Source: Planifilum fulgidum (GTDB lineage: Bacteria; Bacillota; Bacilli; Thermoactinomycetales; DSM-44946). Taken from it: a stretch of 64,000 bases of DNA. Position 1 is the first letter of the stretch; the number at the start of each line of letters is the position of its first letter. Below are positions 1 to 64,000 of the stretch, in pieces. Where the stretch lies: the NCBI RefSeq assembly GCF_900113175.1, contig NZ_FOOK01000001.1, positions 118,160 to 182,159 of the forward strand, read 5' to 3'. The notes beneath the pieces are model-generated. The model was not told where the DNA came from and ran no database searches. It saw only the letters and a program-made list of their open reading frames with translations. Both the position numbers and the translations under genes were made by a program.

Positions 1-551
1 GCCGGTGCAAAGGTGGCAAAGAAAGGAGCTTCCCCCCGCAAGCGGCGGATCCGGTCCACATGGGCCAGCGCGCTGACGACCCCGAGAGGCTGTTAGTCGC
101 ATCCCTGGATCACGAAAGCCCCGTGATAGCTGTGGGCCTCGATCTGATTCACCACCATCTCCGCCACCGCGTTGCGGCTTTGCAGGGAATAGCTCATCCC
201 CTGGTTGCTCTGCGCCGTTCCGTCACACATGACGGGCGTGGAAAAGGAAAAGGGCACGCCGCCGTTCTGCCATATGCGAAGGGCCGCCCGGGCCGTCGTC
301 AGATAATCCATGATGTGGGCGGGATGATCGGCGGACCCGCCGATGATGACGATCCGCGGGGCGTTGTTTTCCAGGCGGTCATAAATCGCCTCCAGCGTCC
401 AGTCGGGCGCAGGCCCCTCATAGGCCGGCCCGAGAACCTGTTTGGCGCGGTCGAGCAATCCCGCCACGCAGATCGGCTCGTTCGCCTTTCCCTGCACGTT
501 GTCCCGGTAGGGATTCACCGGGTTGTCGATGGTCGGATAACGAAGGGCCAT
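1..551 (-). pseudogene. IlvD/Edd-family dehydratase, broken by a premature stop and cut by the window edge
   Basis: The reading frame starts at 551 after a strong ribosome binding site (AAGGAGGAAG) and reads like the N-terminus of the dihydroxy-acid/sugar-acid dehydratase family, with IIGGSADHPAHI and FVIQGCD. A TAA codon at 93-95 follows GCD directly. Beyond it the same frame stays open to the window edge and still looks like the family (QPLGVVSALAHVDRIRRL). Family enzymes read GCDK here: the Cys binds the iron-sulfur cluster, and the Asp and a carbamylated Lys bind Mg2+. One A-to-T change in an AAA Lys codon would explain the stop. Substrate unknown; the context suggests a sugar acid. Confidence 0.8.
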
Positions 552-616
552 TTTTCTTCCTCCTTGTCCCGCCTCCAGGCGGTGAAATGGCCGGTCCGGG
601 AAGAAGCCGCGAAACG

Positions 617-833
617 CTACCATTCCGCCACGGTCCCGTCTTCATTTCTCCAGACCGGGTTTTTCCAGTTGTGCTCCCGCCGCGCCGCCTCTTCGACGCG
701 CTTTTCATCGATCTCGATGCCGAGGCCCGGTCCCCCGGGAATCTGCACAAAGCCGCCGTCTCAGCGGAACACCCGGGGATCGGCGACATCATCGGGCAAA
801 TCGCCGTCCCGGCTGTAATGGATGCCCAGGCTC
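617..833 (-). pseudogene. 3' remnant of a galactonate-dehydratase-like (enolase superfamily) gene
   Basis: One frame reads SLGIHYSRDGD, then a TGA at 761-763, then IPGGPGLGIEIDE and NPVWRNEDGTVAEW before a TAG at 617-619. That ending is typical of D-galactonate dehydratase (DgoD-type, mandelate racemase subgroup of the enolase superfamily). Only about the last 70 residues are left. The barrel with the metal ligands and catalytic bases is missing, and an in-frame stop interrupts the rest. The remnant lies directly downstream of the lactate-racemase-like remnant, so a deletion probably joined the two. Not functional. Confidence 0.72.
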
Positions 834-1333
834 TTCCCGGATGATCGCACCCCGGAAGGCGGTGTGGGGTTTGACGCGGTTGATGACAATCACCTTGTCG
901 GCCGAATAAGCTTGCCTGTCGGTGTAGACCGGCAGGCCGCTCGCCAGCCTTCCCACCTCCACCACGTCCATGGAGGAACGGATCGGCGCTTCCACCGAAT
1001 TTTCAGTAATGACCAACTGTTTCAACACCTCAATCTGCCCCTCCGCCGTTGCCCCCCGTGGCTGCCCATGGGAAAGCGATGAAGGGTTGACCACCCCTGG
1101 AACGGACGAGGCGAACCACTTCCCGGGTCATGACATCGATATCCACGCCGCGGCTCCCCACAGCAATCGCCACCCGATCCCCTTCTGCAAATCCGCTCCA
1201 GCACTCTTTCCGCCGCAACCGCTTCCCGCACCGCTTTCGGAACATCGGCCACCTCCGGAGCCGGGAAGGATTGCCGCACCTTCACCATTCGGGGAAGGGG
1301 AACGTCCTTGAGCAGTGACTCGATCACCCGCAT
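834..1333 (-). pseudogene. lactate racemase (LarA/DUF2088)-like gene remnant with several frameshifts
   Basis: An ATG at 1333 follows a GGGAGGTGAGG ribosome binding site, 32 bases after dctP, and opens a LarA-like N-terminus (PLPRMVKVRQSFPAPEV). The homology then passes through all three frames: FAEGDRVAIAVGSRGVDID in one, FPMGSHGG in another, ATAEGQIEVLKQLVITE and VIVINRVKPHTAFRGAI in a third. At least three frameshifts are therefore needed. Homology stops near 840, where a different gene's 3' end begins. Intact LarA proteins use a nickel pincer cofactor to racemise lactate or similar 2-hydroxy acids, which fits the TRAP transporter and hydroxyacid dehydrogenase upstream. Confidence 0.7.
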
Positions 1334-1364
1334 GAAAAACGCCCTCACCTCCCTCCCGTTTTGC

Positions 1365-2381
1365 TCACCGGTTCCTCGCCTTCTCCACCTCTTCGAAGAG
1401 CTCTTTGACCAGGTCTTCCCCCAGCTTTTTTCTGTACTTTTCAATCACCGGCTGGATGATTTGTTTCATCTTTTCCCGTTCCTCCGGCGACACCTCATTG
1501 ATCTTGATTCCCTGCTTTTTCAGTTCCTCCAGGGCTTCGGCGTTCGCTTTTCGGTTCAGCTCCCGTTCATACTTTCCGGCCTCGATCGCCGCCTCCCGGA
1601 TCAGCTGCTGATCCTCGGGGGAAAGGCGGTCCCAAAAGGATTTGCTGACCAAGAAGACGAAAGGGGTGTAAACATGCTCGGTTAAGGAAAGATACTCCTG
1701 CACCTCGTAAAATTTGTTGGACACGATCGTCGCCAGAGGGTTTTCCTGCCCGTCCACCGTCCCGCTTTCCAAGGCCGTAAACACTTCGGAAAACGGCATC
1801 GGCGTCGGGTTGCTCCCCAAGGCTTTGAAGGCATCCAAGTGAACGTCCGTCTGCATGGTGCGAATCTTCAGCCCTCTGAAGTCCTCGGCCCTCTTCACCG
1901 GCCGCCGGCTGTTGGTCAGATTGCGGTAGCCGTTTTCCCAGTAGGTCAACCCCACCAATCCGTGTTCGGGCAATTTGTCCAAAATCTTCTGTCCCAATGG
2001 TCCGTCAAGGACCGCGTCCGCTTCCTCCTCTTCATCAAACACGAAGGGGAGATCGAAAATCCCGAATTCCGGCACGATGCCGACCAAAGGGGAAGTGGAC
2101 GGAATGGTCACTTCCTGCACGCCCGCCTGAAGCGCCTCCGTCATCTTCAGATCATCCCCGAGCTGGGCGCTGAAATAGGGGCGCACCTGGATGCGGCCGC
2201 CGCTTTTTTCTTCGACGATCTCCTTAAATCGGTTGAGGGCCTGCCCCTGGGGGTGATCTTCGTTCAGACCGATTCCCGCCTTGATCACGATGGCCTCCCC
2301 CGCCGACCCGGAGGTGCCGCAGGCCGCGGTCACAAGGGCCAGGCAGAGAACCACACACACCGAACCCCACACCCGTTTCAT
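1365..2381 (-). CDS. dctP: TRAP transporter substrate-binding lipoprotein (DctP family)
   Basis: 338 residues. It starts MKRVWGSVCVVLCLAL and has a lipobox (VTAAC) at about residues 16-20, so it should be a membrane-anchored extracytoplasmic lipoprotein. The body matches the DctP family, with GIGLNEDHPQGQALNRFKE near the start and KIRTMQTDVHLDAFKALG in the middle, where the conserved ligand-binding arginine lies. It captures a carboxylate, probably a 2-hydroxy acid or sugar acid judging from its neighbours, and passes it to DctQM. It is the fourth gene of the operon, separated from the two permease genes by the dehydrogenase. The longer open frame upstream of 2381 overlaps the dehydrogenase and lacks a signal peptide. 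Confidence 0.92.
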   Translation of the reverse strand: MKRVWGSVCVVLCLALVTAACGTSGSAGEAIVIKAGIGLNEDHPQGQALNRFKEIVEEKSGGRIQVRPYFSAQLGDDLKMTEALQAGVQEVTIPSTSPLVGIVPEFGIFDLPFVFDEEEEADAVLDGPLGQKILDKLPEHGLVGLTYWENGYRNLTNSRRPVKRAEDFRGLKIRTMQTDVHLDAFKALGSNPTPMPFSEVFTALESGTVDGQENPLATIVSNKFYEVQEYLSLTEHVYTPFVFLVSKSFWDRLSPEDQQLIREAAIEAGKYERELNRKANAEALEELKKQGIKINEVSPEEREKMKQIIQPVIEKYRKKLGEDLVKELFEEVEKARNR

Positions 2382-2407
2382 CCCGGAATCCCCCTTCTCC
2401 CTGAGAA

Positions 2408-3406
2408 TCACTGCCATCTCCCTGACGAAGCCTGTTCCATTACCTCCCGGTTGACGAGGTACCGCGGATATCTCCCGTGCTGCAGCACCTCCCGGACCGC
2501 CTCGGCCGCCTTTGTCCTGAGCTCTTCCATGGCCTCTTCCGAATACCAGGCCATGTGGGGTGTCAGGATCACCTGTTCCATCGACAGCAGCGGATGGTCC
2601 GGCCGGATCGGCTCCTCCTCCACCACGTCCAAGGCCGCCCCGGCGATCCATCCCTCCCGAAGGGCTTCCAGCAAGGCCCCCTCATCGACGACCGGTCCCC
2701 GGGAAGTGTTGATGAGATACGCCCGGGGCTTCATGCTCCGCAACTGCTCCCTGCCGATCATCCCCCGGGTTTCCGCCGTCAGCGGCGCGTGAACGGAAAC
2801 GATGTCCGCCTCCCGGCACAACCGGTCCAGGGAGACGAGGGTCACCCCCCGTTCCTCGGCGACCGACCGGGGAACATAGGGATCATGGGCGATCAGGCGG
2901 AAGCCCAAGGGCTTCAATTTCGCCGCCAGGACCCGGGGAATGTTTCCGAACCCGACCAGACCCACGGTCTGACCACGCAGCCGGCGAACCGGTGCGGCCC
3001 TCTTGAAGTCCCACTCCCCCCGTTTCACCAACCGGTCGGCCGCGGTGATGCGGCGCGCCAGATTGAGCAGAAGAGCGAGCGCGTGATCGGACACCTCGTC
3101 GAGACAATAATCGGGGACGTTGGCGACACAGATCCCCTTCTCCGTGGCCGCCGCCAAATCGATGGTATTCACGCCCACGCCGTAGCGGACGATCACCCGG
3201 CACCGGTTCAGCGCCTCCACCACCCTTCGCCCCAGGGGGGCATACTGGTTGAGAATCGCGTCCGCATCCCGGCAGGCGGCGATCACCTCCTCCTCTGTCC
3301 GGCACTGGACGGGAATCAGCTCAAAAGGGCCGCCGCCAAGCACCTTTTCCTCGTACCGCAGATCGGCAAATTCCCAATCGGTCACCACCACTTTCCACCG
3401 TTCCAA
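2408..3406 (-). CDS. D-isomer-specific 2-hydroxyacid dehydrogenase (C-terminal-binding-protein-like)
   Basis: About 332 residues with the family layout: split catalytic domain, NAD-binding Rossmann core (GLVGFGNIPRVLAAKLK), the NTSRGPVVDEGAL stretch, and the active-site region near EEEPIRPDHPLL and VILTPHMAW, which supplies the Arg/Glu/His triad. It oxidises or reduces a 2-hydroxy/2-oxo acid with NAD(H). I chose the TTG at 3406 because GGGAGGTG lies about 8 bases upstream; a GTG at 3415 overlaps that site. It sits between dctM and dctP, so it probably acts on the imported acid. Precise substrate unknown. Confidence 0.85.
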   Translation of the reverse strand: MERWKVVVTDWEFADLRYEEKVLGGGPFELIPVQCRTEEEVIAACRDADAILNQYAPLGRRVVEALNRCRVIVRYGVGVNTIDLAAATEKGICVANVPDYCLDEVSDHALALLLNLARRITAADRLVKRGEWDFKRAAPVRRLRGQTVGLVGFGNIPRVLAAKLKPLGFRLIAHDPYVPRSVAEERGVTLVSLDRLCREADIVSVHAPLTAETRGMIGREQLRSMKPRAYLINTSRGPVVDEGALLEALREGWIAGAALDVVEEEPIRPDHPLLSMEQVILTPHMAWYSEEAMEELRTKAAEAVREVLQHGRYPRYLVNREVMEQASSGRWQ

Positions 3407-3421
3407 GGCGGTCACCTCCCA

Positions 3422-4696
3422 TCAGGTCAGCCACTCCAACGGAACCGTGACAATTTGGGGAAAGAAGACAAGCAGAAGGAGGATGGCGATCTCCACCATC
3501 AGAAAAGGCCATAATCCCTTCACCAGCTCGCCGATGCTGATCCGGCTGATGCCGCATCCGACATAGAGCACCGTGCCCACGGGGGGAGTGATCAAACCGA
3601 TGCAGAGATTGATGACCATGATGATGCCGAAATAGACCGGATCGATCCCCGCGGCTTTGACAATGGGCATCAACACCGGGGTCAAAATCAGGATTGTCGG
3701 GGTCAGATCCATCACCATGCCCACCGCCAGCAGCAACAGGTTGATGAGAAGCAGAAGCAGGAGCGGACGGTCGATGAGGGGATTCAAAAGTTCCGTCATC
3801 CCCTGCGGCACGTTGGCGACGGTGATTATCCAAGCGGAGACGATGGCCGCCGACGCGACGAACATGACGACGCTTGTGGTTTTCGCCGACCGGATCAGGG
3901 CGTCGTACAGCTGACGCGGCCCGATGTTGCGGTAAACGAACATCCCCACGAACAAGGCGTAAAAGACGGCGATCACGCCGGCCTCCGTCGGGGTGAACAC
4001 CCCTCCCCGCAATCCTCCGATGATAATCACCGGCATCAGCAGAGCCCAACCCGCTTCCTTGGTGGCGGTCAGGATCTCCTTCACACTTTTCCGCGGGGGC
4101 AGCTCCGCCGTTTCCTTGCGGGACATGTAGAACCACACCAGCATCAAGCCGACGGCGATCAAAAGTCCCGGGACGATTCCGCCCATGAACAGCTGGGTGA
4201 TGGAAACGCCGCTCACCACGCCGAAAAGGATCATGGGAATGCTCGGGGGAATGATCGGGGCGATGATTCCGGCGGAAGACACGATGGCGGTGGGAACCTT
4301 TTTGTCGTATCCCCGTTCCACCATCATGGGAATCAGGATGGCGCCCAACGCCGCCGTGTCGGCGACGGCCGAGCCCGACAGACCGGCGAACAGGACGCTG
4401 GCGATGATCACCACATACCCCAGCCCTCCCCGGACGTGGCCGACGAGGGTCATCGCGAACTGGACGATCCGCTTCGACATTCCCCCCCGGTTCATCAGCT
4501 CCCCGGCGAGGATGAAGAAGGGGATGGCCATCAGGGCGAAGTTGTTCGCCCCGTTGATCAGGTTCTGGGCGACGATCTGACTGTCCAGCATATTCAGGGA
4601 AACCATCAGCGCGACGGAGCACAGCATGAGAGCAAAAGCGACGGGAACACCTGCGGCCAATGCGGCGAACAACGCGGCGAGAAAAACCCACAACAT
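3422..4696 (-). CDS. dctM: TRAP transporter large permease (DctM family)
   Basis: 424 residues, almost entirely hydrophobic, with about a dozen membrane spans. Family hallmarks include FFILAGELMNRGGMSKRIV near residues 60-80, GLSGSAVADTAALG near 110, and PPSIPMILFG near 150. This is the sodium-coupled transport subunit. It pairs with DctQ (25 bases upstream) and receives ligand from DctP. The dehydrogenase gene begins about 16 bases after its stop, so the operon is tightly packed. It looks intact and of normal length. Confidence 0.93.
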   Translation of the reverse strand: MLWVFLAALFAALAAGVPVAFALMLCSVALMVSLNMLDSQIVAQNLINGANNFALMAIPFFILAGELMNRGGMSKRIVQFAMTLVGHVRGGLGYVVIIASVLFAGLSGSAVADTAALGAILIPMMVERGYDKKVPTAIVSSAGIIAPIIPPSIPMILFGVVSGVSITQLFMGGIVPGLLIAVGLMLVWFYMSRKETAELPPRKSVKEILTATKEAGWALLMPVIIIGGLRGGVFTPTEAGVIAVFYALFVGMFVYRNIGPRQLYDALIRSAKTTSVVMFVASAAIVSAWIITVANVPQGMTELLNPLIDRPLLLLLLINLLLLAVGMVMDLTPTILILTPVLMPIVKAAGIDPVYFGIIMVINLCIGLITPPVGTVLYVGCGISRISIGELVKGLWPFLMVEIAILLLLVFFPQIVTVPLEWLT

Positions 4697-4720
4697 GTTT
4701 TGCGCCCCTTTCCGTGCCTG

Positions 4721-5245
4721 TCAGTCCGCGTCGGCATTTCCCTCCGACAGAGAGAAATCCGATTCCCCGCTTCCGCCAAAAAGAATCCGGAACAGGCGAA
4801 GGATGACGATGGCGGCCATCGCCAGGCTGGTCACCACTCCGACCCCGTACACGAAGCCGAGGGAAACGCCGGTGGCCGGAGCCTTTGACGCCATGTTCAA
4901 CCAGGTCATCTTCCAGCTTCCGTCAAAAACGAGCCACAGGACGTACAGGACCAGAGAATGGCTGATGACGGCAAAAAACTTCTTCCATCCCATCGGCAAC
5001 CGTTTGATCACGACGTCGACGGCGAGATGCATCCGTTCCTTCAAGGCGGCGATCGCCCCGAGGAAGACCATCCACACGAACAGAAAACGGGACATCTCTT
5101 CGGACCAGGTGATGCCGGAGTCGAAAAAATAGCGCAGCACCACGTTGAGAAAAACCAGTACCGACATTCCCGCCAGGGAGAGAGCGATCAACAAATTCAG
5201 CAATCCCTCGAACCAGCGGCCCGTCCTTTCCATTAAGCGCTTCAT
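4721..5245 (-). CDS. dctQ: TRAP transporter small permease (DctQ family)
   Basis: 174 residues and four predicted membrane segments, with the family landmark SEEMSRFLFVWMVFLGA near residue 50 and a KERMHLAVDV stretch after it. It is the first gene of the minus-strand TRAP operon. I placed the start at 5245 (MKRLMERTGRW) because AGGAGG lies 5-6 bases upstream. DctQ is the small membrane subunit that supports DctM. The operon promoter should lie in the AT-rich interval 5260-5450, which also carries two palindromic copies. Confidence 0.9.
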   Translation of the reverse strand: MKRLMERTGRWFEGLLNLLIALSLAGMSVLVFLNVVLRYFFDSGITWSEEMSRFLFVWMVFLGAIAALKERMHLAVDVVIKRLPMGWKKFFAVISHSLVLYVLWLVFDGSWKMTWLNMASKAPATGVSLGFVYGVGVVTSLAMAAIVILRLFRILFGGSGESDFSLSEGNADAD

Positions 5246-5292
5246 CCGCTTCCTCCTTTCACGGGCTCGTCTTCCGGACACAGCCGATCAAA

Positions 5293-5369
5293 GTTCTATA
5301 TGATAAAACTACGTTCTTCTCTGACATACTGCTAAGGCGTCAATTTCTGAACGTTTTATATTATAAAAC
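5293..5369. promoter_or_regulatory. duplicated palindromic operator candidate
   Basis: Two related 17-mers lie exactly 60 bases apart: GTTCTATATGATAAAAC at 5293-5309 and GTTTTATATTATAAAAC at 5353-5369. The second is a perfect inverted repeat around one central base; the first matches it except at two positions. They lie between the divergent TRAP operon and FAD-dehydrogenase gene. The second copy contains TATAAT read on the minus strand, so a bound protein would block RNA polymerase. A regulator of the FCD/GntR or IclR type would be usual for such operons, but none is encoded beside them. Confidence 0.55.
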
Positions 5370-5423
5370 AGTGTTTTGTTTTAACGATACAATTTTCCCT
5401 AATATTCATATAACATATGAATT

Positions 5424-5451
5424 TTGTTTAAGTCAATAATAGTTGTATAAT
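5424..5451 (+). promoter_or_regulatory. SigA-type promoter for the FAD-linked dehydrogenase
   Basis: TTGTTT at 5424-5429 and a perfect TATAAT at 5446-5451 are separated by 16 bases, within AT-rich DNA. This would give a leader of about 190 bases before the start codon at 5652. The paired palindromes lie 55-130 bases upstream. Confidence 0.5.
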
Positions 5452-5651
5452 TCGAAATAATAAAGATCTATTTCGCTCGAAAGCGGGAGGGATCCGCTGC
5501 TAAAAACTCGGACTGCCGCCATTTTTCCTGACGGCCGTTTGTCCGGCGCCGGATTCCTCTCTCCTCACTTCAAAAGAATGAAAACCGATTCAAAACGGTC
5601 TTGAATTTTGCAAACCAAAACTCTATGGTCAAAAATGGGAGGAGATCACTC

Positions 5652-7019
5652 ATGAAATGGATAGATTCATTGCGGAAATTGCTGAAGGAAGATCAGGTCA
5701 CGGTCAATCCGACGGAACTGGAACGGCACAGCCGGGACGAATCGTATCACGCGCCGCATCTTCCGGATGTGGTCGTTTTTCCGGAAAACCGGGAGGATGT
5801 GAGCCGCATTCTGCTCTTTGCAAACGAACGGGAAATTCCCGTCACCCCCTTCGGATTGGGAAGCAGTTTGGAGGGACACGTGATTCCGTACCAGGGCGGC
5901 ATCTCCGTCGATTTTCAGCGCATGAACAAGATCCTCGAGGTTCGGCCGCAGGACATGCTGGTCCGCGTGCAGCCCGGCGTGACGAGGAGCCAATTGAACG
6001 GGGAATTGAAAAAATACGGGCTGTTTTTCTCGGTGGACCCGGGAGCGGACGCCACGCTGGGGGGAATGGCCGCCACCAATGCGAGCGGAACCACGGCCGT
6101 CCGCTACGGCGTGATGCGGGATCAGGTGAGGGATCTGGAGGTGGTTTTGGCCGACGGCCGGATCATCCGCACCGGCGGCCGGGCGGCCAAATCCTCCTCC
6201 GGTTACCATTTGACGGGCCTGTTCGTGGGTTCGGAGGGAACCCTCGGCCTGTTCACCGAATTGACCCTCCGGGTGTTCGGCATCCCGGAGGCCATCATGG
6301 CGGCGCGGGCCGTGTTCCCCACGGTCAAGCAGGCGGTCAACGCCGCGGTGTCCATCATCTCCTCGGGGATTCCGGTGGCCCGGATCGAACTGGTGGACGC
6401 TCTGTCGATGAAATACCTGAACGAGCACAGCGAAACCCGCTACCCGGTGGCTCCGACGCTGTTTTTGGAATTTCACGGAAACGAGGCGGGCCTGAAAAGG
6501 GACATCGCCTTCGCCGAGGAACTGGCGCAGGGAGAGGAATGCCAAGGGTTTCAGTTTGAAACCGACACGAAGGCGAGGGCGAAACTGTGGGAAGCGCGCC
6601 ACCATCTGGCCTATGCCTTCATTCACCGGTCCCCCGGCAAACGGCTGATGGTGACCGATGTGTGCGTTCCCATGTCGGAATTGGCCGGCGCCGTGGAGCA
6701 CGCCCGGCACGTGCTGAATCAGGAGAAAATGGAGGGAGGCATTCTCGGCCATATCGGGGATGGAAACTATCACGTGCTGATGATGATCGATCCGGCGGAT
6801 CCCCGGGATGTGGAAAAAGCCGAAAAGATCAACGCCTCCATTGTCGAATACGCCCTCGACCGGGGAGGCACCTGCACGGGGGAACACGGCGTCGGCGTGG
6901 GAAAAATCCGCTACCAGCGCCGGGAGCACCGGGAAGCCCTGGACGTGATGATGAGCCTCAAGCAGGCCCTGGATCCGAAGGGAATCCTCAATCCGGGCAA
7001 AAAGTTGCCGCCCCGATAA
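5652..7019 (+). CDS. FAD-linked oxidase, glycolate oxidase GlcD / D-lactate dehydrogenase type
   Basis: 455 residues. The start at 5652 follows GGGAGGAG. The N-terminal PCMH FAD-binding fold shows VVVFPENREDVSRIL and TPFGLGSSLEGH, then DPGADATLGGMAATNASGT and GSEGTLGLFTELTL. The C-terminal FAD-oxidase domain has ILGHIGDGNYHV near 380 and GTCTGEHGVGVGK near 425, the usual metal and substrate-binding histidines. It oxidises a 2-hydroxy acid such as D-lactate or glycolate to the 2-oxo acid and reduces FAD. Divergent from the TRAP operon and probably co-regulated with it. No GlcE/GlcF partner is next to it, so a single-subunit enzyme is likely. Confidence 0.88.
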   Translation: MKWIDSLRKLLKEDQVTVNPTELERHSRDESYHAPHLPDVVVFPENREDVSRILLFANEREIPVTPFGLGSSLEGHVIPYQGGISVDFQRMNKILEVRPQDMLVRVQPGVTRSQLNGELKKYGLFFSVDPGADATLGGMAATNASGTTAVRYGVMRDQVRDLEVVLADGRIIRTGGRAAKSSSGYHLTGLFVGSEGTLGLFTELTLRVFGIPEAIMAARAVFPTVKQAVNAAVSIISSGIPVARIELVDALSMKYLNEHSETRYPVAPTLFLEFHGNEAGLKRDIAFAEELAQGEECQGFQFETDTKARAKLWEARHHLAYAFIHRSPGKRLMVTDVCVPMSELAGAVEHARHVLNQEKMEGGILGHIGDGNYHVLMMIDPADPRDVEKAEKINASIVEYALDRGGTCTGEHGVGVGKIRYQRREHREALDVMMSLKQALDPKGILNPGKKLPPR

Positions 7020-7038
7020 GCCGCCTGAAAACACGAAA

Positions 7039-7070
7039 GGGGTGCCGCGCTCGTTTCCACGCGGCACCCC
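7039..7070 (+). terminator. transcription terminator after the FAD-linked oxidase
   Basis: An 11-base perfect stem (GGGGTGCCGCG / CGCGGCACCCC) with a 10-base loop begins 20 bases after the oxidase stop. Only a short T-run (TTTT) follows, so it may be imperfect. It also sits downstream of the convergent regulator gene. Confidence 0.65.
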
Positions 7071-7170
7071 GTCAGTTTTGCGGTCGAAAGAGAAAAAAAG
7101 CGGCGCCCGGGGATAGGAGGGCAAATCGGGGACGCCCTTGAAGGGGCCGGAAGGAGACGCGGCCCGAAAT

Positions 7171-9162
7171 TCAGTTGTCATCCCCCTCGAGGTACCAGGA
7201 AGCGGAGGAATGGACCCCCTCCTCGGTTTCTCCGCACCACGCCCCCTCCAATACGCCGATAAACCCTTCAACGGACCTAGCCTTGAGCAGGGACCGGACC
7301 AGGGCGGGGCTTTCGATGATTTTTCCCAGCAATTCATAAAGGGATTGCAAATCCTCCTGGCTCTCCCGCTTCACGGAAAGCACGAGAATCAGTTGGACCG
7401 GCCTATCGCCCCAGACGACGGGCTTTTCCAGGGTGCATACGGCGATGAAGGTCTGATCGGACCGGGGCGTGATCGGATGGGGAACCGCCACCAGATTCCC
7501 GTAGGCCGTCGGCGCCACCTTCTCCCGGTCATGGATCCCTTCCAGGAAATCGGGGTCCACCATGTCCTTCTCTCGCAACCGCTCGTGCATGAAGGAAAGC
7601 ACCTCCTCCCGGGAGGAAAAGCGCCTTCCCAGAAACAGAAGATCCTTGCGGAAATAGTGAATCGGCCGACTTTTTCGCTCCAGAATGTAAGATTCGATCC
7701 GGGACAGATCCGGGTTGCCGATGACGGCACTCACTTCCACCACGGGAACCGGCAGGGATTCCGAAATGGGAATGGAGCTGATCACAAAATCGATGTCCCG
7801 CAAATCCCACCGGTGCAGATTGTAATATTCCGTCGTCCCCACCACATCCAGGCGGTTTCCGAAGCGATTTTTGATCTTGTAATAGATCAATTGGGCGGTG
7901 CCCAGTCCGGAGGCGCATACGATCAGGCAACGCTTGGGGGCGGTGGTCGATTTTTTTCTCTCGATGGCGACTCCGAGATGCAGGGCCAGATATCCCACTT
8001 CATCCTCGCTGATCTTGATCCCGGTCTCCTCTTCGAGGGCCATCCCCGCGATCACGCCGGCCTCGAAGGCCAAGGGATAATGCTTCTTGATGTCCTCCAG
8101 CATCGGATTCCGGATGTTCATCCCGTACTTGTACCGGTGAATCGCCGGTTTCAGATGGAGGGCGAGGTCCATGATCAATTTTCGGTCCTGTTTCAGGTCG
8201 ATCTCCAGCTCCGACTCGATCTTGTCCAGGGCGGCACGAACCAGTTGCAAAATTTTCTCATCCACCACCTGTTCCGGCGGGAGCGTACCGCCCTCATCCG
8301 GCATCGTCATCTTGGTTCCCAAGAGGTGAATCGCGACATAGGCGATCTCCTCCCGGGGGAAGGAAAGTCCGAAGGCGTCCTCCACATCGCGGACGATCCG
8401 CCCTGCCACCTCGTATTCCCTTTGATTGATGATCTCCTTCAGGTCCGCCGGATACAGCGTCACCCGATTCCCGCTCCGAATCCGCCGGCAGGCGATGGCG
8501 ATGTGCATCTGCAGGTTGTGGACGGAAATGTCGGAGATGGTGATGCGGTATGCTTGAATGTGTTTCAGGATGATCTGACGGATCCGCTCCAGTTCCTCCC
8601 GGGGAAGGGGAAGCAGGGGGGAATCCTGCGCCGTGTGCCAGCGGTCCTTCCGGGAAAACAGGGTGTCCGCCATGCAAAAGCGAAGCTTCATTTCCCTGCC
8701 GACAACCTTCAGTCCGTAATGGGGGCGGGAAATCAGGCGAATGTCGTATTTCCCCAAGCGCTCTTTCACCAGTTTCAGGTCGTTTTGGAGCGTCGATTTG
8801 CTGACGTAGATCTCATCGGCCAGATCCTCCAGCTTGAGATAACCGTCGTTCAACAGCAGCCGCCGGATGAGATGGGACACCCTCTCCTCCGGTGTCATGG
8901 GGAGCCTGTGACCGGGGGCCTCGATGTGGGATTGAAGAAATTGGCGGAACAGGCGGTCCTCCCGGATCACCAACCGGTAGCCCTTCCCCATCAGGGATTC
9001 CACCCGGGCGCCGTGCCGGTTCAGGATCTCATCCAGGCGTTTGAGATCATTTCGGATCGTCCGCACCGTCACCCGGTTCACATCGGCCAGGTATTTGCCG
9101 GTCACCGGAGAGGAAGCCGCCATCAATTCCCGCAAAATGCGTTGCATGCGCCTCGTCAACAT
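7171..9162 (-). CDS. PRD-containing PTS transcriptional regulator (LicR/BglG-type activator)
   Basis: 663 residues in the order typical of LicR/MtlR activators. An N-terminal HTH (residues 1-65) and a second Mga-like helical domain (about 85-170) come first. Two PTS regulation domains (about 190-400) follow, then an EIIB-like domain with CLIVCASGLGTAQ near 415, then an EIIA-like domain (about 510-650) with its phospho-histidine in AVPHPITPR. It reads PTS phosphorylation and controls the upstream operon. It is the last gene of that operon, 84 bases after the glycosidase. DNA target not established. Confidence 0.87.
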   Translation of the reverse strand: MLTRRMQRILRELMAASSPVTGKYLADVNRVTVRTIRNDLKRLDEILNRHGARVESLMGKGYRLVIREDRLFRQFLQSHIEAPGHRLPMTPEERVSHLIRRLLLNDGYLKLEDLADEIYVSKSTLQNDLKLVKERLGKYDIRLISRPHYGLKVVGREMKLRFCMADTLFSRKDRWHTAQDSPLLPLPREELERIRQIILKHIQAYRITISDISVHNLQMHIAIACRRIRSGNRVTLYPADLKEIINQREYEVAGRIVRDVEDAFGLSFPREEIAYVAIHLLGTKMTMPDEGGTLPPEQVVDEKILQLVRAALDKIESELEIDLKQDRKLIMDLALHLKPAIHRYKYGMNIRNPMLEDIKKHYPLAFEAGVIAGMALEEETGIKISEDEVGYLALHLGVAIERKKSTTAPKRCLIVCASGLGTAQLIYYKIKNRFGNRLDVVGTTEYYNLHRWDLRDIDFVISSIPISESLPVPVVEVSAVIGNPDLSRIESYILERKSRPIHYFRKDLLFLGRRFSSREEVLSFMHERLREKDMVDPDFLEGIHDREKVAPTAYGNLVAVPHPITPRSDQTFIAVCTLEKPVVWGDRPVQLILVLSVKRESQEDLQSLYELLGKIIESPALVRSLLKARSVEGFIGVLEGAWCGETEEGVHSSASWYLEGDDN

Positions 9163-9246
9163 CTCTTCTCACCTTGCTCCGAGCTCGTTTCCCCAAAGGA
9201 CCCCGCCGGCGAAGGGTTCAAGCCCCCTCTGTTTCATCACATCTGT

Positions 9247-10635
9247 TTAATCAAAACCGTTGTTTTGCGCCACCTTGCGAAACCACTCGGCGCTCTTTTT
9301 CGGCGTTCTTTTCTGGGTTTTGAGGTCGACGGAGACCAGGCCGTAGCGGTTTTTGTAGGCGTTCATCCAGGACCAGTTGTCCATGAACGTCCACAGGTGA
9401 TAACCCTTTGCGTTGCAGCCCTCCTGGATGGCCCGGTGCAGCCAGATCAGGTGCCCGCGAATAAACTGAATCCGGTAATCGTCCTGGATGACGCCGTCTT
9501 TGAGAAATCGCTCCTCGTCTTGAACCCCCATTCCGTTCTCGGAAACATAGGATTCGATATTGCCGTAGTTCTCCTTCAGATTGATCAGGATGTCGTAGAG
9601 GCCCTTTTCGTAGATTTCCCATCCCCTATACGGGTTCATCTTTCTGCCGGGCATTTCGTAGGGATCAAAGAACCACTCGGGCATGAAGGGGGCGTAGGGA
9701 TTGGGCAAATGCTCCTTCGCCTTGACGCGACGGGGCTGATAATAGTTGATCCCGAGCAGGTCCACTTTCCCTTCTTTCAACAGCTCCCCGTCCCCCTCGC
9801 GCGTCTCCGGCAACTGGCCGTGTTCCCGCAGGAGGTCGATCAGCTCCCGGGGGTATTCGCCCAAGACCGCAGGGTCCAGAAAACTCCGGTTAAAAAACAG
9901 GTCGGCGATGCGGGAGGCCTTCAGATCCGCCGGGTGGGAACTCCTCGGGTAGGAGGGGGTCAGATTCAGAATGATGCCCACTTTTCCCCGGATGCCCGCT
10001 TCCCGGAACGCCCGGACCGCCTTGGCGTGGGCCAGCATCGTGTGATAGGCCACCTGGGCGGCCCGCTTGAAATCGACGATGTTCGGGTAGTGGAAGTCAT
10101 ACAGGTAACCGCCCTCCACGGGGACGATCGGCTCATTGAAGGTAAACCACTTCTTCACCCGGTCGCCGAACAGCCGGAAGGCCGTACGGGCGTAAGCCTC
10201 ATAGGCATCCACCACTTCCCGGCTTTCCCATCCGCCCGCCTGTTGCAGCTCCAGGGGCATGTCGAAGTGGAAGAGGGTGACAAAGGGTTCGATGCCGCAG
10301 GCCAAAAGCTCATCGATCACGTCGTTGTAAAACCGGACCGCCTCCGGATTGACTTCTCCCCGTCCCCCCGGAATGAGCCGCGCCCAGGAGATGGAAAACC
10401 GGAAGGAGTTGTGGCCGATCTCCTTCATCAAACGGATGTCTTCCCGATAGCGGTGATAAAAGTCGGAGGCGGTTCCGGGGCCCACATTGTCGTAAAAGCG
10501 ATGGGGCTCGATTTCATACCAATGGTCCCAAATGGTTTTTCCCTTTCCGCCCTCCGCCGCCGCTCCTTCGATCTGGGCGGCCGACGTGGCGCTGCCCCAC
10601 CAGAATCCCTCCGGAAATCGGTATTTCACGGACAT
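9247..10635 (-). CDS. GH1 phospho-glycosidase (6-phospho-beta-glucosidase or phospho-beta-mannosidase)
   Basis: 462 residues. The N-terminal GH1 signature is FPEGFWWGSATSAAQIEGA. The acid/base Glu168 lies in FTFNEPI and the nucleophile Glu366 in YVSENGMG. The overall sequence resembles, from memory, GmuD of the Bacillus subtilis glucomannan operon (for example NPYRGWEIYEKGLYD and FMDNWSWMNAYKNRYG). It should split the phosphorylated disaccharide delivered by the EIIBCA proteins just upstream into a hexose and a hexose-6-phosphate. Cytoplasmic; no signal peptide. Whether the sugar is cellobiose-like or mannobiose-like cannot be settled from sequence alone. Confidence 0.85.
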   Translation of the reverse strand: MSVKYRFPEGFWWGSATSAAQIEGAAAEGGKGKTIWDHWYEIEPHRFYDNVGPGTASDFYHRYREDIRLMKEIGHNSFRFSISWARLIPGGRGEVNPEAVRFYNDVIDELLACGIEPFVTLFHFDMPLELQQAGGWESREVVDAYEAYARTAFRLFGDRVKKWFTFNEPIVPVEGGYLYDFHYPNIVDFKRAAQVAYHTMLAHAKAVRAFREAGIRGKVGIILNLTPSYPRSSHPADLKASRIADLFFNRSFLDPAVLGEYPRELIDLLREHGQLPETREGDGELLKEGKVDLLGINYYQPRRVKAKEHLPNPYAPFMPEWFFDPYEMPGRKMNPYRGWEIYEKGLYDILINLKENYGNIESYVSENGMGVQDEERFLKDGVIQDDYRIQFIRGHLIWLHRAIQEGCNAKGYHLWTFMDNWSWMNAYKNRYGLVSVDLKTQKRTPKKSAEWFRKVAQNNGFD

Positions 10636-10655
10636 GCGGTTTCCCTCCGAATTCT

Positions 10656-10985
10656 TCAGGTGTTTCGTGCCCTGCTCCGATAGAGTTCGATGATCTCCAC
10701 CGCCAAATCCCGAACCGTCATCGACGTCATCAGATGATCCATGGAATGCATCAGAATCACATTGACCGGGGTCGCTTTTCCGCCCGCCTCCCCGTGGAGC
10801 AGCCGGGTCTGGTAATCGTGGGCCTTGCCGAGTTCCCCGCCGGCTTCCTTGATCAGCCGGTCCGCTTCCTCAAAACGGCCGGCCTTGGCTTCCTGGATGG
10901 CCTCCATCGCGTTGGATTTGCCGTTTCCAGCGTGGAGGATGATCTTAAAGGCGGTTTCAACGATGTCATCCATTTGCCGAATCAC
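10656..10985 (-). CDS. PTS lactose/cellobiose-family EIIA component
   Basis: 109 residues, the normal length for the trimeric all-helical EIIA of the lactose/cellobiose family. The phosphorylation site is His80 in ILMHSMDHLM, and Asp83 is the conserved metal-binding residue. It accepts phosphate from HPr and passes it to the EIIB encoded upstream. It lies between EIIC (8 bases) and the glycosidase (20 bases). Confidence 0.93.
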   Translation of the reverse strand: MIRQMDDIVETAFKIILHAGNGKSNAMEAIQEAKAGRFEEADRLIKEAGGELGKAHDYQTRLLHGEAGGKATPVNVILMHSMDHLMTSMTVRDLAVEIIELYRSRARNT

Positions 10986-10993
10986 TCCCGTGG

Positions 10994-12319
10994 TCAGTCT
11001 CGAACTGCGGCTTTTTGCGCGGCTTGACTGCTGCTTGAATCTCCTTTCTCCCTTTCATAATACTGCTTGTCTAGGATTTTCAGGAAGGGCCACCAGATCG
11101 CCATCACGACAAACAGGTTGAAAATCTGCATCACCGCTCCCTGCCAGGAGTTTCCGGTCGCCAGAAACCCGCTCAAACCGATGGGTGTCGTCCACGGGAC
11201 GATCACGCCGGCGGGCTTCGGCACCAGCCCGATCGACATCGCCGCATAGGTGATGATGGTCACCACCACCGGCGCCAACAGCCAGGGAATCAGGACGAGG
11301 GGGTTCATGATGATCGGCAGGCCGAAGATGATCGGCTCGTTGACGTTGAAAAGGCCCGGGGGCGCCCCCAATTTGCCCAGCTCCTTGATCTGCCGGCTGC
11401 GCCCGATGAGGAAGATCAGGACGATGACGGCCAGGGTCATCCCCGATCCCCCCATGCCGACGAGGAAGGTGTCGATAAACTGTTTGGTGATGATGTTGGG
11501 AAGCTCCTCCCCGGCCTGGAACGCCTTCAGGTTTTGGTCGTTCAGGGCGAACCAGATCGGGTCGAAGACGGAGTTGACGATGATCTGGCCGTGCAGGCCG
11601 AAAAACCAGAAGAACTGGACCAGAAGCACCGCCACGATGGTCGCGGGGAGTCCGCTTCCCAACACGGTCAAGGGCTGTTGAATCACGGTGTAGATGAAGT
11701 TTTGGGCGGTTTCAAAGGGGGTGTAGCTGAAAAAGATGCGGACGATCAGGAAGACGGACAAGGTCAGCGCGATGGGAATCAGGGCGCTGAAGGAGCGGGA
11801 CACCGCATCGGGCACGCCCGCCGGCATCTTGATCACCCAGTTTTTCCTCACAAAGAACCGGTACAGCTCCGAAGCGATGAAGGACGTGAAAATCCCGAGG
11901 AACAGACCCTCCGCCCCCAGAACGGACGTGGGAATGACGCCGGTGACATTCTCCAGCACCTGGGGCGTCATGATGAGAAAAGCCGCCAGGGAAACCACGC
12001 CGCCGTAGATTCCCTCCAGCCCGTAATGTTCCGTCAGCTTGTAACCGATCCCGATGATGACAAAGAGGCCCATGATGCTCAAGGTGGCCGCCGACGCCGG
12101 TCCGAGGGCATTTTGATAGGCGGCGTACGCCTCTTCGCTCAACACCCGGTCCAAAAAGGGAAAGTTTGCGATCACGACAAAAATCGACCCGAAAATGATC
12201 AGGGGCAAGGCCACCATAAACCCGTCCCGGAGAGCTGTCAGATAGCGGTTGTTATTCAGCTTGTCCGCGAGGGGCAAGAGCAGGTTTTCCAAAACACTCA
12301 TCCATTTGTTTTGATTCAT
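10994..12319 (-). CDS. PTS lactose/cellobiose-family EIIC permease
   Basis: 441 residues with about ten membrane spans, the sugar-translocating subunit of a lactose/cellobiose-family PTS. Family features include NRYLTALRDGFMVALPLIIFG near residue 25, WFFGLHGQ near 240, and FNVNEPIIFGLPIIMNP near 325, where the conserved Asn-Glu-Pro lies. It imports and phosphorylates a beta-linked disaccharide. Its start overlaps the EIIB stop by four bases (ATGA), so translation is coupled. The C-terminal 30 residues are hydrophilic. Confidence 0.92.
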   Translation of the reverse strand: MNQNKWMSVLENLLLPLADKLNNNRYLTALRDGFMVALPLIIFGSIFVVIANFPFLDRVLSEEAYAAYQNALGPASAATLSIMGLFVIIGIGYKLTEHYGLEGIYGGVVSLAAFLIMTPQVLENVTGVIPTSVLGAEGLFLGIFTSFIASELYRFFVRKNWVIKMPAGVPDAVSRSFSALIPIALTLSVFLIVRIFFSYTPFETAQNFIYTVIQQPLTVLGSGLPATIVAVLLVQFFWFFGLHGQIIVNSVFDPIWFALNDQNLKAFQAGEELPNIITKQFIDTFLVGMGGSGMTLAVIVLIFLIGRSRQIKELGKLGAPPGLFNVNEPIIFGLPIIMNPLVLIPWLLAPVVVTIITYAAMSIGLVPKPAGVIVPWTTPIGLSGFLATGNSWQGAVMQIFNLFVVMAIWWPFLKILDKQYYEREKGDSSSSQAAQKAAVRD

Positions 12320-12639
12320 CGGGACTCCTCTCCCTTTTTGATCAGCTCAAGGGCTTTATTCAGCACGGCTTCTCCGTCCACACGGCCGTAGGCGATCGGA
12401 TCGATCGCTTCGATGGGAATCCCCAGGGCCTCCCCCTCCTGGGAGAGCTTTTTGATCAGGAATCGCATCTGGGGACCCACGAGCAGCACATCCGCCTTTT
12501 TCATCTCCGTCGCCGCCTTGTCCTGGGCCACGGCCCAAATTTCCACTTCCAGCCCCCGGGCTTCGGCGGCTTCCTTCATCCGGGAAACCAGGAGACTGGT
12601 GGACATGCCCGATGAACAGGCCAAAAGAATCCGCTTCAC
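12316..12639 (-). CDS. PTS lactose/cellobiose-family EIIB component
   Basis: 107 residues. The phospho-cysteine is Cys8 in ILLACSSGMSTS, followed by the small flavodoxin-like EIIB fold (VLLVGPQMRFL near residue 55). It is the first gene of the operon EIIB-EIIC-EIIA-GH1-regulator. The 260 bases upstream carry a cre-like site and another inverted repeat. Confidence 0.93.
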   Translation of the reverse strand: MKRILLACSSGMSTSLLVSRMKEAAEARGLEVEIWAVAQDKAATEMKKADVLLVGPQMRFLIKKLSQEGEALGIPIEAIDPIAYGRVDGEAVLNKALELIKKGEESR

Positions 12640-12703
12640 CTTTCATCCCTCCCATCCTTCTCCGGAACTTTTCGGTGATTCTGCCCCTATCTTCAAACTA
12701 AAC

Positions 12704-12717
12704 CGGAAGCGCTTCCA
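12704..12717. promoter_or_regulatory. catabolite-responsive element (cre) candidate
   Basis: CGGAAGCGCTTCCA matches the CcpA consensus TGNAARCGNWWNCA at 13 of 14 positions on the minus strand and has a perfect 12-base palindromic core (GGAAGCGCTTCC). It lies 65 bases upstream of the EIIB start, where CcpA would repress the sugar operon. Confidence 0.6.
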
Positions 12718-12828
12718 ACTGAACCCATCTTTTTTCCGGCAGATGGGGGAAATGGTTGGATCATCCGACAACGATCCTTTTCCCCAATCCATCAGCGTCT
12801 ATCATCTGCGCAAAAATAAAAAGGCGTG

Positions 12829-12850
12829 GTCATATGCCCTTTCCTATGAC
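12829..12850. promoter_or_regulatory. inverted repeat upstream of the PTS operon, possible PRD-regulator site
   Basis: GTCATA and TATGAC lie 10 bases apart, centred about 200 bases upstream of the EIIB gene and 90 bases upstream of the divergent small gene. LicR-type activators bind dyads upstream of their promoters. No promoter was pinned down, so this is tentative. Confidence 0.25.
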
Positions 12851-12932
12851 ATTTCACCACACCAATCCATCAAACTCTCTATATAGTGTAAATGAATCCA
12901 GTTGAATGACACGGGGAAAGGAGCCGAGAAGG

Positions 12933-13286
12933 ATGGCAAACGGCAATAACGACCAACAAGCCGAACAGTTTGCCCGCCAACTTGAACAACGGATTCAGCA
13001 ACAAATCTTGGATTCCATCAGCCGACTGTTAAAGGAAAACAACCCTCCCGACCAAGAACTTTCCCGGCCCACCGCTTCCCAACCGATCAATCTAACGGCT
13101 CTCTCCGCACCGACGCAGAAAAGGCAGCAACTTGAAAACGTCCTGAACGGTGTCGACAAATTGGTCAGCAACGCGATCCATTTCGGATTGAGCGTGATCG
13201 CCAGACAGAATAAGGGGTATCTGGAGCAGATCCAACAACAATTAAAAGCGCAGATGCAAAACAAAACTTCCTCCAATAAACAATAA
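12933..13286 (+). CDS. uncharacterised small protein, first gene of the novel cluster
   Basis: 117 residues, not recognised. ATG at 12933 follows GAAAGGAG. It is rich in Gln and Asn, with a helical N-terminus (EQFARQLEQRIQQQILDS), a polar middle, a hydrophobic helix (LVSNAIHFGLSVIARQ), and a Gln/Lys-rich tail. There is no signal peptide and no cysteine. It precedes, on the same strand, a run of small proteins with a shared C-terminal motif but lacks that motif itself. The tone (small, Gln/Asn-rich, helical, clustered) suggests a structural or spore-associated role, which is inference only. Confidence 0.6.
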   Translation: MANGNNDQQAEQFARQLEQRIQQQILDSISRLLKENNPPDQELSRPTASQPINLTALSAPTQKRQQLENVLNGVDKLVSNAIHFGLSVIARQNKGYLEQIQQQLKAQMQNKTSSNKQ

Positions 13287-13697
13287 ACGGGAGAAATCCG
13301 ATCGCGCCTCACCCCCCTCGAAACCTCCCCCCAAATCGCCCTTTCGGGTAGATAGCGGCACGTTCCAACCGCAAAACTATCAACGGCGACGAACGCCACG
13401 GCCCAAACCATCCCCCGTATGATCCGGCGGATTGGGCATAGACAGCAAAACAATCTCTTCAAATGGCCGAACCTTTCTTCCTTGCAAGTAATATAGTATA
13501 TCGTAAGCGAAAAGATTAGACGAAATAGGTTGCTCAATTAGTGACGGCAATTCTCCAAAAGCAAATTGGCAACGGCGGCATCATGGTCCGGTCTTCAAAC
13601 CTTCTCATCATTCACGGTTAAAAGAACGAAAACCCGAAAAGGGCAAGGAAGCCAGACCGCGGTTGGTTGATGAGCATCATAGAAAGGGGGGTTTTCC
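13287..13697. other. 411 bases without a recognisable gene
   Basis: No credible gene on either strand. The minus-strand open frame across this stretch runs antisense to the small gene at 12933. An AT-rich patch at 13485-13515 (AATATAGTATATC) could hold a promoter for the downstream plus-strand cluster, but no good -35/-10 pair was found. Confidence 0.5.
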
Positions 13698-13958
13698 ATG
13701 CATGCCAGAAAAGCAAAGAAAACGCGCGGCCGCATCCAGCACAGCAAGCGGGACCCCGGCTATCTGCGTCTGCTTATCAGGATCCATCGTTTAGAAAAAA
13801 AGATTATCCGCCTTGAACGGGCACTTGCCAAGGTGTCTAACTTCGCATTTGTGGGACCGGTCAGCGGAGTGGGCAATGTCATCGTTCAAACTCCGACAAA
13901 CCTCGGCGATGCCAGCCTCCTCAGAGGCAACCGAAACTCCGCCACCAACACGGGATAA
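13698..13958 (+). CDS. novel-motif small protein, copy 1 (divergent)
   Basis: 86 residues, starting at ATG 13698 after AAAGGGGGG. The N-terminal half is strongly basic (HARKAKKTRGRIQHSKR) and continues into a Leu/Lys/Arg amphipathic helix (RLEKKIIRLERALAKV). The C-terminal 40 residues carry the cluster motif: VSNFAFVGPVSG, GNVIVQTPTNLGDA, then RNSATNTG at the end. No known family is recognised. It has the same C-terminal plan as four downstream proteins but a different N-terminus. No signal peptide or membrane segment. Confidence 0.75.
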   Translation: MHARKAKKTRGRIQHSKRDPGYLRLLIRIHRLEKKIIRLERALAKVSNFAFVGPVSGVGNVIVQTPTNLGDASLLRGNRNSATNTG

Positions 13959-14026
13959 CACCGCCTTCCCCGACAAACCGTTTTCCAACCCTCCAAGGAC
14001 TGATTCCTTGAAAGGAGGTGAAACCC

Positions 14027-14356
14027 ATGAACAATCTGAAGCTGGGACAACAACCGAATCTGGGACAACTCGATTTCGTTCGATCCCTGTTGGAGAACCA
14101 GTCAAGGATCAATCCCCTTCAAATGCAGCCGGATGTGGGCAACATCGTCGCCAAAGTTCCCGAGCTCGTCCAAAGTGTGTTGCAATCCGTCACCAGGCTT
14201 TCCGCCGCTAGATCCTCCGGGAACACTCCTCCCGCCGCCATGAATCTCATGAACATGGCAAAAAACCTCCCTGTCAACACAAATCCCATGGCCCCGGCCA
14301 ATCCCGATTTGACAGCCCAAACCTTAAAAGGAGGTGAAAAACATGGCCTGCCGTAA
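14027..14356 (+). CDS. uncharacterised Asn/Gln-rich small protein within the novel cluster
   Basis: 109 residues, not recognised. ATG at 14027 follows AAAGGAGGTG. It contains NNLKLGQQPNLGQLDFVRSL, a central helix (VAKVPELVQSVLQSVTRLSA), and a low-complexity Asn/Met/Pro tail. It lacks the cluster's C-terminal motif. Its last 14 bases overlap the start of the next gene, whose ribosome binding site lies inside its coding sequence, implying coupled translation. It resembles the gene at 12933 only in size and in having one central amphipathic helix. Confidence 0.62.
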   Translation: MNNLKLGQQPNLGQLDFVRSLLENQSRINPLQMQPDVGNIVAKVPELVQSVLQSVTRLSAARSSGNTPPAAMNLMNMAKNLPVNTNPMAPANPDLTAQTLKGGEKHGLP

Positions 14357-14564
14357 GAACAATAAAATCGTGGTCATCTGCGGGCATCGCAGGCGCCGCC
14401 GCCGTCGCCTCAGCTTGGAGCGCGTTGAGGCGGAAGTGGAAAACTTCGCCGCAACGGGCGCCATCAGCGGGACTGCCAATGTCTTAACTCAAGTGCCGAC
14501 CAACTTGGGTGATGCGGTCGCGATCGGCAGAGGCAGCGGCAACTCCGTCACCAATACCGGGTAA
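14343..14564 (+). CDS. novel-motif small protein, copy 2
   Basis: 73 residues. ATG at 14343 follows AAAGGAGGTGAAA. It has three parts: a short hydrophobic strand (KIVVICGH), a run of seven arginines, and an acidic helix (LSLERVEAEVENF). These lead into the shared motif (TGAISGTANV, QVPTNLGDAVAIG, GNSVTNTG at the very end). No known family is recognised. Alternating small, Asn and Gly residues suggest beta structure that could self-assemble; that is inference. It is followed by a short GC-rich spacer before copy 3. Confidence 0.78.
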   Translation: MACRKNNKIVVICGHRRRRRRRLSLERVEAEVENFAATGAISGTANVLTQVPTNLGDAVAIGRGSGNSVTNTG

Positions 14565-14627
14565 TGTGGGGGCCATTCTGCCCTTTGTCAGCCCCCTCCT
14601 TTCAATCTGATCAGGAGGTGAGCCAAT

Positions 14628-14852
14628 TTGGCTTGCAGAAGGAAGAAAAATGTGGTTGTGGTCGTTTGCGGGCAGCGCAGACACCGCCATCGTCGTCTGT
14701 TTGTCGGAGGCGCTGAAGCGGAAGTGGAAAACTTCGCCAGGACGGGTGCCATCAGCGGAACCGCCAATGTCGTAACTCAAGTGCCGACCAACTTGGGTGA
14801 TGCGGTCGCGATCGGAAGGGGCAGCCGCAACTCGGTCACCAATACCGGGTAA
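14628..14852 (+). CDS. novel-motif small protein, copy 3
   Basis: 74 residues, starting with TTG at 14628 (CAGGAGGTGAGCC upstream). It has the same plan as copy 2: VVVVVCGQ strand, a His/Arg-rich stretch (RRHRHRRL), GAEAEVENF, then TGAISGTANV, PTNLGDAVAIG and RNSVTNTG. Its 3' half is nearly identical in DNA to copy 2, while its 5' half has diverged. The start codon is unusual, but the N-terminal alignment with copies 2 and 4 supports it. Function unknown. Confidence 0.76.
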   Translation: MACRRKKNVVVVVCGQRRHRHRRLFVGGAEAEVENFARTGAISGTANVVTQVPTNLGDAVAIGRGSRNSVTNTG

Positions 14853-14905
14853 TGCGGGGGCTTTTCTGCCCCTCCTTCTCGCATAAATAGGGAGGTGTTG
14901 CAAGG

Positions 14906-15121
14906 GTGGCAAGGAAAAATCTGATTGTGGTCCATTGCGGACATCGCAGGCGCCGTCGCCGTCGCCTCAGCTTGGAGCGCGTTGAGGCGGAAGTGGAAAA
15001 CTTCGCCAGGACGGGCGCCATCAGCGGGACCGCCAACGTTGTAACCCAAACGCCGATCAATCTGGGAGATGCGGCCGCGATTGGCAGGGGCAATGGCAAC
15101 TCCGTCACCAACCTCGGATAA
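14906..15121 (+). CDS. novel-motif small protein, copy 4
   Basis: 71 residues, starting with GTG at 14906 (GGGAGGTG upstream). The LIVVHCGH strand, seven arginines and LSLERVEAEVENF are almost identical to copy 2, including at the DNA level over roughly 90 bases. The C-terminal motif reads TGAISGTANV, TPINLGDAAAIG, GNSVTNLG. A GGGGGC-TTCTC-GCCCCC hairpin follows directly. Function unknown. The lack of a signal peptide argues against classical secretion. Confidence 0.76.
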   Translation: MARKNLIVVHCGHRRRRRRRLSLERVEAEVENFARTGAISGTANVVTQTPINLGDAAAIGRGNGNSVTNLG

Positions 15122-15173
15122 TGCGGGGGCTTCTCGCCCCCCTGCTCCCACTTCAATCGGGAGGTGAAACCGT

Positions 15174-15407
15174 TTGGCCGGGGAAATCCGAAACGATAAT
15201 GAAGCGATCAACGTCATCGTGCTGGTATTCGGTCCAGGCGGGAGAAGAAGACGCGTGTTTGTCGATGACGAAGAGATGGAGATCGAAAACTTTGCCAGTA
15301 CGGGTGCCGTCAGCGGAACCGGGAATGTGATCACCCAAACGACCATCAATTTGGGCGATGCGGTGGCCACGGGAGGAGGCAGCGGCAACTCGGTCACCAA
15401 TGATTGA
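15174..15407 (+). CDS. novel-motif small protein, copy 5
   Basis: 77 residues, starting with TTG at 15174 (CGGGAGGTGAAAC upstream). The N-terminus differs from copies 2-4 (EIRNDNEAINVIVLVFG, then GRRRRVFVDDEEMEIENF). The motif is kept: TGAVSGTGNV, QTTINLGDAVATGG, GNSVTND at the end. The arginine run is shorter and the acidic helix stronger. It closes the array. Function unknown. Confidence 0.75.
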   Translation: MAGEIRNDNEAINVIVLVFGPGGRRRRVFVDDEEMEIENFASTGAVSGTGNVITQTTINLGDAVATGGGSGNSVTND

Positions 15408-15714
15408 GGGTCTCGCCGATGGCTGAGGTGGACCGGATACCGGAAGCCGCGTCTGGACACACATCCCTCATCCATCTGACCCGTACCCGTGCAATCGCGC
15501 GATCCCACCCCTTATATCCGCTTGGGGAGGGCAAGGAGGACTTAATATCTCCTTGTCTGTATAACGATGATATGCCCTCCATATGGACAACCCTCTGATA
15601 ACTTTTTGAGAATCGGAAATCGCCCCATTCCATCCCTTGAGTCCCTCGGGACCTTTTTCTATTTCCATTGCCCGGCGGCAGCGGGTCAAAGGAGGGACAA
15701 GCCCCACCCTTGGA
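15408..15714. other. 307-base intergenic stretch after the novel cluster, with a weak terminator
   Basis: No gene recognised. GTCC-CTCG-GGAC at 15641-15652, followed by CTTTTTCT, is a small terminator-like hairpin on the plus strand and may end the cluster transcript. It would also stand after the convergent cbiB gene, though without a T-run on that strand. Confidence 0.4.
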
Positions 15715-16728
15715 TCATCCGCGGAGAAGGAGCGGCCACACGGTTTCCAGCCCGGAGGCGAAGAGACAGACGAGGCCCAGCAGCGCCACATACAGGAGCG
15801 TGGTCCAATGCAGAACGCGAAGGGCCTCCCCGATGTGCTCCCGCCGTTTGGGGAAAACCGGATCGCCGAGATGGGGACGGCGGGAAGTCACTCCGCCGTA
15901 GGTGTTGATTCCCCCGAGGCGGATGCCCAACCCCCCGGCCATCAGCGACTCGGGGATCCCGCTGTTGGGACTCGGATGCTTGCGGCCGTCCCGTCGAAAG
16001 ATCCGCCATGCGCGGCGCCAATCCCGTCCCAGCATCCGAAACGCGAGCAGCATGGGGACCACGGTCAGCCGGGCGGGCAGCCAGTTGGCCCCGTCATCCA
16101 ACCGGGCGGAGGCCCACCCCAGATCCCGGTACCGCTCGTTGCGATAGCCCACCATCGAATCCAGCGTGTTCACCGCCCGATACGCCATGGCGAGGGGAGC
16201 GCCGCCGATGGCCGCGTAAAAGAGGGGGGATGTGACGGCATCGACGATGTTCTCCGCCACCGTTTCCACGGCGCCCCGCACAATCTCCGGTTCATCCAGC
16301 CGGTCCGTGTCGCGGCCGACGATTCGCTTAAGGCGCCTCCGCGCGGCGGAAAGATCCCCCGCCGCCAGGGCGCGATCCACCTCCTTGGCCTCATCGGCCA
16401 AGCCCTTCGTCGCCACGGTCGTCCAGAGGAGGAACACCTCCATCAGCCACGCTCCCCACTCGGTCCGCCTCTCCACCCAGCCCACCGCCAGGGTGGCCAG
16501 CAGGTACACCCCGCCCGCCACAGTCAGCGGAAGAAAACAGCCCAGAAGGCGCACCGTCCACGATGTTGCCAGGCCCCGTCTTCCGAGAAACCCGATGAGC
16601 CGGCGCAAAGCCCTCTCCACGGCCGATATCGCCTTCCCCATTCCCACCACCGGATGGGGAAGCCAGCGGGGATCCCCGAGGATTCGATCCAGCCCGTAGG
16701 CTGCAAGCAATAGAAGCGCGGTTTTCAT
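15715..16728 (-). CDS. cbiB: adenosylcobinamide-phosphate synthase (CbiB)
   Basis: 337 residues, a multi-spanning membrane protein. It begins LLAAYGLDRILGDPRWLPHPVVGMGKAI, the CbiB hallmark, and has VAENIVDAVTSPLFYAAIGG and SPNSGIPESLMAGGLGI further on. It attaches (R)-1-aminopropan-2-ol phosphate to adenosylcobyric acid. The start ATG overlaps the cbiZ stop (ATGA). It is the last gene of the cobalamin operon and follows cbiZ, which makes its substrate from salvaged cobinamide. Confidence 0.93.
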   Translation of the reverse strand: MKTALLLLAAYGLDRILGDPRWLPHPVVGMGKAISAVERALRRLIGFLGRRGLATSWTVRLLGCFLPLTVAGGVYLLATLAVGWVERRTEWGAWLMEVFLLWTTVATKGLADEAKEVDRALAAGDLSAARRRLKRIVGRDTDRLDEPEIVRGAVETVAENIVDAVTSPLFYAAIGGAPLAMAYRAVNTLDSMVGYRNERYRDLGWASARLDDGANWLPARLTVVPMLLAFRMLGRDWRRAWRIFRRDGRKHPSPNSGIPESLMAGGLGIRLGGINTYGGVTSRRPHLGDPVFPKRREHIGEALRVLHWTTLLYVALLGLVCLFASGLETVWPLLLRG

Positions 16729-17426
16729 GACCCATCCTTCCCCTCTTCCCTCGCCCTTTCCCGCAAAACCGCTTGGGTGACCGCATCGTATACGGCGCGG
16801 GCCACCGCCCTCCCGAAGGGGCTCACCGTGCCCGCGTAAAGGTGAATCGGACCGCCGGTCCGGCGGAGCCGGGCGATCACGACGGCATCGGTGCTGGTTC
16901 CCGTCGCCACATTTCCCCCGGGATCCGTCACCTCGAGGTCCTGGAGAGCTGCCGCCTTCGCCTCCGTCGCCGTCACCAAGGCCCCCGCCATCGCGCTCTC
17001 CGTCACGTTTCCATCCACCAGAAGAATGATGTTGATCGTCCCCGGCCGCCAGCGGTCGTCGGCGGAAATCCCCCCGGATCCCGCCCGCACCGCATTGCCG
17101 ACCCCGGCCGTCACCAGGGCGGCCAGGCAAAATCCGTCCCCCTCCACCCGGGTGCAGGCGGCATCCTCCGTCCGGGCCGCCGTCATCAGCGCCACCGCTT
17201 TCTCCGGATCGAAGCCGTGGCGGATCAGCCAGCGGACCGTGTCCCGCTGCGGATCCGGCTCGTGGTAATCCGCGGGAACCCGGCGGTTGACGATACAGCT
17301 CGCTTCACACCATCCTCCCCTCACCGGCGCGCTGCTGAGCACCGTCAAGGTCTTGTCCGAACGGACACAAACGAAGGAAGGACTGACGGCGATGCGGAGC
17401 CCTGAAAACAACGTCCGACTTTCCAC
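16725..17426 (-). CDS. cbiZ: adenosylcobinamide amidohydrolase (CbiZ)
   Basis: 233 residues. GTG at 17426 follows AAAGGAGGGG. Family features include VLSSAPVRGGW, AALVTAGVGNAVRAG and GTINIILLVDGNVTESAMAGA. CbiZ cleaves the aminopropanol side chain of cobinamide to give cobyric acid, which CbiB re-conjugates. This lets the cell salvage cobinamides and pseudocobalamin-type precursors. Its presence beside cbiB marks the operon as salvage rather than full de novo synthesis. Confidence 0.9.
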   Translation of the reverse strand: MESRTLFSGLRIAVSPSFVCVRSDKTLTVLSSAPVRGGWCEASCIVNRRVPADYHEPDPQRDTVRWLIRHGFDPEKAVALMTAARTEDAACTRVEGDGFCLAALVTAGVGNAVRAGSGGISADDRWRPGTINIILLVDGNVTESAMAGALVTATEAKAAALQDLEVTDPGGNVATGTSTDAVVIARLRRTGGPIHLYAGTVSPFGRAVARAVYDAVTQAVLRERAREEGKDGS

Positions 17427-17454
17427 GTTTCCCCTCCTTTCCGGCCGAATGAGA

Positions 17455-18186
17455 TCACAGCCGTGCCAACCACAGGAGAAGCAGCAGCGCCGCCGTCTCC
17501 ACCCCTTCGATCATCGCTCCGTAGACGTCGCCGGTCAGACCTTTGAGCCGGCGGGCCACCACGTGGCCGAATGCTCCCACCAGTGCCCCGCCGAGCACCA
17601 GGCACAACACCCCCTCGGCGCCGCAGGCGATGAATACCAGGAAAGCCCCCGACGCCAAGGCGAAACCGAGCCGAAGGGGAGTCAGCCCCTCCTTCAGTCC
17701 GACGGCAATCCCCTTTTCCCGCCGATAGGGCCAGCCGGCGATGGCGAGCAGCACGGCGGTGCGGGCGGAAACGGAAGCTGCGGCGACGGAGGAAGCCAGG
17801 GAAGCGGTCAGGGAAGCCAGGGCCGCGATCTTTGTGAGCAGGATCAAAACAGCTGCCAGCACGCCCATCGCCCCGACCCGGCTGTCCTTCATGATCGCCA
17901 ACATCCTTTCCGGTTCCCGGTGGGAACCCAGTCCGTCAAAAACGTCCATCAACCCGTCCAGATGGAGTCCGCCCGTGATGAACACCCAGCAGGCGGTCAC
18001 CAGCACCGCCCGGACCAAAGGAGGAAAATGGACGGCGATCAACCCATCGAAGGCGGCGATCACCCCTCCGATGAGCAGGCCGACCAAGGGATAATAAGCG
18101 GTGCTCTTGGTGCGATCCCGCGCATCGAAGCGAAGGGGAACCGGGATCCGGGTCAAAAAGGCGACGGCATAAAAAAGCGGCTTCAT
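17455..18186 (-). CDS. cobS: adenosylcobinamide-GDP ribazoletransferase (CobS)
   Basis: 243 residues, about six membrane spans. It starts KPLFYAVAFLTRIPVP and carries YYPLVGLLIGGVIA and TGGLHLDGLMDVFDGLGS, the acidic active-site motif of the family. It joins alpha-ribazole (made with CobT) to adenosylcobinamide-GDP (made by CobU), the last assembly step of the coenzyme. The start overlaps the cobU stop by four bases. Confidence 0.93.
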   Translation of the reverse strand: MKPLFYAVAFLTRIPVPLRFDARDRTKSTAYYPLVGLLIGGVIAAFDGLIAVHFPPLVRAVLVTACWVFITGGLHLDGLMDVFDGLGSHREPERMLAIMKDSRVGAMGVLAAVLILLTKIAALASLTASLASSVAAASVSARTAVLLAIAGWPYRREKGIAVGLKEGLTPLRLGFALASGAFLVFIACGAEGVLCLVLGGALVGAFGHVVARRLKGLTGDVYGAMIEGVETAALLLLLWLARL

Positions 18187-18722
18187 CCTTTCACCCTCCA
18201 GGGGATGCCGGACACGACAAACCACACCTCGTCCGCCCGGCGGGCCGCCTCTTGATTGACCAGCCCCAGCACATCCTGGAACCGGCGGCCGAGGGGAGAC
18301 ACGGCCACTCCCCCGAGGCCCGCCTCGTCCGTCACCAAAATCCCGTGCCGGCACCCTGCGAGGCAGTCGAGGAATTTCCGCGTCTCCTCGATGATTTCCG
18401 CCTCGAAAACCTCGGGCTGCCGGAGGGCTTTCTCCTCCGAGTCAAGCAACCGGTTGGCCACCCATCCGGACAGGCCGTCCACCAGCACCACGTCATGGGG
18501 GGGAGTCGCCTGCAGCCGCTCCGCCAAGCGCAGCGGTTCCTCCAACACGTTCCACCCGGCGGGACGTCGCCGGCGGTGCTTCTCGATGCGCCGCTTCATC
18601 TCCTCATCGCCGGGAACGCCGGTGGCGACGACCAACACCCGCCCGCCGAGGGAGCCGGCCAGGGATTCGGCAAACCGGCTTTTCCCGGAACGAACTCCTC
18701 CTGTAACCAGGCGAAGGCTCAT
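18183..18722 (-). CDS. cobU: adenosylcobinamide kinase / guanylyltransferase (CobU)
   Basis: 179 residues. The P-loop is GGVRSGKS at residues 8-15, and the family regions VLVVATGVPGDEEM and LVTDEAGLGGVAVSPLGRRF follow. It phosphorylates adenosylcobinamide and adds GMP from GTP. I started it at 18722 so that the P-loop lies at the usual distance from the N-terminus; upstream residues overlap cobD. It overlaps cobS by four bases. Confidence 0.93.
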   Translation of the reverse strand: MSLRLVTGGVRSGKSRFAESLAGSLGGRVLVVATGVPGDEEMKRRIEKHRRRRPAGWNVLEEPLRLAERLQATPPHDVVLVDGLSGWVANRLLDSEEKALRQPEVFEAEIIEETRKFLDCLAGCRHGILVTDEAGLGGVAVSPLGRRFQDVLGLVNQEAARRADEVWFVVSGIPWRVKG

Positions 18723-19855
18723 CCTTCCCCTCCCCCTTCCCACTCCGCCCACACCTTCCGGAGGGCGGCGATCAAGCGCTCATTTTCCCTTCTCGTTCGC
18801 ACCGCAATGCGGACATACCGGTCATCCAGGCCGGGAAAAGTGGAGGCGTCCCGGATCAGGATCCCCCGGCGGCCCATCCGCTCCTGCAGCCGGCCCGAAG
18901 CCCCGCGGCCCTTGGCCGCCCGCAGCCGAAGCAGCAGAAAATTGGTTTCACTGGGAAACACATCGACGGCACCGACCTGCCGCAGCCACCCGGCCAGCTC
19001 CTCCCGTTCCGCCCTTCCCCAACGTTCCGCCCGCCGCCGATACTCTTCATCCTCCAGGGCCGCTTCCCCCGCAACCTGTGCCAAGGCATTGACGCTCCAG
19101 GGAATCTTGTGGTCCAACAGCCGCTCAATCCAGTCCTTCCTGCCGACGGCATAGCCCAGCCGCAATCCGGGCAGGGCGTAAAACTTGGTCATCGAGCGGA
19201 GAATCAGCGTGGTGGGGCAGGAGGAGAGGCGGTGGATCAGCGACCGCTCCTCACCGCCCGGCACAAAATCGATGAACGCCTCATCCAGGACCAGAACCGC
19301 GCCGGAACGGGCCGCTTCCGCCGCCACCCGCTCCAAAACGGGTTTGGGCGGGAGCAGCCCGGTGGGATTGTTGGGACAGCCCAAAAACACCAGGTCGGAC
19401 CGCATCACCAGAAAGCGGAGTTCCTCTTCCGTCGGCACAAAGCGGTTCTCTTCCTTGGCCCGGACCGAAACCACCGAACACCCGTGAAGGTGCGCGGCCC
19501 GCTCATATTCGGAAAAACACGGGTGCACCACCCCGACCCGCCGGGGGCGAAACACCCGGACCACCAGATCGATCAACTCGGCCGCGCCATTGGCGACAAG
19601 CAGCTGCTCCGGAGAAACCGAGAGCCTGTCCGCCAACTTGTCCCTCAGCCGGCGGGACAAGGGATCGGGATAGGAGGCCAGCGCCTGCGGCCTTTCGCCC
19701 GCAAGCGCCCGGGACAGCGCCTCGAGCACCCGCGGCGGAGGGCCCAGCGGGTGAATGTTGGAACTGAAATCGAGAAACTCCTCCGGCCTCCCTCCGAACC
19801 GCTCGGCGGCCGTCAGACGGTCCCCGCCGTGGCCGTAACGCTCCAATTCCGCCAT
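18719..19855 (-). CDS. cobD: threonine-phosphate decarboxylase-like PLP enzyme (CobD)
   Basis: 378 residues, fold-type I aminotransferase family. It opens ELERYGHGGDRLTAAERFG and FLDFSSNIHPLGPPP, typical of CobD, with the PLP lysine in ILRSMTKFYALPGLRLGY. It decarboxylates L-threonine O-3-phosphate to aminopropanol phosphate, the side chain used by CbiB. It could in principle be a histidinol-phosphate aminotransferase, but the N-terminal motif and operon favour CobD. The start at 19855 has GGGGG six bases upstream. The stop overlaps the cobU start. Confidence 0.88.
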   Translation of the reverse strand: MAELERYGHGGDRLTAAERFGGRPEEFLDFSSNIHPLGPPPRVLEALSRALAGERPQALASYPDPLSRRLRDKLADRLSVSPEQLLVANGAAELIDLVVRVFRPRRVGVVHPCFSEYERAAHLHGCSVVSVRAKEENRFVPTEEELRFLVMRSDLVFLGCPNNPTGLLPPKPVLERVAAEAARSGAVLVLDEAFIDFVPGGEERSLIHRLSSCPTTLILRSMTKFYALPGLRLGYAVGRKDWIERLLDHKIPWSVNALAQVAGEAALEDEEYRRRAERWGRAEREELAGWLRQVGAVDVFPSETNFLLLRLRAAKGRGASGRLQERMGRRGILIRDASTFPGLDDRYVRIAVRTRRENERLIAALRKVWAEWEGGGEG

Positions 19856-19879
19856 AGGCATCCCCCTGCATCTCGTCTT

Positions 19880-20962
19880 CTAGCTGTCGGATTCGTGCTG
19901 CGCCCTCTCCTCCGCCGGCCCCGCCAGACCCAGATCGGCAAAGGTGGCCATCTCCCGGGCCAGGGACAGGGCTCCGTCGATGAGCGGGAAACAGAGGACG
20001 GCGCCGGTCCCTTCGCCCAGGCGCATCTCCGCGTCGATCAGCGGCCTAAGCCCCAGCTCCTCCAGCATAAACCGATGGGCCGGCTCCGCCGACAGATGGG
20101 AGGCAAACAGGTATTCAGACGCCTCCGGCAATAGGCGTGCCGCCGCCAGGGCCGCGGCGGTGGATATCATCCCGTCGAGGACCACGGGAATCCCCGCCGC
20201 CGCCGCGCCCAGCACGGCGCCGGCCATGCCGGCGATCTCCAGGCCGCCCACCTTGGCCAGGACGCCGATGGGATCGGCGGGATCGGGCCGGTTCACCTCG
20301 ATCGCCCGGCGGATCGCCTCCCGCTTCCGCAACACCGCCCGGTCGTCGATGCCGGTGCCGCGTCCCGTCAACACCTCGACGGGCCGGCCCGTAAACACGG
20401 CGGCGATGGCCGTCCCCGCCGTCGTGTTTCCGATCCCCATCTCCCCGATGGCGATCATCCGCACCCCGCCCCTTACGAGTTCCTCCACCCGGTCGATCCC
20501 CACGTCCAGGGCCTGAAGCGCCTCTTCCCTCGTCATGGCCGGTCCGGCCGTCATGTTGGCCGTTCCCGGCCTCACCCGGCGGTCGATGACCGATGGGGGG
20601 AGTTTCTTCGCCTTGCTGCCCACGTCCACCACCACCAGCTCGGCGCCGAACCGGCGGGCCAGCACATTGATTGCCGCCCCGCCCCGGGCGAAATTGTCGA
20701 TCATCAGCCCGGTCACCTCCTGCGGATAGGCGCTCACCCCCTCCTCCGCCACCCCGTGATCGCCGCACATGACAAGCACCGCTTTTCTGCTTAAATCCGG
20801 AACCACTTCCCCCGTGATCCCCGCCAGGCGGATCGCCGTCTCCTCCAGCCGTCCCAGGCTGCCCAGGGGTTTGGTCAAGTTGTTCCAATGCCTAAGCGCC
20901 TTTCTTCGGATCTCCGGATCCGGCCGCCGAATCCGGCCGCGAATCTGCTTCCACCGTTTCAT
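19880..20962 (-). CDS. cobT: nicotinate-nucleotide--dimethylbenzimidazole phosphoribosyltransferase (CobT)
   Basis: 360 residues. Family markers run from LTKPLGSLGRLEE near residue 30 through VLVMCGDHGVAEEGVSAYPQEVT and MIAIGEMGIGNTTAGTA to EPAHRFMLEELGLRPL near the C-terminus. The conserved catalytic Glu should lie in the terminal segment LRLGEGTGA. It makes alpha-ribazole phosphate from the lower-ligand base and nicotinate mononucleotide. First gene of the operon; ATG at 20962 follows GGGAGGATGTC. No B12-box sequence was found in the short interval upstream. Confidence 0.93.
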   Translation of the reverse strand: MKRWKQIRGRIRRPDPEIRRKALRHWNNLTKPLGSLGRLEETAIRLAGITGEVVPDLSRKAVLVMCGDHGVAEEGVSAYPQEVTGLMIDNFARGGAAINVLARRFGAELVVVDVGSKAKKLPPSVIDRRVRPGTANMTAGPAMTREEALQALDVGIDRVEELVRGGVRMIAIGEMGIGNTTAGTAIAAVFTGRPVEVLTGRGTGIDDRAVLRKREAIRRAIEVNRPDPADPIGVLAKVGGLEIAGMAGAVLGAAAAGIPVVLDGMISTAAALAAARLLPEASEYLFASHLSAEPAHRFMLEELGLRPLIDAEMRLGEGTGAVLCFPLIDGALSLAREMATFADLGLAGPAEERAQHESDS

Positions 20963-21041
20963 GACATCCTCCCTTTCCATGGGGCCTGCTTCGGGAAGCA
21001 AAGGGCCTGGCGCGGGGCCTGCGCGCCTCCCCCGCGCCAAT

Positions 21042-21080
21042 AAAAAAGCACTCCCCTTACGATGATAGCGGGAAGTGCTT
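21042..21080 (-). terminator. intrinsic terminator upstream of cobT
   Basis: On the minus strand AAGCACTTCCCGC ... GGGGAGTGCTT forms a stem followed directly by TTTTTTATT. It lies 50 bases after the stop of the coiled-coil protein gene and 80 bases before cobT, so it separates the two units. It could also serve as an attenuator for the cobalamin operon. Confidence 0.75.
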
Positions 21081-21129
21081 CAGTCGGAAATGGGAAACGG
21101 ACAAAAATCCGGCGGCGCCAAGGCGGCCG

Positions 21130-21852
21130 TCAGCCGACCTGACCGGAACCCGGCGCCGAATTTTCCGCCCCCGCCTCCGGCGAAAAGGAATCACGGGCTT
21201 CGGTCCGGTTCAACTTCTCGTTCACCTCATCCAGCAGCCTTCGCAATTCCTCCGGTTGAATCCGCTTCTCGATCCGCTCCAGGGTTTCGCCGATCCGGTC
21301 CATCTCCCGCTTCAATTCGTCGAGGGCGCCCATGCGCTCCTCCAGCGCCTTCGCCTGCCGCTTGATGTGAAACAGCTGCTGAACCAGTTGATTCGCTTCG
21401 ATCCCTCCCGGTACCGACGGGGATTCCCGGAAAAAGACGTAGCGCCAGCGAATTTCCTTGAAATCGGGCATCTTTTGTGCCGCCGGCCGAACGGGACGGA
21501 CGCGCTCCTCCGCTTCCAATTGGCGCAACAGCTCGTATGTATCCGTCACATCCTTCGTCCTGAGCTTTTTCCTTCGCCTCAAGACCTCGTCCAATTCAAG
21601 GGTGGTCGGAAACGATTCGGCGTTTCCCTCCAAGGCGGCGGACCGCTCCCGAAGCGCCCTGAGGAGCTCCCGCCTGCGGGCCTGCGCCTTCCGCTCCTCC
21701 CGCTGCCTTTTCGCTTCCCCGGTCACCCTTCTGAAAAACCATGGAACGATGACGCCGTTGACAAAAACCGCCAGAAACGTCCCCAACAAGGCGCCGATGG
21801 CCGCGCCGGTCAGAAGGTCCGCATTCATCCAGTCGGTCCACAATGCGTTCAC
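21130..21852 (-). CDS. membrane-anchored coiled-coil protein, function unknown
   Basis: 240 residues, family not recognised. One N-terminal membrane helix (AAIGALLGTFLAVFVNGVIV) is followed by a basic, helical cytoplasmic part (KRQREERKAQARRRELLRAL), and a predicted coiled coil near residues 165-225 (LEERMGALDELKREMDRIGE). GTG at 21852 is preferred over the ATG at 21873 because AAAGGAG sits 10 bases upstream of the GTG. It stands alone on the minus strand with its own terminator. A scaffold or cell-envelope role is possible but unsupported. Confidence 0.7.
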   Translation of the reverse strand: MNALWTDWMNADLLTGAAIGALLGTFLAVFVNGVIVPWFFRRVTGEAKRQREERKAQARRRELLRALRERSAALEGNAESFPTTLELDEVLRRRKKLRTKDVTDTYELLRQLEAEERVRPVRPAAQKMPDFKEIRWRYVFFRESPSVPGGIEANQLVQQLFHIKRQAKALEERMGALDELKREMDRIGETLERIEKRIQPEELRRLLDEVNEKLNRTEARDSFSPEAGAENSAPGSGQVG

Positions 21853-22080
21853 CGTGCTCCCGCTCCTTTCCATCCTCTGGGGCGTCGTTTCCTTTCAGTC
21901 CTTCTATTCATTCCATCCGACCGGATGAAAGTCCTTCATGAAAAGCCCCTTTGTCCCAAAACGGCATTTCGAAGGAAAAAAGAGGGGAGCGGAAAGGAGG
22001 ATTTTTCATTTTTTGAAATATATTAGATGGTGAATCGGATTGCGGACGAGTCAATCCCGGCGCAGAAAGGAGAAGGAACC

Positions 22081-22863
22081 GTGGACTGGTTGGAAGCGAC
22101 CATCCTGGGCATCATCCAGGGCCTGACGGAATTTCTGCCCGTCAGCAGCACGGGGCACCTTTACCTGGGACGCCACCTGTTCGGACTGGATGAGGCGGGC
22201 CTGTTCCTGGACACGATGCTGCATCTGGGCACCCTGATCGCGGTCATGACCGTTTACTTCAGGGAGCTGATCACCGTGTTGAAAAATCCCCTCGGGCGGC
22301 TTGGAAGGCTATTGATCGCCGGAACCGTCCCCACCGCCGTCATCGGGATTTTGTTTGAAGATTTTTTTGAAGCGATCTCCCGCACCGGAGTCACCATCGG
22401 ATGGGAATTTTTGGCGACCGGCCTTATCCTGTGGGCGGCGGACAACTGGAAAAAACGGGGTTACAAGCAATTGGAAGACATCAGCTACGCCGACGCCCTC
22501 ATCATCGGCACCTTTCAGGGAGCGGCCATTCTTCCCGCCGTCTCCCGTTCCGGCCTGACGATCGCCGCCGCCCTTTTCCGCCGGATCGACAAGGCGACGG
22601 CGGCCTATTTCTCCTTTCTTCTGTCCATTCCGGCCATCGGCGGCGCCGTGGTGCTACAGGGCAAAAAACTGTTTGAATCGGCCGGCGAGGCGGTGCCCCT
22701 CTCCTCCCTGATGATCGGAACGCTGATGTCCGGTTTTTTCGGTTATCTGGCCGTCAAGTGGATGATCTCCGTGTTGAAGCGGGGATCCCTCAAGGGGTTT
22801 GCGGTCTACGTCTGGATTTTGGGGGGTGTGGTGCTGGCCGCCCAGTTTGCCGGCTGGTTCTGA
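22081..22863 (+). CDS. uppP: undecaprenyl-diphosphatase (UppP/BacA)
   Basis: 260 residues, about eight membrane spans. The two UppP signatures are clear: LGIIQGLTEFLPVSSTGHL near residues 8-26 and AAILPAVSRSGLTIA near 145. It dephosphorylates undecaprenyl pyrophosphate so the lipid carrier can be reused in peptidoglycan synthesis. GTG at 22081 follows AAAGGAGAAGG; an upstream ATG at 22027 would add 18 poorly conserved residues. Single-gene unit. Confidence 0.93.
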   Translation: MDWLEATILGIIQGLTEFLPVSSTGHLYLGRHLFGLDEAGLFLDTMLHLGTLIAVMTVYFRELITVLKNPLGRLGRLLIAGTVPTAVIGILFEDFFEAISRTGVTIGWEFLATGLILWAADNWKKRGYKQLEDISYADALIIGTFQGAAILPAVSRSGLTIAAALFRRIDKATAAYFSFLLSIPAIGGAVVLQGKKLFESAGEAVPLSSLMIGTLMSGFFGYLAVKWMISVLKRGSLKGFAVYVWILGGVVLAAQFAGWF

Positions 22864-23126
22864 AGGAAGAAAGCCAAAGAACGGGCGGAAGCGATTGCCC
22901 CGGGACCGACGCCTGAGGGGAAATCGTTCCCTGAAAAATGCGGACATTTGGAAGCCGCTGACAAAAAATGACGTCGGAAGAAAGGGTGCGTGCCGCCATG
23001 TGGCGAAAAGCGGTACACCATCTGGACGTCGGGGAAGGATCGTTTCCGCAACACTTCCAAAAAGGTCGGGGGCGCAGCCCCCGGCAAGGGCCGCCTGACG
23101 GAAACTCGCTCCCTTCCGAAGAGTCG

Positions 23127-24941
23127 TCAATCCCCCGAACAGGCCGCTTCGGCCCGTTTCATCTCCATCTTTTTCAGTCCGTCCATCACCTTCCGGAAGA
23201 TGCGCAGGGCGCGGGGATCGCCGTCGTCGGACACGGAGCGGATCACCACCGCCACCGAATAGCGGGGCTTTTCATAGGGACCGAAGCCCACCATCCACTT
23301 GTTGTAACCGCCGTCCTTTCCGAGCTGCGCCGTTCCCGTCTTACCGGCCAAAGCCCATTCCGCCCCCTTCAGCCCGGCGGCCGTCCCGTCCGTGACGGCC
23401 TTGCGCATCATGCCCCTCACCTGCTCAAGCACTTTCGGCTGTACCGGGCGGTCCACCGGCAGGCGCTTGACCGGAAATCGGACCACCGCCTTTCCCCGCC
23501 CGTTTCTGATCTCCCGGACAACGCGCGGGCTCGGCAGTTTCCCTTGGTGAAACAGGGAGGTCACCATGTTGGCCGCCTGGACCGGCGTCATCCGGACGTC
23601 CCGCTGTCCGATGGCCGTCTGGGCGACGGCTCCTCCGTCCTGTTTCGGCGTCCCCTCCGCGAAGATCAAACCGGATTGCTCCCCGGGCAAATGGCGAAAC
23701 TCCTTCCCGGAAAGGCGGCCCGACCAGAGAACGGGCCGTCCCAGACCCAGCTTTTCGGCATACGCCTCGATCGTCTCCCCGCCCAGCCGTTCCGCCACTT
23801 GCGCAAAGACGATGTTGCAGGAATTGGCGTAGGCCTCGGCAAAGGTCTGCTTGCCGTGTCCCTTGCCGTGGGAATCGGTCAATCCGTAGCGGCCGAGCTC
23901 CCCTTCGCAGACAAAGATTTCACCGGGCTTCACCTTTCCGGTGTCCAGCGCCGCCACGGCCACCACGGTTTTAAAGATGGAACCGGGAACCGTTTCCATG
24001 ATCGCCCGGTTGTCCCAGGGCTGCTGCTCCTCCCTCCCCTTCCCGGGAAGCGGCCGACTGGCCATGGCCAGGATGTCCCCGCTGGAGATCTCCTGCACGA
24101 CCACGGCGGCCTCCGAAACCCCCTCCTCCTCGAGAATCCGCTCCACCATCCCCTGAACCTCCCGATCCAGCGCGGTCACAAGGGAGTGGGGCTCTTTTCC
24201 GCTTCCGCCCCGGGTCTCTTTCCGGTGGACATCCAACCCGTTGAGGGGTCGCCCCTTTCCGTCGACGACGTAGGTGAGCACATGTTCCCCGCTTCCCCGC
24301 AGAAAGGAGTCGAAGGCCGCCTCCAGGCCCGTCACTCCCACCTGGGAATGGGCGTCCACCTCGCCCCGCCGAAGCTCCTCCCCGTACCACCGGCGCAGGA
24401 GGAAGGGGTTCCGTTCGGTGCGTCCGATCAGCTGCCGGGCGGGTGCGTCCGGATCCAGACGATCGTCCGATTCCATCGCGTAAATCCCTGGAATGTCCAG
24501 GGCTTCAATCTCCCGGACCTGGGAGTCGGTCAGCATCAAATCGCTTCCGCCTTCCCGGTCGATCGCCCCGGGGGACTTCAGCGCGGACAACTTCTCCACC
24601 AACAGGCGATGGGGCACTCCGATGATCTCCGCCAGCCGGATCAACTTTTCCTCATGGGCCAACAGATGGCTTTTTGCGAAGGGAAAAGCGATCAGCCGCC
24701 ACCCCCGCTCGCCCGTCAAGGGTTTCCCCCGGCGATCCAGAATGCTTCCCCTGCCGCTTTCGACGATCATTTCCTGGGTGTGTTGCTTCTCGGCCCCCTC
24801 GACCAGGGACGGCTGTACCGTCGAGGCGATGCGCGTCGAATTCAGTTGAATCGTGGAGAGGCGCAAAATCAGGCCTGCAAAGGCCAAAAGCAACAAAAGG
24901 GCCAGCCCGTAACTGCGCCAACGGGTTTTCCTTCCGTCCAT
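23127..24941 (-). CDS. class B penicillin-binding protein (peptidoglycan D,D-transpeptidase)
   Basis: 604 residues. A single N-terminal membrane anchor (SYGLALLLLLAFAGLILRL) is followed by a dimerisation domain starting ESGRGSILDRRGKPL and the transpeptidase domain. Active-site motifs are SIFK near residue 320, SCN near 370, and KTGT near 532. There are no PASTA repeats, which argues against SpoVD/PBP2x. PbpI/YrrR-like proteins are the nearest type I can name. It cross-links peptidoglycan, probably with a SEDS partner encoded elsewhere. The ATG at 24941 puts the anchor at the N-terminus. Confidence 0.88.
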   Translation of the reverse strand: MDGRKTRWRSYGLALLLLLAFAGLILRLSTIQLNSTRIASTVQPSLVEGAEKQHTQEMIVESGRGSILDRRGKPLTGERGWRLIAFPFAKSHLLAHEEKLIRLAEIIGVPHRLLVEKLSALKSPGAIDREGGSDLMLTDSQVREIEALDIPGIYAMESDDRLDPDAPARQLIGRTERNPFLLRRWYGEELRRGEVDAHSQVGVTGLEAAFDSFLRGSGEHVLTYVVDGKGRPLNGLDVHRKETRGGSGKEPHSLVTALDREVQGMVERILEEEGVSEAAVVVQEISSGDILAMASRPLPGKGREEQQPWDNRAIMETVPGSIFKTVVAVAALDTGKVKPGEIFVCEGELGRYGLTDSHGKGHGKQTFAEAYANSCNIVFAQVAERLGGETIEAYAEKLGLGRPVLWSGRLSGKEFRHLPGEQSGLIFAEGTPKQDGGAVAQTAIGQRDVRMTPVQAANMVTSLFHQGKLPSPRVVREIRNGRGKAVVRFPVKRLPVDRPVQPKVLEQVRGMMRKAVTDGTAAGLKGAEWALAGKTGTAQLGKDGGYNKWMVGFGPYEKPRYSVAVVIRSVSDDGDPRALRIFRKVMDGLKKMEMKRAEAACSGD

Positions 24942-25075
24942 CGATCTCCCGCCTTCCCTGTCATCTCCATCTTCGACATGGAAGGAAAGATCTATTCCCC
25001 CCGCCCGCAGGGCAGGACATATTCCCTCTCCCTCTTTCATACGATGTATGGACAAACCGTGAAGGAAGACCCCGC

Positions 25076-25648
25076 ATGCCACCCATCCTGCCCATACTCC
25101 TGGGAGGGCTGTTGATCAGCCTGGGAATCAATTTCTTCCTTTCCCCCCATCGCCTGCTGGACGGCGGAATCATCGGCCTGGCCCTGATCATGCGCTATCT
25201 GTGGGGATTCAAGACGGGGCTTTCCATTTTTCTGCTCAGCGTCCCCATTTACCTTTTCATCGGAAAGATGGACCGGCGTCTGCTTTTCAACAGCCTGGTC
25301 GGGCTTTCGGTCTCCTCCCTGATGATCGACGGACTTTCTCCCTTTCGGGGTTGGTTTCTCCTGCCCATGCTCCCCAGCGCCATGATGGGAGGACTCCTGG
25401 TGGGGACCGGTGTCGGAATCATGCTTCGGCACAGAACCAGCACGGGGGGAACCGATCTGATCGCCCAATATGTGTCGGAACGGACGGGCTGGAACGCGGG
25501 GGTGCTCATCTTTCTGATCGATGTCCTGGTGATCGCCTGCGGAAGTCCGATCCTCGATCCCCGCCGGCTTCTTCACACCCTGCTGACGATCAGCGCCGTC
25601 GGTTTTGCCACATCGGTGTGCGTAAGCGCCGGAAAAACGGATGGATGA
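25076..25648 (+). CDS. YitT/YczE-like integral membrane protein
   Basis: 190 residues with five predicted spans, in the YitT family (RLLDGGIIGLALIMRY, then TSTGGTDLIAQYVSERTG, a family hallmark). No enzymatic function is established for this family; some members are discussed as transporters or regulators. ATG at 25076 follows GAAGGAAG. It lies divergent from the penicillin-binding protein gene, with 134 bases between them. It lacks the DUF2179 domain that many YitT proteins carry at the C-terminus, so it is a short version. Confidence 0.78.
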   Translation: MPPILPILLGGLLISLGINFFLSPHRLLDGGIIGLALIMRYLWGFKTGLSIFLLSVPIYLFIGKMDRRLLFNSLVGLSVSSLMIDGLSPFRGWFLLPMLPSAMMGGLLVGTGVGIMLRHRTSTGGTDLIAQYVSERTGWNAGVLIFLIDVLVIACGSPILDPRRLLHTLLTISAVGFATSVCVSAGKTDG

Positions 25649-25803
25649 AAAGGCCCCCGGCCAAGTCGGGGACTTCCAGCCCCGCACAAGAAGGGAAGCT
25701 TTCCTTTTGCTCGCCTTTCCGTCCCGAAGCGTCCCATGAAGCCGGACACCTCCGCCGTCGCGGAGGTGTCGCTCAACCCACAATTGCCTTTTCCCGTCAC
25801 CAT

Positions 25804-27033
25804 TCATTCCGACCGCGTTTGCGGGGAGGCGACAGATGTTTCTTCCAAATGCGCCCCGACACGGACGCCGGCAGAGGGAAATAGGGCCAGGGCGATCACT
25901 GCAGCCGCCGCCAGCATGACCGGAATCAATCCGATCCACACCATCAACCATCCCGAGAGAGCGGAACCGACAAGGAGCGTGCCCGTGAAGATTGGAGTAA
26001 CCAAGCCGTTCACACGGCCGACCATCGCTTCGGGGATGCGACGGATGATGAACGTCCCCACGCTTATGTTGATAAAGGCGAGGAAAAAGCCGCCCGTAAA
26101 CCGGAAACCCCAGGTCAACAACGGCCATCCGGAAAGAGCTTCCCCCACGGCGGACAAGGAGAGGAAGAGGATGCCGGCCGACAGCATGGCGCGGCCCTCC
26201 ATGCGACCGGCAATGACAGCGCCCAATGCCCCTCCCATGAGCATCCCCATTCCCTCGGCCGCGTGAAACCACTGTACGGTCTCTTTCGGCAAGCCCAACC
26301 GATGGGTCACAATGAACACTTCCAACGGTTGGATCAGGCCCACACCGGCCCCGATGACGGCGAAAGCGATCATCAGACGGACCAGCACCTTGTTCGAACG
26401 GATAAATCGGAGTCCCGCAGCCAATTCGTAGCTCAGGGAAGTCTCTCCCCGATCCTCCCGCCCCCGATCGTGGGGCAACAAGGTGAGGATTCCTGCCGAA
26501 AACAGAAACAGACACAGGATGGCCTCCAGGGAAAAAAACAGACCGAAATTTTGGTACACCCATGTTCCCAAAACCGGTCCTCCGATCAAAAACAGGGAGA
26601 TCAAGCTTTGGGACAGACCGACTGCAGCGGAAACGTCCCCGTCGGGAACATGCCTCTTGAAGATCCTGGCCGAGGAAGGCTGGGAAAACTGGCTCACCAC
26701 CGCCGACACAAAGGTCGCCACATAAACGGCTTCCCACCAACCCTTTGTCAACAACCAAAGGATCACACCCACCGAGGCCGCACTCATCAGATCCCCCGCG
26801 ATCATCGTCCGTTTCGGGTTCCAGCGGTCAGCCAACACCCCGCCGATGACCGAAAAGACAAAGATCGGGACATACTCCGCCACCGTCAGCAGGGCGACTG
26901 CCACCGGATCCCCGCCGGTCCTCTCCATCACATAGAAGAGGAGTGCCATATTTCGGATCCAAATCGCCGTGTGCTGCAAAAAATCGGACACCATCACCAA
27001 GCGAAACACCCGGTTAGACAACAAACGTTGCAT
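25804..27033 (-). CDS. major facilitator superfamily efflux transporter
   Basis: 409 residues and about twelve membrane spans. The loop between helices 2 and 3 reads GGVLADRWNPKRTMIAGDL, the usual MFS signature (GxLaDRxxrkr). It resembles macrolide/multidrug efflux proteins of the MFS_3/MefA type. Its start lies 17 bases from an operator that matches the one upstream of the tetR gene, so the TetR protein probably represses it until a drug-like ligand appears. Substrate unknown. Confidence 0.87.
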   Translation of the reverse strand: MQRLLSNRVFRLVMVSDFLQHTAIWIRNMALLFYVMERTGGDPVAVALLTVAEYVPIFVFSVIGGVLADRWNPKRTMIAGDLMSAASVGVILWLLTKGWWEAVYVATFVSAVVSQFSQPSSARIFKRHVPDGDVSAAVGLSQSLISLFLIGGPVLGTWVYQNFGLFFSLEAILCLFLFSAGILTLLPHDRGREDRGETSLSYELAAGLRFIRSNKVLVRLMIAFAVIGAGVGLIQPLEVFIVTHRLGLPKETVQWFHAAEGMGMLMGGALGAVIAGRMEGRAMLSAGILFLSLSAVGEALSGWPLLTWGFRFTGGFFLAFINISVGTFIIRRIPEAMVGRVNGLVTPIFTGTLLVGSALSGWLMVWIGLIPVMLAAAAVIALALFPSAGVRVGAHLEETSVASPQTRSE

Positions 27034-27050
27034 AGGGATACCTCCACCAG

Positions 27051-27064
27051 ACCGACCGTTCGGT
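27051..27064. promoter_or_regulatory. TetR-type operator between tetR and the efflux gene
   Basis: ACCGACCGTTCGGT has half-sites ACCGA/TCGGT around a 4-base centre, with G and C flanks that extend the dyad. It is identical over 14 bases to the site at 27754-27767 and lies 17 bases upstream of the transporter start, just ahead of its ribosome binding site. Confidence 0.75.
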
Positions 27065-27104
27065 CCAATTTTAATTCAATAAGGATCCCCCTCTTGGGGG
27101 ATTC

Positions 27105-27737
27105 CTAGTGACCTTTGCGACCGGCAGCCATTCCATGGAGCAACATCCGGACCGCCTTTCGGCTCACCCGGACCGCTTCCTCCTTCATCGCCCGCGTATC
27201 CTCCACCAGCCTGCCGCTATCATCGAAAAAGATCTTGCCCAAACCTTCAAACAGGGCACTGACGATCAGCTCGGCGTCGTCCAGATCTTCACGCACGAAT
27301 TCGCCCCGTTCCATTCCTTCCCGCAGCACTTCCCGGCAGGCCTGGGTTTGTGACTGGGCCAGCTGCCACAACCGTTCCACAGTCTCCTCGTCCGACCCGT
27401 GACTTCGGACAAATTCCTCCAGCGCCTTCGACAGCGGGTCCTGCACTTCATCGGCATAGTGCTCCGCCAACGCATACAATTGGTCCGTGGCGGAAGTGAG
27501 GTTGCGCCGCTTCTCTTCCCATTGCTTTTTCCAATGCTCGATATTCTCTTCCACGAGGGTCAAAAACAGTTCTTTTTTTCCCGCGAAATGGTGATACAGA
27601 CTCCCCTTGCTCACCCCGGCCGCCTCACAAATTTCGTTCATGGAGACGGCACCATATCCCTTGCGGGCAAAAAGCTCCTTCGCCCGCTCAATGATCATGC
27701 GACGGGTCATTTCTCCGTCGCTTCTTCCTTTGCCCAT
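27105..27737 (-). CDS. TetR/AcrR-family transcriptional repressor
   Basis: 210 residues. The N-terminal HTH reads KELFARKGYGAVSMNEICEAAGVS, then KGSLYHHFAGKKELF, the TetR hallmark. The C-terminal half is a helical ligand-binding/dimerisation domain that I cannot assign to a ligand. ATG at 27737 has GGAGG 7 bases upstream. One operator lies 16 bases upstream of this start and another lies between this gene and the transporter gene downstream. Autoregulation and repression of the pump are therefore likely. Confidence 0.9.
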   Translation of the reverse strand: MGKGRSDGEMTRRMIIERAKELFARKGYGAVSMNEICEAAGVSKGSLYHHFAGKKELFLTLVEENIEHWKKQWEEKRRNLTSATDQLYALAEHYADEVQDPLSKALEEFVRSHGSDEETVERLWQLAQSQTQACREVLREGMERGEFVREDLDDAELIVSALFEGLGKIFFDDSGRLVEDTRAMKEEAVRVSRKAVRMLLHGMAAGRKGH

Positions 27738-27753
27738 GGGTATTCCTCCATAG

Positions 27754-27767
27754 ACCGACCGTTCGGT
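27754..27767. promoter_or_regulatory. TetR-type operator upstream of tetR
   Basis: ACCGACCGTTCGGT, the same 14 bases as at 27051-27064, lies 16 bases upstream of the tetR start, where binding would block its transcription. The shared flank TAGACCGACC/CAGACCGACC extends the similarity. Confidence 0.75.
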
Positions 27768-27876
27768 ATATTTATTGTAATACGATTTTCCTGCCGTCGC
27801 AACCCGACAGTTCCCCGGAGGACACCTTCCTCCCGGCGGTGAGGAAAACTTTTGCGAAACGTTCCTTCTTCGGAGC

Positions 27877-27904
27877 AAAAAAAGGGGGGGAATTCCCCCC
27901 TTTT
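27877..27904. terminator. bidirectional terminator downstream of mltG
   Basis: AAAAAAAGGGGGGG-AA-TTCCCCCC-TTTTT is a near-perfect palindrome beginning at the last base before the mltG stop codon. On the minus strand it gives a G/C stem followed by seven T, a strong intrinsic terminator. Confidence 0.85.
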
Positions 27905-28963
27905 TCAGTCTCGGTTTTCAGCTGACATGCTCTGCTGATTTTGTTTGCTCCGGTTGATGTTGGCCTGATGCTCGGCTTCGGTGCGGGCAAAATAATGTTT
28001 CCCCGATCCGTCCTTTCTGGTCACGTAAAAGAGGTAATCGTGTTTTTGGGGCTGCATCGCGGCCTCCAGGGCCTTTTCACCGGGATTGGCGATCGGCCCG
28101 GGGGGAAGTCCCTTGTTCAAATACGTGTTGTAGGGACTTTTCACCTTCAGGTCATCATAAGTGAGAATCTCTTTCTGTTTCCCCAGGGCGTACTGAACCG
28201 TGGCATCCACCTGCAGCAGCATCCCCCGGTTCAGGCGGTTGTAAATGACGCCGGAGATGGTGGGAAGTTCCTCCCGCACCCGGCCTTCCCGCTCGATCAG
28301 GGAAGCGACCGTCACCCATTCATCGACGGTCAGATTCCGCCTCTTCAGTTCTTCGCGAACCCCTTCCTTCTCGAGCCGGCGGTTGAACTGGTCCAACATC
28401 CGGTCGACGATTTCCTCGGGTTTGGTGTTTTTCTCAAAATGATAGGTGCTTGGAAAAAGGTACCCTTCCAGATAATATTTCCGGTCCTTGTTCGACGGAA
28501 TGTTTTGTACAAAAGAATATTTGTACTCCTTTTTTTGCACCGCCTCGAGGAACGCTTCCCGGTCGATCCCCAGCTCTTTGATCCCCGCCAGACGATCGGC
28601 GATCTGTTCCACGGTAAACCCCTCGGGTATGGTCACCCGCACGACATTCTGCTTTCCTTCGGTAAGGATCGCAAGGACCTCATCAATCTGGGCGTCGGGC
28701 GGGATTTCGTACACTCCTGCCTTCAGTTTGCCGGCATATCCCTTCCACCACACATAGGGAGCAAAAAACCACGATTTGCGTATCAGTCCGTGTTCCTTCA
28801 GGAGCGCGCCGATTTCCGCAGTGGAAGCACCCTCCGGGATTTCCATCTCCAACGGCTCCTGCCGAAGCGGAGAACCGAGAGTGTAGTCAACGTAAAAATA
28901 GCCCACGACGGCCCACGCTCCGAAGAGCAAACAGGTAAGAAACAACCGAATCAGCCACTTCAT
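27905..28963 (-). CDS. mltG: endolytic murein transglycosylase (MltG/YceG)
   Basis: 352 residues. One N-terminal membrane helix (LIRLFLTCLLFGAWAVVGYF) precedes a LysM-like domain and the catalytic YceG domain. The segment EWVTVASLIEREG near residue 225 carries the expected catalytic Glu, and GLPPGPIANPG near 310 is also family-typical. It cuts nascent glycan strands at the membrane. The ATG at 28963 and the GTG just before it are both possible. Gene order mltG, DUF1292, ruvX, ireB, alaS is the Bacillales arrangement. Confidence 0.93.
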   Translation of the reverse strand: MKWLIRLFLTCLLFGAWAVVGYFYVDYTLGSPLRQEPLEMEIPEGASTAEIGALLKEHGLIRKSWFFAPYVWWKGYAGKLKAGVYEIPPDAQIDEVLAILTEGKQNVVRVTIPEGFTVEQIADRLAGIKELGIDREAFLEAVQKKEYKYSFVQNIPSNKDRKYYLEGYLFPSTYHFEKNTKPEEIVDRMLDQFNRRLEKEGVREELKRRNLTVDEWVTVASLIEREGRVREELPTISGVIYNRLNRGMLLQVDATVQYALGKQKEILTYDDLKVKSPYNTYLNKGLPPGPIANPGEKALEAAMQPQKHDYLFYVTRKDGSGKHYFARTEAEHQANINRSKQNQQSMSAENRD

Positions 28964-29066
28964 CACGTTTCCCCCATGCTCAACCTTATGTAGCGTCTGA
29001 TGCTTGGCCCTTTTATGTTAGCACAATTGCCCCAAAAAAATAACGGGGCATGGCCCCGCGTGTTCG

Positions 29067-29363
29067 TCAATTTTCGTCAAAATACAACAGCTCGTCAACG
29101 GCTTCGGCAGCCCTTTCCCACTCCTCTTCATCCTCCACGTGTTCGATTTTGTGATCATCGCCCACGCGGAAGATGTAGGCGTCCTCCTCTCCGCTTTCCT
29201 CCGGCTGGAGAACGCAATAGTGACGGCCTTCCAGCTCGATCTCCCTCAAGATGTGATACGCCTGCTCTTTCTCCTTCCCCTCTTCATCCACGAGGATCAC
29301 TTTTCCGCCGTAGATGTCGCGAAGGACACGCACTTCCCTGGCCAAAGGCTCGTTCCGGTCCAC
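29067..29363 (-). CDS. DUF1292-family acidic protein, second copy
   Basis: 98 residues, very acidic, with the DUF1292 pattern GGKVILVDEEGKEKEQAYHIL and a C-terminal EHVEDEEEWERAAEAVDELL. Function not known. It follows another DUF1292 gene by six bases, and both resemble YrzB of Bacillus. Two adjacent copies suggest local duplication. Confidence 0.8.
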   Translation of the reverse strand: MDRNEPLAREVRVLRDIYGGKVILVDEEGKEKEQAYHILREIELEGRHYCVLQPEESGEEDAYIFRVGDDHKIEHVEDEEEWERAAEAVDELLYFDEN

Positions 29364-29369
29364 AGGGCA

Positions 29370-29681
29370 TCATCCGTTTGCCGACGAGGAGTCTTCGTCC
29401 TCCGTCTCTTCCATGATGGTGTGGAACATTTCCTCCACCATGTCCCACTCCTCTTCGTCTTCGATCAGGTGGATGGTCAGGTTGTCCCCATCCTCCTCAT
29501 AGCGGAAGGCGTACACCTCCTGCTCTTCCGCATCCTCCGCGTCATCATCGGCCGGGGTGACCAGCATGTACTTTTTTCCGGTGTCGTCCCGTTCAAAGGT
29601 GAACAAAATTTCAAATCGATCCTCGTTCCCCTCTTCATCGGGAATGTAGATGTATTCCGGTTCGCTTTCATGGTTTTTCAT
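29370..29681 (-). CDS. DUF1292-family acidic protein (YrzB-like)
   Basis: 103 residues, strongly acidic (IPDEEGNEDRFEILFTFERD and HLIEDEEEWDMVEEMFHTI). It fits the DUF1292/YrzB family that usually follows ruvX in Bacillales. Function not established. Start ATG at 29681, overlapping the 3' end of ruvX by 14 bases, with its ribosome binding site (AAAGGAGGAAG) inside ruvX. The C-terminus (ETEDEDSSSANG) is low complexity. Confidence 0.85.
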   Translation of the reverse strand: MKNHESEPEYIYIPDEEGNEDRFEILFTFERDDTGKKYMLVTPADDDAEDAEEQEVYAFRYEEDGDNLTIHLIEDEEEWDMVEEMFHTIMEETEDEDSSSANG

Positions 29682-30144
29682 CGTTCTGCTTCCTCCTTTG
29701 GGCGTCCAGATACCCCTGCAGGATCCAGCACGCCGCAATCTGATCGATCACTTTGCGCCGCTTTATGCGGCTCATGTCGGCGGAAAGGAGCGTCCGTTCC
29801 GCCGCAACCGTGGAAAGCCGTTCGTCCCAGAGGATGACCGGAAGCGAAAAGCGGTCCTCCAGCCGGCGGGCCAGGTCCTGGCACGCCTTTCCCCGCGGCC
29901 CGACCGACCCGTCCATGTTGCGGGGGAGTCCGACGACGATGGCACCCACTCCGTTTTCTTCAATCAGTTCCTCCAGGCGCTGCATCCAGTCGGGGCGCGT
30001 CCGGTCGATCACCCCCGCCCCCTGGGCGGTCCAGCCCAAATGGTCGCTCACCGCCACTCCGATCCGTTTTTTTCCCACATCCAATCCCATGATCCGGGAG
30101 GGGGGCGAAAAGGGATCCGACCGTTCCCGCCTTTTTGAACACAT
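29668..30144 (-). CDS. ruvX: putative pre-16S rRNA nuclease (RuvX/YqgF)
   Basis: About 158 residues. The RNase H-like core shows MGLDVGKKRIGVAVSD, VVGLPRNMDGSVGPRG and WDERLSTVAAE, with the family acidic residues in GLDVG and DERLST. YqgF proteins act in 16S rRNA 5' maturation; a Holliday-junction role was proposed earlier. I chose ATG at 30144 (GAAAGGA 11 bases upstream). This leaves about 18 basic residues before the usual start MGLDVG (ATG 30078), so the true start is uncertain. Confidence 0.9.
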   Translation of the reverse strand: MCSKRRERSDPFSPPSRIMGLDVGKKRIGVAVSDHLGWTAQGAGVIDRTRPDWMQRLEELIEENGVGAIVVGLPRNMDGSVGPRGKACQDLARRLEDRFSLPVILWDERLSTVAAERTLLSADMSRIKRRKVIDQIAACWILQGYLDAQRRKQNDEKP

Positions 30145-30160
30145 CTTAGTTTGCATCCTT

Positions 30161-30412
30161 TCACTTGTGCGATTGCAGATAAAATCTTACCAATTCCTCC
30201 ATCAACTCGTCCCGCTCCACCTTGCGGATCATCGCCCGGGCGTTGTTGTGCCGGGGAATGTAGGCGGGATCCCCCGACAACAGATACCCGACGATCTGGT
30301 TGATCGGGTTGTATCCCTTCTCCTTCAAGGCTTCATAAACGAGCATGAGCACCTCCTTGGGCGCCACTTCCTGTTCCTCTCCGCGGAGGTCGAATTTCAT
30401 CGTCTCGTCCAT
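30161..30412 (-). CDS. ireB: IreB-family regulatory phosphoprotein (YrzL)
   Basis: 83 residues, full length for DUF965: [20 protein letters not shown] at the N-terminus and [19 protein letters not shown] in the middle. In Enterococcus IreB is a phosphorylation target of the IreK/IreP kinase-phosphatase pair that governs cephalosporin tolerance. The gene lies between alaS and ruvX as in other Bacilli. Confidence 0.92.
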
Positions 30413-30615
30413 GGATCCCTCAACCTCGCTTTTGTGTTGGTGACCGCCTGAAACCGGTGCCCATAATTTGGGCTGAAGGGGTTATGCCGCCTCCTCCCGT
30501 CCGAAGAACGGGGTTCCGCGACACAACCCCCTTCCTTCCTTACAATTCTTTTTTCCGTGCGAAGCTTCTCATTCCCTCTTTTCTTATTCCCGGTTTGCGG
30601 AAAAAATGATCCCTT

Positions 30616-33240
30616 TCACCGGATATGGCGACGAATCCAATCGGGCACGACCCGAAGGGCCTCATCCAGCTTTTCCGGCTGTTTTCCGCCCGCCTGGGCG
30701 AGATCGGGCCGTCCGCCTCCCCCGCCGCCGCAGCGGGTGGCCACTTCCTTCACCAGGCGGCCGGCGTGCAGCCCCGCCTCCACGAAGCGGGGGGAGACGG
30801 AGGCGACCAGCTGCACCTTGCCGCCGGAGACGGCGCCCAGCACAATGACTCCTTCCTTCACCCGGTCTCTCAGGTCGTCCGCCATTCGGCGCAGATCGTC
30901 CATGCCGGAGGCCCCCACCTTGGCGGTCAAAACGGGGACCCCCTCCACTTCTTCCACCCGGTCGGCCAGCTGGACGGCTTCCAGATGATTTAGCTTATCC
31001 CGCAGGGATTCGTTTTCCCGGGCAAGTTCCTTGATCCGCGCCTGAAGGGCTTCCACCCGCTCGATCACATCGGCCGGATTCGCCTTGAGGAGGGAAGCGG
31101 CCTTCTTCAACAGTCCGAGGTGATGGTCCAAATAGCGGTAGGCGTAGCGCCCCGTGACCGCTTCGATCCGGCGGATGCCCGAACCGATCCCGCCTTCGCT
31201 CACGATTTTGAACATCCCGATTTCGCTGGTCCGGTTCACGTGTGTTCCCCCGCAGAGCTCCAGGCTGTAATCGCCGATGCGGATCACCCGGACGATGTCC
31301 CCGTATTTTTCCCCGAAGAGGGCCATCGCTCCCATCCTTTTGGCCTCTTCCAGGGGTTTGATCAGCACCTCCACTTCCGTATCGGCCCACACCTGCCGGT
31401 TGACCCGTTCCTCCACCTCCCGGAGCTCCTCTTCCGACATCGGCCCGATGTGGGTGAAGTCGAAGCGCAGACGGTCCGGGGCCACCAGGGATCCCGCCTG
31501 ATTGACGTGATCGCCCAACACTTCCTTCAGCGCCTTGTGAAGCAAATGGGTGGCGGTGTGGTTTTTGCGGATGTCGTCCCGGTCCGCATCGATGGTCGCT
31601 TCCACACGGTCTCCCAGGCGGAGGCTTCCCTCCTCCACCCGGGCCGTGTGCAGGTGTTCCCCGCGCGGTCCCTTCTGCACATCCTCCACCCGGAGGCGGG
31701 CCTTCGGCGTGACGATCCATCCCTTGTCGGCCACCTGTCCCCCGCTTTCGGCGTAAAAGGGAGTCTCCTCCAAGATCAGGGTGCAGGTTTGCCCAACACC
31801 TACCTCTTCCGCCAGCTTTTCATCCCGGATGATCGCCGCCACCCGGGTGCTGACCGCCGTCTCCGTGTATCCGACAAAGCGGGATTCCACATTCAGTTCG
31901 GACAGGACGCCCCCCTGCACCCGCATGCTGTCCACATCCTTCCGGGCGGACCGGGCACGCTCCCGCTGATCCTCCATGGCCCGCTCGAAGCCTTCCCGAT
32001 CCACCGTAAGCCCCCGCTCCCGGGCGAAATCCTCCGTCAGATCGATGGGGAATCCGTAGGTGTCGTACAGGCGGAAGGCCTCCTCGCCGGTGATGACGGA
32101 CCGTCCCTCCTTCCGGGCCCTGTCCGCCACTTCCTCCAGGATGTTCAAACCTTCGCTCAGGGTCTCGAGGAAGCGCTCCTCTTCCCCGCGGATCACCCGC
32201 TCGATGAACTCCTTTTTCTCCTCCGGCTCCGGATAATAGTCGCGCATGATCTCCGCGACCACTCCCGTCAGCTTGTACAGGAAGGGCCGCTGGATGCCCA
32301 GCACCCGGCCGTACCGGACCGCGCGGCGGAGCAACCGGCGAAGCACGTAGCCCCTCCCCTCGTTGGAGGGCAGCACCCCGTCGCCCACGGCAAAGACGAG
32401 GGCGCGGATATGGTCGGCGATCACCTTGAGGGCGATATCCGTTTCGCGGTTTTCGCCGTAGGTGACCCCCGCCTCACGGCATGTGGCCTGGATGATCGGC
32501 TGGAACAGATCGGTGTCGAAGTTGGTGGGCACGTTTTGCATGACGGAAGCCATCCGCTCCAGCCCCATGCCCGTATCGATGTTTTTCTTGGGCAGCGGGG
32601 TGTAGGTTCCGTCGGGATTGTGATTGTATTGGGAGAAGACCAGATTCCAGATCTCCAGATAACGCTCGTTCTCCCCGCCGGGATAGCATTCCGGATCGTC
32701 CGGATCGCAGAATTCCTCGCCCCGGTCGTAAAAGATCTCCGTATTGGGTCCGCTCGGCCCTTCCCCGATATCCCAGAAATTGTCCTCCAGCTTGATGATC
32801 CGCTCCTCGGGAAGGCCCACCTTCTCATGCCAGATGCGGTACGCCTCATCATCCTCCGGGTGAATGGTGACCGACAGCCGGTCGGGATCCAATCCCATCC
32901 ACTTGGGATCGGTCAAAAACTCCCAGGCCCAGAGAATGGCCTCTTCCTTGAAATAGTCGCCGATGGAGAAATTGCCCAGCATCTCGAAAAAGGTGTGGTG
33001 TCTGGCGGTGTAGCCCACGTTTTCAATGTCGTTGGTGCGAATCGATTTCTGGGCGTTGACGATCCGCGGATTTTCCGGCTTGAGCCGCCCGTCGAAGTAC
33101 TTCTTCAGCGTGGCCACGCCGCTGTTGATCCACAAAAGGGACGGATCATCCACCGGCACCAGCGACGCGCTCGGCTCGACCCGATGTCCCTTTTCGGCAA
33201 AGAAGTCGAGAAATTTCCTCCGGATTTCACTCGCTTTCAT
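30616..33240 (-). CDS. alaS: alanine--tRNA ligase (AlaS)
   Basis: 874 residues, full length. Class II catalytic core ([20 protein letters not shown] at the N-terminus, [20 protein letters not shown] near 75-95), editing domain with [11 protein letters not shown] and the zinc ligand CGGTHV, then the C-Ala oligomerisation domain ending in a glycine-rich stretch ([16 protein letters not shown]). It charges tRNA-Ala and clears mischarged Ser/Gly. Controlled by the T-box leader 20-290 bases upstream. Confidence 0.97.
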
Positions 33241-33265
33241 CCCATCTCGCCTCCCTGTATCTCCA

Positions 33266-33532
33266 AATAAAAAACCTCCCCGTCCCAGGGACGGGAAGGC
33301 TCCCGCGGTACCACCCCGATTACCGCCCGCAAAAGAGCGGTCTCTCGTTATCGGGTAACGGCGGTTTTTCGCCGGCGGGGTTTGCCCGCGCTCCGGAACT
33401 GGCCTTCAACCGTCCTGATCCGGGAAGACCTTTCAGCCGCGGGTCTTCCTCTCTTTTCGGAAGGAGCGGTTTACTTCGGTTCCGTCATCGCTTTGGATCG
33501 CGCAATTTTTAAGCATGTCCGGCCGTTGATAT
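33266..33532 (-). promoter_or_regulatory. T-box riboswitch leader of alaS
   Basis: On the minus strand the T-box core GGTGGTACCGCGG is centred near 33309 and is followed by a terminator stem ending in TTTTTTATT (33266-33274). The stem I region carries the AGTA motif, and a GCC codon at 33401-33403 sits in the probable specifier loop, matching tRNA-Ala. Uncharged tRNA-Ala should favour the antiterminator and switch on alaS. Confidence 0.9.
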
Positions 33533-33537
33533 TCCCT

Positions 33538-33566
33538 ATTATACAACGATTCCCCGCCGTTTTAAA
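33538..33566 (-). promoter_or_regulatory. promoter of the alaS T-box transcript
   Basis: Minus-strand TTTAAA (33561-33566), 17 bases, then a perfect TATAAT (33538-33543). It begins 20 bases after the stop codon of the acyltransferase gene, so alaS has its own promoter. Confidence 0.65.
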
Positions 33567-33585
33567 CATCCAAAAGCGCTTTCAA

Positions 33586-34629
33586 CTAGGACGACATGGC
33601 CCGGTCGTAACGGTTTTTTCGGAATATCCAACGGATTTTCGGCTGCACCAGCGGCTGGGTGACCCTTTGGACGGGGCGGGAAGACAGAAGCAGGGTCAGG
33701 ACAAAGGCCGCCAGGGTCGTAAGGAGATACAAAACGGGTCCCGCATAGTTGTCCTCCGGAGACAGCACCCGGAAGGGATGGATGAAAAAGCCGTGCAGAA
33801 GATACACGTACAGGGTGCGGCTGCCCAGTTCCGTGAAAAAGGTTTTCCGGCGGGGAACCAGGCTCAGCACGAACACGGACATGATCAGCGCCAGCCCCAT
33901 GAAACCGAGCCGGTACAATCCCGCATACCATTCCGGGTATCCGAACTCCGCATAAGGCTTATCGTAGAGCAGCCAATCCCGGGAGGGTCCCGTAAAGTAC
34001 AACAGGAAAAACACCAGGGCGATTCCGGCCACGGACAAGAGGCGCCTTCGCGGGGTGAACCAGTTCAGCAGGGCCTCAAAGTGGCGCCTCTGAAGATAGA
34101 AACCCAACAGGAAAAAGGGGAAAAACGCCAAAGTTCGCTGCAGGCTGAGAAAATCATCGATGTTGTCGACGTATCCGGCAAGCACCGCCACCGCAACGCT
34201 TATAAGCAAGGGATGTTTAAACTGCAGAAAATAGGGAAGAAGCATGCGCCACAGGAACAGGCTCAGCAGAAACCACATGCTCCAGGAGGGAACCAGAAAG
34301 GTCAGTTTTAAATTCTCCGTCTGGTACAGGATGTGACGGAACACGGAAAAAATCGCTTCGAAGATCAGGTAGGGAATCAGCGCGGAGGATATGGTCTTCC
34401 GGTAATATTCCGGTTTATTGAAATTCTTGGTGAAATAACCGGAAATCAGAATGAAAAGCGGCATGTGAAAGGAATAGATGAGGAAATAAACCGATTTAAT
34501 GAACTCGCTCTCGTGCCTTAAGCTGGTGTAAGTGTGACCGATCACCACGAGGGTGATCAACACGAATTTGGCGTTGTCAAAAAACGGATCCCGAACCTTC
34601 TGTGGAGCTGCACCTTCTCCTTTTTCCAT
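33586..34629 (-). CDS. membrane acyltransferase (acyltransferase 3 / fucose 4-O-acetylase type)
   Basis: 347 residues, about ten membrane spans. The N-terminus has FFDNAKFVLITLVVIGHTYT with the conserved His at the end of helix 1, then YSFHMPLFILISGYFTKNF, both typical of acyltransferase-3 proteins. These O-acetylate envelope polysaccharides or small molecules at the membrane. The acceptor is unknown and no polysaccharide genes are adjacent. A terminator-like hairpin lies 30 bases upstream of its start on its own strand, suggesting leader control. Confidence 0.85.
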   Translation of the reverse strand: MEKGEGAAPQKVRDPFFDNAKFVLITLVVIGHTYTSLRHESEFIKSVYFLIYSFHMPLFILISGYFTKNFNKPEYYRKTISSALIPYLIFEAIFSVFRHILYQTENLKLTFLVPSWSMWFLLSLFLWRMLLPYFLQFKHPLLISVAVAVLAGYVDNIDDFLSLQRTLAFFPFFLLGFYLQRRHFEALLNWFTPRRRLLSVAGIALVFFLLYFTGPSRDWLLYDKPYAEFGYPEWYAGLYRLGFMGLALIMSVFVLSLVPRRKTFFTELGSRTLYVYLLHGFFIHPFRVLSPEDNYAGPVLYLLTTLAAFVLTLLLSSRPVQRVTQPLVQPKIRWIFRKNRYDRAMSS

Positions 34630-34658
34630 AAGATGAAAATACCCCCTAAGCCAAGCAT

Positions 34659-34688
34659 AAAAAAAACAGGATCATAGAAAGAATCCTG
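34659..34688 (-). terminator. terminator hairpin in the leader of the acyltransferase gene
   Basis: On the minus strand CAGGAT-(10)-ATCCTG is followed by eight T. No gene lies upstream on that strand (the next gene, at 34843, runs the other way). Any transcript reaching it must begin within the preceding 150 bases and lead into the acyltransferase gene, so it may act as an attenuator. Confidence 0.6.
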
Positions 34689-34842
34689 ATGAAAAATTTT
34701 TTATGAGGGCAAAGGACATTCCATTTACCATAACGGTACTTTTGCGGCAAATGTTTCGATGACAGAAATACCCGGGGGAGAACGGCCTGCTCCCTTGTGG
34801 TAGAATCGAAGCATAGAACGGATTTGAAATGAGGGGCTAAAG

Positions 34843-35805
34843 ATGTGGGAATCTTTTCCGGGGCGGTGGGATTCGATTTGGGCGGGCGTCCTTTTCGCCT
34901 GCGCCCTTCTTTACGAGGGGGCGATTCGATGGCTTCCGGCGCCGTCGCCCCTTTCAAACGCGCCATGGAAAAGGGGAAGACCCGCCTTTTACTCGGGGCT
35001 CCTCCTCAGTTATGCGGCCCTGGGAAGTCCGCTTGCACCCATGGCCCACCACTCCTTTTCGGTCCAGATGCTCCGTCTGTCGCTTCTCTGCTGGTTCGCC
35101 CCGATCCTCGTGCTTCCGGGCCTTCCCCCGGGCTTGCTGGGTCCCCTTGCCGGGGGCCGATGGAGAAGGGCCGTCTTCTCTTTTCTCACGCATCCGGCGA
35201 TCGCCCTGATCTCGTTTCATCTCACTTTTTTCATCGTTTTTTATCCGCCGGTGTTTGACGCCCTGGCCTCCCGTCCCCTTCCGTGGGCAATCGCAGAGGG
35301 ATTGCTGGTGCTGACGGCGTACCTCATGTGGTTTCCGGTGTTTCCCCCACTGCGCGGGTGGGAGCGCCTGAATGAATGGAAAAAAATGATATACCTCACC
35401 ATCAGCGCCTTGCTGCTCACCCCCGTCTCCTTCTGGCTCCTCTTTGCCGACGTCTCTTTGTATCACGTCTACGAGACGGCAACCAATCCCTTTGCCCTGG
35501 ATCCGGTGACGGAACAGAAGATCGCCGGGGCCTGGATGAAATTGGTTCAGGTGTTCCTTTTCGGAGGAACCCTGACCTACTGGTTTTTCCGGTGGGTGCG
35601 CAAGGAACAAAGAAAAGAGCCTCTAAGCCGGAAAACGGCGGAGAAGGAGGCGGTGGCCCGCCTTCTTCTCAACCAAAGGGTGGCTTTGGGGAAAGAGGTC
35701 TCCTCCTCTGAAAACAGATCCCCCAAAAAACGGAGAAAATCGTCTCCGAAGGTCATCTCCCTCCCGGATCGGAGGCAAAAAAAGAACCCGCGAATCGACC
35801 CTTAA
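34843..35805 (+). CDS. ctaG: CtaG-like cytochrome c oxidase assembly protein
   Basis: 320 residues, about seven membrane spans, of the Caa3_CtaG family (PLAPMAHHSFSVQMLRLSLL and FAPILVLPGLPPG). Such proteins help assemble the caa3-type oxidase, possibly through copper delivery. Histidines in MAHHSF are candidate metal ligands. The last 60 residues are hydrophilic and Lys/Arg-rich (RSPKKRRKSSPKV), an unusual tail. ATG at 34843 has a weak upstream ribosome binding site (GAGGGG). The oxidase genes are not in the window. Confidence 0.85.
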   Translation: MWESFPGRWDSIWAGVLFACALLYEGAIRWLPAPSPLSNAPWKRGRPAFYSGLLLSYAALGSPLAPMAHHSFSVQMLRLSLLCWFAPILVLPGLPPGLLGPLAGGRWRRAVFSFLTHPAIALISFHLTFFIVFYPPVFDALASRPLPWAIAEGLLVLTAYLMWFPVFPPLRGWERLNEWKKMIYLTISALLLTPVSFWLLFADVSLYHVYETATNPFALDPVTEQKIAGAWMKLVQVFLFGGTLTYWFFRWVRKEQRKEPLSRKTAEKEAVARLLLNQRVALGKEVSSSENRSPKKRRKSSPKVISLPDRRQKKNPRIDP

Positions 35806-35846
35806 ACATCGAAACCGTCTCGCTTTCGCAGAAGGGGAGTTGATCC

Positions 35847-36800
35847 ATGAAAAACCGCCGGCTGTATGGATTTGCCATGGTCCTCACCGGAGCCGTCTGT
35901 TGGGGATTGTCCGGCACCGTCGCCCAACACCTGTTTCAAAACGAAGGCTTTTCCCCCGGATGGATGGTGACGGTGCGCCTGATCCTTTCCGGTTCCCTGC
36001 TCCTGATCGGGGTTTCCCTGTTGAGAAAGGACAAGGCCGTTCAAGGGATCTGGCGGGACACAGGCGATCGGTTGCGCCTTTTGTTGTTCGCCATCCTGGG
36101 CATGTTGGCCGTTCAGTACACCTACTTCGCCGCCATCGCCGCCGGCAACGCCGCCACGGCCACCCTGCTGCAGTATTTGGGCCCCGCGCTGATCACCGTC
36201 TGGTTGGCCCTTTCCGAGCGTCGATGGCCCAGGGCCAAGGAAACCGCGTCCGTCCTGCTGGCGCTCATCGGCACCTTTCTGCTGGTGACCGGCGGACGCC
36301 CGGACAGTTTGTCCATCTCGTGGGCGGCCCTCCTTTGGGGACTGGGATCCGCCGCCGCCCTGGCCTTTTACACGCTGTATCCCGTGGGATTGCTGAAGCG
36401 GTGGGGTTCCGCCGCGGTGGTCGGTTGGGGAATGGTGATCGGGGGTGTCGGACTTTCCCTCATCCATCCCCCTTGGCCCTCCGGCGGAACCTGGACGCCC
36501 CTTAATGCCCTTTTTGTCCTGTTCGTCATCCTGTTCGGCACCCTGATCCCTTTTTTTCTTTATTTGGAGAGTCTTCGCTACATTCGTCCCACCGAAACCA
36601 GCCTGTTGGCCAGCGCGGAACCCCTGACCGCCGCGGTGGCGGCCGTTCTGTGGCTGAAAGTTCCCTTCGGGCTCCCCGAGTGGGTCGGCGCCCTGTGCAT
36701 CATCGCCACCGTCGTCCTCTTGTCGACGGGAGAGAAGGAAAAGCGGAAAGAAGGCGAAGATTCCGCCGCCGGGCGGAAACAAACCCTCCAGGAAGGATGA
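35847..36800 (+). CDS. EamA/DMT-superfamily transporter
   Basis: 317 residues, ten predicted spans with the internal EamA duplication: YGFAMVLTGAVCWGLSGTVA near the N-terminus and LLWGLGSAAALAFYTLYPVG halfway. It exports a small metabolite or amino acid; the substrate cannot be told. The C-terminal 25 residues are polar. It lies 40 bases after ctaG on the same strand, probably in one transcript. Confidence 0.88.
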   Translation: MKNRRLYGFAMVLTGAVCWGLSGTVAQHLFQNEGFSPGWMVTVRLILSGSLLLIGVSLLRKDKAVQGIWRDTGDRLRLLLFAILGMLAVQYTYFAAIAAGNAATATLLQYLGPALITVWLALSERRWPRAKETASVLLALIGTFLLVTGGRPDSLSISWAALLWGLGSAAALAFYTLYPVGLLKRWGSAAVVGWGMVIGGVGLSLIHPPWPSGGTWTPLNALFVLFVILFGTLIPFFLYLESLRYIRPTETSLLASAEPLTAAVAAVLWLKVPFGLPEWVGALCIIATVVLLSTGEKEKRKEGEDSAAGRKQTLQEG

Positions 36801-37213
36801 AATATGCGAGCTGCCGGACGGATCAGCCGGCCCGCCCCGGCAGACGCCGCCGTGATCCTCAAATGCTGGAGCCGTTTCCCGCTGATTTCCGCAATTTTCG
36901 TTCCCCTTTTCGGAGCCCTGCGACTTCGCCGGGCCCGGCGGCTTAATCAAAACCAGGAGCCAGAAAACGAATCGGGACAGCCCTTGCGCCGATCCCGATT
37001 CCCCCGATTCCGCCTCCTTCGTGCCGTCCTCCGGGCTTGATCCGACCACATCCGTCCACCTGGGCATGGGCCAATCGGCGGCGGTTCTCCTCCCCTCCGG
37101 GGGGCTCGCAGGGCTTCAAACCGGCCCGATCATCCCGCCTTTCCCTGCACTTCTTCAGAATCGTCCATCTCAAGAAAGACATGCCCAAACTAAGGCATCG
37201 ATAAAGAAAATCG

Positions 37214-37238
37214 AGCGGCCGTCGAACGGCCGCTTTTT
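37214..37238 (+). terminator. intrinsic terminator in the gene-free interval
   Basis: AGCGGCCG-TCGAA-CGGCCGCT followed by TTTTT. The perfect 8-base stem and T-run make it a convincing plus-strand terminator. It lies 410 bases past the EamA gene, so either that transcript has a long tail or an unrecognised RNA ends here. Confidence 0.8.
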
Positions 37239-37852
37239 CAGGAACAAGTTGTTGCATCATCGGACCCATGAGATTGGAATTTGAATCACCGCGCCAGTCG
37301 CAAAATCCCGATAAGTGAGGTGCCATGCTGCGATTGGGCAGCACGCCGATCTGGACGTTCCAGCCGTATCCCTCAGGTCCGGGATGACACCCCCTGAATC
37401 CATAAGTGGTTCAACCGCTGGAAACCGTCCGATATTTTTCGGATTGTCCAATGTTTTGGACAGGCCATGGGCATCCGGAATGGATAAGTGCCCAGGCTTC
37501 ATTGACTTGGAACTTGCGGAAAGTATCCTGAAGGAAGCGACCGGGCGAAAGGGAGGACGCCGGCAGCCTGGTCCCAACTCCCCCTCCCCTGGTTGATCCT
37601 GTGGATCCTGAACTTTCCCGAATTTCAAGGATGAATGGGCAACAGCTCATCTGGATCTTTTCATGCGGCTATCGCGCTCAAAAGCGCGGGAGAAGGTTTT
37701 GGGCGCTCAGGATGAAAGGGGTTCGGTACGGGGTGCTCTGCACCCATCCTTTTGTACTTTCCCCCACCATCTGGTCTTCAGCGGATGCCCTTTGGGGATA
37801 ATGCCCCGACCGAGGGCCCGGAGACCGGACAAGCGGAAACGACCTCGTCTAC

Positions 37853-37876
37853 GCCGGCGCTATTTCGCCGGCTTTT
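37853..37876 (+). terminator. intrinsic terminator before the convergent AI-2E gene
   Basis: GCCGGCG-CTATTT-CGCCGGC followed by TTTT on the plus strand, immediately before the stop codon of the minus-strand AI-2E transporter gene. It implies a plus-strand transcript coming out of the gene-free interval. Confidence 0.65.
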
Positions 37877-37878
37877 CA

Positions 37879-38943
37879 CTAAGACCTGCGGATGTAATGG
37901 AGGGCCACATGTTCCAGGATCACTTTGCAGACGGCGAAAAAGGGCACCGCCAGGATCATCCCCAAGATCCCGCCCACTTCACCGCCCACCAGGAGCGCGA
38001 AGATGATGAGGAGCGGATGCATGTGAAGGGTGCGCCCGACGATTTGGGGGGAGATGACGTTTCCTTCCAGCATCTGAACCACCAGGTTGACGATGATGAC
38101 GTAAAACACCATTTTGTAGGAGACGCTCAGCGCCACCAGTATGGCGGGAATCGCTCCGAAAAAGGGGCCCAGATAGGGAATGATGTTGAACAGGGCCACC
38201 AGGGCGGCCAAGAGAAGCGCATAGGGAAGGCCGATCACCAGATAACCGATGTAGGCCAAAATTCCCACCGCCAGACAGACCAGCAGCTGCCCCCGGACGT
38301 AATTTCCCAGCGCCTCGTCGATGTCCCTCAGCACGCGCAGGATCTCCTTCCGCCGGTGTCCGGGAAAAAGGCCGACGAAGGAACGTTCGATCACCTGGGC
38401 ATCCTTCAGCATGTAATACACCAGAAAGGGAACGATCAACGCCAGAAACAGCTGGTTAAGGGTGGTCCCCAATCCCGTCACGAGGTTGCCGATGCCGTCG
38501 GTGACGGCCTGTTCCAGCCGGTCCAGGGATTTTTCGATTCCCGCTCGAACGCTTTCCGGAAGCAAGTACTTGTTGTCGTTGTACTGCTGAATCCAGGACT
38601 GAATCTGCATGTTCCACTGGGGAAAGTGCTCGGCCAGTTCCTTCATCTGGGTGTTCAGCAAGGGCGTCATGTTGACAAAGACAATGCAGATCGAAAGAAT
38701 GAACAGCGAATAGATGAGAAGCACCGCCACGGAACGGGGCAACGCCCGCCCGCTGATGAGATTGACGACGGGATGAAGCACGTAGGAAATGATGACGGCA
38801 ATCACATAGGGCATGAGTACCGCCTTCAGAAAGTGAAACAACCCTTTGAGGAGCGGGGCGATCTGCACCAGCAGAAAAACGATTCCCAGGATGATCAGCG
38901 TCATGAACGCCAGATACATCTTCCGGTTGTAAAAACCTTCCAT
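37879..38943 (-). CDS. AI-2E-family membrane protein (YrrI-like)
   Basis: 354 residues, eight or so spans, with family features AVIISYVLHPVVNLISG near residue 55, PFLVYYMLKDAQVIERS near 180 and LGPFFGAIPAILVALS near 265. The family includes the TqsA-like putative exporters and ion/small-molecule permeases. Here it has the position of Bacillus yrrI, near alaS and yrrD, where its role is unknown. ATG at 38943 follows GGGAGGGTGG. Confidence 0.87.
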   Translation of the reverse strand: MEGFYNRKMYLAFMTLIILGIVFLLVQIAPLLKGLFHFLKAVLMPYVIAVIISYVLHPVVNLISGRALPRSVAVLLIYSLFILSICIVFVNMTPLLNTQMKELAEHFPQWNMQIQSWIQQYNDNKYLLPESVRAGIEKSLDRLEQAVTDGIGNLVTGLGTTLNQLFLALIVPFLVYYMLKDAQVIERSFVGLFPGHRRKEILRVLRDIDEALGNYVRGQLLVCLAVGILAYIGYLVIGLPYALLLAALVALFNIIPYLGPFFGAIPAILVALSVSYKMVFYVIIVNLVVQMLEGNVISPQIVGRTLHMHPLLIIFALLVGGEVGGILGMILAVPFFAVCKVILEHVALHYIRRS

Positions 38944-39078
38944 AGGGACCACCCTCCCTGTTAGCGGGGGCAGCGATGGGGCTCATCCAAAAAAATACTC
39001 GAATGTGCGCCGGATATGCTACGAAAAAACCTCCGGGACACACCCGGAGGTCAGCCGGCCGGCCGCGGAGGGCCGCTT

Positions 39079-39291
39079 TCATCGGGCCATGCGGCGCATC
39101 AACCGGTTCCCCATGACCCGGAACATCATCCTCCCGAATTCCTTATTCATCTGCATCCGCATAAACCATTTGGGCGCGATACCGTGCCGTCGGGAAGAAA
39201 AGCGCATCCTTCCCCGGCCGTCCCTCCACTTTTTGATCAGAAAGACGGCTGTAAAAAGCATCGCCAAACGCGCAAGATAACGTTTGTACAT
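39079..39291 (-). CDS. small basic protein, possible membrane anchor
   Basis: 70 residues, not assigned to a family. A short N-terminal hydrophobic stretch (LARLAMLFTAVFLI) is followed by a very basic, Arg/Met-rich tail (KEFGRMMFRVMGNRLMRRMAR). ATG at 39291 has GAGGAGGG 7 bases upstream. It lies between a yrrI-like gene and the zinc-ribbon gene in a conserved neighbourhood, so it is probably real. Confidence 0.6.
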   Translation of the reverse strand: MYKRYLARLAMLFTAVFLIKKWRDGRGRMRFSSRRHGIAPKWFMRMQMNKEFGRMMFRVMGNRLMRRMAR

Positions 39292-39313
39292 CCGGTAACC
39301 CTCCTCGCTGGGG

Positions 39314-39508
39314 TCACGGGTTCGCCTGATTGGGACGGTCCAAAAACAGGTCATTCAGGGAGCTGAGACTTCCGTCTTCCTCCACTTGGTACACTGCTTC
39401 AATCCGGCCACCCGTGACCGACAACTCGACGAAGCAGTGCCAGCAATAATACTGGTTGGTGCCCACTTTCCCCAGGTCATGGGAATTGCAGTTCGGACAG
39501 CGAAGCAT
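39314..39508 (-). CDS. small zinc-ribbon protein (YrzR-like)
   Basis: 64 residues. Two Cys pairs, CPNCNS at residues 4-9 and YCWHC at 21-25, form a zinc ribbon. NQYYCWHCFVEL is typical of the small protein found next to yrrD in Bacilli. Function unknown. Confidence 0.78.
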   Translation of the reverse strand: MLRCPNCNSHDLGKVGTNQYYCWHCFVELSVTGGRIEAVYQVEEDGSLSSLNDLFLDRPNQANP

Positions 39509-39519
39509 CGATTTCTTCC

Positions 39520-40032
39520 CTACTTTCCGTTGGCATCATGCAGAGGGATGTCCTCGTCGGGAGCGATGATCACATCTTTTCCCCAGGTCAGATGCAACGC
39601 TCCCGGCTTCAGCACCTTGCGGCCGCTCAGGACATCGGACAGGAATCCGTCAGACAATTCGTATCCAATCAGGGTTCCCATTTCTTCGCGAAAATAGACA
39701 TCCTCCACCCAACCCAGTTCCCGTCCGCTCGCCTTGATGACGGGCCGTCCCTTCAGCTTGCGATCTCCGGACAGAAGTCCGACCCATTCCCTCTGCTCGT
39801 CGCCAAGGGAAGAAACCACGTCTTCGCTGTCGACCATGACGGCGTCGGCACCAAATGCCGCGATGTTTTCCACTGCAATAAACCGGCCGCGCCGCAGCCA
39901 CCCATCCCTTTCCAGCAAAACCCCCCGCAGATTTTGCCGACCGTCAAACAACAAATCGCGTACGGTCCCGATTTGTTTACCCGTTTCCGAGACAATGACC
40001 GGCAGGCCGATGACGTCCCGGGATTTGCGCAA
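39520..40032 (-). CDS. PRC-barrel domain protein (YrrD-like)
   Basis: 170 residues with two PRC-barrel units: VIGLPVIVSETGKQIGTVRD at residues 8-27 and a second near 95-130 (IKASGRELGWVEDVYF). TTG start at 40032 with AGGAGGACCCC upstream. The family is linked to RNA or photosynthetic-complex binding; the role in Bacilli is unknown. It lies 64 bases from recD2. Confidence 0.85.
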   Translation of the reverse strand: MRKSRDVIGLPVIVSETGKQIGTVRDLLFDGRQNLRGVLLERDGWLRRGRFIAVENIAAFGADAVMVDSEDVVSSLGDEQREWVGLLSGDRKLKGRPVIKASGRELGWVEDVYFREEMGTLIGYELSDGFLSDVLSGRKVLKPGALHLTWGKDVIIAPDEDIPLHDANGK

Positions 40033-40096
40033 GGGGTCCTCCTCCTTCCGCTACCCATAGTATGGGTCAGCCCGGGAAAACGATGCTGGGGGATCG

Positions 40097-42349
40097 TTAC
40101 CATGCGGAAGACCGAAGCAAGTCGACCAGACAACTGTTTCTCTCCTGCCGGTCCTGCCTGTGGACCCCGAAGGAAAGGGCGCGAAGCTCCCCGCACAAAA
40201 TCAGGTACGATTTGCTTCGGGTGATTCCCGTATAAATCAGGTTGCGCTGGAGCATCCTCCGGTAAGCATGAAGGACGGGAAAGATGACGATGGGAAATTC
40301 GGAACCCTGGGCCTTGTGGACGGAACAGGCATAGGAGAGCGCGATTTGGTTCAGTTGACTCCGCTTGTAGGGAACCTCCAGCCGGTCAAAGCGGACCCAG
40401 AGGACCGGCTCATCGGGGCCGGCCCCTTCCTGGATCGCCACCACCAATCCCATGTCGCCGTTGTAAATGGGATGTTCCGGATGGTTCACCAGCTGAAGCA
40501 CCTTGTCGCCGAGGCGAAACACGTGATCGCCCCAGACAATCTCCTTTTTATCCGGGGAACCCGGGTTCACCGCCTCCTGAAGGGTGCGGTTGATGCGATC
40601 CACGCCGGCCGGTCCCTTGTACACCGGCGCCAGCACCTGCACGTCGAACAGGGTGTATCCCCGTTTCAGGGCCTGGCGGTAGGTCTGGAGAATCACATCC
40701 AGGACCTGCTCCCGGCCGCAGGGAAAAAAGCGCCTGTCGGGCCGGGGCTCGAGAAGATCGTCGGGCAGTTCCCCCTGTTTCAGGGAATGGGCGAGGTGAA
40801 TGATCGAGGAGTTTTTCTCCTGACGGAAAATTTCCGTCAGCTCCACCCGGGGAATTTCCTCCACCTGAAGCAGGTGATGAAGCACATTTCCGGGCCCCAC
40901 GGGAGGCAGCTGATCCTGATCGCCCACCAGGATCACCTGCATTCCCCGGGGCACGGAACGCAGCAACTGGTTGGCCAGCCAGAGATCCATCATCGAGACT
41001 TCATCGACAATGAGAAGGGAGCCGGTGATGGGGTTGTCCGCGTCGTGCTCGAAAAACTCCCCTTTCCAACCCAGCAGGCGATGAATCGTCATCGCCGGCA
41101 ATCCCGTCGCCTCCGACATCCGCTTCGCCGCCCGGCCCGTGGGGGCCACCAACCGGATCGGATACGGACGCTCCGTTCCCTCATAGGCCTTCGGATCGAG
41201 GGACCATCCCTTCAACCGGGCAAACAGATGGCAAATTCCGCGGATCACCGTCGTCTTGCCCGTGCCGGGCCCGCCGGTCAGAATCATCAGGGGTGAGGTG
41301 ACGGCGGTCATCATCGCATCCCTCTGCCTTTCGGCGTAGGCGACGCCCAATTCCTCCTCCACCTCCCCGACGGCCCGGTACAATTCCTGGACGGGAATCT
41401 CCTCCACTTCCTCCGCCAGAAGGGCCTTGATCCGGGCGGCCACTCCCCGCTCCGCATAATAAAGGGAAGGGAGATAATATTTCCCATCCTCCTCAAGCAA
41501 ACGCCCCTCTCCCACCATGTCGGCGAGATGCCGCTTTCGCTCCTCTTTCGAAAAGGGATTGTCATCGGCGAGCAACCGGTCGATCCATTCATCCAGCTCC
41601 TCCGCGGTCACAAAGACATGGCCGCCGGAAAGGGCGGCATCCTTCACGGCGTACAGGGCGGCGGCCTGAAACCGTTCGGGGGAATCGGGCGCCACCCCGA
41701 GGCGTCGGGCAATCTCGTCGGCCCGCCGGAATCCCACCCCTTCCACGTCGTCAATCAGGCGATAGGGATTCTCCTTGATGCGCTCCATCGTCTCCTGCTT
41801 GTACTGCTGGACCACCTTCAGGGCGAGGGCGGGACCCATGCCGAATTCGTACAGAAAAACCAGCGCCTGTTCCATGGCGTGGTGTTTCCGCAGATTTTCG
41901 GCGATCAATTGGGAGCGGGAGGCGCCGAGGCCCGGGACGTCGGACAGGACATCGGGATCGGCGGCGATCTTGTCCAGGGCGTCCGGCCCGAGATGATCCA
42001 CGATTTTCTGGGCCGTCACCTTGCCGATGCCGGGAAAAAGCCCGCTCGACAAATATTTGACCACGGCCTGGGCGGATCGGGGAACCTCTTTCTTGACCCG
42101 GTGGACGTGGTACTGGAGGCCGTATCGGGCGTGTTCCACCCACTCCCCGTAGCAGGTGAGCACCTCGTCCGGATGGGGACGGATGAAATGGCCCACAATC
42201 ACCACTTCATCGGTATCCAGCGGTTCGTTCGACTCCTCCACCCGGATCAGGTAAACGCCGAAGCCGTTTTCTTCGTTGTGATAAATCTCCTGTATCAGGG
42301 ATCCCTTCAAGTATCCTTCCGAAAAGAGATCCAGTCGGGGCTGTTTCAT
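40097..42349 (-). CDS. recD2: ATP-dependent RecD2-type DNA helicase
   Basis: 750 residues, the long RecD2 form. Tandem helix-hairpin-helix motifs lie near residues 100-200 (SGLFPGIGKVTAQKIVDHLG, DVPGLGASRSQLIAENL). The Walker A motif GGPGTGKTT is near 356, Walker B LIVDEVSMMD near 450, and QLPPVGPGN near 480. The C-terminal SH3/UvrD-like part ends with YACSVHKAQGSEFP and TGITRSK. It is a 5'-3' helicase for replication and repair. In Bacillus subtilis a TPR gene and trmU follow before iscS; neither is here. Confidence 0.95.
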   Translation of the reverse strand: MKQPRLDLFSEGYLKGSLIQEIYHNEENGFGVYLIRVEESNEPLDTDEVVIVGHFIRPHPDEVLTCYGEWVEHARYGLQYHVHRVKKEVPRSAQAVVKYLSSGLFPGIGKVTAQKIVDHLGPDALDKIAADPDVLSDVPGLGASRSQLIAENLRKHHAMEQALVFLYEFGMGPALALKVVQQYKQETMERIKENPYRLIDDVEGVGFRRADEIARRLGVAPDSPERFQAAALYAVKDAALSGGHVFVTAEELDEWIDRLLADDNPFSKEERKRHLADMVGEGRLLEEDGKYYLPSLYYAERGVAARIKALLAEEVEEIPVQELYRAVGEVEEELGVAYAERQRDAMMTAVTSPLMILTGGPGTGKTTVIRGICHLFARLKGWSLDPKAYEGTERPYPIRLVAPTGRAAKRMSEATGLPAMTIHRLLGWKGEFFEHDADNPITGSLLIVDEVSMMDLWLANQLLRSVPRGMQVILVGDQDQLPPVGPGNVLHHLLQVEEIPRVELTEIFRQEKNSSIIHLAHSLKQGELPDDLLEPRPDRRFFPCGREQVLDVILQTYRQALKRGYTLFDVQVLAPVYKGPAGVDRINRTLQEAVNPGSPDKKEIVWGDHVFRLGDKVLQLVNHPEHPIYNGDMGLVVAIQEGAGPDEPVLWVRFDRLEVPYKRSQLNQIALSYACSVHKAQGSEFPIVIFPVLHAYRRMLQRNLIYTGITRSKSYLILCGELRALSFGVHRQDRQERNSCLVDLLRSSAW

Positions 42350-42448
42350 CGAATCCGCACCTCTATGCAGCGCTCTTCAATTATTAGTATAGAGGGAAAG
42401 GAACATACATTCTACCCGAAATTGCCGCCCAGGCTTCAGGATATCGGC

Positions 42449-42511
42449 AAAAAACAAAGGGGCGCGCCGCGGCCTCTTCTCCTGAAGAAAGGCACCGCCG
42501 CAGCACGCCCC
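42449..42511 (-). terminator. intrinsic terminator after iscS
   Basis: Minus strand: GGGGCGTGCTGCGGC pairs with GCCGCGGCGCGCCCC (one mismatch), then TTTGTTTTTTG. It sits right after the iscS stop and before recD2, so recD2 must have its own promoter. Confidence 0.8.
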
Positions 42512-42515
42512 TGCA

Positions 42516-43667
42516 TCAACCGGCCATCTGTCCCGTGAGCCGGCGCACAAGCCTGGCCGTCGTTTCCGCCGCCCGGGTCACTTCCTCCACGGTGTTTCCG
42601 CGTCCGAAGCTGAACCGAACCGCCGATCGAAGCACCTCTTCCGGCAGATTCATCGCCTTCAGCACGTGGGAGACTTCCAGCGTTCCCGAGGTGCAGGCGG
42701 AGCCGCTGGAGCAGGCGATTCCTTCCAGATCCAGGTTCATCAGCAAAATTTCCGTCTCCGTTCCCGGGAAGCTGACATTCAAAATGTGGGGCAAATGCCG
42801 GCGAGGATGACCGTTGACGACAAAGTCGATCCCCTCCTTTTCCCACACCCGGATCATCGCATCGCGGCACCGCCGCGCCTGTTCGACGTGCTCCCGGCGG
42901 GACGCGGCGGCAATTTCGGCCGCCTTGCCGAAGCCCACGATGCCCGGAACGTTTTCCGTCCCCGCCCGGCGCCGCAACTCCTGGGAACCCCCGAACATGT
43001 GGGGAATCAGGGAAACCCCCTTGGCCACATAGAGGGCGCCGACCCCCTTGGGACCGTTGATCTTGTGGGAGGAGACCGACAACAGATCCACCGGCAGCTC
43101 GCGAACGTTCAGCGGTTCATATCCGAAAGCCTGAACGGCGTCGGTGTGAAACAGGGCTCCGTGCCCATGGGCGATTTCGCCGATGACTTCCACGGGCTGC
43201 AGGGTTCCCACCTCGTTGTTGCCGTACATGACGCTGACCAAGGCGGTTCGGTCATCGATGGCCTCCCGGAGCGCATCCAACCGGACTTCCCCTGTTTCGT
43301 CGACGGGAAGATACGTCACCCGAAACCCGATTCGCTCCAGATGGCGACAGGTCTCCAGCACCGCGTGATGTTCCACGGCGGAAGTGATCACATGATCCTT
43401 CCCCCGTTTTCTCCCCGCCATCGCCGCCCCGATCAGCGCGAAATTATCCGCTTCCGTCCCGCCGCTGGTAAAAACGATTTCCCCCGGTTCCGCCCCCAGC
43501 GCGCCCGCCAGCTTGTCCCGGGCTTCATCCACCGCCTGCCGGGCGTCCCGGCCGAACCGGTGCAGGCTGGAAGGGTTCCCGAAATATTCATCCAAATAAG
43601 GAAGCATCGCTTGCCGCACCTCCGGGTGAACCGGCGTGGAGGCGGCATGATCCAGATAGATCGCCAT
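42516..43667 (-). CDS. iscS: cysteine desulfurase (IscS/NifS family)
   Basis: 383 residues. PLP lysine is Lys202 in SSHKINGPKGVG and the catalytic Cys is Cys325 in CSSGSACTSGTLEVSH. It supplies sulfur for iron-sulfur clusters and tRNA thiolation. ATG at 43667 has GGGTGA 6 bases upstream; ATG 43673 and GTG 43676 are alternatives. It follows cymR by about 12 bases, as in Bacillus. The thiolase partner MnmA/TrmU usually encoded next door is missing here. Confidence 0.94.
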   Translation of the reverse strand: MAIYLDHAASTPVHPEVRQAMLPYLDEYFGNPSSLHRFGRDARQAVDEARDKLAGALGAEPGEIVFTSGGTEADNFALIGAAMAGRKRGKDHVITSAVEHHAVLETCRHLERIGFRVTYLPVDETGEVRLDALREAIDDRTALVSVMYGNNEVGTLQPVEVIGEIAHGHGALFHTDAVQAFGYEPLNVRELPVDLLSVSSHKINGPKGVGALYVAKGVSLIPHMFGGSQELRRRAGTENVPGIVGFGKAAEIAAASRREHVEQARRCRDAMIRVWEKEGIDFVVNGHPRRHLPHILNVSFPGTETEILLMNLDLEGIACSSGSACTSGTLEVSHVLKAMNLPEEVLRSAVRFSFGRGNTVEEVTRAAETTARLVRRLTGQMAG

Positions 43668-43679
43668 GTTCATCACCCG

Positions 43680-44102
43680 TCATATGTAAAACATGTAGCC
43701 GTCCGTTTCGTCCTTGTCGGAGGACTCTTGAATGAGATCGCTCAGCGTGGTGCTGTCCAGCACTTCGGCGATGGCGTCCCGGACCCGTTTCCACAGTTTC
43801 CGGCGGGACGCATCGTTTTCCTCTTCCACATCCACGAGGATGATCGGCCCCTCCAACACGCGGATCACTTCCCCCGCCGTGATATCCTCCGGCGCCTTCG
43901 ACAATTTGTATCCCCCGTAAGCGCCGCGGACGCTCTTAACCAGACCCGCGTTTCGCAGGGGGGCAATCAGCTGCTCGAGATAATGTTCCGACAGCTGATG
44001 CCGTTCCGCAATCCGCTTCAGGGAGACCGGCCCTTCCCCGTAGTTGGCCGCCAAATCCATCATGATGGTCAGTCCGTACCGGCCTTTGGTGGACACTTTC
44101 AA
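43680..44102 (-). CDS. cymR: Rrf2-family regulator of cysteine metabolism (CymR)
   Basis: 140 residues, starting with TTG at 44102 (AGAGGTG six bases upstream). This gives the family N-terminus KVSTKGRYGLTIMMDLA. The winged HTH carries ERHQLSEHYLEQLIAPLRNA and VRGAYGGYKLSK. There are no cysteines of the IscR type, so it should not bind an iron-sulfur cluster. CymR represses cysteine-uptake genes together with CysK. The first 167 bases overlap the 3' part of the membrane protein gene upstream. Confidence 0.92.
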   Translation of the reverse strand: MKVSTKGRYGLTIMMDLAANYGEGPVSLKRIAERHQLSEHYLEQLIAPLRNAGLVKSVRGAYGGYKLSKAPEDITAGEVIRVLEGPIILVDVEEENDASRRKLWKRVRDAIAEVLDSTTLSDLIQESSDKDETDGYMFYI

Positions 44103-44745
44103 GTTGAACACCTCTTCCCGCTACAGTCTTCAAACGCTTCTCCCAAAATTGTATCGAAACATGCATGACGGGTCCAATCAAAACCGAAGACAGAAGCGTC
44201 CCGACGGAAACCGGCCCGCCGAGCAATCCGCCGATCACCAAAACCGCCACTTCCATGACCGTCCGGATGCGGCTGATCGACCATCCTGTCCGCTCCGACA
44301 GGACCAGGGTCAAACCGTCCCGCGGACCCGCCCCCAACCGGGAAGCGATATACATCCCCGCACCGAATCCGGCCAAACCGATCCCCAAAACCAAAAAAAT
44401 CCATCGGACCAAAAGGGAAGAGGGTGCCGGAATCCAGTCCAAATAGAGCAAGGCGTCGATGAACAGGCCCACCAGAACCATGTTGAGCACCGTTCCGATC
44501 TCCGGGAGCCTGCGCTTCATCCACGCCGTGACGGCGACCAAAACGAGGCCGACCAGCTGAACCCACATCCCGATGGACAGGGACGTCGTCTTAGCCAGCC
44601 CGATGTGGAGCACGTCCCAGGGAGACACGCCCAGATTCGCCTGTATCGTGAGGACAACGCCGAGGGACATGGTCCACAGACCCGCCACAAAAAACATCCA
44701 ACGCCACAGACGATCCCTGACTTCCTTACCGTTGAATCCACACAT
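43936..44745 (-). CDS. YczE-like membrane protein with an abnormal C-terminal extension
   Basis: Open for 269 residues from ATG 44745. About 210 residues fit the YczE family: MFFVAGLWTMSLGVVLTIQA, SPWDVLHIGLAKTTSLSIG, RLGAGPRDGLTLVLSERTG. After HVSIQFWEKRLKTV the frame keeps going for 167 bases inside cymR in a different frame, with Arg/Ala-rich residues that look like shadow translation. Family length is reached at the cymR start, so a stop may have been lost or a single-base indel may be present. Function of the family is unclear. Confidence 0.72.
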   Translation of the reverse strand: MCGFNGKEVRDRLWRWMFFVAGLWTMSLGVVLTIQANLGVSPWDVLHIGLAKTTSLSIGMWVQLVGLVLVAVTAWMKRRLPEIGTVLNMVLVGLFIDALLYLDWIPAPSSLLVRWIFLVLGIGLAGFGAGMYIASRLGAGPRDGLTLVLSERTGWSISRIRTVMEVAVLVIGGLLGGPVSVGTLLSSVLIGPVMHVSIQFWEKRLKTVAGRGVQLESVHQRPVRTDHHDGFGGQLRGRAGLPEADCGTASAVGTLSRAADCPPAKRGSG

Positions 44746-44881
44746 CCTCATCTCTCCCCACTCCCGCTTTTTTCTATTCCCTCCGTTCGGAAAATCCCCA
44801 TAACACCCGCTCCCTTGCCCCGCGCCGCCGAATGTGGTATGCATGAAAAAGGAATGTCTGTTCGCCAAGGAGATGTCGGCC

Positions 44882-46207
44882 ATGGACCTGTTTGAGTACG
44901 GCCATCAGATGGAAACCGAAAAAAAAGCCCCCCTGGCTGCCCGCATGCGCCCCCGGACACTGGACGAATTCGTGGGCCAATCCCACATCCTCGGCCCCGG
45001 AAAATTGCTTCGGCGGGCCATCGAGGCGGACCAGCTTTCCTCCCTCATTTTTTACGGCCCGCCGGGAACGGGAAAAACCACCCTGGCCAGGGTGATCGCC
45101 GGGAGCACCAAGGCCCACTTCGAACAGCTGAACGCGGTCACCGCGGGAGTTTCCGACATCCGGCGGCTGACGAAGGAGGCCAAGGAACGGCTCGGAATGT
45201 ACGGACAGCGGACCGTGTTGTTCATCGACGAAATCCACCGTTTCAACAAATCCCAACAGGACGCCCTGCTTCCCTATGTAGAGGACGGAACCATCATCCT
45301 GATCGGGGCCACGACCCAAAACCCCGCCTTTGAGGTGAATGCCGCGCTCCTGTCCCGTTCGCGGGTGTTTCAGCTGGTCCCCCTGACGGAAGAGCAGCTG
45401 ATCCTGCTGTTGAAGCGCGCCCTCGAGGATGAGGAACGGGGGCTGGGCCAATACCGGGTAAAAGCGGACGAGGAAGCCCTGGCCCACATCGCCCGCACGG
45501 CGGGGGGAGACGCCCGCAGCGCCCTCAACGCCATCGAGCTGGCCGTGCTGACCACTTCCCCCGACGAGCGGGGCATTCGGCACATCACCCTGGACACGGC
45601 CGAGGAATCCATCCAGCGCAAAATGGTCCGTTATGACAAGAGCGGCGACAATCATTACGACATGCTGTCCGCCTTTATCAAGAGCATGCGCGGTTCCGAC
45701 CCGGACGCCGCCCTGTATTATCTGGCCAAAATGCTGGAAGCCGGGGAGGATCCCCGACTGATCGCGCGCCGCATCTTCGTCCACGCCGCCGAAGACGTGG
45801 GCATGGCCGATCCCCGTGCCCTTCTCATCGCCTCCGCCGCCGCCCATGCTGTGGAAACCGTGGGGATGCCAGAGGCCCGCATCCCGCTGGCGGAGGCCGC
45901 CATCTACATCGCCACCGCCCCCAAGAGCAACGCGGTGATCCGCGGCATCTCGGAGGCCACCAGGGCCGTCCGAGAGGAATCCCGGGGCGAAGTGCCTCCC
46001 CATCTGCGGGACGCCCATTTCTCCGGGGCCCGGGAGCAGGGCCGGGGCATCGGATACCTGTACCCCCACGACTTCCCCCGGGGATACGTGGAACAACAAT
46101 ACCTTCCCGACGAACATGTGGGCAAGACCTTCTACCATCCTTCCGACCGCGGATACGAAGGAAAACTGAAGGAATGGATCCGCCGGATCAAAGGGAAGGA
46201 AGTGTGA
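44882..46207 (+). CDS. rarA: replication-associated recombination protein A (RarA/MgsA)
   Basis: 441 residues, AAA+ ATPase. Start ATG 44882 follows AAGGAGATG. The family N-terminus [19 protein letters not shown] is followed by Walker [10 protein letters not shown] near 60, Walker [16 protein letters not shown] near 115, and sensor 1 GATTQNP. The C-terminal tetramerisation domain includes [15 protein letters not shown]. It acts at stalled replication forks. Divergent from the YczE gene; in Bacilli it commonly lies near cymR. Confidence 0.95.
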
Positions 46208-46345
46208 AAAGAATCATAGTCCGCCGGCCGTCGGTGGTGTAAAGTTCTTGTTGGCGACAAGATGCTCTCACCGGTATGCATGTTTTTTCGCCGCCGAGGG
46301 GAAGATAACCCTGTGCAATCGGGAAGCAAAAGGAGTCGATGAGGG

Positions 46346-46789
46346 ATGAGCCAGCAAGTGCAAACCGATGTCCGGGAACTGATCGACGGCCTCAACGAAG
46401 ACCTGGCGCACGAATACACGGCAGTCATCCAGTACATCCAAAATGCCGCAAGGGTTTCCGGCCTCGGACGGGAGGTGCTCAAACCCCTGTTTGAAAAGGA
46501 AGCCCGGGACGAGATCAACCACGCCCTGTACTTGGCCAACAAGATTGTCGCGCTGGGAGGGGTGCCGGTCGTCAAGCCTTACGAGGTGAAACAGACCGGA
46601 GACCTTCGGGAAATGATCCAGGTGTCCATCGACGCGGAAAAAGACACCATCCGACGCTACACAATGCGGATCGAGCAGGCCGAACGGGCCGGGGAGATCG
46701 GCCTGAAGGTGAAGCTGGAGGAAATGTTGGCCGAGGAGACCGAACACAAGGAAGAGCTGGAGCGATTGCTGGAAGACCCTCGACTGTGA
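46346..46789 (+). CDS. ferritin-like diiron protein (bacterioferritin/DUF-type)
   Basis: 147 residues, four-helix bundle. Metal-ligand patterns are visible: DLAHEYTAVIQYIQNA (Glu and His early), EARDEINHALYLA with an ExxxH spacing, and EMLAEETEHKEELERLL at the end (E..EH). This spacing matches ferritin-like/Dps-relative proteins of the bacterioferritin clan. Probable roles are iron storage or peroxide protection. ATG 46346. It is followed by a stem-loop that it shares with the convergent hydrolase gene. Confidence 0.83.
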   Translation: MSQQVQTDVRELIDGLNEDLAHEYTAVIQYIQNAARVSGLGREVLKPLFEKEARDEINHALYLANKIVALGGVPVVKPYEVKQTGDLREMIQVSIDAEKDTIRRYTMRIEQAERAGEIGLKVKLEEMLAEETEHKEELERLLEDPRL

Positions 46790-46792
46790 GAC

Positions 46793-46818
46793 GAGCCGCC
46801 ATCAAACGATGGCGGCTC
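46793..46818. terminator. stem-loop between convergent genes
   Basis: GAGCCGCCATC-AAAC-GATGGCGGCTC is a perfect 11-base stem placed between the ferritin-like gene and the convergent hydrolase, touching the latter's stop. No T-run follows on either strand, so its strength as a terminator is uncertain. Confidence 0.5.
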
Positions 46819-47395
46819 AAACATGTTTCAAGCGCTTCTCCATCTCCTCCACGAGGGGCGGCACCTGATCCCAGCTTTTGATCCGCGGCAAGCCGGGATA
46901 ATCCCGGTTGTAGACCGCATCCACGATCACCGTCGGAATCCCCTCTTCGACCAGACGATCCAAATGCTTGGGCGCATCCTCGAAGAACAGCTGAATCCCC
47001 AGCTCCCGGGCGATCTTCGCCTTATCCTGGGCACCCATCCTGAGCCGGCTGGGATCGTAGGGAAACCCGTGCTTCTTCAACCAGTCCTTGGTCACTTGGA
47101 CGATATGCTTCATGCCGGGGCGCGCGGTGATGAAGTAAATCTCGTGCCCTCTGCGCTTCAGTTTCCAGAGGGTCTCCGCCGCCCCCTCCAGGGGAACCGC
47201 CAGGGCATAAATGCGGTGCTCCAGCTTCCTCCACAGCCTGGCTCCTTCCCGGGGCGTCAAACCGTAAGCCTTGTCCAGATAAAAATCGGTCACCTCTTCC
47301 GGTTTGACGTTCCGGTTCAACACCTCGTTATATACCTGAACGGCCGCACACCGGGTATCCTTGATGGTCCCGTCGATATCCACACCGATTCGCAT
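46817..47395 (-). CDS. HAD-family 5'-nucleotidase-like hydrolase
   Basis: 192 residues. Motif I is GVDIDGTIKDT with the nucleophile Asp6 and Asp8, motif II is YFITARPGM, and FFEDAPKH near residue 145 carries the motif IV acid. It resembles the 5'(3')-deoxyribonucleotidase (NT5C) group of HAD phosphatases. Substrate not settled. It occupies the spot between the 6S RNA and rarA region where Bacillus has yrvM. Confidence 0.8.
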   Translation of the reverse strand: MRIGVDIDGTIKDTRCAAVQVYNEVLNRNVKPEEVTDFYLDKAYGLTPREGARLWRKLEHRIYALAVPLEGAAETLWKLKRRGHEIYFITARPGMKHIVQVTKDWLKKHGFPYDPSRLRMGAQDKAKIARELGIQLFFEDAPKHLDRLVEEGIPTVIVDAVYNRDYPGLPRIKSWDQVPPLVEEMEKRLKHV

Positions 47396-47454
47396 CCAAT
47401 CATCCTTTGCACCAGCCCTCGGACGGATCCGAGCAGGTCCCCCTTTTGAAAATG

Positions 47455-47646
47455 GAAAAGAGCCCCGTTATGCCGTGGCTCCCTCAGTTTTGAACCTGCT
47501 CTCTCGCAGGTGGGTGCCCTGCACTTGTGTTTGCGGGTCCTCTCGCAGGAGGCTTCCGCGCCCACAAATGACCCCGGGCTCCCTCTTCTTTGGGTGTTGG
47601 CTCAAAACTTTCAGGGGTTGACGCACATAGCAGGGCTCCTGTTGCT
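47455..47646 (-). ncRNA. ssrS: 6S RNA
   Basis: On the minus strand the transcript would start near 47646. Its 5' AGCCCTGCTATG pairs with the 3' CATAACGGGGCT to give the closing stem, and AGTTTTGAGCC pairs with GGTTCAAAACT further in. The unpaired stretches between them form the central bubble, and the rest folds into a long terminal arm. The place, just downstream of aspS on the same strand, is exactly where Bacillus subtilis carries 6S-1 RNA (bsrA). 6S RNA binds and restrains the housekeeping RNA polymerase. Ends are approximate. Confidence 0.83.
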
Positions 47647-47652
47647 GATTTC

Positions 47653-47682
47653 ATGTTACCACAGCGAAAACGCCGTTGGCAA
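47653..47682 (-). promoter_or_regulatory. promoter of the 6S RNA
   Basis: Minus-strand TTGCCA (47677-47682), 18 bases, TAACAT (47653-47658). Transcription would start near 47646, at the first base of the predicted closing stem region. The separate promoter agrees with independent 6S transcription. Confidence 0.6.
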
Positions 47683-47773
47683 GCGGTATATTGTGGGCAA
47701 ACCCTTGGGATTTTTCCATGCCGAAAGAAACGAATGGGCAAAAGGGGGCCAATCGGCTGTTGATTTAATGTTA

Positions 47774-49564
47774 TTATACATTTTCCTTTGACATTTTATT
47801 ATCCGTGACCGCAATGTGCAGTTCCTTCAACTGATTTTCATCCACCGGAGCCGGAGCGCCCGTCAAAAGACAGCTGCCGCTGGCCGTCTTGGGAAAGGCG
47901 ATGCAATCCCGCAGATTGCTGCAACCCGCCAGCAGCATCACGATGCGGTCAAACCCGAAGGCGATCCCTCCGTGGGGCGGAGCGCCGTACTCGAAGGCCT
48001 CCAGCAGAAACCCGAATTTGTTCCGGGCCTCCTCCTGGGAGATCCCCAGGGCGCGGAACATCGCCTCCTGCACCTCCCGCCGGTGGATCCGCCGGCTTCC
48101 GCCGCCGATTTCATACCCGTTGAGAACCAGGTCATAAGCCTGGGCCCGCACTTTTCCGGGATCCGTCTCCAAAAGGGGAATGTCCTCTTCCACCGGCATG
48201 GTGAAGGGATGGTGCATGGCGTAATAGCGCCCGTCCTCTTCATCATACTCCAGCAGGGGGAATTCGGTGATCCAGGCAAAGCGGAAACTGCCGGAGTCGA
48301 TCAAGCCCAGTTCCCGGCCGAGGCGGAGGCGCAACTCCCCGAGCACTTCCTCCACCAGGGGCTGCTCGTCGGCCACGCACAGCAGCAGGTCTCCCGGTTC
48401 GCAAGACGTCAGCTCCCGGATCTTCGCCCATTCCGCATCGGAAAGAAACTTGGCCACCGGCCCCTTCAGCCCTTCGTCGCGGTGGGCGATCCAGGCCAAC
48501 CCCTTGGCCCCCAGGTTCTTCGCTTCCTCTTCCCAGCGGGAGATCTCCTTGCGGCTCCAGCCGGCAGCGCCCTTCACATTGATCGCTTTCACTCTGCCGC
48601 CGCGCTCCACGGTGCCGGAAAACACCTTGAAGGAACTGTTCCTTACCGCCTCCGAAAGATCCACCAATTCCATCCCGAAACGGAGATCCGGCTTGTCGGT
48701 CCCGTAGCGCTCCATCGCCTCCCGGTAAGTGATCCGGGGGAAGGGGCGCTCCACCTTTGCGCCGATGGTTTTCTCAAACAGCTCGGCCACCATCTCCTCC
48801 ATCAGGGAGATGAAGGGCTCCAGCGGCATAAAGGAAACCTCGATGTCGATCTGGGTGAACTCCGGCTGCCGGTCGGCGCGAAGATCCTCGTCCCGAAAAC
48901 AGCGGACGATTTGAAAATACCGCTCCATGCCCGACACCATCAACAGCTGTTTGAAAATCTGCGGCGATTGGGGAAGGGCGTAGAAGGATCCCGGCTGCAC
49001 CCTGCTGGGCACCAGATAATCCCGCGCTCCCTCCGGCGTGCTCCGGGTCAGCATCGGGGTTTCCACTTCCACAAACCCGTTTCGGTCGAGGAAGGAGCGA
49101 ACCGCCTGCATCGCCCGGTGGCGGAGCATCAGGGTGCGCTGCATCCCGGGCCGTCGCAGATCCACGAAGCGGTATTTCAGGCGCACCGATTCTTCCACGT
49201 CCAAATCGTCCTGGATCGGAAAGGGCGGCGTCTTCGCCTCGTTCAGAACGACGAGGGATTCGCACTGCACCTCGATCTCCCCGGTCGCCATCTTGGGGTT
49301 GACCGTTTCCGGGGAGCGTTCGACGACCGTCCCCCGGACCGCCAGCACATATTCCGACCGGACCCGATCGGCCGCCTTCGCCGCCTCGGGGGAGATTTCG
49401 GGGTTGCACACAATCTGCACCACGCCGGAACGATCCCGGAGATCGATGAAGATCAATCCGCCGAGATCGCGCCGCTTGTGCACCCATCCGTTCAGCACGA
49501 CTTTTTGGCCGACCACTGCCCGCGTCAGCTCGCCGCATCCGTGCGTTCGATGGAATGTTTCCAT
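47774..49564 (-). CDS. aspS: aspartate--tRNA ligase (AspS)
   Basis: 596 residues, bacterial type. The OB-fold anticodon-binding domain ([20 protein letters not shown]) comes first, then class II motif 2 ([20 protein letters not shown]), a GAD insertion domain, and motif 3 ([15 protein letters not shown]). It charges tRNA-Asp; the non-discriminating form would also charge tRNA-Asn. Starts 12 bases after hisS, so both are under the upstream T-box. Confidence 0.97.
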
Positions 49565-49576
49565 TGTGCTTCCCTC

Positions 49577-50845
<1,269 letters not shown>

Positions 50846-50865
50846 CGCACCTGCCACCTCACTTC

Positions 50866-51173
50866 AAATTAAAAATCTCCCGCCACTGACCTTGCTGTCA
50901 GGGACGAGAGATTGGTTAACGAAACAATCACCCGTGGTGCCACCCTTATTGGAAGCGCGATTCCGCATCGGAAGGCGCCTCCCGCTCTGGGCCGGGTATC
51001 GTCCGGCAGACGTCCGGATCTACTCTCCCCGCGGGGATTTCGCTCCGGAACCTCCAGGTGTCTTTCCCCGCCTCGTTGCAGAGGAACGCTTCCAGCCTGC
51101 GACGTTCCCTCTCTGACTGCCCGGTGGACGGGTACTCCTCCTGTCATCGGCGTAGCGGAATATCGATTGTTGG
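50866..51173 (-). promoter_or_regulatory. T-box riboswitch of the hisS-aspS operon
   Basis: On the minus strand the AGTA motif (GGAGGAGTACCC), a specifier region reading GAAAGACACC near 51058-51062, the T-box core GGGTGGCACCACGGG (near 50940), and a terminator ending GGGAGATTTTTAA are all present. GACAC holds both GAC (Asp) and CAC (His), matching the two ligases of the operon. Uncharged tRNA should relieve termination. Confidence 0.88.
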
Positions 51174-51179
51174 CATCAG

Positions 51180-51208
51180 ATTTTACAGGATAAATCGGGG
51201 CCTGTCAA
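51180..51208 (-). promoter_or_regulatory. promoter of the hisS-aspS leader
   Basis: A perfect TTGACA (51203-51208), 17 bases, then TAAAAT (51180-51185) on the minus strand. It begins the T-box transcript near 51173. Confidence 0.8.
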
Positions 51209-51316
51209 GGGGATATCGACCAATTTGTCCCCCCGTCGCAGACAAAGGGGGCAAAACCGGGCGTCATGCAAGCCGTCGGAGGACAAATCCGCGACCCTTC
51301 CCGAGGCAATCCCGGA

Positions 51317-51888
51317 TCATCGGTTTTTCAGCACAATCACGGCGTGGCTGATCAACCCCGCCCCCAGGCCGATGACGGTGCCGGCGACGGCGCCGATCGC
51401 CGCATCGATCCACCCGCCGGTGAGAAACGTCTCCCGTCCTCCCCCTTCGAGGAACCCGGTCAGGGCACCGATGATACTCCGAAGAACAAAAATCCGGCAT
51501 AAAACAGGCCGATCGCCTCCTCAAGGGCAGGGTCCCGGTTTTCATAATATCTCGCAAACCGCTCGTGCAAATCGGCGGACCTTGCGCTTTCGCTGCGGTA
51601 CGCCAGCTCTTCCTTGGCCCGCTCGAAGGCTTCCTCTTCGGAAAGTCCCTTTTCCATCAAATCCTTCATGTAATCGCTCATGTAGAGAATCAGATCGTTT
51701 TGCGCCTCCTGGGCCATCGCCGAGCGGCCTTTAAACTTTGCGAGTTTCGCCGCGATCCGGTTCCGGGCTTGCCCGGTTTTCCGGCGCAGCCTTTCCAGGT
51801 AGGTCATCTCCGCTTCGTCCAGGTAGTACTGGGACTGTTCCTTTGCAAACTGAACCATTTTATCCCTGATCTCCCGACTGAAGGTCAT
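51317..51888 (-). pseudogene. frameshifted small membrane protein gene partnered with padR
   Basis: ATG 51888 (GGGAGGG upstream) opens a helical protein (MTFSREIRDKMVQFAKEQS). In its own frame it stops in GFLFFGVSSVP. One extra T in the TTTTT run near 51490 would restore a long membrane C-terminus: FVLRSIIGALTGFLEGGG and GAVAGTVIGLGAGLISHAV, ending at a TGA at 51317-51319. Such membrane proteins are typical partners of PadR regulators. Either a real frameshift mutation or a sequencing/assembly error in the homopolymer; the single-base nature makes the latter quite possible. Confidence 0.75.
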
Positions 51889-52219
51889 GGTCATCCCTCC
51901 CGCTGTTCCTCAATTTTTGAATGCACCCGCTCAGGTGGTCCCACCTCGCCCAAAAGGCGGCCAATTCCTCAACCCCCCGTTCGTTGAGCCGGTAAAACTT
52001 CCTGGGCGGACCCATTTCCGACGGCCTTTTCGTGATGTGGACCAGCCGGTTCCTTTCCAGGCGCAAGAGCAGGGCGTACACCGTCTGTTCCGCAATCCCT
52101 TCGAACCCCATTTTGTGCAGCTTCTTGGCGATTTCATAGCCGTAGGTCTCGCCGCGGCTGATGATCTCCAGCACGACCCCCTCCAACACGCCCTTGTACA
52201 TCTCGCTGAGGCTTTTCAA
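51860..52219 (-). CDS. PadR-family transcriptional regulator
   Basis: 119 residues. Winged HTH of the PadR type: YKGVLEGVVLEIISRGETYG, then GFEGIAEQTVYALLLRLERN and GPPRKFYRLNERG. Target unknown, but PadR proteins usually control the membrane-protein gene next to them, here the frameshifted one, which starts inside this gene's last 29 bases. ATG at 52219. Confidence 0.9.
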   Translation of the reverse strand: MKSLSEMYKGVLEGVVLEIISRGETYGYEIAKKLHKMGFEGIAEQTVYALLLRLERNRLVHITKRPSEMGPPRKFYRLNERGVEELAAFWARWDHLSGCIQKLRNSGRDDHDLQSGDQG

Positions 52220-52336
52220 AGAGCACCACCCCCGGTACTCAATGAAGTAGGTAATAAATAATATTGACTACTGCTATACAATAACATAGAGTAGATCGGC
52301 CGGTCAACCACCCAAGCCCCTTAGCCCCGGAGGAAA

Positions 52337-52364
52337 ACAGAAAAGCCGCCCGCAACCGGGCGGC
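52337..52364 (-). terminator. intrinsic terminator after the lipase-like gene
   Basis: Minus strand: GCCGCCCG-GTTG-CGGGCGGC followed by TTTTCTGTTTT. Perfect 8-base stem, placed 26 bases beyond the stop of the hydrolase gene at 52390. Confidence 0.85.
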
Positions 52365-52389
52365 CGAAAGATGAAGCAGCTGTCCCCCC

Positions 52390-53241
52390 TTACCGCAAGA
52401 CTTCCGCCGCCTTTTTCGCCACTTCCTCCCGGGTCACCAGATCCAGATGGTGGTAGTTCGGGAAGTCGGCGAGATGCACGGCGCCTTCGATCACCGCGGA
52501 AGCATGGGGCACCAGTCCGTCGCTGTCCGTGCCGTGTTTTTTGTGAAGAATATGCCATCCCACATAAAGTTCCCCCATGGCTCCCCACTCCCAGATCTTC
52601 CCGTCCGAATCCCCTCGGATCGTATATATCTTCCCGCCGTTGTAGAGAGGAGCGTTCTCCACGGGGAAGCGGCGGTTGAAGTCCTCCACCCACTCGGGGC
52701 GCAGATTGTCCATGGCCGCTTCCGCCCCGATGAAGAAACCGAGCCAATCAAAATCCGAAGCCAGGGGCGACCCGTGATGGGGCGTGCCCAGGGTGACCAG
52801 CCCCGCGACGGTGTTGGGATGGTCGTAGATGTACTGGCGCGAGACAAGCCCTCCCATGCTGTGGGCGATGATGTAGAACTGCGGGCTGAGGCCGTGGTCC
52901 CGCTTGAGCACCTCAATCTTCTCGGCCATGATCTCCGCCTGGTCTTTCACGCTGTCATCCCCGGCGGAAAAGTCGTTTTTCCCGATGAAGGTGATGGTCT
53001 TCCCGTCAATGGTGCGCTTGCTCACCTGCATGGATTGATTGGTGTAGATCACATAGACGTTTCCGGAGCCCCATTCATTCACCAAGGCACGGAGGAAACT
53101 GTCGCTCCAGCGGTGCTTGTTGGTCAAGCCGTGGACGAGAACCAGATCGAACTGTTTTTCCGACGCATCGGCATTTCCCGGCAGGACGCACAAAAACAAG
53201 AGCGCCGCGATGGCGAGATGCACTCCCTTCACCGTCTCCAT
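52390..53241 (-). CDS. secreted lipase-like alpha/beta hydrolase
   Basis: 283 residues. An N-terminal signal peptide (VHLAIAALLFLCVLPGNADA) should be cut near ADA-S. The mature part begins with a beta-strand and oxyanion region (LVLVHGLTNKHRW), then the nucleophile elbow AHSMGG with the catalytic Ser, and a C-terminal HH segment (YHHLDLV) that may carry the catalytic His. It resembles the extracellular lipases/triacylglycerol hydrolases and PGAP1-type esterases. It lacks any other obvious domain. ATG at 53241 has GGGAGGG upstream; the longer frame would bury the signal peptide. Confidence 0.82.
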   Translation of the reverse strand: METVKGVHLAIAALLFLCVLPGNADASEKQFDLVLVHGLTNKHRWSDSFLRALVNEWGSGNVYVIYTNQSMQVSKRTIDGKTITFIGKNDFSAGDDSVKDQAEIMAEKIEVLKRDHGLSPQFYIIAHSMGGLVSRQYIYDHPNTVAGLVTLGTPHHGSPLASDFDWLGFFIGAEAAMDNLRPEWVEDFNRRFPVENAPLYNGGKIYTIRGDSDGKIWEWGAMGELYVGWHILHKKHGTDSDGLVPHASAVIEGAVHLADFPNYHHLDLVTREEVAKKAAEVLR

Positions 53242-53387
53242 CCCTCCCGCACGTTTTTGAACCGATGTCGTCCGATCAAAAGGTGAAATAAACCTGAAAA
53301 AGGGAAATCCCTTTTCTCTTATTATAAATTTATTCCCATTTGTATGTAAATACAAAATATTTTATCTTCAGCCCGGCTTTTTGGGCA

Positions 53388-53421
53388 ACAAGAAACCCCG
53401 GCCCTTTGAAAAAGGCCGGGG
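53388..53421 (-). terminator. intrinsic terminator after hemZ
   Basis: Minus strand CCCCGGCC-TTTTTCAAAG-GGCCGGGG followed by TTTCTTGTT. It lies 20 bases past the hemZ stop. Confidence 0.8.
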
Positions 53422-53441
53422 TGAAACGGAAGCCCGCCGGT

Positions 53442-54965
53442 TCATCCGACGCCGCTCGCCTTCTTCAGTCCGTATGCCTCCGAAAGGGCCTCCAGCTTTT
53501 CGGGGATCAGGCGGCGGCAGGCATCGACGTACATCTTGGGCTCCTTGGGGTTGGGCCAGCGGGTCACTTTTCCCTTTCCCGGCGGGATGATTTTGCTCAC
53601 CGCGCCGCAGCCCAAGCCGATGATGGTCTGCAATTCCTCCATGATGATGATGTTGTACAGGCTCTCAAAACCGGGAAGGGCGTACCCCACATTCTCCTGA
53701 TTGCCCAGTATGTTCTTCTGCCGGTACAGGTAATAGGGGTGATATCCCGCCTCCTTCGCCCAAGTGCGGGCCAGCTCCACCATCCGGGCCACTTCGTCCC
53801 GTTCCGCCACTTGGTAGCGGTCCTTGTTCCGGGTCATCACGGATCCCCGTTTGAAGGAAAGGGTGTGAACCGTGAGGGATTCGGGCCGCAACGTGCCGAT
53901 CATCTCCAGGGAGCGGCGGAAGATGTCCAGCCCTTCCCCCGGCAGGCCGATGATCAAATCCATGTTGATGTTGTTCATCCCCATCCGGCGGGCCAACTCC
54001 ATCTTCTCCAGGGTTTCCCGCACCGTATGATGACGACCGATCGCCTTCAGCGTCTCTTCCCTGAAGCTTTGGGGATTGATGCTGATGCGGTCCACCTTCC
54101 ACTTTTTCAGGACGGCCAGTTTCTCCTCATCGATCGTGTCCGGCCGTCCCGCCTCCACGGTCCACTCCCGCACTCCCTCCAAGGCGGGAATCGATCCGTG
54201 GATCCGTCGGAAGAGGCCGTCCAGCTGTTCGGCGGTGATCGACGTCGGCGTCCCTCCGCCGAAATAGACGGTGGTCACGCGCAGTCCGGCCGTTGCCAGC
54301 CACTCGCCCACCGCCGCAATCTCCTCGTGAAGGCAGGCGAGAAACTCCTCCACCGAACCGTTCCGTCCCCGGATCGCGTAGGCGGGAAACGTGCAGTAGG
54401 CGCATTTGGTGGGACAAAAGGGAATCCCGATGTAAAGGCTCACTTCGGACCGGTCCAATTCGTAGAGATCCGGCAGCACCTTCCGCTGCCGAAGAACAAT
54501 CTCCTCCAGAAGATCGATTTTTTCCGGAATCAGGAGGTAATCCCCTTCCAGAACCCTCCGCACCTCCGGCCACGGGCGCCCCTCCAGCAGCAGCTTGTGC
54601 ATCAGCTTGGTGGGGCGCACGCCGGTCAGGATTCCCCAGGGCTGAACAATCCCGGTGGCCTGCTGCAACACCTGCAGCAGGGCGTGGCTGATCGCCTGCT
54701 TCAGCCGCCGGCGGCGGAGGCGGACCTCCCCTTCCTCCACATTTCGGCGGTGGCTGGCCGACCAGCGCGGCTCTCCGTCCCCTTCAGCCAAACGGGCGGT
54801 CACCGTCACTTCCCCCGGCGATTCCTCAACGAAAAACCGGACCGCGTAATCCCCCGGTCCGGCGGAGGGTTCCACCGCTTTCACCTCTTCGAAAAACAAA
54901 CCGGCAATCAATTCAATATCCCGATAAAAGGCCGGCTCCACCCCGGTTATACACAGTCGCTTCAT
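53442..54965 (-). CDS. hemZ: HemZ, radical-SAM coproporphyrinogen dehydrogenase-like protein
   Basis: 507 residues. A unique 180-residue N-terminal region of the HemZ type (RPTKLMHKLLLEGRP near 125) precedes the radical SAM core with CPTKCAYCTF near 185, YFGGGTPTSITAEQL and INMDLIIGLPGE, then a HemN-like tail. It binds a 4Fe-4S cluster and S-adenosylmethionine. It is thought to act in heme synthesis or in heme handling as HemW does; which of these is open. It occupies the usual position near relA/dtd and hisS-aspS. ATG at 54965. Confidence 0.9.
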   Translation of the reverse strand: MKRLCITGVEPAFYRDIELIAGLFFEEVKAVEPSAGPGDYAVRFFVEESPGEVTVTARLAEGDGEPRWSASHRRNVEEGEVRLRRRRLKQAISHALLQVLQQATGIVQPWGILTGVRPTKLMHKLLLEGRPWPEVRRVLEGDYLLIPEKIDLLEEIVLRQRKVLPDLYELDRSEVSLYIGIPFCPTKCAYCTFPAYAIRGRNGSVEEFLACLHEEIAAVGEWLATAGLRVTTVYFGGGTPTSITAEQLDGLFRRIHGSIPALEGVREWTVEAGRPDTIDEEKLAVLKKWKVDRISINPQSFREETLKAIGRHHTVRETLEKMELARRMGMNNINMDLIIGLPGEGLDIFRRSLEMIGTLRPESLTVHTLSFKRGSVMTRNKDRYQVAERDEVARMVELARTWAKEAGYHPYYLYRQKNILGNQENVGYALPGFESLYNIIIMEELQTIIGLGCGAVSKIIPPGKGKVTRWPNPKEPKMYVDACRRLIPEKLEALSEAYGLKKASGVG

Positions 54966-55123
54966 CCCTCGCCGCGACCGCCTTCCGGAAAGGCGTCGCG
55001 TTCCTCCTTTGCCCAAAATCCGATTCATCCGGCGAATCGACCGAAGGGCCGGGGAAAAAGACAAAATTACCCAGCTTCTTCATCAGTTTATCTCACCGCA
55101 GCGGGGAAATCAATTGTGAAAGT

Positions 55124-55282
55124 TTACCGGATCCGCTTCCGGCGAAGGCGGAAGGAAGGAAACGGTTCCCCGACCTCTTCGGCGATTTCCGCATCCCCCC
55201 GCCCGCTTTGGTCCGCCGGATCCACCGTCAGCTGCCGGGCAGCCTGCTCCACCAGCGCCCGTTCTTTCCGTGAGCGGCGCAT
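55124..55282 (-). CDS. small charged protein of unknown function
   Basis: 52 residues, starting with ATG 55282 behind GGAGGAGGG. The N-terminus is basic (RRSRKERALVEQAARQL) and the C-terminus ends RLRRKRIR. Codon-position GC and the ribosome binding site support a real gene, though no homologue is recognised. It sits alone between hemZ and transketolase on the minus strand. Confidence 0.5.
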   Translation of the reverse strand: MRRSRKERALVEQAARQLTVDPADQSGRGDAEIAEEVGEPFPSFRLRRKRIR

Positions 55283-55447
55283 GAAATCCCTCCTCCGTCT
55301 CGTCGCTCACCCATCAGGATGCCCCAACGGGGAGGGAATCAAGCGGAAACATGGGAGTCGGACAAGGGTCCGGAACACTCGGAGATTTCCGCCAATGAAA
55401 GAGAGGGAAGGGCGCGTTCCCCTCAGGCCCGTGACAAACTGCAAGGC

Positions 55448-55490
55448 GGGGAGCGATGATCTCCGCGCAAAGCGGCGAAAATCGCTCCCC
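55448..55490 (-). terminator. stem-loop downstream of transketolase
   Basis: GGGGAGCGAT pairs with ATCGCTCCCC across a 23-base loop, 45 bases after the transketolase stop. A T-run is lacking, so its role as a terminator is unsure. Confidence 0.35.
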
Positions 55491-55534
55491 CTCGCGTTTC
55501 GTCCGCGGCCCGGGGGGAAGATCCCTTCCCTGCT

Positions 55535-57544
55535 TCACCCCAAGAGGCGCAGAACGTGTTCCGCCACGTTTTCCGCGGTGAAACCGTACTCCTTCATCAC
55601 CCGGCTGCCGGGAGCCGAGGCGCCGAAGCGGTCGATGCCGATCACGCTCCCTTGTTCGCCGACGTAGCGGTCCCAGCCCATCGGATGGGCCGCCTCCACG
55701 GCAACGCGAACCTTGACATCCGGCGGGAGCACTTCATCGCGATACTCCTTCTCCTGCCGGTCAAACCGCTCGCGGCAGGGCATGCTGACGACCCGCACCG
55801 GGATGCCCCGCTCGGCAAGCAGTTTTTGGGCCTCCAGCGCCAAACTCACCTCGGAGCCCGTGGCGATCAGGATGGCCCGGGGCTTGCCCTCCGCCGCATC
55901 CGACAGGACGTAACCACCGCGGCGAAGGCCTTCCTGCGCCTTCTCCGCCGTGCCCTCCAGGACGGGCAGCTTTTGGCGCGTGAGCACCAGGGCGACGGGC
56001 GCATCCTTTTCCAGAAGGGCTTCGCGCCAGGCGGCCACGGTCTCATTGGCGTCGGCGGGACGGAAAACGTTCAGACCCGGGATCAGCCGCAAGGAGGGGA
56101 TCTGTTCCACCGGTTCGTGGGTGGGGCCGTCCTCCCCGACGGCGATGCTGTCATGGGTGAACACGTAAATGACGGGCAGGCCCATCAGGGCGGAGAGACG
56201 AATGGCCGGACGCAGATAGTCGGAAAAGACGAGGAAGGTGCCTCCGTAGGGGCGGAGACCGCCGTGAAGCATCATGCCGTTCAAGGCCGCCCCCATGGCG
56301 TGCTCCCGCACGCCGAACCAGACATTTCGCCCGGTGTAATCTTCGGCGTGGAAAATGCCCTCCTCCTTCATCGTGGTATTATTGGAGGAAGCCAGGTCGG
56401 CGGAGCCGCCGAAGAGGGTGGGCAGATTTTTGGCCAGGGCGTTGATGGCCGCGCCGGAAGCCTGACGGGTGGCCAGCGGCTTGTCTTCGGGCGAATATGC
56501 GGGAAGATCGTCATCCCATCCCTCCGGCAGCTCTCCGGCGATCGCCTGCTGAAGATGTCGGGCCAGGGACGGATGGGCTTCCCGATACCGGTCGAAGAGG
56601 GCGTTCCATTCCTCTTCCCATTTGGCCGCCTCCTTCTTCCAGGCGGCGAAGTGCCGGCGAACCTCCTCCGGCACGAAGAAGGGTTCCTCCGCGGGCCAGC
56701 CGTAGGCCTTGCGCACCTCGGCCACTTCCTCCTGTCCGAGGGGCTTGCCGTGCACCGTGTTGGTTCCTGCGTAATTGGGGCTGCCGTAACCGATGACCGT
56801 GCGCACCTCGATCAGCGTCGGCCGCTCGGTTTCCGCCTTCGCTTCCGCGATGGCCCGGTCGATCGCCTCGAGGTCGTTCCCGTCCTCCACCCGCAGCACC
56901 TGCCAGCCGTAGGCTTCAAAGCGCTTGCGGACATCCTCGGTGAAGGAATGGGCCGTTTCGCCGTCCAGGCTGATATCGTTGGAGTCGTACAGGGCGATCA
57001 GTTTCCCGAGACGGAGATGACCGGCCAGGGAAGCCGCCTCCGCCGCAACCCCCTCCATCAGGTCGCCGTCGCTGCAGAGGACGTACGTGTGGTGGTCCAC
57101 CACGGGAAATCCTTCCCGATTGTAGACGGCGGCCAAATGGCGTTCCGCCATCGCCATGCCGACGGCCATGGAAATCCCCTGTCCGAGGGGACCGGTGGTC
57201 GCCTCCACCCCCGGGGTGTGACCGTATTCGGGATGCCCCGGCGTGCGGCTCTCCCACTGCCGGAAGCGCTTCAGCTCCTCCATCGGCAGATCATAACCGC
57301 ACAGGTGGAGAAGGCTGTACAGGAGCGCCGATGCGTGCCCGGCCGAAAGAACGAACCGGTCCCGGTTGAACCAGGCGGGATGATCCGGATTGTGCCGCAT
57401 GTGCCGGGTCCACAGCACATAGGCCATCGGAGCCGCTCCCATCGGCATTCCGGGGTGGCCGGAATTGGCCGCCTCCACCATGTCGATGGACAACATGCGG
57501 ATGGTGTTGACAGCCAGTCGGTCGACGGATTGGCTGGAAGTCAT
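55535..57544 (-). CDS. tkt: transketolase
   Basis: 669 residues, full length. Thiamine diphosphate domain markers are [18 protein letters not shown] at 28-45 and [15 protein letters not shown]-like [11 protein letters not shown] near 155. The Pyr domain has [16 protein letters not shown] and the C-terminal domain is complete ([17 protein letters not shown]). It moves two-carbon units in the pentose phosphate pathway. ATG at 57544. Monocistronic. Confidence 0.96.
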
Positions 57545-57904
57545 TTGTCGCTCAACTCCCTTCAGATGCTTAACCGATTCTCATCCCCCGAGCGAAACCA
57601 ACCTGCTTGGGGTCACCGGGAAATCTTCCGGAAAAAGGTCCCCCTGCCTTCTGCGGAAAACGCCACCAACCACACGGATCTGCGGGACCCAAGGCATCAC
57701 ATGCTTTAGTCTATCAAATCGAAGAACCGAAAACCATAAAAAAATCAACAGATCAGACCGATGCAAGAAACCTGATCCCGCCCCCTTCTGTCGGCAAAAT
57801 CGCCGGCCGTTTGCGGGACCAAACAGGAAACGGAGGAGATCCCGCCGGGACCATCCCGACCGGAAGGCGGCATCTCAAGGGAAACTGCGCCGCGCCTCTC
57901 GCTC
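57545..57904. other. 360-base gap between transketolase and dtd
   Basis: No gene was found on either strand. It must contain the transketolase promoter on the minus strand, but I see no convincing -35/-10 pair. No clear hairpin with a T-run was recognised either. Confidence 0.5.
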
Positions 57905-58366
57905 CTACGCCCGGATGCGCCCGTTCTCCCGGCTTTCCAGGATCAGGGTCACCGGTCCGTCGTTGGTGAAGGACACCTGCATCATCGCCCCGAATATGCC
58001 GGTTTCCACCTTCACCCCGTGGCTTCGGAGCAGCTCGTTGAACCGGTCGTACAACCTTGACGCAATCTCCGGGGCGGCCGCGGCGGTGAAGCTGGGACGG
58101 CGCCCTTTCCGGCAGTCTCCGTACAGGGTGAACTGGGACACCGACAAAATGCCGCCTCCCACATCCAGGAGGGAGCGATTCATCTTCCCCTGTTCATCCT
58201 CGAAAATGCGCAGGTTCACCACCTTTTCCGCCAGATAGCGGAGATCCTCCTCCCCGTCTCCCTCGGCAAATCCGACCAGCAACACCAATCCCCGATCGAT
58301 GGCCCCCGTCACCCGGCCGTCCACGGTGACCCGGGCGTCCTTGGCCCGCTGCAAGACGATGCGCAA
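57905..58366 (-). CDS. dtd: D-aminoacyl-tRNA deacylase (Dtd)
   Basis: 153 residues, starting with TTG at 58366 (AAGGAGGAAG upstream): [16 protein letters not shown]. The two active-site motifs are [10 protein letters not shown] near residue 80 and [13 protein letters not shown] near 137, where the Gly-cisPro dipeptide lies. It removes D-amino acids from tRNA. In Bacillales it follows relA, as here. Confidence 0.95.
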
Positions 58367-58419
58367 CGTCTCTTCCTCCTTTTCGACGTGGTTGTGAAGC
58401 GGGGAAAACCGCCCCAAGC

Positions 58420-58467
58420 AAAAAGAAGCCGGGATAAGCAAGCCGCTTCCTCGGCCTCCCCGCTTCT
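58420..58467 (-). terminator. terminator-like stem between relA and dtd
   Basis: Minus strand AGAAGCGGGGA pairs with TCCCGGCTTCT (one bulge), then TTTTTGC. It lies 10-55 bases past the relA stop and would partly separate dtd from relA. Confidence 0.55.
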
Positions 58468-58475
58468 GCCCCTTT

Positions 58476-60632
<2,157 letters not shown>

Positions 60633-60883
60633 CACAAATTCACCTGGAATGGCCAAAAATCGTTTTTCCTATTATTATCTCCCAGCGGAAAAGAAAAGTA
60701 AAGGATCTCCGTCAATACAGGAAGTGGAAGGACCTGCGGGGAGGGACAAGCGGTCGCAAGGGAGGGGTTGAGGCAAAAAAGAGGGGCGATCCGCCCAGTC
60801 GAAGCCCCCAAAAAACGGACTATTCAAAAAATGGCTGCGCCGGAAAGGCGCCGCTGGGAAGCGACGCGCCTTCGGCCCGATTC

Positions 60884-61243
60884 TCACGGAACCCACTTTT
60901 TCCCCCACGGCCAGTAGCCCGCGTAGCGGCGAACATACAGACCCACCGCGGACAGGACAATCGATGCGACCAGCGTCATTCCGTAGGTGCTGGCCCCTTC
61001 CTCCGCCATGAGCATCAGAACGGGGAGCACGATCAGGCCGCCGTAGGAGACCACTTCATAGGAAATCAAAAGCCGCCTCCAGACGCGCCTCATGTACTCG
61101 CGAAATCGAAAACGGTCGTCCGGAGAAAACAATTCCCGAAACATCAGAATGAGGATTAATCCGATCCACAAAAGGACGATAAAGATCGCCATCCAGGCAA
61201 ATCCCGAAATCAGGCGGGAAAAAAAATCTTCCAGCCAGCTCAC
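60884..61243 (-). CDS. small integral membrane protein, unknown
   Basis: About 119 residues. Two N-terminal spans (ISGFAWMAIFIVLLWIGLI) and two or so further spans (YGGLIVLPVLMLMAEEGA, TLVASIVLSAVGLYV). No family recognised. I start it at GTG 61243, which has AAAAGGAG 11 bases upstream. An ATG at 61279 would lie only 2-3 bases past the predicted transcription start (the TATAAT at 61282-61287) and has no ribosome binding site. Its stop is followed by 230 bases before relA. Confidence 0.7.
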   Translation of the reverse strand: MSWLEDFFSRLISGFAWMAIFIVLLWIGLILILMFRELFSPDDRFRFREYMRRVWRRLLISYEVVSYGGLIVLPVLMLMAEEGASTYGMTLVASIVLSAVGLYVRRYAGYWPWGKKWVP

Positions 61244-61281
61244 CGACTTCTTCGCTCCTTTTCCCGATATCTCATGCAAAA

Positions 61282-61309
61282 ATTATAGCACGTCAAGGAA
61301 AAATGCCAA
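61282..61309 (-). promoter_or_regulatory. promoter of the small membrane protein gene
   Basis: Minus-strand TTGGCA (61304-61309), 16 bases, then a perfect TATAAT (61282-61287). The expected start of transcription is near 61276. That places the ATG at 61279 outside the transcript and decides for the GTG at 61243. Confidence 0.65.
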
Positions 61310-61368
61310 GTTCCAAAAAAGGGAGCGAAAAAATCCACCTTCGATCGGGCGCGGTCCGGCGGAGGGGA

Positions 61369-63453
61369 TCATCCCCCGCCCCACCGCTTTTTCCATTCTT
61401 CCCATCGCTTTTCCAACTCTTTCTTTCGTTTCCTGAATTCCTTCTCCCACGCCTTCCGCTGCTTCTCCAGCTCTTTTTGCCATTTCTTCCCGGATTCTTC
61501 CCGCGTTTTCTCCTCGCGCCTCTCCGTCTGCCTCTCCACTTTGGGCGGCGTTTTCCAGGGGATCATCGACAGGTCGAAGGATTGGACCGGCTCCCCCTTC
61601 AGGGAGGCGGTCATCATTTCCCGGAAGATCCGGGTTGCCGTCTGTCCGCTGGTGGACGTCAGATAATGGTTCTCGTCGGTCTTGTCGTAACCGAGCCAGA
61701 CGGCCCCCACCAGCTGGGGAGTGTACCCGACGAACCAATGGTCTTTGGCCCCGTTTCCGCCCCCCGGCAGCTGGGTGGTCCCCGTCTTGCCGGCGGTGGG
61801 TCGGCCCGGGATCTTTGCCGCCGTTCCCGTTCCTTCCTCCACCACTCCCTTCAGCATGTAGGTGATTTTTTGGGCCACTTCCTCGGACGTGACCCGGACG
61901 GATTTCTTGTACCACTGGGCGACCAGTTCCCCGTCCGGCTTTTCGATGCGGCGAATGGCGTGAGCCTCCACCATCACTCCCCGGTTGGCGAAGGCGGCGT
62001 ACGCCTGGGCCATGTGCAGGGGGGAAGTGCCCTCGTTCAACCCGCCCAGCGCCAATCCCAATTGGCGTTCCTTTTCGCCGAGGGGAATGCCGAACCGCCG
62101 GACGCTTTCCATCCCCCGGTCCACGCCGATTTGATCGAGCAGCCACACCGCGGGAACATTGAGGGAATCCACCACCGCTTCGTACATCGTCACTTCTCCC
62201 CGGTACCGGCCGTCATAGTTTTTCGGCCGGTAGTCCCCGAAACTCGTCGGTTTGTCCAGCAACCTGGAGTCCACGTCGTATCCCGCCTCCAGGGCCGGCG
62301 TGTAGACGGCCAGGGGCTTCATGGTGGAGCCGGGCTGGCGCTTCAATTGGGAGGCCCGGTTGAACCCGCGGAAGGTGTGCTTTCCGCGGCCGCCGACCAA
62401 GGCCCGGATTCCCCCGGTTGCGGGATCAATGAGCACGGCGCCGCTCTGGACGATCTGATCCTTCCCGCCGGCGGGAAAGAGGTCATCGTTTTTGTAGACG
62501 GACTCCACCGCCTGCTGCATTTTGGGATCCAGCTCGGTGTAAATCTGGAGGCCTCCGCTCAACACCTCGTTCGCCGTCAGACCGTAACGGGAGACGGCCT
62601 CCTCCAGGACGTAATCGACATAGTGGGGAAACCGCCTCGCATCGTTGCGCAGCCGCTTGCCCTCGAGGACGATCTCCTGCCCCATCGCCGCCTTTTTCTC
62701 TTCTTCCGTGATGAAGCCCAGCTCCACCATGCGCTCGAGAACCAGATCCCGCCGTTTCATCGTCTTCTGGAAATCTTTAAAGGGATTGAGGACCGACGGC
62801 GCCTTGATCATCCCGGCCAACAAGGCGGACTCTCCCAGGGTGAGCTGATCCACTTCCTTGCCGAAATAGATCTCCGCCGCCCGTCTGATCCCCCAGGCCC
62901 CTTCGCCGAAATAGATGTTGTTCAGATACATCTCCATGATTTCGTTTTTGGAATATTCCCGTTCGATCTTCTTGGCGAGGAGCATCTCTTTGAACTTCCG
63001 CTTGTAGGTCCGGTCGTGGGTCAGGAAGACGTTCTTGGCCAGCTGCTGGGTGATCGTGCTGCCCCCCTGAACCGTTTTCCCTGCGGAAAGATTGTAGAGC
63101 AGGGCGCGCAGGGTGCCGACGTAGTCGATCCCCGAATGGCGAAAAAAGCGCTGATCTTCCATCGCCACCACCGCTTGGACCAGGTGGGTGGGGACGCGTT
63201 TGATGTCCACCGCCTCCTTGTTGGAGACGGAGATTTCGCTGGCCACGTGCCCCTTGCGGTCGTAGATGATCGTGGGGTGGGGAGCCGCATTTTTCAGGGC
63301 GCTGATGTCGCACATGGAAATGGCCACGTTGACGGCGATCAGGAAAAGGGCGGCCGTCACCGCCAAAGCGATGCCCGCCGGCTTTATCCAGCGTCGCTTC
63401 TTCTTGGCGCGCCGGCCTTTGGGGGATTTGGCCTTTTTTCTGTCTCTCTCCAT
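61369..63453 (-). CDS. class A penicillin-binding protein (transglycosylase/transpeptidase)
   Basis: 694 residues. Basic cytoplasmic tail (KAKSPKGRRAKKKRRW), one membrane span, then the glycosyltransferase domain: EDQRFFRHSG at 99-108 with the catalytic Glu, and GGSTITQQLAKN. In the transpeptidase domain SXXK is STMK near 375 and KTGTTQLPGGGNGAKDHWFVG near 553 contains KTG. A highly charged C-terminal tail (EEKTREESGKKWQKELEKQR) follows. It polymerises and cross-links peptidoglycan. ATG 63453. The tail is longer and more charged than usual and may bind another protein. Confidence 0.92.
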   Translation of the reverse strand: MERDRKKAKSPKGRRAKKKRRWIKPAGIALAVTAALFLIAVNVAISMCDISALKNAAPHPTIIYDRKGHVASEISVSNKEAVDIKRVPTHLVQAVVAMEDQRFFRHSGIDYVGTLRALLYNLSAGKTVQGGSTITQQLAKNVFLTHDRTYKRKFKEMLLAKKIEREYSKNEIMEMYLNNIYFGEGAWGIRRAAEIYFGKEVDQLTLGESALLAGMIKAPSVLNPFKDFQKTMKRRDLVLERMVELGFITEEEKKAAMGQEIVLEGKRLRNDARRFPHYVDYVLEEAVSRYGLTANEVLSGGLQIYTELDPKMQQAVESVYKNDDLFPAGGKDQIVQSGAVLIDPATGGIRALVGGRGKHTFRGFNRASQLKRQPGSTMKPLAVYTPALEAGYDVDSRLLDKPTSFGDYRPKNYDGRYRGEVTMYEAVVDSLNVPAVWLLDQIGVDRGMESVRRFGIPLGEKERQLGLALGGLNEGTSPLHMAQAYAAFANRGVMVEAHAIRRIEKPDGELVAQWYKKSVRVTSEEVAQKITYMLKGVVEEGTGTAAKIPGRPTAGKTGTTQLPGGGNGAKDHWFVGYTPQLVGAVWLGYDKTDENHYLTSTSGQTATRIFREMMTASLKGEPVQSFDLSMIPWKTPPKVERQTERREEKTREESGKKWQKELEKQRKAWEKEFRKRKKELEKRWEEWKKRWGGG

Positions 63454-63471
63454 GAGTCTCTCCCTCCATGC

Positions 63472-64000
63472 TCACGCTCCTCCGGAATGCGCGCCGGCCC
63501 GGGCCGATCCCTGTGCGGCCTCGCAGATCCAGCGGTAGGCGCAATGGGCGCACCGCTTCCCGGGACGGGGGGCAAAATCCGCCGCGGTCCCGCCCCGCTT
63601 CAGCGTTCCGGCCGCCGATTCGAGCATCCGGTCCGCTTCGTCGAGCCACGCGCCGTCCACCTCGAAGGAAACCTCCACGCCGGGGCGAAGGAAAAACAGC
63701 GTCGCCCGGGCGGGGACGATTCCCCACTCCCGGAGGGCCGCCAGGGCGTACAGCCGGAGCTGGGGCAGATATTCCTCCGCCGCCTCCTCCGCCTCCTGCG
63801 GCGCGACATCGTTGGTCTTGTAGTCGATCAACTCCCATTCCCCCCGCCGGTTCCACTGGAGCCGATCGATGATTCCTTCCATCTCCAGGCCGGCGATCCG
63901 GACGAAGAAGGGGACTTCCTTCATCACCTTCCGGCAATGCCGCGCCTCCCGGTGAATCCTGCCCGACAGGAAGCGGCGGATGAGGGGCTCCGTTTCCTTC
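63472..64000 (-). CDS. C-terminal nuclease part of an AddA-type helicase-nuclease, cut by the window edge
   Basis: 176 residues remain, open to the window edge at its 5' side. The PD-(D/E)XK nuclease core shows GIIDRLQWNRRGEWELIDYKT with the catalytic D and the DYKT motif, followed by the Gln-rich helix (AEEYLPQLRLYALAALREW). A CxxCxxxxxC end (RCAHCAYRWIC) suggests a bound 4Fe-4S or zinc. This fits the C-terminus of an AddA/UvrD-like recombination protein. The helicase part, if any, lies outside. The stop is 18 bases from the penicillin-binding protein start. Confidence 0.78.
   Translation of the reverse strand, partial: KETEPLIRRFLSGRIHREARHCRKVMKEVPFFVRIAGLEMEGIIDRLQWNRRGEWELIDYKTNDVAPQEAEEAAEEYLPQLRLYALAALREWGIVPARATLFFLRPGVEVSFEVDGAWLDEADRMLESAAGTLKRGGTAADFAPRPGKRCAHCAYRWICEAAQGSARAGAHSGGA

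Follow-up and report, generated by a model that had tools for sequence, protein, structure and literature searches.

A seven-gene cluster of small proteins in Planifilum fulgidum is a candidate spore coat or crust module of one bacterial order

Seven small plus-strand genes of Planifilum fulgidum probably constitute a lineage-specific, mother-cell-made module of spore coat or crust proteins, a reading that we hold with some confidence and derive from the gene sequences. They occupy positions 12933-15407 of the 64,000-nucleotide stretch of DNA analysed here (the window). A first-pass annotation of this DNA had offered a mother-cell-made spore layer as one explanation, and the proposal gains indirect support from a sigma-K-like promoter, from the confinement of the module to a single spore-forming order and from a CotS-family neighbour in one relative; against it speak the first base of the -10 element, the failure of a dpaA-derived matrix to pick out most of the promoters, the presence of CotS beside the module in just one genome, a distribution that is patchy within genera, and neighbours in the window that belong to cellobiose uptake and cobalamin. 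Lineage-specific coat proteins are a kind already known. Among the titles and abstracts of the literature on Thermoactinomyces and Thermoactinomycetaceae spores, we found no coat-protein study.

The cluster opens with component A (12933-13286; 117 residues), a Gln/Asn-rich protein with a predicted amphipathic N-terminal helix (FARQLEQRIQQQILDSI), followed by C1 (13698-13958; 86 residues), in which a Lys/Arg-rich N-terminus precedes a core common to all C proteins. Component B (14027-14356; 109 residues) is rich in Asn, Gln, Met and Pro, and its end is overlapped by the start of C2 (14343-14564; 73 residues), which consists of a hydrophobic strand, a poly-Arg segment and the C core. The remaining genes encode C3 (14628-14852; 74 residues; TTG start), C4 (14906-15121; 71 residues; GTG start) and the acidic C variant C5 (15174-15407; 77 residues; TTG start; pI 4.3). 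All are on the plus strand, and strong AGGAGG-type ribosome-binding sites precede most of them. The inventory given in the first-pass annotation, seven small genes of 71-117 residues in 2.5 kb with two motif-less Gln/Asn-rich companions, is borne out, Gln and Asn accounting for 33/117 residues of A and 22/109 residues of B.

A direct DNA repeat of 217 nt, 83-84% identical between copies, underlies C2, C3 and C4, which are recent tandem copies. Intact orthologs of all seven genes, in unchanged order, are present in a congener (G002), with dN/dS values of 0.07-0.38 (A, 0.35; C1, 0.21; B, 0.38; C2, 0.15; C3, 0.28; C4, 0.15; C5, 0.07). The direct repeats, together with the ordered and intact congener orthologs at these ratios, argue that the genes did not arise by chance, and the comparison indicates that all seven are real, constrained and under purifying selection. 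Loss of the frames in close relatives, which the first-pass annotation had named as grounds for abandoning its view, is not seen: the frames are open in relatives. Judged by eye, without a predictor, none of the cluster proteins has an evident Sec signal peptide, as for coat proteins that are assembled from the mother-cell cytoplasm.

The five C proteins align over their C-terminal ~44 residues, with 19 invariant columns that include G37, S40-G41, N44-V45, Q48, N52-L-G-D-A, N65-S and T68-N. The resulting core, SGxxNxxxQxPxNLGDA...NSVTN, occurs in five copies in the cluster (C1-C5), so that the shared C-terminal motif noticed at first pass stands, but not the universal 'TGxxSG' and 'GNSVTN' in which it had been cast, since C1 reads VGPVSGVGNV and RNSATN, and C3 reads RNSVTN. 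The N-termini vary, being Arg/Lys/Cys-rich, composed of His-Asp repeats in Thermoactinomyces daqus or acidic in C5 of the window; C1-C4 have pI values of 11.4-11.9 and runs of seven Arg. AlphaFold2 returned a C model (pLDDT 49.7) without a confident fold or secondary structure, and a self-assembling beta structure, a resemblance that had been raised for these proteins, is neither supported nor refuted by such a prediction. Two C-related proteins outside the canonical form were encountered in relatives. One is a 190-aa protein (genome G003; L054:5199-5768, minus strand) with several C cores per chain, adjoined by a mycosin-like subtilase gene; the other is a weakly C-like small protein (G016; L057:8077-8322, plus strand), Asn/Gly-rich and without the long Arg tail, about 3 kb from the cluster.

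The module has a recurrent architecture. Its larger loci contain A, then usually a C gene, then B, then one or two further C genes, and this A-C-B-C order is kept in relatives of several families, some genomes being devoid of one part or endowed with extra copies. The A proteins have in common an N-terminal helix motif, xLSxQLExxIxxxIYxxL, and their two family groups are matched by profile comparison (probability 94.4, E 9e-8). For B, the corresponding comparison across families (probability 29) does not demonstrate homology. Because the B family groups are not demonstrably homologous and the congener alone has an ortholog of the window's B protein, 'B' is best taken as a positional label, for a slot that equals that of the hydrophobic B proteins of relatives. 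The AlphaFold2 model of Thermoactinomyces B is predicted to be all-helical, at low confidence (pLDDT 60.3).

The first-pass annotation had recognised no domain in these proteins, and this assessment survives every search made: nothing above noise was obtained with the cluster proteins in Pfam, NCBIfam, PHROGs or PADLOC, and profile searches of solved structures (PDB sequences) returned no significant match. The strong profile match to a known family that would have contradicted it was thus not encountered. In Pfam, the enlarged C family (37 proteins) gave stray single-member matches only and no match to PF10676 (GerPA/GerPF); Coat_X was absent from all 37 at E 0.1, as well as from A and B. Nor did Pfam yield a match of the C proteins to curlin or chaplin, or of the cluster proteins to SASP. 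An antifreeze protein among the PDB matches (E 0.06 and 0.037) was dismissed as not significant, and homology of C to GerPA, suggested by the string 'NxGD...NS', was rejected at an hhalign probability of 0.1.

With a profile of C1-C5, C genes were detected in 17/101 related genomes, with five genes each in the window's own genome and in the congener; named carriers include Laceyella sediminis, L. sacchari, Thermoactinomyces daqus, T. mirandus and T. vulgaris. A core-only profile extended the family to 20/42 genomes of the order, in 4/6 families. Outside the order, nothing credible was found in 398 class genomes (order members included) and 398 phylum genomes, about 750 sampled genomes of class and phylum; the sole match (G296) was a 36-aa frame with an internal stop. 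Phage and plasmid collections searched by tblastn with one Laceyella C protein gave no match. The order in question is spore-forming, dpaA being present in 23/23 and gerPA in 22/23 of its sampled genomes, and in this sampling C is found only in spore-formers, as would be expected of coat proteins. Within the order, the distribution is patchy even inside genera (G004 has C and G019 does not; G021 has it and G023 does not), and in three genera the module is present in one member and absent from another (G004/G019, G021/G023 and G012/G017). A accompanies C closely: it was found in 16/42 genomes of the order, that is, in 16/20 C-positive versus 0/22 C-negative genomes (Fisher 3e-8, a value inflated by closely related, non-independent genomes and obtained with a profile built from the very loci that it scores).

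A promoter-like element precedes A (12860-12890, plus strand; CACCAATCCATCAAACTCTCTATATAGTGTA) and is conserved upstream of this gene in eight genomes from four families, in the form CACCAAT-N13-TATATNNTRTA. Across 42 genomes, this pattern has 10 matches, 8 of them upstream of A and 2 elsewhere with no sensible gene downstream, compared with 5 matches for a reversed control pattern. A second copy lies before C1 (13470-13500, plus strand; AACCTTTCTTCCTTGCAAGTAATATAGTATA), inside a block that is almost fully conserved in the congener. A third match in the window's genome, to a looser version of the pattern, falls inside an hsp20-like gene and was discounted as chance.

In Bacillus subtilis, dpaA and gerPA are controlled by sigma-K. 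The promoters that we derived for the order follow [AC]ACC-N16-CATATGATG for dpaA and CACA-N16-CATAGGATR for gerPA, and the cluster element agrees with both in its -35 and in its 16-base spacing; at the first base of its -10 it has T, A or G, versus the C typical of sigma-K. When the regions preceding A, divided into two separate sets of eight, were compared with the B. subtilis consensuses of five sigma factors, only sigma-K was enriched (z 2.6 and 2.7; positive control dpaA, z 8.5), and sigma-G was not (z -0.2). A matrix built from the dpaA sites alone is too narrow and did not single out most A promoters. These regulatory sequences suggest that the cluster is probably expressed late in the mother cell under sigma-K-type control. 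Taken together order-wide, the dpaA (L132-L153) and gerPA (L102-L131) loci have a tight sigma-K-type consensus of their own, [AC]AC[CA]-N16-CATANNATR, which can serve to chart the late mother-cell regulon of the order.

Genomic neighbourhoods differ between carriers. In the window and in the congener, the cluster is flanked by cellobiose PTS (cellobiose-uptake) and cobalamin genes, which are uninformative. In one relative (G040), a CotS-family coat gene (TIGR02906, 183.5 bits versus a cutoff of 172.7) flanks the module, an adjacency seen in this genome only and missing from two of its congeners. Upstream of that gene lies a 220-aa Ser/Lys/His protein (L060:8187-8846, minus strand) composed almost wholly of SSSSSDCHKHKK repeats, which has no match in NCBIfam and may resemble CotG-type coat proteins. 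In G003, glycosyltransferase and sugar-nucleotide genes surround the module, and two of them have a DUF3880/Glyco_trans_1_2 architecture. Downstream of the cluster in Laceyella sediminis is a 1053-aa protein (L064:7419-10580, plus strand) with ITSEKI/HLVDHAI-type repeats and a WIAG-tail domain (NF012201, above cutoff).

The scheme that we infer, from sigma-K control and spore location to co-assembly and every step of assembly, would begin with the sigma-K-type promoter switching on A, the second copy of the element serving C1, B and C2-C5. At a late stage of sporulation, the mother cell would thus produce small structural proteins that end up on the forming spore, in its outer coat or crust. 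The common core would be the piece through which all C proteins co-assemble; being the only part found in every one of them, it is the likely assembly element. The variable N-termini, rich in Arg, Lys, His or Cys and acidic in C5, would decorate the assembly, probably exposed or crosslinking, and might attach to coat material of opposite charge or form crosslinks by way of their cysteines; the connectors would be A and, in relatives, the helical B proteins. A bolder and rather doubtful version would endow this one order with a self-assembling system not described before, in which the C core polymerises into a spore filament or lattice, with A and B as its connectors, and interchangeable N-termini (basic, His/Cys-rich or acidic) set the spore surface of each species.

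Several other functions can be envisioned for such proteins. A mother-cell assembly made at sporulation time outside the coat itself, exosporium-like or parasporal, would be backed by the promoter and the distribution just as the coat is, and could accommodate the WIAG-tail repeat protein downstream in Laceyella; the CotS neighbour in G040 points instead to the coat, and we regard such a location as unlikely. The promoter also bears on extracellular or aerial-hypha sheath proteins of the chaplin/rodlin or curli kind, an idea in keeping with the filamentous growth of thermoactinomycetes (carriers include the filamentous genera Laceyella and Thermoactinomyces) and with the Asn/Gly/Ser-rich, strand-like alternation of the C core. 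Against a sheath stand the sigma-K-like rather than sigma-A promoter, the lack of an evident Sec signal peptide, of chaplin or curlin matches and of secretion genes in the cluster, which together render it improbable.

The strongly basic character of C1-C4, with their high pI and seven-Arg runs, would suit a SASP-like function, in which poly-Arg binds the DNA or RNA of the spore core and packages it. It is, however, the variable part of C that is basic, the conserved core being non-basic and C5 acidic, and neither sigma-G enrichment upstream nor a SASP match was observed, so we give this function little credence. The several small tandem paralogs, and the hydrophobic B proteins of relatives, might evoke bacteriocin or RiPP precursors or some other antagonistic system that strings many variants together. 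The C proteins, however, have their conserved half at the C-terminus and their variable half at the N-terminus, the reverse of leader-core precursors, and modification, export and immunity genes were not seen nearby in the loci read, making an antagonistic role highly improbable. The coat or crust module remains our preferred reading. If it is correct, the order would possess its own coat candidates, together with a set of paralogs, a conserved promoter and genera that offer natural pairs with and without the module; the few characterised coat-assembly proteins would be joined by a small, modular core on which N-termini can be swapped.

Curlin repeats (CsgA) and chaplins resemble the C proteins in the regular spacing of Asn, Gly, Ser and Gln only; the window proteins differ from both in having no signal peptide evident by eye and no profile match, and, unlike CsgA, each window C protein has one core and no intragenic repeats. 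GerPA/GerPF (PF10676) are likewise small, Asn/Gly-rich, multicopy and without a signal peptide, and in this order their sigma-K-type promoters match the cluster element in -35 and spacing; the C proteins depart from them in their basic N-terminus and different core, in line with the failed profile alignment. The CotV, CotW, CotX, CotY and CotZ crust proteins of B. subtilis differ from the cluster in gene order and copy number, with neither Coat_X nor any other sequence match between them; C, whose motif is different, is little over half as large as CotV, and there is no homology. Like the cluster, these crust proteins are small, clustered, lineage-restricted and without signal peptides. In the B. 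subtilis CotVW filament, CotV provides the strand core and CotW the connecting helices (PMC12630357), and the strand-bearing, helical and Cys/His/Arg-rich partners of the module would represent an analogous division of labour.
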